Assembly: GCF_041381155.1 (NCBI RefSeq)
Contig: NC_091147.1
Location: forward strand, 27,997,349 to 28,061,348
Reading direction: 5' to 3'
Source: Argopecten irradians
Lineage: Eukaryota > Mollusca > Bivalvia > Pectinida > Pectinidae
Length of the DNA stretch: 64,000 bases
This document shows positions 1-64,000 of this stretch, piece after piece. The notes beneath the pieces were generated by a model. That model was not told the DNA's origin. It was given only the letters and a program-made list of their open reading frames with translations, and ran no database searches. Numbering within the stretch: the first letter of the stretch is position 1; each line of letters begins with the position of its first letter. Both the position numbers and the translations under genes were made by a program.

Positions 1-556
1 TGTACAAAAATGGTTTAATGATATAGAGAATTCATCAAGAGGTCGTACTTATTCTATTTTAAAAAGTAATTTTCTTTTTGAAAAATATCTTGTAAAGCCA
101 ATAGATGAACAAATCATCATACAATTCAGAACCTTGAACATGCACTTACCTATAGGAACTAGAAGATGGAATGGGATCCATGAAGTAAATAGAATTTGTA
201 ATCTATATTTTAATGGTATTGGAAACGAATACTTCAATTTGTTTCAATGCAGTAATGAAATGGTGAGACGTTTACGAGAAATATATATATAACAAGTTAC
301 TATTATAGAAATCATAGTGTTATCAAAATGAAAGGCCTATTTACTTTATATAACATAACTGTTTTGACAAATATATGTAACTTTCTGAAAAACAATCCTA
401 AAACACTATTGATTGAGCATTTACATCGCTAAAACATATTGTAATGCACTGTTATTCCATGTGGCCTTAATACTTGCATGTCTATATTATGTATAGTAGC
501 CTCCTGTTACATACTTTTATGTCTGAGGGTGAATAAAATCTGAAATCTAAAATCTA
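1..556 (+). mobile_element. 3' end of a non-LTR retrotransposon (LINE), truncated by the window edge
   Basis: Reading from base 2 gives an open frame of about 96 codons that stops at 289-291. It has the layout of the extreme C-terminus of mollusc LINE reverse-transcriptase proteins: an SSRGRTYSILK stretch, an FRTLNMHLPIGTRRW stretch, then a Cys-bearing segment (RICNLY ... IGNEYFNLFQC). The frame needs no start codon because the element begins outside the window. The following AT-rich stretch ends in GAATAAAATCTGAAATC and a related tail, which I read as the LINE 3' UTR and tail. A CR1/Crack-type clade is plausible but not established. The assignment comes from motif memory, and the 3' boundary is approximate. 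Confidence 0.68.
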
Positions 557-1022
557 TACCTGTGCGAATTGTGTACTACCTGTGGAAAATGATCGGAGTT
601 ATATGTTTGACGTTATATAATGTGGTTCTTTGTACAGTAAATTCTTAATAGTATGAATTTAGTTATGGAGAAAATACTATGTGTTATACAACCTAAGCGT
701 AACACTTTATCTTTTCTTTGTTGTCCGAATTTATTCACGTCACATGTTTTGTTCGGACATAGCAAGCTATATGACCCTGATCATTTTCTGTGTACTCATT
801 TCATGTAAAAGGGAGACAAAACATGCATATTTTACGATTATAGAGCGTTGACGCATTCTTAATTAAGATCTTATACGCAAACTAGAAAAAAAAAAAAGAA
901 GAATAATGGCCTCTCCCCTATGCAAAACCGTATACTATTGTGAGTATCCTTATTAAAATGAGAGATTATAAGGGTCTGTATTTTAATCTGATCTCATAAT
1001 TAGATTGTCACCAGGAGTCACG

Positions 1023-4000
1023 ATGGCATCGACGCTCCTATTGACGCTGGTGTTATTGTGTATCGCTGTACATGGCGTCCACGCTAAGGCCACTATTGTC
1101 GGATTCGAGGAAACGCTTGAAGAGATACTAGAAGAACTCAAAGAGGAGGTGAAGAGGGATGAGCTGGAAAATGAACTCGAAGCAGCCAAGGAAAAGAGAA
1201 TTGTTCCGGGTGCACGAAATTTAAATGTCAATGAAACAACAAGAATTGCATTTGATTATGCATACAATATCGTACAGCATGATGAGGAATTAAAGAAATT
1301 TTATTACTACAGAGGTAAGTCTAGTTTTTTAGCATATTTTAGGTTTTTTTACGTTCCTGTATATTTATTAGAGACCACTTTATTTTGTGAGATTTAAAAT
1401 CCTGAAACGGAGCTCGAACTCGAATTCAACTGTTTCGCTAATTATTGTAGTTGAAAATGTGTATATATGCACAATTATTTGTAGGAATCTTTGATCGCAA
1501 AGTTTGGTATTCGAATTTATATTTAGTAATTAACTTCTATATATTTTTGATGTTTGGAGATTAACACAAATTCAGAGTGTACTCCAAATAAACAACACCG
1601 CGAAGCGGTTCGACGAGATTACACTCAGATAATTGTATCTCCTTAACATTAAAAAAATAAGTTCAAATTAATCCTTATAATAAAATTTACTAAAGCTAGT
1701 CTTTTCAAAATATGAAAAAAATTTGGGACTCTGTTTTTTCCCTGTTAAATCATTACGCCTTTATCTCGGCCAATCAGAAGCGACGTTACAAAAGGCGACA
1801 CCATTTTTCCCTTTATTGACTTATAAAGTAAATTTTTAAACTTTTGAAAATGCTTGTTACAAGCAAAATTGATTTATATCAAAATAACGATATCGTAAAA
1901 TAATATTTATATACGAGAATAAAGTGATTTACAGTAGTTGATTAGATCGTCATTGCGTTTATGTAACTAATACGCAATGGCGTAAGACTGTAAATCCACA
2001 ACGATACTACGTGTAATTCACGCATCGATAAAGATGTTGCGTCATGATAAGGTTCATTACTGTTTGTGCTTTATCAGCATTTCACATTTTAACAAATTCA
2101 TTTTGTGCGATGAAATGTATTTCGATCTGTAGACGTATACTTAGGGTCCCAAGACTGGTCGTGAGGCGGCATATCAAGCGTAGTATTACGTAGAAATTAA
2201 TTAAATATTTATTTAATTCAGCAAGGCATGGGTTGAAACACTTATACATTGCGGTAATATACACTTATTGCCCTGGTTTAAGGAGACATGAAGATTTGTT
2301 TCCCCGAGATGTTTCACGGGGGCCTAGAGGGAACATATTATATATCGGGGAAACAAATCCCCATGTCTCCCTCACACCAGGGCAATCATTGTTTTATTAT
2401 TCCGAATCTATAACTTATATGTTTAGTTACATGTACAAATAGTGCATAAAACTTTATAGACTACTATAAAAGTGTACAAAAAGTATACTTAATAGACAAT
2501 TGTGATATTTAACAAAAAGGAGGAAATGCAACAAAAACATTCTCCAACATATTATTTTTAGCACATTCAAATAATAAAATGATAAAATGTTTTCAACAAC
2601 TCCTTATCTATAACAGCACACTCTTTTTGTCAGATAGAAATTGTTATAAAACATCCGAGAGTTTCCGAGAGGGTTAGTCGACAGGGAAAATGGAACTAGT
2701 GGGTTCCGAGAGGAATGGTCGATATTTGTTTCCCGGACACGTGACTCTGTTAAACCCATCATCGGTATTGTTTTCTTGATGGGGAATAATGATGTGATTT
2801 AATCTTACTTGTACCAAACATTTCCATGGCTTTATAGCATAGCAATTGATTGATTGATACTACAGCGTAATAATTTCTAAAAGAAACGAGTTCCAAACGT
2901 ATGTTTGAGGACCAATAGAATTTCAGTCACCTATATATAGGAGTAATGAAAGAAGTTGATCTTAACCTTAAGTTCCTCAAAAACTCACAAACAGTTTTCA
3001 TTCGTCGACACTCTAAGTTATTTTATGTCCATTTGACCTTTGTCCCTCTTCACATACTCAAAACTATTTATTTGTGTTGGTGTGTCTATTTCATCCTCTT
3101 ATAATGAAGTCATATAAGCGGAATAAAGATATATAAATAACTCTAAAAATAATATTATTATGATATTGAGTTTTATCTTCAGTCTCATCAAACTTCCAAA
3201 TTCATTGACGGACTCTTTCCATTATGGGATCATTACGCGATAGTTTCAGCCAATCAGAAAGGACGTTACAAATTATCATTCATTAGCTTGTGAAATGATT
3301 TTACAAACAAAATATTTATGTTCATGACTTTATTTATGTTGCATCATATTTGTTGGGTTTATTATCTCAAGCATAGGTTTTTAGTTTATGAAAGGTTTGC
3401 AGTCTAGATTTAAAATTCATTTATGGATCATTTTGACAGGTAACAACATTGTAGCCTTCAGTACAGACCATAGTCAGGCAACTGAACTTCTGAGTAGCCA
3501 TGGGTACGACCTACAGAACAGAGAGTACATCATTTTCGAAGTGCGAGCCTGCAGTGATGCTCTGGTCACCCTTTTCCATAGCAACGGTGACACCTATACC
3601 ATCCACATATATGATGCTGTAAATTCTAAAACAGATTTATTGAAAAACTCTGTACTAGTTACAACTAACACAACCCAGTTTCCCTTACTGAACTGTAGCA
3701 GTTACAAAAGATTCCTAGTTAGCTGGTCGGACAAACATGTCCAGGTTTTACATGACCACGAGGATGAACAATTTGGCTGGAGTCAAGTTATAGACTGGCA
3801 GAATTCAATCGCGCAGCTTCAAATTGTTGATATAGAATTCGGCACAGCAGGGAATGTGGAAGGCCATTGGCGGACAGTCTACAGAGGTATAGTTTTCTTT
3901 TCACAATAGAAACATGGACGTTGCGTATGAATACGGAAAAATGGTATATTTAAATATTCTTTATGTTATCAATTAGTACATCACGTGACAGAATACTGGA

Positions 4001-7000
4001 TTCTGATTCGCTACACACATGGATACTATTTGCAATAGTGCCCGGGCAAGCGGGCACTATTGAAGTGGCGCGAAATTAAACGTGAATGTATTGTGACGTC
4101 ACCATTACATGACGTCATTATAACGTTGCGCTTCGACCAAGACGTCAAGATGGCGGACAGGCTGTTTTGTGCGGGGATGGAAGCAAATCTTGCTTTTCTA
4201 CAGAAGACTGTTCACTAATGTTCTATATTGATCTACTTTTAATTTTCATGAAGCTGAATTCCGTTTTTATAGAATCATATATCTCTGCCACAATTTATAT
4301 ATTGTACTTTTAATGTAACAACGTGGTGTGGAAATGAAGATAGCGTTGCGAGGTAGGCCTATCGCTTGACGTGCTTCTCAAAGTTTGCGATGACATGGAA
4401 AACGGTCTCATGTCAGGGTGATGTACTAAACCCATTATGGCCTGGTTGAGAGGGCACTATTGCCTCATAGTATTGTCTCATGATGGGATAGTGCCCTCGC
4501 CTTCGGCTCGGGCACTATTCCATCCCTCGACAATTCTATGAGGCAATAGTGCCCTCTCAACCAGGCCATAATAGATAAATAGATTATAAAACTTATTGTT
4601 AGCAGTGATGTCACTTTTTTAATTTCATCGGGTTATGAAAAAATATGTTTACAAACGTTTGTGAGAATCCGCTACAATCAAGGTTTTTTTACTGCAAAGT
4701 ATTTAAGCATTGGTTGTCATATTTTTGACATGCATTGGTGTATAACATACATTGTGAGTTCTAGCAGATGTGCTAGATCACCAACCAATGCTTATATTTA
4801 CATCTAAAGTAGTTATTATCAATCTTAAAATAAAACAGACAAAAAATAAAGCATGAAAATAAAACTTATACGTCCGTACAGAGAAAAACATCAGTCGATG
4901 GAACAGCCTAAAATTTGGCGGGAAATACTGGGTGGCACTGGGTTCCGGTCTGTTGTCCTGAACAACCGACTAAACAATAGCAGTAAATGAAATAGTCCTA
5001 TCGATAAACCAGATATACAAAGATTTATAGAGCTCTTCAATCCATTTCAAATATTTTAATTAGAATGTATTTTCATATTGATCAATTTAAAGAATATTTG
5101 AGCATATTTTAGTGAATTCTCACACTGATTAAAACCCAGTGTTTTCGTGACCTCTTGATTGTGGTATTAGTACGCCAAAGCCAAACTGCCAGTAGCAATA
5201 TATTGGTACTGGCAGTGGCAATTTAAATATTTCGTTTTAACAGCTACGGTCATTTGAGGACGTCATACCATGTATGCAGTGTGTAGTGTTGAGTGAATGA
5301 ACAAATACTTTAAAGCCGGTGTAACGTTGAAAATGGACCTCCGTTGAAAATTGACCTCGGGTTAGTTTTCAACGTTGAAAACGGACCCCGAATGCCGTTG
5401 AAAATTGAGAGTGTCTAGGGTCAATTCTCAACGGCAGGTCTGTTGAAAAATGACCGTTGAAAAATGACCTTGGCTAACTATCAACGGATGGTCTTTTGAA
5501 AAGTTTGTACTATGTGGTGTTCACTTCCGAGTACCAGGGGATAGTGTTATAAAACTGTAATTATGTGATATTATTAATTTGTTTCTTAATGATTTTTATG
5601 ATTATATTTTCGACGATTTTACATTTGTCAGGTATTCAGTAATTGTTAATATATATTCATTCTGCAATACAAGAATACATGTATTATATATCTGCGTATG
5701 GATCAGTTGTGTTGTGTTTTGCGTATGGTTGTGTTGTGTTCTTTTGTTGTGTTGTTTTGTGGTTGTGTGTTTGTGTGTTGTTTGTTGTGTGTTGTTGTTG
5801 TGTGATGTTGTGTGATGTTGTGATGTGTCTTTTGTTGTGTTGTTATGTGTGGTTGTGTAATGTTATTGTGTTGTGTGTTATTGGTTGGTGTTGTGTTGTG
5901 TTTTGTGTTGTTGTATGATGTGTGGCTTTGTTGTGTGTTGTGTTGTTGTTCCGTGTTTGTGTAATGTGTTGTTGTGTGATGTTTTTGTGATGTGTTGCGT
6001 TTTGTTGTGTGATGTTGTGTTGTGTGATGTTGTCGTGTGTTGTGTTGTTGTGTATTATTATGTTGTGTTGTTTTTGGGGTGGTGTTGTATTGTTGTTGCG
6101 TGGTTGTATGTTGTGGTTGTGTTGTGTGTTGTATTATGTGTTGGTGTGTGATGTTTTGTTGTTATATTATGTTGTGTTGTGATGCGTGTTGTGTTATTGT
6201 GTGTTGTTGTTAGGTGGTGTTATGTTGTTGTTGTTGCGTGTTTGTGTGATGAGTTCTTGTGTTATGTTGTGTGATGTGGTGTTGTGTTGTGTGATATTGT
6301 GTTGGGTGATGTTGTGTTGTGTTGTGTGATGTTGTGTTTTGTTGTGTTGTGTGATGCGTTGTGTTATGTAGTGTTCTTGTGTTGTTGGTGTGTTGATGTG
6401 CTGTGTGACGCTGTGTGGTTTCGTGTTGTTGTGGTGTCGTGTTGTGTAAAAACGATTTCTTATTGGTTCACTTTTCAACAGGGTCTATTTTCAACGGGTC
6501 GGTGTAAAAAGTGCGCTCAAAGTTCAGTTTTCAACGGTTTTCGGGGTCATTTTTCAACGTTGAAAAATGACCCGAGGTCAGTTTTCAACGGGGGTCCATT
6601 TTCAACGTTACACTGGCCATTTTCGCCGGGACGATATTTTCGCCATCTCGCGAGACATTGCTGTGGATGAGAAAATATATCCGTGAAATATTGAGTAATG
6701 TTTGAGTGATATAGACCCTGAAGCGAGATCGCGTAAATTTATTTGAAGTTAAATCGCAGAACCTATTGGTCCGCGTATAGACTAACTTTATGGTATCTTT
6801 TGCGGATGTTGGGTTGATGTGTTATTTGATTAAATGATTTGCTACAGGAAGTTATATTGGGGAATTTACCAAAACTTTCCGAAGTTCTTAGGCCCATTAT
6901 CCACAAAGCATTATTATGTCATTTTTTATGAGTCTGTATCAAATTTCATTTAACTCCATAATTCTTTTTCAGATATCTTTATATCTTTATTTTTGTCTCA

Positions 7001-10000
7001 GAAGTGCCAGTATTTTGGTTTTTGACACAGCTCGTAAATTCTTCTACCTACTTCGTTTCTTTTGATTTTGTCTTTTGTGCATGGTCATCGTGTATAGTGT
7101 ATAGTTCTTGAAGGCTTCTTTATTTTGCATAAACAATATTTCTCGAAGTCGTTATTTTCATTGTATTCAAGAATTCATAAATAAAATTCGTATTCGGTTC
7201 CATTTGTACCAGCGCAGATATTAAACAGCGGTGGTTAAATACCAAAAATATCCTTATACAATTTAGCGATGTACATGAATTAACGTTTCGAAGTTAGTGT
7301 ACAAGTTAGCTCAAAAAGCGCGAAATTGAAACTATCGCTAAAATAAATGTGTATACGGTAACACGTCTGCTTTTATTCTAGGTAATGAGCTATTGGTATT
7401 GTCATCCGATCAACCTGTCTTTGAACTGCTACAGAACCTCACAGCAAATTTTCCCGTTGTGCAAGAACCGTACATGGTATTTAAAGTGCAGTCTTGTAGC
7501 ACTGCTAGACTAGGATTGAAGGAAGACGCTGAGAATGACGGAAAGCTTTGGGAGATCACATTTGATATCGGATCTTTGGATGAGGTTCTCGTACGACGCA
7601 ATGTGGGTGCTGGTATAAAATCCCGGGGAGACATTATTGTCGACAACTGTAAGGATAATTTGACATTTTTCGTTAGCTGGCGGAATTCTTTGGTTCAGGT
7701 TTTCCAGCAGCATGGCGGTAGATGGCTAACAGTCTTAAAATGGTTTGACGCTAAAGGAAGAGATGTGTCTTTTGTTGGAGTGTCTGGAGTAGCCACATGG
7801 ACGGTTTACGATGACCACGAGACAGGTGTGTCATACATAAATTGATCAATATATATTATAAGATTCTTTCGTATGTGAATATGAAGGAAAGGGATATTAT
7901 ACCCAAGGATAACAATATGGTGTAAAACTCGAGGCTTGCCGAGGGTTTAACAACATTTTGTGATCTCAAGTGTAGAATATTCATATCTTATATATCTACA
8001 CATGAAAGAGTATTTTTCTCCGATATTTCGATGTTTTATTGCAATTTTACAACTATGATATCCCGCCATTTTGAGAAAAATATCGAAGAAAACCGCGACT
8101 GAAAGTCAATGCTCTATACATGAAAATTGCATAACTTTTTTAACGGAAGTACATTTGATTGCATCTATTATATTAAACCCAGACTAGTGTCTGAAAAATA
8201 TTAAGATAGTATAAAAATACCATGTACACGCACCATACTTTGATGCACAATAAAAACATAGAAAGCTATGGTAGTTATAGAGGCGGTAGAAGAAATAACA
8301 GCTTAGAAATGAAATAAACCGTACAAAATTAAATCTCTTTAGAAAGTAATAATACTGTATGTAAGTATCAGATCAATTCAAGTAGACCCTCGACAATTCG
8401 TATGCTTGCGTCATCACGAATGTCGAAATTCAACTACTCAGTTTATAGCAAATCTTTTTCGACTTTTGGGTATTTTGTATTTGCATATCACAGAGTTACC
8501 TCCCTTAAGGGTAGGTATCTATTGTGACGTCATTATTTTGTGAGCGCATCTCGCGTTGTTTTCTATGAAAAGTATGACGTTACTCACTGAAACACATGAC
8601 GTCACAATCAATACCTGCCCACAAGGGCAGATAACTCTGTAATATGCAAATACAGAATTCAGTATTATCGGCTTCCAGATTATCGCCGTTGCATTTTATA
8701 TGACCTGGTATGTTGTATTTCTAGGTATTGACCTTCCAGCCGGATCGACGACGTCAGAAACTATGTCCGGATTAAATGATATAGAGCATAATCTGACAGA
8801 GCTTGAGGAGGAGGAACACCGAGCCAATCTCGCCCTATATGCCCTTCAATATCTCTTGGACACGTAAGGCCGATGGACCATTTTTAGAAATGATATAAGA
8901 CATTATAAAGATTGTTTAAAAAACACCTGTTATCTCTATAGATAATATTTTGCATATTTAAAAACGAATTTCAATGCTTTAATATAATAGATGATATACT
9001 ATTTACATTTATTTAGACAAACTTCATGATGCGCGAATGCGCGTTTCTTCGATCTACACATGTGTCAGGCATTGTTTTCAGATAAACTACATAATGCACA
9101 AATGCGCATTTTAATATTTTGAATAGATACTCTTCAGAACTTTGACATCTATATAAACCGTATATTTTATCAAATATATAATTTGCCCAATTGAAGAGTC
9201 TCTGTGTGTATAACTTGTTGATATCTGACCAAGGAAACTGTGTATCAATTATTTAACACCACTAGATTGAACAGCCATTTTCATGGTCATCAATTGCCAT
9301 GATCTTAGGAACGATGGGTGGCGTCATAATGCTCACGTTTTGGATACCATTTGTTTCGCTATTATATAATAATTGTGACAAGCATATGTTATATTCTAGT
9401 AACATTCTATCATCCCATATACGAGTTCATGTAACGAAATTACTTGAAAAAAAGTGAGCCTTGAAATTTCGAAAGGAGATCTACAAAATCTCCTGTGAAA
9501 ACAACTTAACTTCAAGATATGTAATCACATAACTACGAAAACCTACTTTTCGAACCAGTATTGGCTTATTAAGTATGTAAATTGCAACAGCAAAAATACA
9601 CATTTTGTATTTTTGATATGTTTTTATTTCCATTAGTGGATTCGAGGGTGCCAAGACAGTAGAAGATTTGAAGGCGATCCCAGGGTTTTTAGAAGCATTT
9701 CGACAAGAACAGATGAACCGTGACAGGAAGGCATGTAACGAGAAAAACATAAAATGTAGGGATTTTAAGAAATCACCTTGGAGGTCAATGGATGGAACTT
9801 GTAACAATTTAATTCATGAAGGCCGGGGTTCAACGGGTACACCACAAGTCAGATTAGTCGCCGCCGACTACGCTGACGGTAAGAGTCAACTGATCTAGAA
9901 TGTCGACGTCTACCGACGCCACCATGTGTCAACAAACTCGACATTAGAATCTAGAATATTTTTAGACAGTTAACGCCTCTTTTCATATCAAAGTTGTCTG

Positions 10001-13000
10001 GTTATGACTTGCTCTATTTTTGTCATAGATAAGCGTTTAAGGTAGTCTACATATTATTCTCCATCTTCTCTAAATTTCAAACATCCCATATCTACCGAAT
10101 TTTATGAAATTCTAATTCAAAATGTTATCAAATAATTTAGTTTATATATTCATATATATTTTTTGCATGTACAACAGTTTTTGTTAGATTGAATATCATA
10201 TGATTTTTTTATCGTCTGTCGCAAGACATATGCGTCGACGAATGAGAATTTATTTAAATGCACTTGGCTATAGTTTACTTTAATATGTTTCAAAAATTAT
10301 ACGGCTAATGTCTTCATGGTTTACACAGGAAAAAGTGCAAACACGTTTTACGTACGTTATAAAACGCATGTAAAACGCATGTTGAGGACCACGCATGTAA
10401 AACGTACGTACGAAACGTATGTAATACATGTGTTAAACATGCGTAATACGCATGGTAAACAGACGTAAAACATAAACGCATGTAAAACGGACGTATCAAA
10501 ACATGTGTTATACATATGTAGCGGGATTGGACTGGGTCGATCATCGGTGACCAGGTAGCTCAGTCGGTAGAGCACTCGGCTAGTATTCGGAGGGTCCCGG
10601 GTTCGAATCCCGGTCTGGCCGCTACATTTTCTCCTCTCCTGTTACAAAATTGGCGCCCAACTAAATAACCCACGGTGGTGGTGTTTGGAAGGGTCTCGTA
10701 TGTCTTCGGGGGCGAAGACTTCGAGAAAGGAGGGAGGAGTGTAGCGGGATTGGACTGGGTCGATCATCGGTGACCAGGTAGCTCAGTCGGTAGAGCACTC
10801 GGCTAGTATTCGGAGGGTCCCGGGTTCGAATCCCGGTCTGGCCGCTACATTTTCTCCTCTCCTGTTACACATACGTTTGATCCTATTACAAAATCCACCT
10901 TTTTTTGTTTTTATGTACATTTACATTGTCTTTGAAGTTGCACCATATATTTGTCATTTTCAAAAGTAAAGTTTAGTTCTATTTTATTTGTATTTTCGGT
11001 TTCTGTCCAATGACTGATATCTTTTCATACATAGTAGGTTGTATAATTTCATAATCTTAGGATGATTTTATTTTTCCTACATCAATTTGTCCTTAACGTC
11101 ACTTTATCACTTACATTTTAAAGGCTGAAATCTTCACTGAAGTCGTGCCCAATGTTCAATTGTTTTCAAATTCTGGCTCAGAGAGTATAGAAATCAAGTT
11201 AAAAACTTCAGATGTTTAAACAGAATCTCAGAATAACATTTAAACCGTATTCTATGAATATACAATAAATAAGGATTTCCGGAAAATTGTCCGGCCATTA
11301 GAATCTATCATGTTATAGCACAGGTGTCTGATTCTGGTTTTGAAAACATACAATAACCTACCCCTACTATATAGTAGGGAAGGTTATTATTTTTTTAAAC
11401 CAGAAGCAGACGCCGGGCTATGGTATCGAGGATGATCAAACAGCAGTTGTAGACCTACTACATTGTACATCATGAAGCGCTGGTCAGCTGATATTGATCA
11501 TATGTATTCAGAGCATTAGTCTTCAAAACTGTTAAAATTTAAATATAAAAAGACGGAATCCACATTAGCGGTTTTGCTTCTGTTCACAATCAGTAGTTGT
11601 ACATATAATTGTAGACCTACATGTATTATCACACTTATATATTGAAGCTGCTTTATTCTATCATGTGGCTAATATGAGGTTCACTATAAGTTGGTAGAAG
11701 ACATATATAGATAAAATGAAACCAAACCATAGAGGCTATTAAACATGTATTTGCATATGGGAGTATCATTTTTGAAAAAAAAAACAAACAAAGAATTGCA
11801 GGTCTTCAATAACATTGATAAAACTATTGTTTTACGTGGATTTGTAGTGTTATTTTAACAGACGTCCGTTTTACATGTGGTGGAAAACAAACGTATGTAA
11901 AACATATGTTTAACATACGTTTAACACATGTTTTGTTCAAACGTACGTTTTACGCATGGTGGCCAAAACATACGTAAAACGCATGTTTTAAACATACGTT
12001 TGACGCATGTTTTTTCAAACGTATGTAAAACATGCGTTGCACTTTTTGCTGTGTAGGTGTAAACGACTTTGGCTGTCGATGTGTCGTTAAAGTAAAACAA
12101 ACACAGCATTAAAGTTTACATCTTCGAAAGAGTATAGCATTTCAGCTTTTTACTAATGTGTTACTAGTTTGATTTTTACAACAATTTATATGCATATTTC
12201 GTGATTTCTGTGGTCTTTTTTAAATCAAGATATATACAGTATATCTCCGATTTTAACGCAGAAACATCAAACCATAGAAACATTATCAGAAATCAGTCAG
12301 AACTTGTTAATATACATCATTTGTACACAAAATAGGACATAATAAACGTTTTTGTTTAAATTATTTTACACCAGTATGCTATGACGTCATAACAGTTGTT
12401 TTCAATGAAGTATATACTGTACACAAGGAAATTTACGCAAGGGGAACATTTACGCTAATTACGCAAAGTCCGCTTAATCGCGAAATTTTCCCCACGCATA
12501 ATGTTTTGTACATGTATGAACTTTGTTGTTTAATGTTTATACAATATTGCAAAAAAAAAAAAGAAAAAAAAAAAAAAAAAAAAACACACCAAAAACACCG
12601 CGAAATCTACATGCGTACAAATCGCGATATTAAACACTCACGAAAATATCCACGTTAACAGTACATGATCGACTACAATTTTTATTGAAAATAAATAAAA
12701 AGAAACAGAACAGTCCAGCTGTTCAAGTTGATTAAACCTATCACAGTTTTATACCAACTTCGACACCAATACACAGTAGAATCAATTAGTTTGATACTAT
12801 CTTCACAATGTTTTAATGATCATTCAGATTTGTATCTATCTTTTAATCTTATTGAATAGATAATCATGCAACAAATGATAATTAATTTGTCATGAATTAT
12901 GTGATTAAACAAAGCATCTTTTAAACAACGATTTTATAATCTGATATTAAAATCAGCTGCTTGTTTCTCCGCTTACTACGTGCTACGCCACAATCTTCCC

Positions 13001-16000
13001 CACTCCTATGAAACTCCATATATAAACTAATAATGCTTCTGTATTGTAGTGTAGCACGTAGCAAGAGGAGTAAAAATCACCTGATTTCTTTAGATCGACA
13101 ATTTTATTTATATGAATGTAAATCAACCAATATAAAAAATGTACTTTCGTTAATCTTCCATCGATAGTTACGTTGATTAACACGATATAAAAATATATAA
13201 ACAAAATGATGTTAATATAGGAAGTCTTTGAGAATGTTGTTTCAAGAAAGCAAACTAAACATTTGACATTGGAGTATTGTTTGTTGATCTTTCGTCTAGG
13301 TGTTACTGAGTTTAAGAAGCTCGGAGAAAATGGTCAGACGCTTCCAAGTGCCAGAGAAGTATCAGCTTTTGTATTAAGTGAGGGAAACTCTGCCAGTCCC
13401 CCAGACGATCCGAATAGGACCATAATGATGGCGGTAATGGGGCAGTTTTATGACCATGACATCACTGAGACACCTCTGACTAAAGGTACGGTCTGTGTTG
13501 TTAAAAGTGTATATTTACATTCCATGTTGCAATCGCCTATATATCACTAGTATACCAAATTGTAGTATATGAGAGTATGACTGCAATTTACAGTGATGAG
13601 GTCTCTGTATAGGAATACTATACCATGCTGTATGGTAACCTGAGGAACAATATTATATCTGGAAAATATCTGCTGTTCCGGTATTTGTATCTACTGACGT
13701 AAGCGATGTGACGAGCGCCAAATTCAAACGCATTATTAGCGATGTTTCTTAAAAAAATAGTTGAATGTAAATATAAGCAATAAACAGTTAACACATTGTA
13801 GCATATAGTCAATATGAATACAATATGGGTGACAGATAGACATTCAATTTATCTGTCACCAAAATTGTATTCATATTGACTATATACTACAATTTGGTAA
13901 CTGTTTATTGCTTAAATGAATCGCATTTGGAAATGTGTTGTTGTTTTTCTTGTTTCTTTCTTGTTTTTGTTTTTTTTTCAAACTTTTACGAAAGATATCA
14001 GAGGAAGATTTAATAAAAAAGTATAATCATATATCATCCGGTTAATATATGGTTACGAAATGTGTGTATTTTTAGGTAATTGAGGTTAAAGTTAACGCAA
14101 TGGTTTAAGTAAGCAATACTCTTACCGTTACCCCTTGCTCTAAAATATGACAATCACGTTATGTAGCTGTGAGATTGTTATCTTGTCCTCGTAAAAGGAG
14201 CGGATCGTTGTGGTTTGTACATAATGTTAAATAAATCGTTGTTACTGCTGACGGAGAATGTTTCTTTGGCTCAGTCAGTTGAGCCGTAGTTTTTCACACC
14301 AGAGACCCGGGTTCGAATCCTGATCGAGGCAATCGATAGGAATCATTTGTTTATTCTACCTGTACTTCTACATCCTTTACAGGAAATAACCCTGGGTCAA
14401 TTTTATTTAAATATAACGATTAGTTATTTAAGCTTTTCGAAATTTACCCATGCCTGATGTAGTGCAAATGTAAATACTCAACATTAAGATACAGGTATTA
14501 TGAAATAATGTATATTTCAGGCTATAGGGAGACTACCATCGGATGTTGTGATATAATTGACGAGCAAGTTCGTAATGAAAGGTAGGTGACTCTGTTTGCA
14601 GTACACTGTAAAATTATAAAGATAAGCTCATATCCTTCGGACGGCCGTGGCGTATGAATGCGTAATTATGCATTTGCCCCAAACTGCTTTCATAAATGTC
14701 AACACGTTATAACATAATATTGAAATTGAGACAGGTTCGAATACTGCCGGTCGTCAAAGTGTATATGTCCGAGCCAAATAACTGAGGGATGTGCAAAGTC
14801 TAAGCGATTAAAATTTTTGACATCCTGCTTCATGTCAGTACTTTTTCGTGAGTTTTACATATGTGTGGGGCAATTTCAAAACATTTTAGTCGTGTCGTCT
14901 GTTTTCCATGTTTCCTCTGTTTTCTAACGGTACAATGACCCACTAAAAGGTTTTGTGGTTTGTGGGTTTTATACGGAGTACCCGGATAAAAATCACCGCT
15001 TGATAATTGGTCCACATTGGATTCGAACTCTCGACCCAGATGTGGATGGTTTGTGGTAATATGGAAGACATTTTAACCATTCGGCCACCGCGACCCCAAA
15101 ATATTGTTCTCCACCAGCAATAAATAGTATATTGCATCAACTAAAAACCAATATTTTGTTCCAGTTTCAAGAGTTATTTAATTTACACATTTTGTTTTCA
15201 TTTAATTCAATAATAAAAGATAAGAAAATATATTTCCAATCAATATTTCAACAATTTAATGGAATTTTGTAAATCTATTTCTGCTTTAGATAAACACTAT
15301 TGTCTGATCATTTGTTCATTGTTATTAGATATTTACACTTTTACTTTCTTGAAAACAAATCTGATGATTTTTAAAAAGTGAATATATGGAAAAGTAATCT
15401 ATTTTTTCAAGTTGTTGTAATATCAACATGATAAAGCATCTGGTTTTAGTCTCATCAGGATGTAAAATTACTACGCTTCTGTTATTTTTAGAATTCAATG
15501 TAAGACCATTGAGATCCCAGCAAATGACCCTTTCTTTAACCATACATGCATGGCATTTAAGAGGTCATTGCCATCAAGGGGAGAAGACAAATGCGAACCA
15601 AGTAAGTTCAGCTCAGTATCCGTACTCGACATATGTACCATTACTAAGATGATTGTTCAATACAATTACATGTAATGCTAAATATCAATCAATGCTGCAA
15701 ACATGAAATGTTGTATAAAATGCACGTCCGTCAAGTCATTTTTTTACGAAATATCAAATGCTAGTTCTTGTTCAATGATAGGTATTGTTTATGCTTTGTT
15801 GGTGATGGAGCATCTTAAAATGAAAATACATATTTGAAGGGAAATAAACCTATTTTACAAATTAAAATACACACGTACACATAATTACACTTACTATATG
15901 ACTGTTAACAATTGTTGTTTATAATATTTCATTGATTGATATTTGACTATCGTTTTCTTGTCAGCTGTTCGTGAACAGATCAATGACATCACAGCTTTTG

Positions 16001-19000
16001 TCGATGGCTCAATGGTATACGGATCTAGTGAGGAGGTGGCAGAAAGTCTTAGAACATTTTCAGATGGTCAGTCTTTCCGTCTATTAATTCGCTTAGTCTT
16101 AGCATTACCGATACGTATAACCTGAAGAGCTTGGAACAATATTGCAGCTTTATACACCGGGCGTGTGCTATGTATTACACCAGTAAACGTTGGCAAAGTT
16201 CAACCTCGATCCCGTCGTCGCGTCGTTAGTTTTATTGCTGTATTAGTATTAGTTTGCTCTTTGAAATTTGTTTATCATTTCGGCAAGTAAACTAATGATA
16301 ACCCTCGATCCCATAGTCTTGTCGGTGCTTTTATTTTCAATTTGAATTCTAATATAATATTTTTCTTGACATTCATCTCGTAAAGTTATTGGATAACCTC
16401 GAGCCCATTGTCTTACCTATGATGTTTAAAATCTGATTGGATTGACTTCCAAATTGGGTATCAGTTAGGTAAACTCTTGGTTATTCTCAATCCCATTGTA
16501 TTGTCGATGATTTATTGATTGTTTTATTTGGGTATCAGTTAGGTAAACTCTTGGTAATTCTGAATTCCATTGTCTTGTCGATGATTTATTGATTGTTTTT
16601 GACGTATCATTTGTTTATCATTTAGGTAAACTACTGGTAGCACAGGATAACTTACTTCCGCTGAATGACCCATCAGGATGCATCCTGGATGACGCGGATG
16701 ATAGTCATTGTTTTCTGGCAGGTACGTGTGGTGCAGTTGAGAGGAGGTCTGGTTACATTTGGAACTCGCTACACTTTTGTGATAGAAGTGACAAACACAT
16801 TTCAGTTCTGTTTATCTACACTCGAAAAACATGGGTTTTTTTATTATCAGAGATTTCCAATAAAGGGGAATAACTCGTATACAGTTAAAGTTACAATTAC
16901 CTCCCTTAGAACATACTCAAGAATCTACTTTAACAAATATATCCATTTTATCCACTTTTTTCTATTGAAAACCATCAGGTTTCACGAATAAAACTGTAAA
17001 AAAACATTCAAATAAACAGACAGACATGTTTAATGCCTAATAATAATTGGTTACAACATGATTTATGCGTTGCAAAATTCTTAATTTTATGTAGTATGTG
17101 TGTTTAGATGGAGACACATTTGTAGAAATTACATATTTTCATTTCAATGCACTGCATTTGTAAATACTACAATTATGTTTTGCAGTACTGCCAAAAATCA
17201 TGTTCAGCTCTTATTTGTACTTCAACCTATGCATTGAAAGTATTGTAATTTTCATTTTTTTGTCAATTGTGACGGCGAGTAAGATATCAAAAGCGCTCTT
17301 GATAAGTGAGCATGAACAATACGGTATACTTAAAGATGCTCCACCGCTGACAGTGCAAAAATCATATTCGTCATTTGAACATTAATTGGTGTCTTATTGT
17401 GTATATATATGCCTAATTAACACAAAAATATATAAAATAATTTATTTCGCCTTTGGTGCATGCGCAATCAGTACTTCATTCCATATAGAATATAGTGTCA
17501 CGGAATTTTTTTCGGGATGCAAATAAATATTTTTCATATTTTTAACTTGAAGTAAAATTAGAAGCTCCAACTTTTCAGTGGTGGTAATTGTGTAAAGTAA
17601 GTAACTTTTGTAACTGAAGAAAAATACTTAATCGTCTGCTTCTGATTTTGATAGTGAAAAAATACCATTTGTCAGCGGTGGAGCATCTTTAACTTTACCA
17701 AAGTTAAAGGAATAAACCATTCTAAGGAAAGGTAACAATAAAACACATATTGATGTAGTATGACACGCATACAGTTAATTGAACTTCACTACGCAACTTT
17801 CATCGGAGACTCACATCTCTGACGATGTGTAAATGTCCAGAAATTTTTAACACTGACAGTGTCAAATTGCAGAAATAATTTTATAACAAGTTGTCTCTAA
17901 ATATTGTTTAGAAGTTTTATAAAATGATATTTTTGAAATAGCAGTGTCCTACTTCTAGCAGCATTTGGTGACATGTGCTGCACGTAATATTATTAGATTG
18001 GACGTCAATATTCCAGTCACTGAAACTGTAGTAACTGCATTTATCAACATTTATCTTTATTCCTTCATCTCATCCATCACATTATTCTATTTCAGGCGAT
18101 GTTAGAGTCAATGAAAATGCCAACCTCATGGTTATTCACACGGCATTCGTTCGTTACCATAATATACTTTGTGACCAGCTGATCGAGAATAACCTCACAG
18201 ACGATGAGAGGATATACCAAATTGCCAGGAAAATTATTGGCGGAATCCTACAGAACATCCTGTTTGGTCATTGGTTACCGCATGTTATAGGCGAGGACAT
18301 GATGATCAACTCAGGATTAGCCGTTGGGTCATCATTTGTTTATGACGAGACAGTAAACCCAAGTGTTACCCTAGCATTCAGTACGGCGGCCCTCAGGTAA
18401 AAAGCGTGCCGTCAATAGAACATATCATGACGTCATTATCTGTTCATTACTAGGATTACTTTCATTATATATTGTTGTTTTTGTTGGTTTTGATGAGTAC
18501 ATTCTGATCCAAATGTGATGGCCTCATAATACAAATAATATGTTAACCCTAAATACAACTTAATACAACCGAATTCCAAATGCATTAAGAAATTGCATTT
18601 ACCAATGAATGGCGACATTACAAACTGGGACATCATTAGTGCTTAAGAAATGAGATGTAAATAGAGATCTTTTGACCAAGCGAAATTGAATTAAAGTGAG
18701 TGGTCGGGCAAAGAAAACCAGTCTAAATGCGTTCATTGGCCTTCCAAAAGTTCTCACATATTAATACGACGGTCAAGTTCTGCTTAGTTTCCCAGTTCTG
18801 ACCATTAAAGTAAAGAACAGGCGAAAGCATTGAAAGCGAGGCTGTGTGGAAATGTAACCACGGACATAGTGAGCCGGGAGGATGTTTTAGAATTCCCATA
18901 CTTTAAATTAATTTCTTCGTACGCAGACAGATTTTGACGAGAGATTTTATTTTTCCATTTCATAAGAAATTATACTAGATACATTCACACCATTTTTACC

Positions 19001-22000
19001 GACTTTAGCCATCCTTGCCCGACTGTTCACTTTAAATATGATTATTATGGATATCTATTTATTCCGACCATCATTATTAAGACCATCATTTACACTTTCA
19101 ATATAACTTATGGATGTTATAAAAATAACTGATTTATGTAACTACATTAAGAATAGTTACTAACATTCAACTAGAAAGATGTTTGTTTTATCACAATATT
19201 ATTCCCATTTCCAAATCGGAAAATATCCTATTGATTATTTTTTATTATACTAAATCTGACTCTGTGATTGGCCGATTAATTATTTCATGCCACGATGAAA
19301 AAAACATGGAAACCCGACGTTATCGTGACGTTGCAATAGAAACATGGACGTTGCGTATTGATTTGGAAAAAAAAAAAACCTTGTAAAATAAATGAAATCG
19401 TAGGTATAGATGTATTTTATTTCATTAATTAGCCTGGAAAATTAATTAATGGCCTGTTTCTATTTGTTTTAATTTCATTAGGTTATGAAACAAAATTTCG
19501 TTTGAAAACTTCATAGAGAATCCGCTACCGGATTCACATAGGCATTACTGTTTAAATAATGTCGTCGACTTTCACAGGTACGGACACACACTTGTACAAG
19601 GAACAATTAAGGCAGTCCACGAATCTCTAAAGTACACAAACGACACCGCCCTCAAAGATACGTTTTTCAGACCTGGCATTGTATTTTCAAGTGCCGCTGA
19701 CATTGCCAGGTCCTTCCATACCATACAAGGTAGTGCTGTGGACTCGTAAGTATACTTTTGTATACCTTTAGTATTTTATTTCATGAATATACGTACAGCA
19801 ATTTGTAAAAGTACATGGTCATCATTTATTTTTTATTTTGATTTGATTCTATTCTAATCCTTATTTGAACTGATTCTATTCTAATCCTTATTTTGAACTG
19901 ATTCTATTCTAAACCATTTTTCATGTAGTTCTATTATATCTTATGGACAGGCGTTAAACACTTTAATAACCAAGTTCATCATTCTGTCATTTGCGCATCT
20001 AGTGTAGCCGAATAGTCCAACAGCTAGCTTTTGTGAAAGTGTGCATGTGTTTGGATATATATTTAATTCAGTGAAGCGCTGTTGAGCGCGGTCTGCTTTC
20101 CGATGGGTAACCTTTCCGTTTAATCAAATTCACACAGCTCATTGTGACGGTAAACAGTCATATTTTCTCTTTCTTTAACAGGTCTTCTCATTTGCAACTT
20201 TTAATTGAAAAGAATTTTAAAATTAATTATTAGTACAATACATACTAATTTATGTAAGCATTATTTTATCTTTTGGACGCGTCTATGAAAATTTACGCCC
20301 GTCTGTTTGTTTCTATGACTTCATACACTCAAAAAATATCGAAAATATGCTTAAAATTTAATTGAGATAACTCAATCAGAAACTAATTACCTATAGGCAT
20401 ACAATTCCATGATTGTGCCTACTTTTACAATATATCAAATTGAGTTGGGACCATTGATATCTTATCCAATAATTCAATTTGGTCAGTGACTGTGGCGCTT
20501 TTAAAATATCCCATCAAAACGTGCTGTATGTATGACGTCATTATACATGACGTACAATGATTTTGGTCTATGGAAAAATAACCTCAAAGAAGAAACCAAT
20601 TAAAAAATGAGTGTAGCATATGAAATGAGATCATTATATATATATATACTTACTGCTTATATTATAGTGCACTCCCTGATGATTTGAAGGATCACCTCTT
20701 CGAAACGGACACCGCGCATGGATTGGACCTTAGCGCGTTAAATATTCAACGTGGCCGAGACCATGGACTGCCTGGCTATGTTGCCTATCGTGAATGGGCT
20801 GGGCTGTCCGTGCCGACGAACTTCGATGAACTAGAGCATCACACAACCGACTTTCAGCAGAGTCTAGGGGCCATGTATGGGTAAGTATATATTGTACATT
20901 AGCATATTACAGTGTTATCTGCCCTTGTGGGTATTTTATGTGCTTGTGAGCGTAGCGTAATACGTATCAGAGAAACCAATGTGAGATTCGCTCCCAAATT
21001 AACGACGTCACAACCAATAATTGCCCAAGGGATATAACTCTGTAAAAACAGACTCTGAAATTCTTAAAGTAAGATCTTACAACTGCTGCCAACTTGCGGA
21101 TTAAACATTTATTAAGATTATCAGCATTTTTATCGGACGTTCTTAAAACATTTAAGCTTCGTTATCTCAAATTTCTTCATGGATTCTTTGGTGATTCACA
21201 GTGTTTTATCGACAGATCATTTTTGACCGTATCTATTTGCCTTTATACGTGCTGCCAGTTCTTGTCACGTGTGCTCACGTGAGAGAGTTTTCATCTTAGT
21301 AGGTTTAGGTAATACCGGTAGGTAGAAATATTATCTTGATACTCTTGCAATCATCTAAAATGTCGACCCATGCGAGTTGGTGTGTTTTTTTCTTTGAAAA
21401 AAGTATTTGGTTTATATCGAAGGCAATACTGTAGACCTCTTTATTCTCACGTTTCGCGAATATTCATGAATACATACATGTACAATCAAGAGCTCTTTAT
21501 GCCAATATTGCTTTCATTTATATGATATTCGCGAAACATGTGGATTATCTCGCGGAATAACACAATAATGAGAATCTCGCAAAAATAACTTGGGTTTCAT
21601 TGATGGAACTAACACATTATAGTTTTTGATTTCTTATATTTATAGTGATGTTCGAGATATCGATTTGTTTGCTGGAGGGATGACAGAGACGGTGATAACA
21701 GACACTCACCTTGGCCCGACTTTTACAGCAATCTTCGTTGATCAGTTTAAACGTCTGAAGTTCGGGGACCGATATTATTTTGAAAATACTGACTCAGAAA
21801 CCGGATTCAGCGAAGGTAAACATTAAATTGAAATGACTGCATTTTGGGGTGTATCAAATTTTTCCCATTTTAATTTCTTTTTAAAACAGGTGCTACGTAA
21901 GGAATTAAATTTCTCTACATTCGTAGTCATGGTGATTGTCATACACTTAAATGCTCGAGATTAAAATGGAAAAAAAATAGTTAGAAGCATAACAAATATT

Positions 22001-23578
22001 GTTGATTACTGTTTGAAATTGGCAGTGTCCGAGCTATTTTCCGGGGATTTTTATTAATCTGTATGTGAAGTAAAATTTGAACAATATAAAAAAACATTCA
22101 AACAATACCTTCCAGATATTATGTATTAAAGGTATTTGATGAATTGCTAAGTTCTTTAAAAGAACCAATTAAATATTCCTACAGTCACAATATATTTAAT
22201 TATTTACAAATCAATTTGAAGTGAATTTGTCATCATTAAGGTATATAAGATAATTTCTGGTAAAAAGGGGAAAGGGAATATAGTATAAAGAGTTATATGT
22301 ATTTTTTTTTCTAATATTGGTTTTTTGTGATAGTCCCAAAAGCTCTTCTAAATCAAATAGTATACCAGTCCATTATGAAATTTGAGGGGTGAATGGGCCA
22401 AATTGATACCGGTTCTGTAGTCATCTTGAGGAATCTTAATCTGTCATACCGTATAAACCAGAATAGTAAAGGTTATCTACTCTCGACATTTGAATATTTC
22501 AATTACATTACATTAATAGTAATAACTAGTCAAAACCTATCCTTATATACACATGGTCCGTGTCTATTCAGGCGTTGTTTTACAGCAGTTTGTTTTCTTA
22601 ATTAATAGAAATCAAACCTGTATGATCCTGAATTCTACCTGTAGTGAATACATTCGACAGTACAGCTTATTCACATTTGTTCATTCCGTAACCCTTACTG
22701 CAGTCTGTGTGAGCCTTGAATAACGACGGATTAGCCTAAGAGTGTTTGACCTAACGTTTATGATTTTTATTTTTCATTTTTCATTTTGGCAAATGTTACT
22801 GACGAGATCTTATGTCAGAAGGATTGAATAACAGGCGAAGCCTATATAAACTTTTCCAAATTGATTTCGTTATGCCTGAAAAATAAACGAGTCTAATTTC
22901 AAATTTACAGGACAGATTGACGCCATCAAGAAGGTAACATTGGGCAAGGTGATGTGTCAAGCGTTCAATTTTGATGTCATGCAAAAGGATGTATTTGATG
23001 TCCCCAGGTAAGCGGTTGTGTAACAGAAACCTTCAAATGTTATCTCTTGCGAAATAATATTTTTGCCTAATCAAATTGCTAATCTTTGCTTACATTCTAT
23101 TTTTTTTTCATTTACTACTTCCTTTAATTTGATATGTCATATGTTTATATTTAAATCAAACGCTGAAATGTAAATATTTTAAATGATATTTTAAATATAA
23201 ATGATATGATATACGCCAGATGAGAAAGAGAATATAAAAACAAAATAACAATTTAACAACAAGAAAATAATGTTTATTAAAGTGTCTTAAGTCATATTTA
23301 CAGTATATGTAAGATATATGGTCATCAAAATAACAAAAATAGTTGTTTAGATTACGTGTCTGGGATCACAAGCAATATTTTAATACATCATGTAAAATAA
23401 CACGAAGCTAAATGTATAAAACAGGATATAAAAAAAACATTAAAGAGGACTATTTTTATTAAGTCGTAACATATTTTTATCTTTATTATATTTTCACAGC
23501 ATAGAAGATTTCAAACAATGCTCTGAGTATGATGAACTTGATATGCGTTTGTTTACTGATATCGGAGACGAAGAGTAG
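1023..23578 (+). CDS. Secreted animal heme peroxidase with two N-terminal Methyltransf_FA-like domains (16 exons, 1048 aa)
   Basis: Exons by splice sites and phase: 1023-1314, 3440-3886, 7382-7825, 8725-8863, 9637-9878, 13300-13485, 14521-14581, 15492-15601, 15965-16066, 16626-16721, 18096-18396, 19578-19745, 20668-20880, 21646-21815, 22911-23007, 23500-23578. All junctions are GT-AG, and the 3147 coding bases keep one open frame. The ATG at 1023 starts a signal peptide (aa 1 to about 26) and a charged, probably coiled helix (about 30-62). Exons 2 and 3 (aa 98-246, 247-394) are phase 1-1 and each encodes one farnesoic-acid-O-methyltransferase-like domain ([22 protein letters not shown]). The heme peroxidase region follows: [15 protein letters not shown] (distal Asp about 573, His about 574); GDVRVNE (Arg about 710, Glu about 713); RYGHTLVQG (proximal His about 810); [14 protein letters not shown]. 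Myeloperoxidase's sulfonium-linked Met is Asn here, as in most family members. It likely oxidises halides or phenols outside the cell with H2O2; its substrate is unknown. The FA domains may bind partners. Confidence 0.95.
1555..1930. repeat. Dispersed repeat E, copy 1 (CCAAT/TATA-like core)
   Basis: This matches 57565-57885 over most of its length, and 3196-3310 and 59790-59955 in the core. Shared blocks are a CAGAGTGTACT start, a GGGACTCTTTT block, and a CCAATCAGAAGCGACGTTA core followed by an A-rich AAAAGGCGA. It sits in intron 1 of the peroxidase gene. No coding potential is visible and the boundaries are approximate. Confidence 0.6.
2267..2386. repeat. 120-bp palindromic MITE-like element
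   Basis: The ends ATTGCCCTGGT and ACCAGGGCAAT pair. The inner arms (GGAGACATGAAGATTTGTTT against the complement of AAACAAATCCCCATGTCTCC) also pair, leaving a short loop near 2325. It is non-coding and lies in peroxidase intron 1. No clear target duplication was found. Confidence 0.6.
3196..3310. repeat. Dispersed repeat E, partial copy 2
   Basis: It carries the GACTCTTTCCATTATG block and the core GCCAATCAGAAAGGACGTTA seen in the copies at 1.7, 57.7 and 59.8 kb. It lies about 130 bases before the exon 2 acceptor of the peroxidase gene. Confidence 0.5.
3904..4690. repeat. Dispersed repeat I, copy 1, split by an inserted foldback element
   Basis: Bases 3904-3945 (AATAGAAACATGGACGTTGC) and 4610-4680 (TTTAATTTCAT ... 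GGTTATGAAA ... GAGAATCCGCTAC) match two blocks that lie close together at 19333-19540. The region between them here holds the GGGCACTATT-rich foldback of about 4030-4572. I infer that the foldback inserted into an older repeat. Both copies lie in peroxidase introns. Confidence 0.5.
4434..4572. repeat. Nested-hairpin foldback element
   Basis: The outer arms start ATTATGGCCTGGTTGAGAGG and end with its complement. An inner hairpin pairs GATGGGATAGTGCCC with GGGCACTATTCCATC. A related hairpin, CAATAGTGCCCGGGC...GCACTATTG, lies at 4034-4061, so the element may begin there. It is non-coding. Confidence 0.6.
4704..4794. repeat. Short inverted-repeat element
   Basis: TAAGCATTGGTTG at 4704-4716 pairs with CAACCAATGCTTA at 4782-4794 around an internal CTAGCAGATGTGCTAG hairpin. 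It is intronic and non-coding. Confidence 0.5.
5315..6617. mobile_element. 1.3-kb foldback element with GTTGAAAATGACC-type arms and a GT-rich satellite core
   Basis: The left arm (5315 to about 5500) and right arm (about 6465-6617) are inverted copies. The ends GCCGGTGTAACGTTGAAAAT and ATTTTCAACGTTACACTGGC differ at one base. Each arm is itself built from short head-to-tail and head-to-head variants of a GTTGAAAATGACC motif. The core (about 5695-6447) is a degenerate GTTGTGT/GATGTT array. There is no transposase frame, and the long GT-rich frames are low-complexity artefacts. No target duplication could be read. It lies in peroxidase intron 2. Confidence 0.65.
5695..6447. repeat. Degenerate TGTTGTG/GTGATGTTG simple-sequence array
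   Basis: About 750 bases are nearly C- and A-poor on this strand, made of variants of TGTTGTGTTGTG and TGTGATGTTG. It is the core of the foldback element at 5315-6617. Confidence 0.85.
8475..8656. repeat. MITE family F, copy 1 (TGACGTCA-bearing inverted repeat)
   Basis: Inverted arms begin TTTGTATTTGCATAT-CACAGAGTTA and carry ATTGTGACGTCA; the right arm gives the complement (TGACGTCACAAT ... TAACTCTGTAATATGCAAATA). Related copies lie at 20901-21050, 40024-40182, 44011-44110 (partial), 45930-46093 and 63191-63310. It is non-coding and lies in peroxidase intron 3. Confidence 0.75.
10517..10869 (+). mobile_element. Complete miniature LTR retroelement (TRIM) with a tRNA-like unit inside each LTR
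   Basis: Two 130-bp direct repeats, 10517-10646 and 10740-10869, read as identical. Each starts TGTAGCGGG and ends CTGTTACA. A 4-bp target duplication, CATA, flanks the element (10513-10516, 10870-10873). Four bases inside the 5' LTR lies TGGCGCCCAAC (10651-10661), a primer-binding-site-like sequence. The purine run GAGAAAGGAGGGAGGAG (10723-10739) abuts the 3' LTR as a polypurine tract. The 93-bp interior is non-coding, so movement would need proteins from elsewhere. It looks whole, and the identical LTRs suggest a young insertion. Family: TRIM, LTR-retrotransposon kin. Confidence 0.88.
10549..10620 (+). other. tRNA-like unit in the 5' LTR of the TRIM (repeated at 10772-10843)
   Basis: The unit is 72 bases long. 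It has a D arm (GCTC...GAGC), an A box TAGCTCAGTCGG (10556-10567), a perfect 5-bp T stem around TTCGAAT, a B box GGTTCGAATCC (10600-10610) and an acceptor-like ACCAGG/TCTGGC pairing. TTTT follows at 10627-10630, which could stop Pol III. The anticodon arm pairs poorly, so I assign no amino acid. Because it lies inside an LTR in both copies, I do not call it a host tRNA gene. Confidence 0.8.
12550..12585. repeat. Poly-A run
   Basis: The run is about 35 nearly pure A bases in peroxidase intron 5. No retroelement body could be recognised next to it. Confidence 0.6.
13774..13914. repeat. Near-perfect 141-bp hairpin
   Basis: Arms of about 65 bases (13774-13839, 13850-13914) begin TAAGCAATAAACAGTTA and contain CAATATGAATACAAT and GGTGACAGATA. 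The loop is about 10 bases. A further relative of the arm lies at 13551-13572. It is in peroxidase intron 6 and could fold strongly in the pre-mRNA. Confidence 0.75.
14190..14372 (+). mobile_element. Solo-LTR-like element with tRNA-like core, family 2
   Basis: This 183-bp element is flanked by exact TCCT duplications (14186-14189, 14373-14376). It aligns along its whole length with the reverse complement of 40397-40580. The centre has an A box TGGCTCAGTCAG and a B box GGTTCGAATCC. Length, end type, 4-bp target duplication and tRNA-like core parallel the LTR of the TRIM at 10517-10869. It is an old copy in peroxidase intron 6. Confidence 0.75.
14935..15105 (-). mobile_element. tRNA-headed SINE fragment
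   Basis: On the - strand it begins GTCGCGGTGGCCGAATGGTT, a Leu/Ser-type tRNA head, and continues to the B box GAGTTCGAATCC. A central block, CCGGGTACTCCG, follows. The same central block type occurs at 25374-25460 and 31195-31345. It lies in peroxidase intron 7. Confidence 0.65.
16265..16625 (+). repeat. Tandem units of an intron 3' end with decoy splice acceptors
   Basis: Three to four degenerate units end in GTATCAGTTAG-GTAAACTCTTGG or a similar junction, followed by CCCATTGTCTTGTCGATG. The true exon 10 junction at 16626 (CATTTAG-GTAAACTACTGG) has the same form. The intron end and the first bases of the exon appear to have been duplicated in tandem upstream. Confidence 0.6.
17330..17692. 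repeat. MITE family G, copy 1 (TTAAAGATGCTCCACCGCTG ends)
   Basis: The element is 363 bp long and has inverted ends TTAAAGATGCTCCACCGCTG and CAGCGGTGGAGCATCTTTAA. A divergent second copy starts at about 50655. It is non-coding and lies in peroxidase intron 10. The TTAA at each tip could be the target site. Confidence 0.7.
19333..19540. repeat. Dispersed repeat I, copy 2
   Basis: It begins AATAGAAACATGGACGTTGC and contains GAGAATCCGCTAC. Both blocks also occur at 3904-4690, where a foldback element separates them. It ends shortly before peroxidase exon 12. Confidence 0.5.
19840..19917. repeat. Three tandem units of about 31 bp
   Basis: The block GATTCTATTCTAATCCTTAT plus a short TTGAACT spacer occurs three times with small changes. 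It is intronic. Confidence 0.6.
20901..21050. repeat. MITE family F, copy 2
   Basis: It has GCATATTACAGTGTTATCTG at the left, GACGTCACAA near 21005, and the family's inverted right end TATAACTCTGTA. It begins 20 bases after the donor of peroxidase exon 13. Confidence 0.6.
22323..22405. repeat. Dispersed repeat C, copy 1
   Basis: It has CTTCTAAATCAAAT, then CCAGTCCATTATGAAATTTG, then GGGTGAATG. It matches 40614-40700 and the reverse complement of 45145-45236. It is non-coding. Confidence 0.5.
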
Positions 23579-25011
23579 AATATTTAAAGCCATACACTGC
23601 CTATCCGGATATAGATACAAATCAGTCCACTGGGATCGGCGAAAACTTATGAAACATGCCGTTTCTTATCTTAGAACTCTAAATATTAACAGTTTACTAA
23701 CAACATTTCTGTAGAGAGATATATTTGAGTAACGGGAGCGAAACCAGATTGTAGTTTAGGACAGGGTGTCCCATATGTAAACAAGGTTACGCTTTTAAAA
23801 TGTTTTTACTTTTGACATACGAAATGTCTTTTGTGAAAATTATTGCTAAGATTACCTATATTTGTTTGTTCAGCTGCTTGTTAATCAAAATATGAAATGT
23901 ATGATTAAAAGCTTTTTGGAGATAAAATCATGGTGCTTTACATGCTATATTAAAGACAATTTCGGACTATGAAAGTTTAACATAATTTATGGGACACCAT
24001 ACACAATATATAATAATTTTTCAACATCGCCTGATACCTGTTGATAATTTAGTAAAACCGATACCGGTTCTTTTCGTGGGGATGACATTTCAGCGAGTTT
24101 GCGGGACAAACAAAGATCCCGAAAATTTAAAGAAGCGAACATTGTTTTTTTCACCTTTTAATTAAAATCGCTAAAATTGACCCTCGAAATAACCGGTTAT
24201 CTTATCTGGTAATTTGATTGAATTTTGATAAAAGGAATCATGCGTTTGAATCAAGTGTTACAGGGATATTCATCATACACAACATATTTTTCTGGTCAGC
24301 ATTAAGCTTTCCGAGTGCGAATTAGCTAAAAATAGTGCATCATTAAGTTTCTCATTTTAAGATATATATCAATTTTGTGATATATTTACAAGCTGTAAGT
24401 GAAAATTAAAGTAGTTTGCATTTAAGAGTTTTACTTTTTTGTCTATAAAGTTCACATGTTTGAAGGAAATAGTTTAATTGGCTTACAAGCCAGTGTCGTC
24501 TAAAGACGTGCAAAGTTATTTGTGAAAAACCGGAAACCTCGGAACATACCACTAATCAGCGGCCAGTATATGTCCACCCCAGATGGGCTCAAACTTCACT
24601 ACGATATCTTGTCACATCACTATCTGAACATAATTTTACCATTATTGTCGTTAATATAGCAAGGTAGGAACTGGATGGCATTCCAATATCATATCAATTG
24701 TATGAATTTATTCTAAATCTGAATACAATAAATCAATTTTCTTTCGTGTTTCATTTATTTTCGAGAAATTCGCGATAAAGAAAATCGGCGAAATTTTATC
24801 TTATCGAATTGATTTCTTAGACAATTCTTGCACAATAGAATTAGAAAATATTTTGAAATAGATATCGCGATATTTAGATGCCGCGAGAGGAAGTTGCTTT
24901 ACAGTATTTTTACAATCTCACATAAATCTTTCAAATATGTTTCTATGTAACGATCAATGGACAAAAATGTAACCCTAAACGAGTTTTATTAGTGAAACGT
25001 CTTATTAACAG
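23579..25011. other. Peroxidase 3' flank and intergenic DNA
   Basis: ATTAAA at 23904-23909 is a possible polyadenylation signal for the peroxidase, and AATAAA near 24726 is another. Beyond that I see only AT-rich sequence with no supported gene. Confidence 0.35.
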
Positions 25012-25460
25012 TCATGGTAATTTAAGGACGTATCAGGTTTTTGGTGGACATCCTCGATACTCCAGGGGTTCCGATCACTTACGATCTCTACACCCCTGGA
25101 CTATCTCGTAGTGAAATTGAAGGCAGCTCAGCGGAAAACATTTGACCAATCACAGACCAGCAAAGATTTCCTTTGAAGACTACAGAGAGAGCGACGCCCA
25201 AATTCAAAGCCACACAGTCAACCACAATGTACCGTTACATGGCTCTTTTGATGTACATCAAACGACTGAATTACCTGTTCTGTTCTGTTGCCTCCAGGTT
25301 TACTATGAGATAGTCCAGGGGTGTAGAGATCGTAAGTGATCGGAACCCCTGGATTATCGAGGATGTTGGTGGAGGAAAGCCGGCGTATCAGAAGAAAACC
25401 CACCGGCCAGCGGTCATTACCTGGCAACTATCCCGAATGGGATTCGAACTATCGACCCAA
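25012..25460 (-). mobile_element. tRNA-headed SINE copy split by a MITE
   Basis: CGTCTTATTAACAGTCATGG and TTTAAGGACG at 25000-25040, then GGAAAGCCGGCGTATCAG, AAAACCCACCGG and GGGATTCGAACTATCGACCC at 25374-25455, form one SINE-type unit. The tRNA B box lies on the - strand at its right. The 317-bp MITE at 25049-25365 interrupts it with a clean 8-bp duplication. Confidence 0.6.
25049..25365. mobile_element. MITE family B, copy 1, with 8-bp target duplication
   Basis: The element is 317 bp. Its inverted ends start CATCCTCGATACTCCAGGGG, and the arms continue for about 60 bases through CCCCTGGACTATCTC. TTGGTGGA flanks both sides (25041-25048, 25366-25373). An 8-bp duplication points to hAT-type mobilisation. 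Relatives lie at 45405-45721, with pieces at 51050 and 53960. It is non-coding. Confidence 0.85.
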
Positions 25461-28110
25461 ATTTTATTAGGAAACCATTGTTCATGATATGAGCTAATAA
25501 AATTTGTGCATTTCAAAGACGAGAGGAAATTGTAAACAAAATTAACGCGGAAATATTTCAAATAAATATATCCATTTAACCAGATGATTCCACACATTTT
25601 AATTCCTCAAACAAGAATATGTTCCCGTCGTTCTGACGGTTTCGACAGGGTCTAACCATGAAACCACTTACTAATGGCATTTAGACATCGATATTTAGGC
25701 AGGGTGCAACACTTTAATTATTTAAGAAACGCCTCGCCGTATCTAACGTTTTTTAACTCGACAAAAGTCATCAACGTTAATTAAAGGACTGTATATTTAT
25801 CTAGAGAACGTAAGAATCAACCACCTTCTGTACTATTATCAACATAGTCCATACAAAAACAATAAGCGATAAGAAAACGACATGTGTTCATGTCAATGTT
25901 AGAATGAGGGACAACAAGGGCAATTTAAGGTGGTTCGATACAGTTAGGCCTAAAAATTCCCCTCGTTTAATTTTCTTTAAAATTTGCTCACTGAAAGATT
26001 GGTTGATAAACTGTTTATTAAGGCTTTTATTGAAAACTTAACCGTGCGGTTTTGGAAATATTGTACTCTCAATAACCCTACTTTGTTGTCTGTTTTTCTC
26101 AATTATTACTATCAACAGCATTTCTTATGTTTAATATGTAAGTTTATATGGCTATCAATGACCTCAATGCCGTTTCCACTCTTAAAAATACATTAGTTAT
26201 GGATTTTCAAGCGAATGCGTGTAAATTAGGCCTAATAGGGCCAATTTGTTCATTTGAATTTCAACTTAAATACCTATTTTCAAAAAATTGTGTCGTTTAA
26301 TTTTCTTTATTTTTTGTTCACATAATTAAACAGTTGTTTGGGTTATGATGAAAGAAAATAAAAAAATGACCGCGGAATTTTTGAGTTATTAGCTATATAG
26401 CCTTTCTATACCCCTACCCCCTAAAAATTGACTTTTTTCACAATTATATTATTAGACCGAAATCGAGCGGTAATATTTTTATAAAGAACATCTTATATAT
26501 CCAACATTATAAAGTGTAACAGTCTGATAATATAGATTGTTATACCTGTTAATTTTATGTCACGATGCCACCGATTTGATGCTATACAAAGGTAAGAAAT
26601 GACACATATAAGCCATTATTTTGCCTCGATATAATATCTGAAAAACGAATATAGAAAAGTTCCGTGTAAAGAGAAAAGTTCCGTGTAAAGATTCCACTTC
26701 AATTACCCTTTAGACAACCTATGATTTTATATTGTTTTAGTGGAAAATATTTGATCGAAATCTATCTTTCCATCGTCAAGATATCTTAGCTTCAATAGTC
26801 GTTTGAGGGAGATTGTCAAGTATAAATTTGAATTTGGCGCCAAAATTGTAGCGATGAAAAGCGTCTACGTGACAACGATCGAAGTTGATAATTTCAACTT
26901 GATCACAACAATGTCGATAAAATCGATGTAATCATACACAACTGGATGTCATTGTATGTTATTGAGGAGATAATACATGTAGATATATACTCATGATACG
27001 AAGTAAACTAAAACAGATTTTTGGATCCTCAATATAACCTGTACTGCAAGTGTATGCCCAAGAAAAAATCTCTTATTCTGAATCCTTGATCTACGTTCAG
27101 CTGATTACTGAAGACAGGAAAATAGTCAGTCTATGCCTACATGTACATGTTTAGTTTCTATATTACATATATAATACTGTTGTTGACACTAGCTTATATG
27201 TGCTTTTTCGTAAGATAGTATTTGATCAACTGAATCAGAGTACATCATTTATGTACTTCCATGCATTTCTCAAAACAGGAAATTCATGCATCATCTAATT
27301 ACAGTAGTTAGGCATATGTTTTATCGTACATGTATACAATAAATAAAGAATTGTTTCCCGAACGTGTTAGTGCTTATTGAAGATCATGTTAGATAAAAAT
27401 GATACGTGTAGACATCTACATACACAATTTTATTCTAGAGGAATACTCGGCAAAATGTGAATATCGTGATTTAATTATGCATCTCCCTTAAAACACATGT
27501 ATATTAAGTGTCACATATTCACAGTTTAACGGAGTTGAACAGAAAATGTTTAATCACTTGATTGTTATGAAATCTTTATTCAGCAAAACCAAGATCGAGA
27601 CCGTATCGGTATATATCAGTCCGTTTGTATGAGTTATGTAATTTGCTTCTAAAAAGATACATGTAGTTTCATGTTATATTAGCCTAGCCAAATTCAAAGA
27701 TCTGACAATCATTATTTTTCTAGTTTGTCGAAACTAGGTCCTACACCTACCGTACAAACTTTGATTTTCACCCGGTATCAAGCTTTCGGCAAACCGAACT
27801 TCGGCAAACCGAACTAAGTACAAATACGCCGTTTATCGACTATACTATCTTGATTTTAACGTTAAAAGGTAAGATAAGATGTCTTCAGACGGATAACATA
27901 TAGATCGTTTTTCTTCATAATATATAATCTTAGTCACAAAAGAGTTTCCATGTGCAGTTCCGAATGCACTCATTGACCCGAGGAGGTCCGAACGTACGGC
28001 ACATTCGATCACTGTTCGGAACGTCCTTAAAACAAGCAATATACAGCAGGGATTTCTTGATATACTCTTATAAAATGTTAACTAATTAATTAAGAAAACA
28101 TACTGCCAGT
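25461..28110. other. Intergenic DNA without a supported gene
   Basis: The region is AT-rich. Only two small tandem duplications stand out: AGAAAAGTTCCGTGTAAAG twice at about 26651-26689, and TTCGGCAAACCGAAC twice at about 27783-27814. No conserved frame or RNA gene is recognisable. Confidence 0.4.
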
Positions 28111-28543
28111 CAGGGGCGTAGCTAGAGGTTCAAACATGTGCAAGCCCAGGCGAGGGGTCTGGGGGCCGCCTAGGCCCCCAGCGGGTCCAGGGCAGGGCCC
28201 TGGTAGGGGGTTCAGGGGGGCGAAGCCCCCCGACGGAAAATGGTTTTAAGGAATTTATCAGCCTCTGAAAATGATTCTCGGTAATGTATGATAGTGCTAA
28301 ACTCGAGTCATCAAATTCAAAATAATAGGTTTGTATGCTACCTCTATGTGAACTTCTATTTAATTTACATATATCAAAATCTCGTGTTGGGTCCAACATG
28401 TAACTTGGATGACTCTTATATGATTTGAGGATAGATTAGACTGACGGAACCTCCTTGCGCTGTGGAAAGCGAGTTTGATATTAATTGATTTCAATAACTA
28501 ATTCTCGCAAAAGGTTTTGAGGTGCTTTATTAATGAAATCATT

Positions 28544-31500
28544 TCAAATGAAAGCCAGTTTTCTCTTCTTTTGTGTAATGAAAACTTCCATTACTCTATC
28601 CATATCAATTGGAATGTCTCTATGGACGTGGATCATTGCCAGGGACGAAAGACGATCTTGACGTGTCGTCGACCTAAGATACGTCTTAATACGCCTAAGA
28701 GCGCTAAATGAGCGCTCCGCTGTTGCAGTCGAGACCGGTATTGTCAATAGTATAATCAATATATTGCATATCGATGGGTAAAGTTGTTGTGCCGTACGGT
28801 CCAAAACTTCTGTCAGCTCATCTGGCCTGTCTCCCGCTATCTCCCATCTCGTTTTCCATCTCGATACTTCCTTTTCAAACTCTGCCTGCTCACAATGGAT
28901 GTCGGCCTGGTATGTATCATATATCCCTGAAACCTCTTGATCTGTTATGCCTCTAATGACATTTCTTGGCATGAGCTTGAATGCCGTGTAATGCGGCTCT
29001 CCTTTAAGGAGACGATCCTCCAACTCTTGCGCCATGTGATCGATGAACACATAGAAAAGGGAACGTCGCCAGTAGTCGGATGGCTCATCTGCTGGAATAT
29101 TTGCTCTGTGCTGCTGACGTCCTGCTCGTCGGGGTATCGATGGCACAACTCCATAGTCTTGGCCAATGACATTAGCCTCTTCATACAACGAAGTCCATAC
29201 TGCATCATCGGCGCGCTCTGCACGTAATTGTGTAATAACAACACGACACTCTTCCATCGCAGCCATCATGTCACAAGATTTGTCTTGGAGGAAGTACGAC
29301 AGGTGTACTACAATTCTCATAATATGCTCACAGACGACAAGTCCAATCACAAACTCGAACCGCAAAATGGAATTCAAGTACATCCCGGCTTTGTCGTCAT
29401 TTAAAGTTTGGAGATGCTCCAACGCCTGGACAACGACCGGAAACGCGTTTTTGAATGTAGAGAGTGCATCTGCTCTACTGATCCATCTGGTCTCACACAA
29501 CTGGGTAACCTTTGTTTTCTTGTCCATTGCTTCTTTGGCATTTAGATTGTTCTCAAGTTCCTCCATAAAGGTAGTCATACGTTTGGCTGAATAACCAAAC
29601 GCAAAACCAATTTCCTGAACGGTTGCCATCATAGTGCGAACACATTGTTCTTTACAACTGTGAACCACTGCAAGATTCAGACAGTGAGCTTTACAGTGAA
29701 CATATACCGCATTTGGCGCATACTGCTTCATCAGAGCTTGCACTCCGTTGACTCTTCCTGACATATTACTGGCACCATCATATCCTTGTGCTCGCATTAG
29801 GTCAATGGCGATATTTTTGGTCCTCATGAATTCAACCAAAAGGTCGCAAATGTCCGATCCCTTTAAGGACTTGGCATGCAAGAAACCTACAAAACACTCA
29901 TGAATTGATGACTCGCCACGATCATTAACATCAACAAAACGAAGACAAACACACAACTGTGTCTGTGTGGCTTTATCTGTTGTTTCGTCAGCAAGTAACG
30001 CAAAATAGTTTCCGCTACATTTTTGGAGAAGAGAGTCCTCGATTTGCTTACCGCAGATCTCTATTATTTCATTTTGAATATCTGGAGAAGTATATTTGAT
30101 TTTTGCATTGGCAAGATGATCTGCTAGTATTGGGTCATCCTTGGCAAACATGTGAAGTATGGACATCAAATTGCTCTTGTCCTCAACGTGTCCACGAAGT
30201 GGAATATTTTGCCGTCCACACATAACTATAACATCAATTATCTTTCTTAAGATGTGTCTGTTCTTTTCAACGTCAGCTTTGTGTGATGATGATATTGAAC
30301 TTACGATTGAATCTTTTTTTGTGGATTCAATATCAATGAAGTTCAAACCCATTTGGACGTAACCGTGATGTTGGGATTCTGGACTCAAATGACGCTTGAC
30401 AAACTGTCCAAGGTTGGCCCAGTCGGTAACAGGTGCCTTTAAGGTAAAAGTTTTCAATTTTGGGTCACTGTGTCCGAAAATGGTACAATGCACACAGTAC
30501 ACGCAGTCCTTTGTGATAGAGTACCTCATCCAATCATTCTGTTTCAGCCAAGCTGAATTTAATTTCCTCATTTTCCCACCAATCGATCTGTTAAAACAAA
30601 GCTAAGCAACCTTAGATGTTGATGGACCGCACAAACATAACATAATTACAACGCTATTTATCAAAACTCATGTAACTGGGTGCAGGATTTACAACAAATT
30701 TAATACCTGCCTCTACCAGGGATCGAACTCGGTACCTCTGAATTACTAACCTAACGCTCAACCGATTGAGCTATAGAGAAATTCTCTCTAGCCGAGCGGT
30801 ATATTGCGGTTAGTGTTGAATTTGGTTTCACTCATTTCAGCATTATTTGGAGATATCTAACAATTGGATGAGGATATATTGTTTGAACTTTTTCATCTCC
30901 ATTTATCCTGTACCCTCAAAATTAAATATTAAATAATGCGTTTCATTTTGGTATTAAACTTGCGTTATACTATCTATTTCCAATTATATGAAATCGCACA
31001 AATTTACTATATTATATAATTCATTAATATCAATCAATTAATTATACATTTGCATAAATTGATGGACATTTATGTGTCCGTATAGTATGACAAGCAATAT
31101 AACATTGAAACTAATTCCACGAGTTGTTTGTAATACAATGTATAAATATAAACTTTATATATTTTACATCGATTTCGAAACAAGTTATGCGCGCGAGGGC
31201 TCTTAAAGTGGGAGGAAACCGGAGTGCCCGGAGAAAACCCAAGTGATCGGGTAGGTGACCCTTGACCTTTTCACGTCCGTGCCGGAGATCGAACCCCGGC
31301 CGGATAGGTGAAAGGCGAGTGACTTAACCACTACACCACCCGAACACCGTATACATATACATGTATACGTACACGTTTTTTCAAAGCAACTTTTTGAAAA
31401 TATGAAGTTTGACTATACCAAGAGCATTTGAGATATGTATCTTGAACTAAGATGAGAGTGTTCTCCAACCTCAACCCCACCCCACCCTCCTAGTGTGAGC

Positions 31501-32035
31501 CTATGAAGCCCCATTTTTATATTTATTCTCTATATTTATACAGTATATGCATCTTGCATTTTATTTATACATATTCAAAAGTCGGAAATCAATAAATATG
31601 TATTTATTTTTTGCATAAAAATCGTTTTATGTAGGCCTATATCCATATGTTAAATGTTACGTAAAGTAAAAAACGACACCTCATATAATAGGGCATATTA
31701 GAAAAAAATAATACAGTGTGCGGTTAAATTTTTTTCTTCAATCAAGAAGCCTACCTTGACGGGAATTCAAATTTCTCTATATCGTTCCAAGTATTTGTCA
31801 GTAAATTGTGCGTTTCCTCTTGGTTGGGAGTTTGGCACAATAATCCCATATCCAAATAAAGTGGCCCATTTTTATTTGGCGGACTCGGGAACTGAGTATT
31901 CTGAGTCACTAAAATTTGCGACGTGTCAATTTTAGATTTAACATCTTCGACGATTTCTCCTGTCGGTGTTTGACTTTGTGTGGTTATCGGTTTAGGCATG
32001 AAAAAGGTATCTATTGTTGTTGATAACCAACTCAT
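28544..32035 (-). CDS. hAT-family transposase (ZMYM1-like type), two exons
   Basis: Exon 1 runs 32035-31755 and exon 2 runs 30587-28544, joined in phase 2 by GT-AG sites (TCAAG-GTAGGC; TTAACAG-ATCGA) into about 774 codons. The junction reads FPSR-SIGGKMRKLNSAWL, completing the N-terminal TTF-type zinc-finger region, which continues with CVYCVHC. The DUF4371-like core follows, with DETTD and GYDGASNMSGRVNG ... YVHCKAHCLNLAV, typical of the hAT catalytic core. The C-terminal dimerisation segment has TIPVSTATAERSFSALRRIK. It would bind the element ends and carry out cut-and-paste transposition in the nucleus. No stop or frameshift is seen. It is a transposon gene and not a host ZMYM1 gene, because inverted ends and a target duplication enclose it. 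Confidence 0.9.
30671..30830 (-). mobile_element. Solo-LTR-like element with tRNA-like core, family 3
   Basis: This 160-bp element reads TGAAACC ... AGTTACA on the - strand and is flanked by exact CTCA duplications (30667-30670, 30831-30834). Its centre is tRNA-like, with A box TAGCTCAATCGG and B-box-like GAGTTCGATCCC. It sits in the intron of the hAT transposase gene, so it is younger than that element's arrival at this site or moved along with it. It differs in sequence from families 1 and 2 but has the same plan. Confidence 0.78.
31195..31345 (-). mobile_element. SINE with a Glu-type tRNA head
   Basis: The - strand reads GGTGTAGTGGTTAAGTCACT, then the B box GGGTTCGATCTCC, then TTTTCTCCGGGCACTCCGG and TTTCCTCCCAC. 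The last block is shared in type with the SINEs at 15.0 and 25.4 kb. It lies in the intron of the hAT transposase gene. I saw no TG...CA ends, so I do not group it with the tRNA-bearing LTRs. Confidence 0.7.
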
Positions 32036-32290
32036 GCACTAAACACCGGAAACCCAAGATCCACAGTAATAAACTAATACGACTTGAGGTTTCGATTTCC
32101 GGACTTAAAATAACATTGTAAACTGCTCCAGTATCTGCGTGCTTTAATATCATATAAATTTAAATTAAAGTTAGTTTAGATTATTTTTTATTAAATTTAC
32201 AAGACCATGGATTATAAAAAAAATCATAGTAGGATTTTTTATGTGCAAGCCCGGGCTTTTTTTTATATAGCAAGCTACGCCACTGCCAGT

Positions 32291-33508
32291 TTTACCGGTT
32301 TCTGGTTACACTTTAATAGCAGCCGGGACTGGGTTCGATTAATAAAGAATTATTCACGGCTAGGGATATCTACATGTATGGATGGCCATAGTGCGATATA
32401 ATGCACTTGTTGACTGCGATAATATACGTACTCTCCAAGGCTATGATATTGAAAACTATCTATTTGGAAACAGGAAGTCTACATAATATGACTATCTCAA
32501 TAATCTATATTTAAACTTGCCCCGTAATATAGCCTAACCGAACAGAGTCTTTAGTGCATGACTTCCGGTTGGTATTCAGGACATCATTATAATCGCAACG
32601 TCATTATCACGTCGTCATTATATTTGTTACGTCACGTAGACGATCACGGAATATGGATGTTGAAATTGTTGAACTGACGTTTCCAATATAAGTATACCTC
32701 CCTTATGAATCACAGTCGCTGAATAGCCAAGAAGTCTCACATCGTGTATCCCGCGGAGCTCCATGTTCAAATACGTTGCAACAGTGTTACTTTGGACAAA
32801 CAAAATCACTTCTAGGGTGGCGCGAGAAGCATATTGTATTTGCCAATTATGATAAAATGTATTATTATAATCCAAGTGAGAATCCTGCATTCTGTTTGGT
32901 CGAGATATATTTGGTATTTCACACTATCACACGACAGTTAGCATTATAACAACGGGAGACAGTAGAAACGTTCGTAGCAACCCCCTAGCAACGGGTGATA
33001 GTGCATTTTTGACAGTACAAAATAGTAAGCGCCCGAAATAAATGGACACTCGTTTCTTTTTTCGACGCCATCTTTGTTTATTGAAGCGACGCTAAAAATT
33101 TATCTTGAGTTACTTAGTAGTAGTTTTGCCAAATTAGTCTGTTTATTAATATTTTTTTTCTTTTTTTTTTCAAATTAACTACGGTCACCTTTCCGTTTAC
33201 ACGTGTTCGCTTACTGTCCAAGCGCTATATGTTAGTTTTTATTAATCCAGTCGGTGATTAGGAGAACGGAAGACATGCGATTACAAGCGTCTTTATCGCA
33301 CCTCGGACAGAAATGTCCCCTAATAATTGCCGTCACGTGGTGACCCCCTAACACTTTATAGGGGGTCAGTAAATTTTATTCATGGTGCAATATGGCGGCT
33401 CTCCCCTTCGCTTCAAAATTTAAACACATTCTCTTCAACTAATTTTACCATTTTCATAACCGTAAAATATAAAATATCTAACTTGCTAAGTTTGTTTTGT
33501 AAAATTAA
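32291..33508. other. Intergenic DNA without a supported gene
   Basis: The stretch is mostly unique-looking and AT-rich. A half-palindrome, GACCCCCTAACACTTTATAG-GGGGTC (33341-33366), resembles the palindrome at 36689-36837. Nothing coding is recognisable. Confidence 0.35.
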
Positions 33509-36096
33509 CTAAACGTTCATTCTCCACTAAATGTACAAATTCCATTATTAAGTGTCCTCTATCAATATCGGGACTTAAAAACCATGTTTGTATATCATGT
33601 TTGTTTCACACGTAAAATATATTGATTGATCTTCGAAAATAATCAAGTGTTGTTCCTCTGACCAATTAAGATTTTTCTCAACATCACATTAAATATGGCT
33701 CTCGTGACGAATTTCGACTGTCCTCTTAAGCTATAATGTATTTCATAAATCATCTGTGACTAAGGAAATGGGTTAATGATACATTTTTTTCGATCATATC
33801 ATAGATATTAGCATAGGCAATGAGAATAGACAAGTATTGGCACACAAAATGCTTAGATATTTTTTATATAACTTATTTTATCATTGTCACAAACTATGCT
33901 GGCAGATACGTTACAAACAAATAAAATCATGTACACAATTGATGTATTATCAAATGTCCACGTTTTTTTCGTGATAATGAACTTTAATATGTATACTTAC
34001 TTTTGCCTTAATGACAAGGACACATCCATTAACAATTAAATGGACAGGTGCGATCTAATCTTGAAAATATACATGTTACGCAACGACATCAACAGATACG
34101 TTACTACTATGTACTTGATTACCTAAGATGCCACTTTCCCACAGAGATAAATTCACATCACAGTTTGAAAAATATATAATACTAAGTGTTACAATGTTTG
34201 TGGTTTGGTCGACAAGTCACACGGTGTCATTTAAATGATGAGAGGGGTTAGTGTTGGTCAGTACGTTACCGACAGATACGTTATGGACAAATACCCATAT
34301 CGACAGAAATTCTCACGCTTGTCATAAAACATTCGAAATAAGCTTAACCACGTGGCAAGTGTCCGAGAGTTTGTCAATAGTTTACAAGCGGGAAGATTCG
34401 TTGTGTTGCCAGTGTTGGGAAACTCGAAATAAGAAAAACCTTTACTTTCCTTTAGTAATTACCTGTACATAGTAACATATATATACATTTCTGATAATAA
34501 TCACATGATTTCTAACACTAGTTAGCTGTATTGATTAAGCTATTAGGTATATAATTAATTGTTAAATGTATAAATCACATATCAAAATAGTAACGTATCT
34601 GGTATAAAAGATCACGTATCTGTTTGATGAAAGATGTACCTTTAACTCTAATATTTAGTGTAAAACCCTTTAAAATAGTGTTACATCGACTAATTCAAAT
34701 ACATTTTATAGCCAGATATTGTTAGAATGTTTGTTATACTAATGATACGGTAATGTGATATATAAACATAAAATAACGTATCTGTTTATTTGGTAACGTA
34801 CCTGTCATATTTGGTAACTGATCTGTACTTTTGTACGTAAACCATAATTTGAGTGAACTTGGTTTCATTTGTAGCAATTTGTTTCAGACTAGATATGGTC
34901 AGAAAATGTAAGTTTAGGGTTGTTTGTGGCAATCAAGTATGACGAAGACTGATACGTTTCTCAGGTGAAGGAAGGCGAGGACAATGAGAATGACTTTTTC
35001 CTTTTCTTCATGTCAAAAAACATCAACAAAGGACAAGTGAGATTTCGTTGGCCAATAATATCAGACGAACTGTTTATCCTGAGTTATCACATCTACCTGT
35101 CAGCAGTGCGAGTCGTTTTTTCCCCAATTAAATGACAAAAACGCTGAAACCATCCGCAGTCAATGGGAATCGGTGTAGACAGATACGTTACCAATATGGT
35201 ACAAACATAATCATCCCTTCATCGACGCCGCTTTCAATAGTTTTGATCTATCGTTTGATAATTTCGATGTTGTAGTTTTGACTACAAGTTTTGAAGCAGA
35301 TTCGTGTTATTAAATTGGTTTATTTTCTAATACTTCATAAAGACATATACCAAGAGAACAGATACGTTAGCGCTGCTAATTTAGGCAAAAATCATCTAAA
35401 GTATTGAAGAGAAGTGAGACCGCTGAAAAGTACGTTTTCTTTGATGCATTTTGACGAATTTATGAAACAGAAAAACATAATAATCCTGTCAGATTTCTAC
35501 AGTCATATATTAAGTATGTTGTAACATATACGTTACTGTTTAAAGCAGGATTTTAATATCCTATACAGTAATTTGTGATTTATACAAATACAAAATTACT
35601 GACATGTACTGATGCAGATAAAGGTACAATTTGATAATAAGGAAAATATAGAAACAAAATACTTTGGTACTATTTTTATATGAAACTATTCGAACAGACT
35701 TATGAATCATACAAACCAATATTCACAAATGAACTTCTCATAACTGCAATTGATAAAGACAAGTTGCTTTCGAGACGGACAAATGGCTTTGAATGGAAAG
35801 AAAAGTCCAAAACCAAAGCAAAAATTCAGTTAAAGTGTATATTTTGTGGCATTTCGAATGACAAACCTCAATTTAGTTCATTTTAACAAAGTCATGTATC
35901 TGTTCTTTACCAAAAAATGATGGTTGACTGTAACAATTATAACTTTTCTTTGAGTAAAGATAGGAGCCAGCCCTTTTGGATTTAAAAAGTAGAGATATTT
36001 GCCAAACAAATGACAATACATAAGAACTTTGTTTTCAATTTTCATATTTTATGTTTTCATTTCTGAAAACATGCAAATTAGTGGAGAATGAACGTA
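33509..36096. mobile_element. 2.6-kb element candidate carrying many ACAGATACGTTAC motifs
   Basis: ACGTTCATTCTCCACTAA (about 33512-33529) and its inverse TTAGTGGAGAATGAACGT (about 36078-36095) bracket the stretch. Inside, about ten copies or near copies of ACAGATACGTTAC lie in both orientations (near 33903, 34091, 34275, 34590, 34613, 34777, 35176, 35359 and elsewhere). This pattern resembles repeated subterminal protein-binding sites. No transposase frame is visible. Confidence 0.5.
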
Positions 36097-36688
36097 AAAT
36101 CGTTTTAATACTTCAAATTAAATTAAATGCATTTTTTTAAAATACGAGTTGTTTCCCCTACGCCAGTTTGAATGTTGATGACGTGGTACCATTCAAACGA
36201 CAGTGATTACAAACAAATGGAGGGGTTGTTACTACATCAATCCTCACTCTGTTATCAATTTATCGGCATAACTTTTAAGTGATTATCTCAGCGAGAATGC
36301 AGAGATGATCAAGGAGATTGTGCTTAAAATGTTGGATGGATGTTTGTGTCACTTTTGTTTGTGATGCTTTCAATACACAGCCGGCCTAGTGTTGTACTGA
36401 GGTTACATATATTTTTTGTAGGTCTTCTGTGCACATATGAATGTCGAAATTATCGTTGATTTATGAATTATTCAGTATTATTCTGCAGGTTCCTTATACA
36501 GTATATTTGCAGATTACGGAAAGAAATACATAAATAAATATGTAGTCTAGGCCAATTATTTCAAAAGAGACGCCGATTGTTTGTTAATTGTTATCATTCG
36601 CCAGCATGGTTCAAGTTTGATTTCAGATTTTTCCCAAACAAATAGGAAACAAAGAACTAATGAAACAAATAAATGGTCCTCGATGCGA

Positions 36689-36837
36689 TAAATTCGTTAT
36701 ATAGTCAGTTCATGACCCCCTATAAAGGCATAGAGGATCAGTAAGAAGTATAGGAGGCTCGGGTTACGCCCTCTATAAATCTTACTGACCCTCTATGCTT
36801 TATAGGTGGGTCAGTAACTAACTATATAACTAATTTA
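36689..36837. repeat. 149-bp palindromic MITE
   Basis: The ends TAAATTCGTTATATAGT and ACTATATAACTAATTTA pair. The inner arms GACCCCCTATAAAG / CTTTATAGGTGGGTC also pair. A related half copy lies at 33341-33366. It is non-coding. Confidence 0.65.
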
Positions 36838-37759
36838 GTAATATTGTGAAGTTACTAACGTTGTAAACAGACGACGGGACGAAACCAGAATTCATCGAGA
36901 TTTACAAAAACGATTTTAACAAACGCAGGAGACAAGACAACAAGAATATGTCACTGAGTGCTTATTGCGAGTATTCTGTTTTACAATGCAATGGTAATAA
37001 GCGTTTCTGAGTACAGTAAGGAATGTGATATGTTATCTTACTGCCGACGGTGAGTTTTCAACTTTTGCTAAAATAAGTAAATTGTTTCAATAGATTGCAC
37101 ATACCTGAAAACTAGTTTTGTTTCTGGACTTTTGGTATAATAAAATAAATACTAAATATAGAAGTTGCAGTCGGTAGGACCGTAAGTGGGGCGTTTGAGT
37201 AAGATTTTAGTATCCAAAGCAATTAACATCTTACGTCGTCAATTAATTAAATCTGGTACAATGTAAACTTAAAACATTTTGGTGAACATTTATGAGATAT
37301 TCACAAGGAAACATTCATTTATATATTCAGTTTCATCATCTGTCGTTATCGTCTCTTCCGGAACTTTTTGCTGCATCCAACCACAACTTCTAAGGTTCTG
37401 TTCCCGGTTTAGTTATAACACACGTAATTAAGCATTAAACTGCTTCCTGTGGAATCTATGTTCTATGTAAATGCCAGAGATTTGCAGACCAAGTTCATAC
37501 TGCACGCTAGCGCATTATGAGTTGATTATATGGATCTCTGTGACAATAATGAGTAATAATGAATAGTTAAAACTAATAACCTCGGAGCAAAAGTATTGTG
37601 AAGCATTCAAAGAAATGAAATATTCTTCTTCCTCCTGACACAAGTCTGTAACACACTAATCATAGTTCCATAAATTGTATCTTCTGTTTATCTCCATTAG
37701 GCTTTGTTTTATCCTATTTGGCCATCTGGTAGCTAGACTTTCATACTCAGGCTTTTGTA

Positions 37760-39620
37760 AAACGGCTGTGAAGTAAGAATACATACATATATACACTATG
37801 GCTATTCTCTTAATGGCCGGTTTCCATTCATGATATTGATCCTAAGACCGTGCTGACTGTCATTAAGCGCCAATTGCCCTTTGAAAGTCCACCAGAGTTT
37901 AGCAGAAAATTCCAACAAGAATATAGACTATCCAGAACGTTTTTCTTCATCACCCGAACACTTGTTACCGACTGGGACAAGATGACCGACTGGGACAAGA
38001 TGACCGACTGGGACAAGATGACCGACTGGGACAAGATGACAACCACCCTGTACAATCTTGTCTACCAGTAACTATTGTCGCCATCCATACAGACAAGTAC
38101 GAGTAACCCATTCGTTAGCCTCTTTTGGCCAAATGTGACATGAAAAAAAAGTTAACAGTACCATGTCCTCTATATGTACTACTCGGTCCATTGGACTCAT
38201 GTTTCAGACCTGTCGTGTGAAATAAAAATACATACATAGACGCACTATGGCTATTCTCATCATTACTGGGTTCAATTCAGGAAAGCGGCCCTTAGATTGT
38301 GCTGATTTCCAGTAAGCGTTGATAGCCCCTTGGAAGTCCCAACGAGTTTGGTAGCAAATCCCAACGAGTGTATAGACTATTCAGAACGTTTCTCCTCCCT
38401 GGTCCTCGTCGTACTGAACCTGTATCAGACGGTGCAATGTCTCATCACGTCTTCTGTTGTCTCCAAACTCGTGACAACACAGGAATATCAGGAACAGGAA
38501 GTACGGTAAAGGTGGGATGAATAGGAATCTATGTTTCAATATCTCTAAGCAAAAGTGAGGTAGATATATACCATTGCTATCAAGCTTGTTGGTATCTATG
38601 TATATTTTTTGAAGTATCTCTAAAGTATTAAGTCGATACAACTGATTTTTGTACATTTGTTTTAGCTTCTGATGAATCCCAAAGTTGTAAAATGAAGTAG
38701 GACGCGAGGTTTATAACTTGTCTACTTGTTTCGAGATATTTACTGAAATTTCCTGTCAGAAAATGAACAGTTGCCAAGTGCAACGCTCTTGTGCCCATGG
38801 AAGCATCTGGAGCCATCAAGTACTTATGTTTCTTCATTCTCTGGTATCTGGCCTTGTTACCTGAAGCAGTCCAATCTGCAAGTTCCATTAACATTTATGT
38901 TGATGACAGATAGCTAATTTTCCTCATGGAGCAGTGAAATGTCGGCACTTCTTCAAAATCCGACTTTGATGCATATATAGGAAGTTAAACGGCTTGCTGA
39001 TGCAGCTACATGGTGGTTCTATTAAAACATCTCCGAAAGCTTTTCGTCGTAGTCCATAACCGATTCTTGTACTGTCCTTCGTCGTTGAAGTTCAGTATGT
39101 ACAGAAGTCTTACAAGTCCTCCCATATTGTAGGTTTATAAAAGTTTCCGACTGAAAGACACATCCACTTTATCTCTCGATAGTTATCCAGAATGTCCAGT
39201 AGTATTTGTTGGTGTTTTCCGTGAATTTTTCTCTGAAACAAGTTGTTTGCTGGAATGAAGTAGTTAGAACAGACGCCAACCTTGACCTTGGCATTTAAAA
39301 TGTTGAAACAAAACCAAAAACAGTACAAGAGGTTTTTGAATTGCCACAACATTTCGCTGGAGTTTTCTATGGCATGAAACATTGTTATCTTTAGGAAATA
39401 GGAGCACAAGATGTCGTCATCCCCGAAGTTGTTTTTTTTTCAGAGTATCTTTGATTTGATACAGGAAATATTTCAAAAGTTTGTATACCTTGACTTGGAG
39501 GTGACTGAAGGAATGAACTAAAGATCTTTCTGCAGTTGCAAATGAGATTCTCCATAGTAAAAATGTGTCATCCGAACACAGACTGGGGATCACTTATAAA
39601 TATTACCACTTTTGCTGAAC
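37760..39620 (-). pseudogene. Broken Mab-21/cGAS-like (cGLR-type) gene, C-terminal half
   Basis: On the - strand, fragments appear in order. Near 39560-39440 is WRISFATAERSLVHSF followed by YKLLKYFLYQIKD, the Mab-21 helix block. From 39410, in another frame, come AIENSSEMLWQFKNLL and SNYFIPANNLF. From 38894 come APDASMGTRALHLATVHFL and GNFSKYLETSRQVI, a TPR-like tail common in bivalve Mab-21 proteins. Frame changes (one beside a run of nine T at about 39430) and several in-frame stops make a working gene unlikely. The nucleotidyltransferase motif is not seen. The last segment is duplicated (37755-37942 and 38215-38392), and one copy carries an 18-bp x4 tandem repeat. Working relatives are metazoan nucleic-acid sensors or developmental proteins; which applies here is unknown. 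Confidence 0.65.
37967..38038. repeat. 18-bp unit repeated four times
   Basis: ACCGACTGGGACAAGATG occurs four times in a row with no visible change, so the expansion is recent. It lies within the tail of the Mab-21-like pseudogene. Confidence 0.9.
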
Positions 39621-40023
39621 AAACATATTATCCATTGAATTCATTCCAACAAAATTGTAAATGCTTCAAACGAAGAAGTAATTCTATAAAAAAAATATGC
39701 CCAATATTATAGGAGACTGCTTTGTAAAATTTATTTTTGGTCCTTATACAAAGCTTCATGGGTTTGAATTATATATGTAAAAAACAAGAGAAAATCTCTA
39801 TTTTACATACAAGCCCAATGTCTAGATACATAGCATAGAGTTATTGTGTGTTTCTAGCAGGGCATTAGGAATTTGCCTGATTTTACGCGACATGATCATA
39901 AAAGGTGACTAAATTTTGTTTAGTGTTAATCATCAGAGAAATGAGGTCAACACGAGTTTTTTTCGGCTGAGTGACTGTCGCAATAATGAGTTCTGACTCC
40001 CAAGGTACAATTGTATTTCGTCT

Positions 40024-40182
40024 TTGCATATTACAGAGTTAGCTCCCTTGCGGGAAGTATCCATAGTGACAACATTATTCTGTGACCGAATCTCAGGTTG
40101 TTTTCACTGAAACCTCTGAAGTTACACTGGCAAAGACATGGCGTCACAAAGTCACAAGAGTAGATAACTCTGTAGTATGCAC
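40024..40182. repeat. MITE family F, copy 3
   Basis: The left end TTGCATATTACAGAGTTAGC and the right end GATAACTCTGTAGTATGCA are inverted. The interior TGACGTCA-type sites are degraded. Confidence 0.65.
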
Positions 40183-40396
40183 ATTAAAAATACATATACC
40201 TGAAGTTCATCCATTTTGGACATAAAAGGCTACAGTCCATGTACTGCTGACATGCAACTAACACACAACCTCACGTGGCCTTGTCTAACTTACACAATAT
40301 AAATGCTTTGCGGTTTATTTAGAGAACACTCGCATGTTTGTTTTAATGTCCATAACATAAAATATCTTTTCACATCCTTATACTTAAAAGAACATG

Positions 40397-40580
40397 TGTA
40401 GAAGAACAGGGAAAATACATATGATTCCTGTCGAGTGTCCCAACCAGGAATCGAACCCCGGTCTCCGGTGTGAAAAACTACGGCTCTACCGACTGAGCCA
40501 AAGAAGCATGCTCCGTCAGCTGAGTGACAGAGACCGTATTTAACACTATGTACAAGTCACACCGACCCGCTCCTTTTACA
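40397..40580 (-). mobile_element. Solo-LTR-like element with tRNA-like core, family 2
   Basis: This 184-bp element reads TGTAAAAGGAGCGG ... TTCTACA on the - strand, with exact CATG duplications outside (40393-40396, 40581-40584). The core has A box TGGCTCAGTCGG and B box GGTTCGATTCC, and a TTTT lies just downstream in the same sense. It is the better-preserved partner of 14190-14372. It lies about 150 bases beyond the ASCC1 polyadenylation signal. Confidence 0.8.
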
Positions 40581-40613
40581 CATGAACTGTACAGAATTCA
40601 CTAGCCTATAACC

Positions 40614-40700
40614 TGATGCACCCCTAAAGACATTCTTCTAAATCAAAGACTAGATCAGTCCATTATGAAATTTCAGGGTTGAATGAGTCAAGTAAAAACA
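40614..40700. repeat. Dispersed repeat C, copy 2
   Basis: CACCCCTAAAGACATTCTTC and CAGTCCATTATGAAATTTCA match the inverse of 45145-45236 and also 22323-22405. It abuts the likely 3' end of the ASCC1 transcript. Confidence 0.6.
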
Positions 40701-40726
40701 TAACAAAGTATGCAGTGACTTTAACT

Positions 40727-40732
40727 TTTATT
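40727..40732 (-). terminator. ASCC1: Probable polyadenylation signal of ASCC1
   Basis: AATAAA on the - strand lies about 105 bases past the ASCC1 stop codon, a normal distance for a short 3' UTR. Confidence 0.6.
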
Positions 40733-40836
40733 CCCCAACCATTTATTTTCACTCATCCATATTCTCAACATGCAAACAGTATAGTGTCCTATAGCTAATT
40801 AGTAATAATCTATGCAACAGGTCAATCTGCCTGTTG

Positions 40837-43800
40837 CTATGGTAACAGAAGTGACCCCTCACATCCATAGTAACCATCTTTAGCGACACCAAGTCTCTGT
40901 GAAAGGTGAATTGTTTTCATGTGGTGTTCACCAAAATCATATTCTCCAAATTTCTGAAAAATATAAAATCATACGTTTTTATAATACACAACATCGATAC
41001 GTATAACAATTGTGAAATCTTAATTGAGTAAAATCATGTTTTTTTCTGACAATGGAGAAAAAGACGTATCAAGGGACATAACTCATAATATGAATAAAAT
41101 CAATGTTTACAGTTGTACATGATTGTATTAATTATATAGAATCTTAACAGCTAATGTTCTAATACAGAATGATAGATAAATCATCTTCGTGAAGGCACTA
41201 AAATGGGGGTTCAAAATCGAGAGTCTCCCTCCAAAATAGGAATGGTTGGCAAGTATGAGGCAGTCACTACTAATGTGAGTATATAATTTGTTTGTGCTCA
41301 CCTAAGTCCAAAAAGGCCCCAATGTGACATAACATTTAAACTTTCGATAAAATAAGAACCAAGAGATCCCAAAGGAATCTTGTGCCCATCATTGAATGAT
41401 GTACGTTTAAGGAAGGAGGGATCTTTCATCTGCTCTTCCCTTTCTTTCCATCTTCAATTGAAGAATTTGATAAACACAAGGGAAACTACATAATGTCTAC
41501 ATAACAGCAATGCAAAATACTTCAATCATCAAAATCTGGGTCCTTTTCGAATTCTAATCAGTTCCATATTGTGATATATATGCCAAACTACATAGAGGGA
41601 ACCCTGCATTTGCAAATGACTCTGTATAAAGACCACCTCTGTACAAAGACCACCTGCTTAATAAGACCTTTTTAGGATACTCAATAGTAATTTATAATAT
41701 TTTGATCCAGTTACAAAGACCACTTTTCCCTCATAGACTTTTATATTTACACCTGCTCGGTTTGTTCACTATACACAAATACTAGCCGATTTTGTTTACC
41801 ATAACTGCATTGAACTTTGAACTTGCGTATGAAAATGTTCTATGTAACTTAAAGCGGTTACTTTTTTTTTAAAAGAAACACATGGCTTTGTTTACATTTT
41901 GATGCAACATTACGCGTATGTTGATGTTTTTCATAGAATTTTGGAAAAATGTAAACAATACATATATTTTTTATATTTATACATGATACCAACATTTTTT
42001 AAATTAACAATTGTAAAAGAAACAGGAAAAATATCCCGACCGGGGCGATGTGCAGTGCTGTCAAATGTAAACATTACCTCTGTGTCTGTGTTAGGCCTAC
42101 AATCTAGTCTTTGGAGTGGACGGGCATGAGACCCTCTGACAGAGGTCAGTTATAAACATATCCTCTTGTCTTTGTTCTTTGAGAATTTAATCATGTGTAT
42201 TATAAAATATGCACCTCTAGTAATCCACGTGTGTTAATTCCAAATGGCTGTCTATTGGCCATCTGGAGTCTTTATTTGTCCTCATAACGCAATGCTCATA
42301 ACTATAGCCACCAAAAGATACATACAAATGAAAATTCAAGAGAAATCCCTTCTATAATTTCTGAGAAATAGCGATAACAAACTCCAATTGTCAAAATATA
42401 TTATGATTGGTCCCAAAATGCAAAATGCATAAATAACTAGCTATAGACACCAATTGGAACAGATGCATGAAGTTTGAAAGAGATCCTTTCATTACTTTCT
42501 GAGAAATAGTGATATCAAATTTAATTGTCTAAATCCAAGATGACTGCCTATCGACCATCTTCGTTTTCAGATTGGTCCCAAAATTGAACCATGTTTTTGT
42601 TTCACTATTACTCATTTCCTAAGGACAAAAAGAACTTTATATATATATAAAATGAGACAGATCCCTTCAGAACTCTCTGAGCAATACCAAGAATTGTTTA
42701 TGGACAAGAAGGTTGCATGAGCAACTAACAACAAATGACGGGAGACATGAATAGTCTCCCTCCCCTCTCCCCCAGTTTTATTTCATCAAACAACGTAAAA
42801 CAGAACTACCATGAATTATAAAATGATGCAAGATTTATGTAAAATATCAAACTAACTTTAAGCAGACTCATTGCATCAAAAGACTCCCTTTCCTTGTGTT
42901 GTGGACCCTTCTGATCTCTCTGATCGTTAGAGTGTGACTTTCGGTCTTGGTGTCTGGGTACTGTTGCACCAGTAGGATCGCGCCTCATTTTGGTATTCAT
43001 GACAGTTATGTGAAGCTTGACCGAGGCATATGACTCCTGCATAAGACCAGTGATGCTGAACTTATCAACAATACGGTCCACCAAAATCTGTAGTCTGTAG
43101 AAAAGGAAAAATAGCTTAATTGTTTGCTTGACAAACGTTGGAATATCGTGACTGAAAGGGCACTTTTGTTATTGGTGTTTTGTAGGAGGGGACTTAACTC
43201 TGCGACCACTAATAATACTAATGACAGTAACCCTTAACTTTCATATTCGCCAGAAACTGAGCAGTCATGCATAATGATGATTGGCAACAAAACAAGAATT
43301 CCTACCTACATGTGACTTCTTTTTGGTAATAATTCAATTTTGGATTTACAGTAATAAAAGTTCTATTGACATAACTTGTAGGTATTATAGTAACTAGTAC
43401 TGTGTTCACTTGTATATAATTTACATAAATTCTGATAGCATAGCCCTAAATGGTGAAAATTGACAAAGTTGTGTAACATGAAAGGAGAAAATGTTATGGC
43501 CAGATCAGAATACTAGCTAGATGCTCTACTGACTGAGCTATCTGGTCGATGATCATTGACCCAGAATAATTCTGGTAAATTGAATAGCACATGGAAACAA
43601 ATTGGTTAACAGTAATTAAACTGAGCAAATAATGAGAAAGCTCCATTAGTATACTGTCTCTACTTATATATTTTATATACAATTGAATATAAAAACAAAT
43701 AATGTATAGCCTGATATTTTCGCGGATACATTTTCACAATTTCACAGGACATTGTTAAGATAGCAAAAATTTGATCCGTGAAAAAATTAAAGGGCCACTA

Positions 43801-46800
43801 CCTTTCTGAAACGGCTGTTAATTTTTAAAATGGGAATGTAAAACAAAATTAATGATTTAATACAGCCACAAAAGTTACTAATTTACTGTGAATACTACAC
43901 TTGCCATCACCTTACTCATAATTTAACTTAATAATTAAATGCTAATTTTATAACGCGGGTCGTTTTATGTTTCCCACCGTCGTCCTTATTGAATCATATA
44001 TTCCATATTTGTATATTACAGGTTTTACCTCATCTCTGAGAAGGTATCGATAGTGACTACATTATTTTGTGCAAGCAATTTACGTCACTTTCTCTTAAAA
44101 GTATGATCCCCTTAAAGCCAGATCGCAAAAATTGACTTTTCTTGTTTTTAGATCAAATCAGGAAAATTTTGATTTGCCATTAATAACCTGGCTTTACGGT
44201 AGGGAGTATACATATAGTCACATGTGAGTATATAGATACCTGTCGAGATCCTCGCCTGGCTCCACTTTAGCGTACAGAACATCAACACAGCTAGGATCGT
44301 CATTCATATACTCTATACCCTGTATACGAGGACACAGTCTCTGGCCTTTCAGGATGGGTCTGAAAATAGTACAAAAACATATAGATAGTCTCTTGACTTT
44401 CAGGATGGACCTGGAAATAGAACAAAATCACATATCTTATATACAAGGACTCAGTCTCTGGCCTTTCAGGATGGGCCTGAAAATAGTGAAAAAACATAAA
44501 TGGACTGACGAAGGGGTTTCAGTTGTGGGGTCAGGCCAAGTTTTATTCTAATTCTGATCCCCTTCTACTATGGATGTTTGTGGCAAAATTTGGTTAAATT
44601 CCGTTTACGCCTGTATGACTAGACGTAATCAAAAGGAAATGTTGATGAGTGGACAGCTGGATGACCAACGCCATACCATGGTAATATCATTCTCTTTATT
44701 CCTCAAAAATTGAAGCTAAGTTGAACAATTTTGAAATTTTAGTCTGGAAAAGCATCTTGAATGGATCATACTAATAAACGGACAGAGCCTGATATAAAAT
44801 CTACCAAAAATGTGTTATGCAAGGATTAATTATACCATTACTCTCCCTAATTTTAATTTTTGGATCCCCTGAGAGCGTGTATAATAAAATAAATTAATGT
44901 TTACAGTGATCAGTTATTCTTTAATTGTCAGATTTTAAAAATTTGTTTGTTAAGAAAGCAATTTCAATGAATTACCCAACAAGATCTTCATGACACTGTT
45001 GAAGGACATCAAGTGTTTGTTGGACCTCGGCGTCTGACAGAAGCACCAGTGTTCCTATCGTCAGATGTAACTTTTCAGATTTCTGGAATATTGAGGCGTC
45101 AATTCCTCTGTCCTATTTACACAAGAAAGATAAACAACAACTTTAACTCATTCATCCCTGAACTTTCATAATGGACTGGTCAAGTCTTTGATTTAGAACA
45201 GCCTAAATGTGTCTTTAGGGGTGTACCAAAACTAATTTCATCCCCTAAACCAAGCTGATACAAAAAATTGTTATTTTTTGCTCTATATAATTTTACATAG
45301 GATTTCCTAACATTCCGTGGTTTCTAGTAACATTTAAGATTCAAATTACTGCTTTTAGAATAATGAAGTTTAGACAGTCAACCAATACATTAAGCAGGGC
45401 AAATGCATCCTCGATACTCCAGGGGTTCTGATCACTTACAATCTCTACACCCCTGGACTATTTCATAGTAAAACTGGAGGCAACAGAACAGGTAATTTAG
45501 TCCTTTGATGCATATCAAAAGAGCCATATAATGATACACTGCGGTTGAATGTGTGGCTTTGCAGTTGGGCTTCGCTCTCTTAGATCTGTAGTCTTCAAAA
45601 AAATCTTTGCTGGCCTATGGTTGATCAAATATTTTCCACTGAGCTGCTTTCAATTTCACTTTGAGATAGCCAAGGGGTGTATAGATTGTAAGTGATCGAA
45701 ACCCCTGGAGTATCTAAGATGGGGCAAATAATAAGCAACAAAACTTAACTCAGATCAATATTCAGCATTTACATACGGCATATCTAATTTTGTTATGTTT
45801 GTGGTCAGATCAATCTTCGCAGAATTTAATACTCCATAAAAGTTTCTAACAACAACAAAGTCTTAAAATTGTTGCAGTTCTTATACGATGAACCATGAAA
45901 TTTTATGCCCACGAAATTAAATCACTATACAGTATTACAGAGTTATCTGCCCTTGTGGTTAGGTATCGATTGTGACGTCAGGATAATGCAAGCATAACGC
46001 CATAACTTTCATAGAAAATGGCATGAATTTCATTTACAAAATAATGACGTCACAATGGATACTCAACCACAAGAGAGCTAACTCTGTAAAATGAAAAGAT
46101 GAAAAATCAGTTCAAGAGAAAAAAATTTTTTTTAGATATATTTGTGGTAAAAAAATTTGTATTTGAACAGTCTCACCCCATCACATTCTCGCAACACATC
46201 GTCTTTAAATTCCAGGAAGCGGTCTATTAACTGGCTACTTGTTATCGGGATGGAGAGGAAGTGAGTAAAAGTCTCCTTTTGGCGGGCACTACTTGTTATC
46301 ACATCAATCCTTGTCTTGGCTGAGATGATTCCCTTTCTTTCTGCTCCCGCAATTACTGAAATAATAAAGTATACCAAGTTCTTTCTGTATCAAATATCAT
46401 ATTCAAAAAATTTTGAAAGGTTCAGCTAGCTAGTGGTAAGCAATACCAACAAATCAGTATGAGCTAGGGACTTGTAATGTATCAAACACATACATGACTA
46501 TTTTGTTTATTGTATCATAAAAAAAAATTAAATATGAAACAACAGGCCCATTAGCCTAAACGGTCATCTGACTATTGGCACAATACAACATAGTCATATA
46601 AAGATTTTAGCCATTTTGACCCCTGTGATCTTGAATGAAGGTCAAGGTCATTAATTTGAACAAACTTGGTAGCCCTTTATCCCAGTATGCTACAGGTCCA
46701 ATATCAGTACCCTAAGCCTTCTGGTTCTTGCGAAGAAGTTGTTTCAAGATTTTAGCTTTTTTTTACCCCTGTGACCTTGAATGAAGGTCAAGGTCATTCA

Positions 46801-49800
46801 TTTGAACACCTTGATAACCCTTCATCCCAGCATGTCAGGGGCCCAATACAGTGTAACTTCCCAAAACCGAACCTTCTCAAAACCGATCACCTCTAGAAAC
46901 CGAACATGGATGTCATGTACGAAATGAATTCCTCTTTATTAATAGTATATAAAACTTCCTAAAACCGATCCAGCCCAATTCCGAATACCGGACCGATTTT
47001 GAGATTGAAATAGTCAAATGTAACTAAAATACACTTCTGAAAACTGGCCTTACCTTAGCAACACCGATAGGTTGCATCGAGGTCTGATCAACCGACCGTG
47101 AAATACACATGTACCTGTACTTTAGTTGACGTATGCCATGTCCTGGGGCATGTATACGGATGTGAAGGCTATAGGTATAAGTACACGGTAATTATACCCA
47201 AGATGGTGGTGTTATTATTTAATCATGTCTATTCTTTAGATATCTAACGAAGGTCTACCACGTGCACACGGTTTGTTTACTGTATAAAAACAAGCAGAGC
47301 TAGTAATAAAGAGAAAGTTTTGTATTCAAATCAAACGGGTTTTTTATTTACATATGTAGTTGTCGGATAACGTAAATTATCTGTATGAAGAAGCCGAAGT
47401 CATGTATTGTTTTAGAAAATATCTATGTCATATAATGACCAGCATTGACTGATCATCGAGTAATTAGACCATATTATTTGATTCTTGACGTAACCGAAAG
47501 CGATCAGCCGTATGTAGGTTAGCGCAGACGAGATCATCCCCAAGAACATTCATGTAACTATATATATATATTATAACTAACTAAACTACGTTTATAAGCG
47601 GTAACAAAGTCAAGATTGTTGTAATTCATTCCTTTTAAAAGTATGATTCTCTCTTTTGTGATAACATTCACATTAACAATCAATATCGGTCGGTTTTAAC
47701 AAACACTTGCCATACATGCGGTAGACTAAATGGTAGTGTAAAAAACGACTTCCGATCATTTAAATTCGGATCTTGATTATCGGTATTCGGTTCACTTCTC
47801 CAAATCGAACCCTTTCTAAACCAGCTGAAATTATATGCACCGACCATGATCGGTTTTGGGAGGTTCCATTGTATCAGGTCTCTAGGCCTCTTAGTTATTC
47901 ACAAGAAGTTTTTTAAAGAATTTTAGCCTATTTGACCCCTGTGATCTTAAATGAAGGTCAAGGTCATTCATTTGAACAAACTTCGTACCCTTTCATCCCA
48001 GCATGCTACTGGCTCAATGTCAGTACCCTGGGCCTTCTGGTTATTGAGAGGAAGTCGTTTAAAACATTTTTGCTTTTTTGACCCCTGTGATCTTGAAAGA
48101 AGATCCAGGTCATTTATTTGAAAAAACTTGATAGACCTTCATCCCAGTATGCTGCAGACCCAATATCAGGTCTCTAGGCCTCATAGTTATTCACTAGAAA
48201 ATGTTTAAAGGATTTTAGCCTATTTGACCCATGTGACCTTGAATGAAGGTCTAGGTCATTCATTTGAACAAACTTTATAGCCCTTCATACAAGCATGCTA
48301 CAGGCCAAATATCAGTACCCTGGGGCTTTCGGTTATTGAGAAGAAGTCGTTTGAATGAAAAGTTTATCCACAACGGACAAAGGACGGCGCACAACGACGG
48401 ACAGTGCATGATGACAATATAGGGGTGTAACAATATATCGAACTATCGATATATCACGATTGTATGCATCTCAACTCGTTCAATCGATGGCAATTTCAAA
48501 AAGTCCATAACAATCGCTGATAGTATGCCAAACTATCGATAGTTTCAATAGTCACATATTTTTCTGTAACTTGGACTAAAATCATGTACTCACAGAGGTT
48601 TCATACAGTAACAGACTAACAGTCACAATAAAATGTCACTTTTCCATGCTTTTCAATCCAAACGCAAACATCGACAATGTTCTCAATCACGATCTTCATT
48701 GCGTTTGAGTTGGTACTGACGCTAGCAGGTAAAGGAAAGTAACTTTAAACCAATACTACACTAGATGTACGTCATGGTGGCCAATTCATCGACTGGATTG
48801 TAATCGAATTCAGAGTGCAATAATATCACAATACTATTGCGATTGTATTCTGCAATATTCTGCACTATCGCAATAGTGTTTCCCTTAATAGCAATAGTTA
48901 AAATTGTAGGCAATAGTCACCCCTATGACAATAGGTTATCCTGACCCTTTGGATCATTAGTTATGTTGAAGACAAGATTAGCATTTGTTTCAATATGTTT
49001 GAGAATTATTCTGTTTGATATACTAGGAATCATTCTGATATATAAGCTAAAGTTCCTTCCCTTTGTTAATACTCTGTACAGACAAAACTTGTGAACAAAG
49101 GGAAGGAACTTTGGTATGTGAAACTGACTAGGAATTTGCTGTGATAATTTTGTGTTACCTATTGGACCTTCCTGTCCTGTCTTTGGAATCCTAACTTGTG
49201 TCTTTGTTTCGTTTTCTATGCGGCGCCGAGTTTCCCCTTTTCTACCAATGATGTGTTTGAAAAAAGCACTAGGGATATCCATAGATATCTGGAAACCATT
49301 CTCTGTCTCCTCTATTGGTGTTCGGGAGTCACAAATCTCATCATTCCATCCAGAGTCGAATGGTACCTCGGGGTCTGAAATAATAATATAATGATAATCT
49401 ATGAAACAATTGTACATTATTTATGAGATGTTGCTGCATAAATCAGATGGTGACAATACAAAAGTGCATGCAACAATTTCAAATATATGTACTATTACCA
49501 TATTTGACCCAATAGACACCGTCATCCATATATGCACGCCACTCACTCTTTTTGAGGTCTCAATTTCAGTTACCTCGATCTACATAAATACAGACTGAAA
49601 CTTTTTGGGTTATTTTTCTTTAATTTTATTTTAGATTGAAACTTTGGAAACTTTGTAGGTTTTTTTATTTGATTTCTTTTGCAAATTGATTTATGTTTTC
49701 CTCTATGCAAAAATCATGTGGAATGTTAGCTAAAATTTGGTTTAATTAAGCGCCTTTTCATACAGTATTGTAACTGGATGACTTTTAGTTTATGTACTAA

Positions 49801-50566
49801 ACATTATACTGTATACTATAACTATAAACAGCTTTATATCTGACATCTTATTTTTTTTCAAAGACAACATAAATTTTCTTTTCTTTGAAGCTTTAATTCA
49901 TGTACAGCGCTAAATTTTGTAAAAAGCAATTTCCAGTGTTTGAACCACCAAATCGTGTTAATTTATACCCACACTAATAAATCATAAGTTACAATTTCAT
50001 GGCTTTTTTCAGCATGATTTGGGGCTGATTTTTCGGCCCCATTCTCCCTGGCAAAGCCTCTAAATTTTTCCCAATGCAAGTCTAAACTTTCCCAAAAATC
50101 AAAGTTTCTTGAAAACTATCAAAAAATATAGCATGAACTTAGTTGACTGAAGCTTTAAGTATTTGTGAAATGGCTTCAGAAAATTACATCATAAACTACA
50201 CTGAAAATAAGAAATCATATTTTTCATGCTTTAATTCATATTTCATAATTTTTCCCAAATCTGGGTTTTGTCACATGTTTTCCCAAATTCAAAGCCACAG
50301 GCCCCATTTTCAAAGCAATGAGAAAAAGCTTTTCAGCATTTGTACTAAAAATTGGCATTGCTTATATAAGAATCTTTACAATAATTTAAGAATTCAAATA
50401 AAGTCTTTTTTCTCACATTTGTACCTTCCTCTCTTACAACAACTATCTCTAGAATATTACCATGGAATTCTTCCTCTTCATCAGCTTCCACATCTCTGTG
50501 TAGAGAAGGATTTTTTCTGTAACAACGGTTTCCGATTTGGATAATTTGTGGTCTTAAAACATCCAT
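40837..50566 (-). CDS. ASCC1: Activating signal cointegrator 1 complex subunit 1
   Basis: Coding exons: 50566-50425, 49374-49159, 46355-46177, 45112-44976, 44359-44240, 43094-42857, 40953-40837. All have GT-AG borders and matching phases, giving 1149 bases and 382 codons, close to vertebrate ASCC1. The start MDVLRPQIIQI and YRKNP match the conserved N-terminus. An acceptor lies just upstream of the ATG, so a non-coding first exon is expected; I could not place it. The KH domain carries IIGRKGETRRRIE (GxxG at about 91-94). The 2H-phosphoesterase-like domain has both motifs, KLHLTIG (His about 195) and KLHITVMNT (His about 293). GIEYMNDDP and KERESFDA are also conserved. ASCC1 belongs to the ASCC complex (ALKBH3-linked alkylation repair and transcription coactivation) in the nucleus. 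Odd points are a triplicated acceptor at 44359 and a poorly conserved insert, rich in charged residues, in exon 7. Confidence 0.96.
41620..41745. repeat. AAAGACCAC-repeat stretch
   Basis: TATAAAGACCACCTCTGTAC, AAAGACCACCTGC and AAAGACCACTTTT follow each other. This layout resembles the subterminal end of pogo/Tigger-type elements. No opposite end was found, so the boundaries are unclear. Confidence 0.35.
42230..42715. repeat. Diverged tandem repeat in an ASCC1 intron
   Basis: Blocks TCTGAGAAATAG-GATA, ATTGGTCCCAAAAT and GGC-TGTCTATTGGCCATCT recur two to three times at about 140-175-base spacing. It resembles a tandem unit common in bivalve genomes (from memory, unsearched). Confidence 0.5.
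43472..43579 (-). mobile_element. Incomplete relative of the tRNA-bearing LTR, family 1
   Basis: On the - strand, TCTGGGTCAATGATCATCG, then TAGCTCAGTCAGTAGAGC, then CATTTTCTCC and ATGTTACA follow the same order as the 130-bp LTR at 10517-10646. It is shorter, diverged and broken. No clear target duplication was seen. It lies in the intron between ASCC1 coding exons 5 and 6. Confidence 0.6.
44011..44110. repeat. MITE family F, partial copy
   Basis: GTATATTACAGGTTTTACCT, then AGGTATCGATAGTGAC, then ACATTATTTTGTG follow the left half of the family. The right arm is absent. Confidence 0.5.
44359..44482 (-). repeat. ASCC1: Triplicated 3' splice site of the ASCC1 exon at 44359
   Basis: Three copies of a pyrimidine-rich CAG junction plus the first exon bases (about CCATCCTGAAAGGCCAGAGA) give possible exon starts at 44476, 44410 and 44359. 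Only 44359 leads into the full exon. The upstream copies meet stops in the required frame, or run on into the next acceptor. Confidence 0.75.
45145..45236. repeat. Dispersed repeat C, copy 3 (inverted)
   Basis: Inverted relative to 40614-40700: TGAACTTTCATAATGGACTG, then GTCTTTGATTTAGAA, then TGTCTTTAGGGGTG. It lies 30 bases upstream of the ASCC1 exon at 45112 in the transcribed sense. Confidence 0.55.
45405..45721. mobile_element. MITE family B, copy 2
   Basis: The ends CATCCTCGATACTCCAGGGG and CCCCTGGAGTATCTAAGATG match 25049-25365 along the whole length. GGGCAAAT lies on both sides (45397-45404, 45722-45729), offset by one base from the terminal CATCC. Its size fits a hAT-type 8-bp duplication. 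It is in an ASCC1 intron. Confidence 0.8.
45930..46093. repeat. MITE family F, copy 5
   Basis: The left arm is CAGTATTACAGAGTTATCTG with GATTGTGACGTCA, and the right arm has TGACGTCACAAT and TAACTCTGTA. It is one of the better-preserved copies and lies 84 bases downstream of an ASCC1 donor in the transcribed sense. Confidence 0.7.
46545..48411. repeat. Five tandem units of about 146 bp, split by a pogo-like element
   Basis: The block TTTGACCCCTGTGATCTTGA followed by AAGGTCAAGGTCATTCATTT begins near 46615, 46758, 47930, 48076 and 48221, at about 144-148-base spacing once the insert is removed. The type is widespread in bivalves (memory, unsearched). It ends with CAACGACGGACAGTGCATGA. It lies in an ASCC1 intron. 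Confidence 0.75.
46849..47871. mobile_element. Pogo/Tigger-like non-autonomous element with TA target site
   Basis: The left end CAGTGTAACTTCCCAAAACC and the right end (complement CAATGGAACCTCCCAAAACC) are inverted. TA flanks each side (46847-46848, 47872-47873). Joining the flanks gives CCCAATATCAGGTC, which a neighbouring tandem unit near 48158 shows uninterrupted. ACCGA-type motifs recur near both ends. No transposase frame is present. Confidence 0.8.
48420..48925. mobile_element. hAT-type MITE with 8-bp target duplication
   Basis: The ends TAGGGGTGTAACAATA and (complement) TAGGGGTGACTATTG are inverted. TGACAATA lies immediately outside each (48412-48419, 48926-48933). The interior has repeated ACTATCGATAGT and GCAATAGT motifs in both directions. 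It is non-coding. Confidence 0.85.
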
Positions 50567-50654
50567 TGTCAGCTGTACTAGTAATGTCTTGATCCCTCAA
50601 CCTTTTTAATAAAACAAATACATGGGTAAAATTTTAAAGAAATCTTAATTGTTA

Positions 50655-51010
50655 AAGATGCTGCAATGCCCGATACTCATCATTTGAACAATGATGTATA
50701 ATAGTGTTTATATATGACTAACTAACACAGAAATGCATACAAAATAATTTTAAGCTTTGTGTACATGCATGCACATTCAGTACTTAATTCTACATGTATA
50801 TTGGGTAAAGTGCCATGGTGCATTTTTTTGGGATGTAATTTAATATCTTTAATACTTTCATCTTTATTCAAAATAAGAAGTTTTAACTTTTCAATATTGG
50901 TAATGGTGTAAGTTAAGTAACTTTTGATGCTAAAGATAAATAATTTGTCTACGCCTGAGTTCTGTTATGATAGAGAAAAAATACTATTTGAATTTCCCTA
51001 GTCTCGAGGT
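50655..51010. repeat. MITE family G, copy 2 (diverged)
   Basis: It opens TTAAAGATGCTGCAATGCCC. It then follows the order of 17330-17692: TCATTTGAACAAT, AACACAGAAAT, TGCATGC, TTTTTTTGGGATG, GTAAGTTAAGTAACTTTTG. The right end is eroded. It lies upstream of the ASCC1 start. Confidence 0.55.
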
Positions 51011-51069
51011 AGTGTGTTTCTCAATTCGATTCAAGACTCAATCAATAATCCTCGATACTCCAGGAGTTA

Positions 51070-51641
51070 AAGGGACAATTCAGTCTAAGAGAACATTAAA
51101 GTTTGTACATATATCGGAAAAAAAACCCAGTTCTAATGGAAATTAGATTAGTTGGTTTTACTGTGATATGCCATAAAAGCCCATGGTGGTGAAATGCGTG
51201 TGAAATGTTCAAACTTGCTTGCTGTCCGCCATAACACAATGTGGTCGAACAACTTGTATGCTGAACCCTGTCCCATGCTCGTAGAGTAATGCTACTGTTG
51301 TCTAGAACTGCTCAAATCGCTCTGACAGTAGTGTGTTAACCTTATAATTTGAATTGTCTTGCCTAAAAATCATTTTATCACCACCTCAGTGGTTATGTAG
51401 TTCATTTGTTTAACGTGCGTGACTTTTGCTCGGGTAAGGGTACGGCGTACATATTATACCTGCTTAATCGTATTGATCAACGATTTGTAATTACAACAGT
51501 ATAAATTAAAATACTAAACAATGATGTGGAATTTGTGAACATTTTATGTTATATGTTTCATAAGAAATGTAGAACAATAGATTTATGCCATAATTTGTTT
51601 TGTGGTTATGTAAAAGAATTAGCTTGAGTGAATTGTCCCTA
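51070..51641. mobile_element. Inverted-repeat element inserted in a MITE B fragment
   Basis: AAAGGGACAATTCAGTC at the left and GAGTGAATTGTCCCT at the right are inverted. Just outside lie CCTCGATACTCCAGGAGTT and ATCACTGAC, which read together as the beginning of MITE B. This implies insertion into an older MITE. Confidence 0.5.
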
Positions 51642-52289
51642 TCACTGACAAAATGGTATTTGTCAATGATAGTATACGTAACCCATTGAGGATCAAGGAT
51701 GAGACCCAATAAGCATTGGAAAAACCATCCAACAAAATTTCAGCAAAAATTCTTATCAATGCTTGAAGTAATCTGGAAAGAGCTTATCAACGGAATGGAG
51801 TATGGACAATTAATTATAACCTGCGATCCAAAAAATTGGTGAATATTTTCCCCCTTTTTAATCTGTAAATATATGAATTGTGTTTTGATCTCAGTGTCTA
51901 CCTAGCAGTACTTTCAAATCCAGGAAGTGAAGTGATTATGTGAATGTTGTCCGGATCCGTCATCTACAAGATAGTCCTGCATTTCAGTACCAACGGGAAT
52001 TTTAACATTAATGAAATAACTGTATGTAACTGTCAGCTGGTTGTACATGTTTTGTTGTATGAAGTAAACAAAGTACGTGTTGCAAGAAACTATGAACATA
52101 TATATTTACACAAGCTGGTCTTAATATTGCTTACCATCCGTGTACAAATTCTCTACTTTCAGTTTACATTATATTTATACACGCGTCCGTACCTCCACTG
52201 TAAAGAGTTCCACTATGGTCTGACAGGTGCGTTCGCATAGAAAAACAGTTCCGACACATATAGTTTTCGACGTCGATCTCTAGTCTATG

Positions 52290-53206
52290 TAGTCCGCTAA
52301 ACCTGCCTATATTATTAGGCTTTTTTTATTTATTTTTTTTGCCTAATATATAGTCAGCTCGCGGTACCTCTTAAAAATGTGAAATCGTAGGCCAGATTTG
52401 GCCTACGCTACGTCAGCGGCATATTTCTAATATATCGTCCATGCAATGCCGGGAAAACGTACACATACCTTTATATTGGGATCTTATGTACTCCTTTGCC
52501 CCCATGTTACACATCCCATTTATGAAATTAAACAACTGTGTACTATTTCACACATTTGTAATGGCCGCCGTATACACATTTAGTAGAGCAAACGGCAGCC
52601 AATCAACTTCGCTTCCGGTTTTATTTTTAAAAAACCACGTGTAGTTGAAAGATAAACAAAATGCTAGCCAGTTAGAGTTTTTAAAGTAAAATCATGGTCG
52701 ACATACACGACATGTTGTCAAATATTCAAATTGAACACGACTATTGCTGGTACCGCATAACTTTCGCGATATTCACGTTGCATATACATGTAGCATATAC
52801 ACGGTAGAATTTTGTTTATCTTTCAACTACACGTGGATATTTAAAAATAAAACCGGAAGCGAAGTTGATTGGCTGCCGTTTGCTCTACTAAATGTGTATA
52901 CGGCGGCCATTACAAATGTGTGAAATAGAAGGGTCTCGGAAGTATTTCATTGTACACAGTTGTTTAATTTCATAAATGGGATGTAACATGGGGGCAAAGG
53001 AGTACATAAGATCCCAATATAAAGGTATGTGTACGTTTTCCTGGCATTGCATGGACGATATATTAGAAATATGCCGCTGACGTAGCGTAGGCCAAATCTG
53101 GCCTACGATTTCACATTTTTAAGAGGTACCGCGAGCTGACTATATATTAGGCAAAAAAAATAAAAATAAAAATAAGCCTAATAATATAGGCAGGTTTAGC
53201 GGACTA
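52290..53206. mobile_element. Mutator-like foldback element with arms near 380 bp
   Basis: The left arm (52290 to about 52668) and right arm (about 52810-53206) are near-identical inverted copies starting TAGTCCGCTAAACCTGCC. They differ mainly by a block of about 24 bases present in the right arm near 52930. A 9-bp duplication, TAGTCTATG, flanks the element (52281-52289, 53207-53215). Long arms with a 9-bp duplication fit MULE-type elements. The loop is about 140 bases and there is no transposase frame. It lies upstream of ASCC1 in the region where its first exon would be expected. Confidence 0.88.
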
Positions 53207-53215
53207 TAGTCTATG

Positions 53216-54789
53216 TAGATACATGTACCTCAGTGGCCCCGACCTCATCATACCCGATGCATTTAGAGAGCTAGCTTAACCACAGAGAGATTTCTACTTA
53301 CTCATTGTCATCATTTTTAATTTTATGTTAAGTGAATTGTACGTGTAATATAATTATCCCCCTGATTGTAAAACCGTTGTCTGTATAAAGGGGCCAAAAT
53401 ACAACATAGAAAACTTCCGCCCAATATTTGATATATGTATATATATATATATATAGCTTTGACTTGTTTACTTGTCTTTTTTTCAAAACTATTTATTTTA
53501 AATTTTTGAGACACCAACAATATTATTTACAATCCAATTATGTCATTTTGACTTGCACATGTGAACTATTTCCCTATAGATAATGAACTGAAATGAGTCG
53601 GCATACATATGCCATTTCCATTAAATATTTGTAAATGAGATACAGCGAATTATCCTTTTCAATCGACCTCTACCATCTTATCTAGCCTTACATGTATATA
53701 AATCGTCTACTCCCGGCTAAATTTGTAGTTTTCCGTTTGTACAAATGGTAAAATTCTAGAGCATATAAATTTGTTGTATCAACCACAGTATTATGAAGTA
53801 TGCTTCTGTGCGTGATGGTAATATGTACATGTACACTCTACAGCATAGCTTGCATCTCAACTGATCGAATTTGTTGATGATGTTAAAAATTAGATTCTGG
53901 TAAACAAACAGAAGAGCTTATCATATAATACATCAATTAAAACATTTGATAAGGTAAGTCACCAACTTCTAGTCTATCATCCTATATACCCCAAGGGTTA
54001 CTATCACTGACGTTATATCCACCCAGGACTATCTCATAGTAACATTTTTTTTTAATATTGACATTACGTATATTAGATTTCTGAAAATCCGGTGTCTGCA
54101 CTTGGTTGGTGATTGTCAATATATTAGAACATTCGACTTTAAGCACTTGTCCGATGTCCATGACTAGTAATTTCACACCCGGACTAGTGCCAATCCCAGC
54201 TACTAGTAAAGTTTCCTTTGTTGTATATGTCCATTATACTAACGGACACCTAGGAGTCCATTATGTAACTATGCCCTGCGGGCTCGGTACTATCCATTCT
54301 CTCTAATAATGGACAGGTTTTCGGAAATTGTTCATTACATATTTAACCAGTCCGATTGGAATAGTGGCTCCCATCCGAATATAATCGGTAAATACTTTAT
54401 TTACAAACATAGTGGTCGATTGAATATTTCAACACATTTTGAGTGCAATATAATGTGTTTAAATATTTCTGTCTGGATGCATCGTTTTGTTAGAATTTCC
54501 GTTTGTAATTTAATTGGATCAAAAATTGTAAACTTATGACAGAAGTGCTGAAGCAAATTGACTGTATATATTTAATTTGGACTAGTGATTAAATAGTCGC
54601 ACTAGTAAAATTTTGGGGTTTACAGACTGTACTACGGGTATACTTATCTTGAAAGCTGAAAGTCAAAAGGAAAATCTAAACCGAATGTGTGGATTATGCA
54701 GCTTGAAAAAGTGTCAATATACCACTGTACAAAAATAGTTAGAGAGCATTTGCCTACGAACATCAGATATGGCAGTTTTCGATCCTACT
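53216..54789. other. Intergenic DNA with a MITE B fragment
   Basis: At 53975-54046, TCATCCTATATACCCCAAGG and CAGGACTATCTCATAGT resemble one arm of MITE B. A short (TA)n run lies near 53435-53455, and a TCCATTAT-based inverted pair near 54230-54315. No supported gene. Confidence 0.4.
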
Positions 54790-55015
54790 TAACGTTCAGC
54801 ATAAATGGAGTGGGGCGACTGGTTTGCTCGTTGTCAGCATAATGTGACCGGATGAGGTGTGCTTGTTGGGTGTCTTTGGCAGTTTTTTTTAGTGACATAG
54901 CACTATAAAAGGGCAAGATTCCCACTTAGACAATGATACACAACACTTATATACTGCAGCCTCCGAAAAACAGACATCCACACTCCGCAACACATTACAC
55001 AGCCTTGGGTCCAAG
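54790..55015 (-). mobile_element. Bivalve SINE-type repeat H, copy 1
   Basis: The - strand reads CCCTTTTATAGTGCTATGTC, then GCTGACAACGAGCAAACCAG and TCGCCCCACTCC. The + strand of 58000-58255 has the same order. A fragment of its other end occurs at about 5250-5300. It is non-coding. Confidence 0.55.
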
Positions 55016-55784
55016 GATTTTATTTAACTTTACAAAATTATCAATAGCATAGATGATATACATGTAGATGCAAGCTGGATATTTCGTAGAAATACGTACT
55101 TATTACGTAGTATGCAGAGACTATCGAAAATGCTAATAAACTTTCAAGATCTCCTTATAGCATGAGAAACGCTTTCCCGATCGCTCTCCCGACCACTACA
55201 ACAGACATTGGTGCTATAACAAAGAGATAAGTAGTATATATATATAATTTCATTTTAGTTATTACCCGTGCACGGCAAGTAATGTTCATATTTCAATATA
55301 TTTATCACAAATGATAAGTAGACTGTTATTTTACTTCCTGGTAATTCATTGTTTACCTCGCAGAAGTATTCCTAGCCATTGTTACCTGAAGTAAGAGAAC
55401 ACCTGATTATTGACCGACGTGGGAGATACCTTGTCTAATTTTTTTATGTATAATTATATTGTTAGATATTTTAAACAGATATGTGTTTTGTATAGCCTAA
55501 TAATTATGTCATATTGAATAAGATATATATGTTTCTAGTTCAAGCGATTGTCTTCGATTCCAGGTATAACCTTAGTTAGGTTTTTCTCCGAAAACGGTTT
55601 TTACTGCCTAGCAGATCGATAAATATTTACATAATATATTTCAAGCAAACAACACCAAAGACTGATTGCTGACTATAGCTAATTAGCCATAAGTATTTTG
55701 TTTGTTGTTCCATAGACAGCTGGATCTGCCATAAGCTTACTGTAAAACAAGATATGATTTCGTAGCGCGCTGTTTGCTAGCGCC

Positions 55785-58700
55785 ATGCTTAACTTTCAAA
55801 CCATGACTTTGATGGTTTTGGTCATCTTAAGTATTGTTGTGTATACGAATGCTTGGTCCGGGTAAGTGATTATTCTTAATTTTGTAATCTTTGTATTTCA
55901 AAAAGAAAATGTCTTACCATATCTACAAAAGAATTTGTTTTGCAATGAAAACTGGCAATACCTGTCCTGAACGAAAATCAATGCTGCTAAATAGTAACTG
56001 ACAATTTTGCATAAATCTTCTTTAATGCTTAATATCGTTTAATATTCTTCTATTTTGAAAGGGAAATAATGTAAACAAAATTCAGAGTTTGTTTGTTTGT
56101 CAAGATCATTTAGGGACAAATTTAAATTTGATTACAACAATGACATAACTTTTTTGAACATACAATGTATTTAAGTAAAAAAGTAGGCATGTAAGCTCTA
56201 AAACAGACGGTGATTCTGTATGGGCGTTCAAAACATTGTAAATTAAAAAAAAAAAAAAATCAGTTATAAAATTACAATGATTTGACAAAAAGAAAAGACA
56301 ATAAAATGGATAATGTCACATGCTATGAAGATTTAAAGGTTATGATATAAACTAACATTACGGAAGCCTGTTATTGTCACATTGAAAAAATTACCATGTC
56401 GTAATAACGACAGAGTGTCTCGTAATAACGACTTAATTAAGTGTTTCGTAATAACGACTTACGTATGTTGTTTTAACGACTAAGTATTTCGAAAAATAAC
56501 ATAGTGCTTCGTAATAACGACTTAATTGTGTCGTTATAACGACTAAGTATCTCGTAAAATGGCTTAGTGTTTCGTGATAACGACTTAATTATGTTGTTAA
56601 TACGACTAAGTATCTTGAAAAATGACTTAGTGTTTCGTAATAACGACTTAATTATGTCGTTAATACGACTAAGTATCTTGAAAAATGACTTAGTGTTTCG
56701 TAATAACGACTTAATTATGTCGTTATAACGACTAAGTATTTCGTAAAATGGCTTAGTGTTTCGTAATAACGACTTAATTATGTCGTTAATACGAACTTAG
56801 TATCTCGTTATAACGACGTACCTCTGTCGTAATAACGACTTTGTACTCGTAATAACTTATTAGTTCATTTGTCCATTTATTGTATGTCGTAATAACGACT
56901 TAGCTGTGTCGTTATTACGACAAATCAAGTCGTTATAACTACGTATTAAGTTGTTATTTCAACATACTAAGTCGTTATTACGACATAGTTAAGTCGTTAT
57001 TACGAGATACTATGTCGTTATCACGACATAACCAAGTCGTTATTATGAATTACTAAGTCGTTATAAAGACAAAATATTTATATCAATGTGACCCTAACAG
57101 ACTTTCGTATAACATCGAGTCTCACGGCATGAAATTTAAGAAGCATGTCGGACAATTCGAAGGGTTTGTCTTGGAACATAATGTCCTCTAATAATAGAGC
57201 AGAATCATATGCATGGCATGTAGAAGGACCCTCCCATCTATTCAGACGCCAAGAAAGGACAACCTTCTCTCTGCTGTCTTTAATATTGGAAAAATGAGGT
57301 TTAAGTTATACACTTGTTTGAGCAAAGTTGTGATACCTTCTGTGACCATGGGAATCAAGTTGGCACTAAGTTTGTAAAATAAAATGAAAAGATATTTATG
57401 TTTTCAGAGCTATCCAGTTTTAATCAATGAATGATACATAATGAAACTATGCAAACATACTTTCGTGACTTCGACTAGATTTTGGCATTAAACGTAACTT
57501 AATTTTCAGTTTCGTATTTTGTTGTGTCTCATAATATCTCTATACATGGTTATCAAGGTTACCTTCAATAGATTCTTTCTGTTATCGAGATATAACACAA
57601 AAAATCTGAGTGTACTATTAATAAACCGCGATAGTCTATTTAAATTAATTTTTATAATTCAATTTACTAATTAAATACGATAATCTTTTCAAATTTTTAA
57701 TTCATTTTGGAACTCTTTTCTCCATGAAATTACTACGCCGTTATCGCAGCCAATCAGAAGCGACGTTATAAAAGGCGATTTTTTTCCCTTTTTGGGATGA
57801 TAAATTAAATTTTTAAGACTATGGAAACACTTTAAGCAAAATTGAACTATTGAAACAAAATTATTATGAATAAGATATCGTGTTTCAGAAATGTATGTAC
57901 CAAAACATTGGCTGGGAGAAGAAGCGTTCAAACCTGCACTTCGTTCATGGTTTTTGGTAGGTAAGTATATCAGCAATTTGTTTGTTTGATTGATTAAATT
58001 GATTAAATTTACGTCCTATTAACAGTCAGGGTCATGTATGGACGACTTCTCATGTATGCGGTGTGTAGCTTGTATGAAGTGCGCGGTGCGTGTCCTGTGA
58101 GACTTGTACAGTGGAACTGTTGCCCTTTTTATAGTGCTATATCACAGAAGCATACCGCCAAACACACCAAGCAATGCGCCCCAACCAGTCATATTATACT
58201 GACAACGGGTGAACCAGTCGTCCCACTTCCATATTTCTGAGCGCTAAGTAGGAGCAGAAACTATCAATGCTTAAGTATGCCAAAATGTGCTAACATATAT
58301 CCGTGCTAAGAAATCATGATCAACGGTTCATCGCAATGCGCTAAAAACTGATTGTGCTCAAACGAGTTCTGTTACAGTATACATAATTTTATCACCAATA
58401 GAAGAAAAAAACCAATTTAATCAAGAATTAATGAATCATGACTAAACGACATATCTTTAAGTGATATGTGCCGTAATTTTCATACTCACGAATCAAACCT
58501 TAATATGTTATTCAACACCAAAATTATAACATTTCAATATTTGCATTGGATTTATATCTCCAATAAATGCAATCCAGCAATCCTTTATTTGTTATTTTTT
58601 AATATATCTATAACTTTTGATATTGCAAAAGTTCTGTGTTGTAATTGATGTTTATAACGCATCATAAAACTTTGTCCGTGCCTTTGAATGATATTTACAG

Positions 58701-61700
58701 CTGAGCGATTACTACAGAAAAACTAAAAACAAACTGGAATGTCAAAATGGTCGTTAGTTACAGTACACATTTGTTTAAATAAACCAGAGTTTAACCTGTT
58801 TGTTTTTATATTAGGAGGTGCACAGTCCGATACATTACCACTTACAGTACCAAGTACTTCTGCTGTTCAGGATGGACAGAAACAATCCCAGGCAACACGG
58901 AGTGTAGTAAACGTGAGGCTAATTTATAAAATATGTTGCTTCAATCAATTATATGTATAATGACTACAATGTACTGCAGTAATTTTAGTATAATAATTAC
59001 ATATTATTATTGGTAAATAATCGTTTTAAAATCCATTTCACAAAGAGGTTATCATACGTGTTTGTTTGTTTGTTTTTTTTTTTTTTGTTTTTTTTTTGTA
59101 ATTTGTATTTGTGAAATATGTCATTTTGAGAGTGTGAAGAAAATTGCACACTTTTGGCTTAAACTCAAAATGCATAGTTGTTCCCACTAGATTGTTTTGT
59201 CCGACACGTTTCTCAAATTCACTAAAGATCACATGTGATTTTCGACTGGTATCCGGATGATAACTATAGAAAAGATCAATGCATCTATTGAAAACTTTAT
59301 ATTAGCTAATGGGTTACCACAGAAAGGAGTGACAGATGGGTCAAAGAGTCATCATCAATAACCCAGTAATATTTAAATAGATAACAGATTCTAGATAATA
59401 TTAACAGAACAATGGATTGCTTTAAATAAGATCGAGTTTCAGAGTTCGTGGATCAATATTATTGCTATTTATAGAAAACCATTGACATAGTTCTTCTGTC
59501 TAAATTTCTTTATTAATTTCCGCCAGATTGCACATGTATCGACAAAATGAAGATATTTATTACACATGGGAGTTTTGTGATCGCCAGGTTTAAAACAAAT
59601 AGTTTGTACTTGTTTGTTTCGGTGACTTGATTTTGACGTTCATAGTTATATAGTTAGTAGATATGTGTTACTTCAGCAATACTCAGGGCTTTGTTGTATA
59701 TGATGACGCTCAGATTGATGCGTCTGATCTCTATTCAAAATCATTATTATAACTTAATTAATTTTTCTTAAAAACTCTTTAGAAATCCACATTTATTTTG
59801 GGACTCTTTTCATAATGAAATAATTATTACGCTGTTATCTCAGTCAACCAGCAGCGACAAACGGCGATGCCTATTTTTGGGGTTTATGGACTCATAATGT
59901 AAATTTTTACACAAATGAAAAGCTAGTTTCATGCACAATTGAATTATTACATCGTAACACGACAGTTAGTTCACTTTTAGTAATAAACCCCTAAACATTT
60001 TTCAAACGATCGTTTTGATAAAAAATGCATTTTTCAAAGATATTAATAAAATGTCAATCCTTACAGGTATCCCGTTGAACCCGAATGGTAAGTACATAAT
60101 ATTTAGCTATAAAAATAACTTATGTCCGAAAATATCATATGGCAAATATTTAAAACATTTATGTCACCACATTTAATATAATTGCTTTCCGCCAATATCA
60201 TCAATACTTTATATTTACATAGCCCTGGGTTTTTCGAAAGATTTATTTAAAAAAAAAATAGAGAAAACATGTCCCGTTGTCTATTCTTCAATATCAATTA
60301 AGTTTCTATCTTTTTAAAATGACATTTCAGTTGTTGAGTCATACAATGAAGTCCCCCAGCTAGCATGGAGAAATTTATATTCAGGAGAAGAGGTTGTTGA
60401 TGATAGAGCCCTATCTAGTGGTACATATACCGCCGGGAAATACTTCGATATGGTGACCACTGAAGTAGATCCTACCACAGTTGGATGCGGAGCAAAGCGA
60501 AACATTTGGTTGAATGGTAAGCATTTATTAATGACTTAGAAATAACGATGCTTCACGAATGCAGCCATAATGCATGACGTACTTTTGTATAACCCTTTCA
60601 GATGTGCAATCCATTTGTATATTGTATATATTTGTATAACCCTTTCAAGCGTACTGCATTTTTGTATATTGAATATATTTGTATAATCCTTTGGTATATT
60701 GAATATACATGTGTAACCCTTTCAAACATGCTATATTATGTGTTTCAGACACCTTGCCTACAGAAGATGGCTTTTTCCATCCTAAAACTGTGTGTGTCAC
60801 TGATATGGAAACGAATGACTCTTGTGCCGACAGCTTTACCATCGAAATACACAATGGCGGCGATTTCCGAGTATATGCGCTTGAACAGTACAGTCATGGA
60901 AATGATTCCATTTCGTATTGCTTCGGTAGGTTTGCTTAACAGATGTTTCTGGGCATATTATTGTCTTAAGGCCAAATTTACATTTATTTTGTGCAGATAT
61001 GAAAAATAGCATAGCATTATATCATAATCAGCGATACATGGTCCCAGTTTCCCTAACATTCCTTAAACTTAAGGAATACCTTAATTTACAGTTTTCTATA
61101 GGAAAGTAGTATATATTGTAAGGAAGGCTCCTTAACTAACTATTAATTCCTTAAATTCTGTAATGGTTTTCTATGGTGAATTAAGTTATTTAAGTAAAGG
61201 AATTCCATAAAGTTAAGAACTATTCGTGAAACTGGACATTTGCTTCAGACACGTTGGTAGGGGCAGTTCAAACTCACTATTTTCAAACGTGAATTTATAT
61301 TACTTTACTAGTAAACGGCAATCGAGGTATTAATAGAACGTAGATGCTAGGTAAAAAGGTACATGACCTTCCCTTTGTGAGGATAGTTGCAAGCCTTAGC
61401 ACTGTAGTAGGTTGTCGTCAACGAAACATGTAATTTGTACCCTTGTCACCTTTTGTCATAACTATCAATCAAGTCTGACCTAGAAGTTTCGTATTGTTCC
61501 CTCTAGTTTTGCTACAAATTATTAAATATTGTTTGGAATGTGTTTTCTACTTGATGCTGTTTTAGTCAGCGTTCGAAATTAACGCCTGCCGGCCGTCTGC
61601 CCATAACCGGCAACTTTATAGTAGGACAAACAAAATTTTGCCATGCAACAGGTCCTTAGACCGGTAACGTTTTGGTCTAGTTCTGATAGACTACTAAATA

Positions 61701-63571
61701 TATACAAAGCAAAAATAGCTAGCATTGTAGAAAGGTTGTAGATCAAAATGTACAAAATAGATTTTTTTTTATGATATTCTAGTTTTCAGTCAACTTTGGT
61801 GGAGAGCTAAAGATACTAAAACAGATATGTGGATATTTTTGTTTTGTAAGGACTGGTAACTTTTAGGGTTAGTCGGTCCTTAGGACCAGCTGAAAAATGT
61901 CCTTAAGGGAGACCACTGGTTGAAGTACAGCATGTACATAGATAACATAAAGACAAAGTCCGGATTCTATTGCCCCCCCCCCATACTTAGCAGGATTAAT
62001 TCACGGTCACTAGAGAAGCGATAACCCTGTCTTTTATCCGGGTAGAAAAAAGATAGCTCACACGTGATAGACAATTATATGACGTCATCAATACCTCCGT
62101 ATACTATTGTCAACGACGTCATCAATTATGATGCATTTTCGCTGCATCCCTGTGATATTGATGCTAGGAAAAATAATTCGAAAAAATATGATTTAACTGT
62201 AAAGTAAGGGAGTTAAAGAATCGCACATGTGTCTGCCAAGTTGGCAGGGATATCTCAACTCTAGTAAAAGAATCTTTGCCGCCAACCTTCGGCAAGCATC
62301 GGGTTGAATACGGAAATCTTACATTAGGGTTGATATACATGTATCCATGTCCACTTGACAATCAATTATGTATTTCGTACAAACAGACCTTGTAATGCCG
62401 TCGGATCCGTGTAACGGTTTTCGTCCAAACACACTGACGGACTTGGCATCTCGTCGCCCTGGAAACACAGACTTGTCTCTTGGTGACGAGAACTTGGCCG
62501 GGGGTTGGTACAGTACCGGCCTGTACGAAATGCTCTCCTATATCCCGGATTCAGATTCAGCCATCCGTTGCGGTGCTACGGTCCAAATATGGATGAATGG
62601 TTATATATTTTATTTATAGCACTTTCATAAGTTAGATAATCAATCTGCACAGCTTCGAATCTCTTATACTTTATATAAATTCTGATACGATATAATTTGC
62701 TGTGAACTAACTTATATCAGCGCAGTCAAATTTTGGCGCAAATGTGAAAAATTGTAAATTATGATTTACATGTATTAGCGTGGATATGAATTAGTGTAAT
62801 TAAATGCTTGGATACCCTTATTAAATACCATTTTGCAAAATTTAGTGCTGAACATACAGTTTAAAGACAGTGAGAAAAGACACCTCTATAATAGTTTACA
62901 GTATAATAAATGGAAGTTGAACATTGGTTTATTCAATTTTAATTATGTTGTTACATTTAGACTCCTTTCCTGAGAGCGATGGAAAACATCACGCACGGAA
63001 ACTTTGTGTTACGGATAGCGAGACTCCATGTGCACCTCACTACACAGTCATCAGGAACTGTGGCAGTAAATACGTCTATTTCCTGACGCCGTCCCCCAAA
63101 CCAGGCAGTGTGTACTGTTTTGGTGAGTACATTTGAACTCGGTTAGTATCTTTGTCTTCTATGTTTGCTACATTGTATATTCAGCATTTGAATATTACAT
63201 TGTTATCCGCCCTTGCAGGTTAGTATTGATTGTTGCAACGTCATCTGTTTGCGAATGTAACACCATTCTTTTTAAATAAAAAACGATGTGAGTTTCGCAC
63301 ACAAAACAAAAATATACTACCGCATAGAATTTGACTACATGTATATCATGACGTCTCCTTCTTCACATAAAGCTTGCGTTTGTTTTGTGTTGTAATCTCA
63401 TCGTGAGGTAAAATTATTATCATTGACAATGTTTTACTTTTTTTGATACGGAAATTTCGTCATTGAAGATTTGTATTTATGATATACGATCTTTTGTTAT
63501 CTTTTTATGATTTTTTTTCATTTATAGACACTTAATTTTTGTTTTGACAGATATTCCTTCGACATCAAATG
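55785..63571 (+). CDS. Secreted EMI plus D8C-repeat protein (uromodulin/OIT3-like), 5' part, continues past the window
   Basis: Exons: 55785-55861, 57889-57960, 58815-58912, 60067-60087, 60331-60516, 60749-60925, 62387-62599, 62961-63122, 63551-63571. Phases match throughout (1027 bases, 342 codons so far, ending in phase 1). The ATG at 55785 starts a signal peptide (MLNFQTMTLMVLVILSIVV) ending near YTNAWSG. Exons 2-3 form an EMI-like domain: NVCTKTLAGRRSVQTC, then CTVRYITTYSTKYFCCSGW. Two D8C units follow, each split over two exons. The N-half ends GCGAKRNIWLNG or RCGATVQIWMNG, and the C-half has VCVTD / LCVTD and ends YCFG. Exons of 21 bases encoding IPLNPNG and IPSTSNG act as linkers before a D8C pair, and the last implies a further unit beyond 64000. 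The first unit lacks two cysteines that the second keeps. The likely role is an extracellular adhesive, matrix or defence glycoprotein, known only by analogy. Confidence 0.88.
56361..57108. mobile_element. Foldback element made of CGTAATAACGAC palindromes, TA-flanked
   Basis: The ends CGGAAGCCTGTTATTGTCAC and (complement) CGAAAGTCTGTTAGGGTCAC are inverted, with TA outside each, which fits a Tc1/mariner-type target. The interior is about a dozen alternating TCGTAATAACGACTTA and TAAGTCGTTATTACGA units at 35-80-base spacing. It lies in intron 1 of the D8C gene. There is no coding frame. Confidence 0.7.
57565..57885. repeat. Dispersed repeat E, copy 3
   Basis: It is closest to copy 1 (1555-1930) and contains CAATCAGAAGCGACGTTATA-AAAGG, a CCAAT box followed 12 bases later by TATAAAAGG. 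It ends at the acceptor of exon 2 of the D8C gene (57889), so the repeat may supply part of that splice site. Confidence 0.6.
58000..58255 (+). mobile_element. Bivalve SINE-type repeat H, copy 2
   Basis: It opens TTACGTCCTATTAACAGTCA and GGTCATGTATGGACGAC, and passes CCCTTTTATAGTGCTATATC and CTGACAACGGGTGAACCAG. Its relatives are 54790-55015 and the start of the SINE at 25012. It lies in D8C gene intron 2. Confidence 0.6.
59790..59955. repeat. Dispersed repeat E, copy 4
   Basis: TTTGGGACTCTTTTCATAAT, then ACGCTGTTATCTCAGTCAAC, then AGCGACAAACGGCGA; diverged from copies 1 and 3. It lies in D8C gene intron 3. Confidence 0.5.
61041..61237. repeat. 197-bp inverted-repeat MITE
   Basis: The ends GTCCCAGTTTCCCTAACATT and (complement) GTCCAGTTTCACGAATAGTT pair. 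The inner arms AGTTTTCTATAGGA / CATAGAAAACCATT also pair. It lies between the two D8C units. Confidence 0.6.
63191..63310. repeat. MITE family F, copy 6 (partial)
   Basis: AATATTACATTGTTATCCGC, CCTTGCAGG, GATTGTTGCAACGTCAT and GTGAGTTTCGCACAC follow the family order. The right end is lost. It lies in an intron of the D8C gene. Confidence 0.5.
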
Positions 63572-64000
63572 GTGAGTAAATGTTGACACCGATAAAATAT
63601 TTGTCACATCTAAATCATTTTATATTTTACAAACTCCCTTAATCGAATTTAGGTTTGCATAGCGAAAATTCATATACTACACATTATATATTTGATATGT
63701 AACCTTACGGATTGTTTTTGGTTGAATTCACACGTAGATAGCAAAATGACTGAATATGATATCTTTTTCTGATTAACCATTGAATCATGATATTTACTCA
63801 TTGAGTAACAAAATTATCATTAAATTTGTTAGTTTGATAAACTCAAACCTCATTAACTGGAACTCGTCTAATTCAAATACTATGTTTGCTTCGAAGTAAT
63901 TTGTTGACCTTGACCCTACTGTTCACTTTATCTCGAATACTTATACATTTATCATAGTTCAGTCGATTAGGAGATGACGAGGTTTTACTGTATATTGTAA
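63572..64000 (+). other. Intron of the D8C gene up to the window edge
   Basis: It starts with the donor GTGAGT after the 21-base exon. No acceptor with a matching D8C exon is seen before the window ends. Confidence 0.6.

Follow-up and report, generated by a model that had tools for sequence, protein, structure and literature searches.

A Helenus-type TRIM with a tRNA-like unit in each LTR in Argopecten irradians, and rare head-to-head LTR composites that seem to preserve steps of its copying

The closest described system is Helenus (Kojima 2024, PMC10886601), with 51 families in bivalves, among which Pteriomorphia is the lineage known to carry it. According to this source, Helenus elements are TRIMs of 311-1263 bp with a tRNA-derived sequence, including boxes A (TRGCY, YGG) and B (GGTTC), in each of two short LTRs, a primer-binding site (PBS) to a tRNA 3' end that they share with Gypsy elements, a polypurine tract (PPT), no coding region and, in animals, 4-bp target duplications. 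tRNA-Lys is among the bivalve primers, tandem arrays are reported for one family, and some families are predicted to encode tRNA-Thr. Pol III transcription of Helenus is expected in this source and not demonstrated there. The plant TRIM Cassandra likewise has a small-RNA gene in its LTR, in this case 5S rRNA and not a tRNA, and is 565-860 bp long (PMC10886601). Another animal TRIM, Ajax of nemerteans, also has an LTR that holds a unit of Pol III type; unlike in Helenus, this is part of a 5S rRNA, and the duplications are of 5 bp (PMC10886601). Finally, biv-TRIM (Satovic 2019, PMC6934838) is a bivalve TRIM with a short interior, a purine tract and tandem arrays; its repeats measure 202-218 bp and its interior 77-80 bp, its PPT is GGGGAGA, no unambiguous PBS is described, and a TGATCCCAAAGGAC segment is conserved in all species but one.

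The element studied here, a copy of what we call family A, lies in a window of 64,000 nucleotides (the whole stretch of DNA that was analysed). Its features are:

10513..10516, target duplication CATA, left
10517..10869, plus strand, complete family A element, 353 bp (LTR of 130 bp, interior of 93 bp, LTR of 130 bp)
10517..10646, plus strand, 5' LTR, 130 bp, identical to the 3' LTR
10549..10622, plus strand, tRNA-Thr(AGT)-like unit of the 5' LTR (ARAGORN, Rfam)
10556..10567, plus strand, box A TAGCTCAGTCGG of the 5' LTR (from the sequence, motif after PMC10886601)
10600..10611, plus strand, box B GGTTCGAATCCC of the 5' LTR (from the sequence, motif after PMC10886601)
10627..10630, plus strand, TTTT after the tRNA-like unit, a possible Pol III stop (second copy at 10850-10853)
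10651..10661, plus strand, PBS TGGCGCCCAAC, 11 nt complementary to the 3' sequence of this genome's tRNA-Lys
10723..10739, plus strand, PPT, a run of 17 purines abutting the second LTR
10740..10869, plus strand, 3' LTR, 130 bp, identical to the 5' LTR
10772..10845, plus strand, tRNA-Thr(AGT)-like unit of the 3' LTR (ARAGORN, Rfam)
10870..10873, target duplication CATA, right

Both LTRs of the window copy open with TGTAGC and close with GTTACA, the PBS starts 4 nt inside the border of the first LTR, and no coding region lies between PBS and PPT. An earlier note on this DNA had called the element a TRIM from these identical TG...CA repeats, the CATA duplication, the PBS and the purine tract, and the call is borne out. 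The note had also named an extension of the repeats beyond TG/CA as fatal to an LTR reading; the identity ends exactly at these dinucleotides, with not one further base on either side. The same borders were found again across the genome and are therefore not a product of chance. As an observation apart, ACGTATGT-like repeats form two inverted clusters (10349-10520 and 11862-11995) about 1.4 kb apart, one of which the element adjoins.

Compared by description with the published families, family A is a member of the already described Helenus kind. It is a TRIM of 353 bp, within the Helenus length range, with a tRNA-derived sequence in each short LTR, boxes TAGCTCAGTCGG and GGTTCGAATCCC that agree with the published motifs, a PBS of 11 nt to the 3' end of tRNA-Lys (Gypsy-like loci with the full site occur in the same genome), a PPT and 4-bp duplications. 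The earlier suggestion that no mollusc family of this kind was established is accordingly wrong, given the 51 bivalve families of Helenus. Cassandra's 5S rRNA has no counterpart here, as Rfam at its gathering score finds only tRNA. Membership in biv-TRIM was rejected as well, on LTRs of 130 bp, an interior of 93 bp and a PPT that ends in GGAGGGAGGAG.

That a tRNA-like unit sits inside each LTR, as first proposed from the letters, was confirmed by ARAGORN and by the Rfam tRNA model (50.2 bits, E 9e-8 in the 64-kb window). Read from the alignment, the unit has two non-standard pairs, one in the acceptor stem and one in the anticodon stem. Taken alone it shows no excess fold stability (z 0.35; 122 of 200 shuffles fold at least equally well), so that its tRNA likeness rests on the models and the boxes and not on stability.

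The copy census covered the element's own genome (845,758,899 bases or 845.8 Mb, 1508 contigs). The first 22 nt of the LTR, with up to 3 mismatches, occur 3035 times as family A LTR starts, against 1 occurrence of the reversed control; a 22-nt pattern across the LTR-PBS junction, again with up to 3 mismatches, gave 1210 hits and none for the control. If each such junction is taken as one two-LTR element, up to 2420 of the 3035 LTR starts (~80%) may belong to pairs, which is an upper estimate from the two patterns. A search with the whole element, in which the best 40 of 2437 first-look candidates were scored, returned at least 49 matches at 47 loci; a full-length query favours full-length copies, and this search is therefore silent on solo LTRs. 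Eleven of the 47 loci were set aside, as they come from four places where LTR-interior units follow one another in series; 36 single insertions were left. Their 4-bp duplications are perfect in 28, with one mismatch in 5, two in 2 and three in a single case (L008), in which the first two LTR bases are altered. The copies thus bear out the duplication and the paired arrangement that the note had expected of them. Neither unpaired copies nor an extension past TG/CA refuted the LTR reading, and the proposed LTR cycle is supported. In 14 of the 35 insertions with comparable LTRs the two LTRs are identical; averaged over the 35, they differ by 0.91 per 130 bp. The copies compared are the best-matching ones and are young, and the genome-wide mean will be older. 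The 11-nt PBS is invariant in 29 copies of equal length; they stem from the first 30 loci, of which the last, shorter by one base, was omitted. Among the places with units in a row, the outer flanks read TAAT/TAAT at L044 and CATG/CACG at L045; those of L046 have no 4-bp duplication, but show a 9-bp repeat, GTAACATTG.

The same comparison brought out a variable site within the tRNA-like unit. At LTR position 73 (window 10589 and 10812) the two LTRs read G/G in 13 of 35 elements, T/T in 17 and are mixed in 5. By the alignment, the anticodon-stem partner of G73 in the window copy is C61, and a T would break this pair. About half of these elements are without the 73-61 pair, and this speaks against selection for a functional tRNA-Thr. 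The elements whose two LTRs differ at this site, which is variable throughout the family, suggest sequence exchange between copies after insertion, with recurrent mutation as the alternative.

Family A is not the only tRNA-bearing LTR family in the window, which also contains:

14190..14372, plus strand, family B (the second tRNA-bearing family), solo LTR flanked by TCCT
30671..30830, minus strand, family D (the third tRNA-bearing family), solo LTR of 160 bp flanked by TGAG
40397..40580, minus strand, family B, solo LTR flanked by CATG
43472..43579, minus strand, degenerate relative of the family A LTR that lacks the box B region

The stretches at 14190-14372 and 40397-40580 look like SINEs and can be aligned with each other, yet are solo LTRs of family B; the third ARAGORN match of the window lies inside the solo LTR of family D. 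Each of these three solo LTRs has a perfect 4-bp duplication. The degenerate LTR scores 94 against a best of 58 among 2958 random stretches of the window, and no perfect 4-bp duplication was seen at its borders. A genome search with the 184-bp family B LTR (best 40 of 1417 candidates scored, at least 68 matches) demonstrated that complete B elements exist, many of the matches being paired, with LTRs of 181 bp that lie 87 bp apart. Perfect 4-bp duplications flank four of five complete copies (TACG, ATAG, CAAG, ATTT); the fifth, L086, has none. Families A and B share their interior leader: from TTGGCGCC on, the first 21 nt are the same in A and in all five B copies, and 23 nt in four of the five. 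A genome search, by one pattern, for an autonomous element with the shared TAAATAACC leader found none, its single match being a family B copy.

The 18-nt primer site for tRNA-Lys followed by one T was taken as the pattern for a search of the whole genome, which gave 61 sites (control 0), of which 30 were read. Different leaders follow in 26 of them, and these are not composites. Beside full tRNA-Lys primer sites, five of eight open frames (at seven loci) have a Pfam match, two below the curated cutoff, and the domains include gag, PNMA, RNase H, Ty3 capsid and integrase. In the four remaining sites (L059, L061, L067, L069) what comes after the primer site is its reverse complement or additional tRNA sequence. 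A search for palindromic junctions with up to 2 mismatches gave 39 hits (control 0): six fitting places, L061, three hits that read these places in reverse, and 29 that were taken, from their letters, for ordinary leaders. The six places are L059, L067 and L069 together with L078, L079 and L080; L061 brings to seven the composite loci, in which two LTRs are joined head-to-head through the primer site.

LTR B is joined to a reversed LTR A in both L061 (GTTT on both sides) and L067 (CCTG on both sides). In L078 the partner of the reversed LTR A is a 532-bp LTR (E), and TTAC flanks the whole. It was this duplication that gave a first guess at where E starts, about 0.5 such strings being expected by chance; the guess is supported by two further copies, L088 and L089, whose similarity begins at the same base, and of which L089 has a CCTA duplication of its own and L088 has none. 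L059 joins a sequence that contains AATAAA to a reversed LTR D, and a duplication, searched from one guessed border, was not found. In L069, LTR A is joined to sequence without an assigned family. L079 consists of an LTR like that of L050 joined to its own reverse, and L080 of an L050-like LTR joined to a reversed LTR A, in a rearranged stretch and with no duplication by one guessed string; both contain Gypsy-like LTR sequence in both orientations. A perfect 4-bp duplication is thus established in three of the seven composites (L061, L067, L078). An abstract-level literature search found no description of head-to-head LTR composites with primer sequence, although one may still be published, and the parts of PMC10886601 available to us make no mention of them.

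The letters at the junctions bear on how the composites arose. In native A and B interiors, agreement with the complement of tRNA-Lys ends after 11 nt. It continues to 18 nt in L067, on the B side, and to 40 nt in L061. Counted back from the CCA end, the 40 nt reach tRNA position 37, and the last three of them are common to A's leader. Because the A and B interiors leave the complement after 11 nt, a native leader cannot supply either extension. The 18-nt site of L067 could stem from another element with a full primer site; for the 40 nt of L061 no source was seen other than the tRNA or its gene. A 37-nt tRNA-Lys stretch has 35 matches in the genome, of which 34 are exact and the other is L061, with its sole change at position 58. 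In HIV-1, plus-strand strong-stop DNA is reported to stop mainly before m1A58, with minor stops at ms2t6A37 among others (PMC13191261). The junction types of L067 and L061 match these two strong-stop ends, and the change at 58 is what a misread methylated A would give, the modifications of the host tRNA-Lys being assumed. Each junction type (18 nt, 40 nt) is represented by one locus, and the single change in L061 could be an ordinary mutation that hit this one of 37 positions by chance.

We consider it likely that the composites are by-products of reverse transcription inserted by an integrase. Plus-strand strong-stop DNA of one LTR element would have copied 18 nt of the primer tRNA-Lys, ending before position 58, or 40 nt, with a misreading at 58 and an end near 37. 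It would then have been elongated along the plus strand of another element, giving an LTR-PBS::PBS-LTR molecule with a U3 end on both sides, which was inserted with 4-bp duplications. Our confidence would be higher if the 18-nt site of L067 could not come from another element with a full site. The alternative, which concerns the composites only, is ordinary recombination, either between neighbours in inverted orientation, through the self-complementary GGCGCC, or with some other element whose leader bears the full 18-nt primer site. GGCGCC is indeed a palindrome, full primer sites are available (the 61 reported above, with other leaders at 26 of the 30 read), and four of the seven composites have no established duplication; against this, the perfect duplications of L061, L067 and L078 stand outside both LTRs, as for one insertion, and the 40 nt of tRNA-Lys complement in L061 far exceed any such leader read. 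We regard recombination as a rather unlikely origin, though one to be taken seriously. Read as strong-stop products, these rare back-to-back copies seem to preserve frozen steps of copying. They support tRNA-Lys-primed copying in the company of other LTR elements, and L078 and L080 hint at particles shared with longer LTR elements, the helper not being named by them. Independently of the composites, exact tRNA-Lys 3' stretches recur in steps of ~2.4-2.8 kb at C15:3407578-3435162 (11 stretches), C16:16665602-16684913 (8) and C762:2699-22644 (9), and this regular spacing suggests tandem units that bear tRNA-Lys.

For the window element itself, by far the most probable explanation is that of a complete, recent Helenus-type TRIM, i.e. 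a non-autonomous LTR retrotransposon with a tRNA-like unit in its LTR. The RNA would start at the tRNA-like unit, probably by Pol III, and part of it would read through the TTTT in the 5' LTR. It would enter the particles of a Gypsy-type element, tRNA-Lys would prime reverse transcription, and the integrase of the Gypsy-type element would insert the copy. The anatomy, the duplications of the single insertions, the numbers of LTR starts and LTR-PBS junctions against their controls, the invariant PBS and the existence of a published kind count in favour, as do the Gypsy-like frames near full tRNA-Lys sites and the tRNA-Lys sequence of L061 and L067 together with their perfect duplications. Against it count the lack of excess fold stability, the 3 of 36 insertions with two or three mismatches in the duplication and the absence of an autonomous element with the shared leader from our one-pattern search. 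The TTTT directly after the unit would moreover shorten Pol III transcripts and so counts against the proposed mechanism.

The best surviving alternative keeps the same LTR element and has it transcribed by Pol II, from outside or from within the LTR, with the tRNA-like unit as a passenger. It gains from the TTTT, present 3' of the unit in both LTRs of 34 of the 36 single insertions, and from position 73, where T/T (17/35), which would break the anticodon-stem pair, outnumbers G/G (13/35). It has to contend with boxes A and B, which recur in three LTR families (A, B, D) that differ elsewhere, with the absence of AATAAA from the 130-bp LTR, and with the conservation of both boxes, from which Kojima argues (PMC10886601). 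On balance we think Pol II transcription of a passenger unit improbable. SINEs usually have a tail at their end and longer target duplications. A tRNA-derived SINE moved by a LINE and inserted twice at one place would explain the head with boxes A and B, and was rejected as very improbable in view of the short 4-bp duplications and of the hundreds of copies in which identical units with exact TG/CA borders lie 93 bp apart and enclose a PBS and a PPT. Just as improbable are tandem tRNA-Thr genes kept for translation: both ARAGORN and Rfam call a tRNA, and seven bivalve Helenus families are predicted to be able to encode tRNA-Thr (Kojima, PMC10886601), but the similarity spans the whole 130 bp and the interior, the copies are dispersed with target duplications, two stem pairs are non-standard and position 73 is polymorphic.

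With ~3000 LTR starts, the Helenus-type TRIM analysed here is present at high copy number in this genome, and two further tRNA-bearing LTR families are added within the same 64 kb. Such LTRs will be counted as tRNA-Thr genes by tRNA gene callers. If the composites hold up, genomes with Helenus or Gypsy elements could be searched for junctions that identify the primer tRNA. Such junctions would also reveal at which points modifications of this tRNA halt or mislead the polymerase, and between which elements a particle was shared. Should the strong-stop reading be true, composites would be genomic fossils that record which tRNA served as primer, how it was modified and that Helenus shared particles with other elements. 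How such TRIMs keep their helper dependence, and which element helps Cassandra, are stated as unknown in PMC10886601; composites that hold up would offer a way into the question of helper dependence.

Other features of the window include a hAT-type transposase, encoded by a 685-aa open frame on the minus strand (28544-30601) in which DUF4371 and a hAT dimerisation domain are found. Two open frames on the plus strand, 3385-3909 and 7342-7845, match Methyltransf_FA, the second just below the Pfam cutoff, and flank a strong skew of G over C at 4-8 kb.
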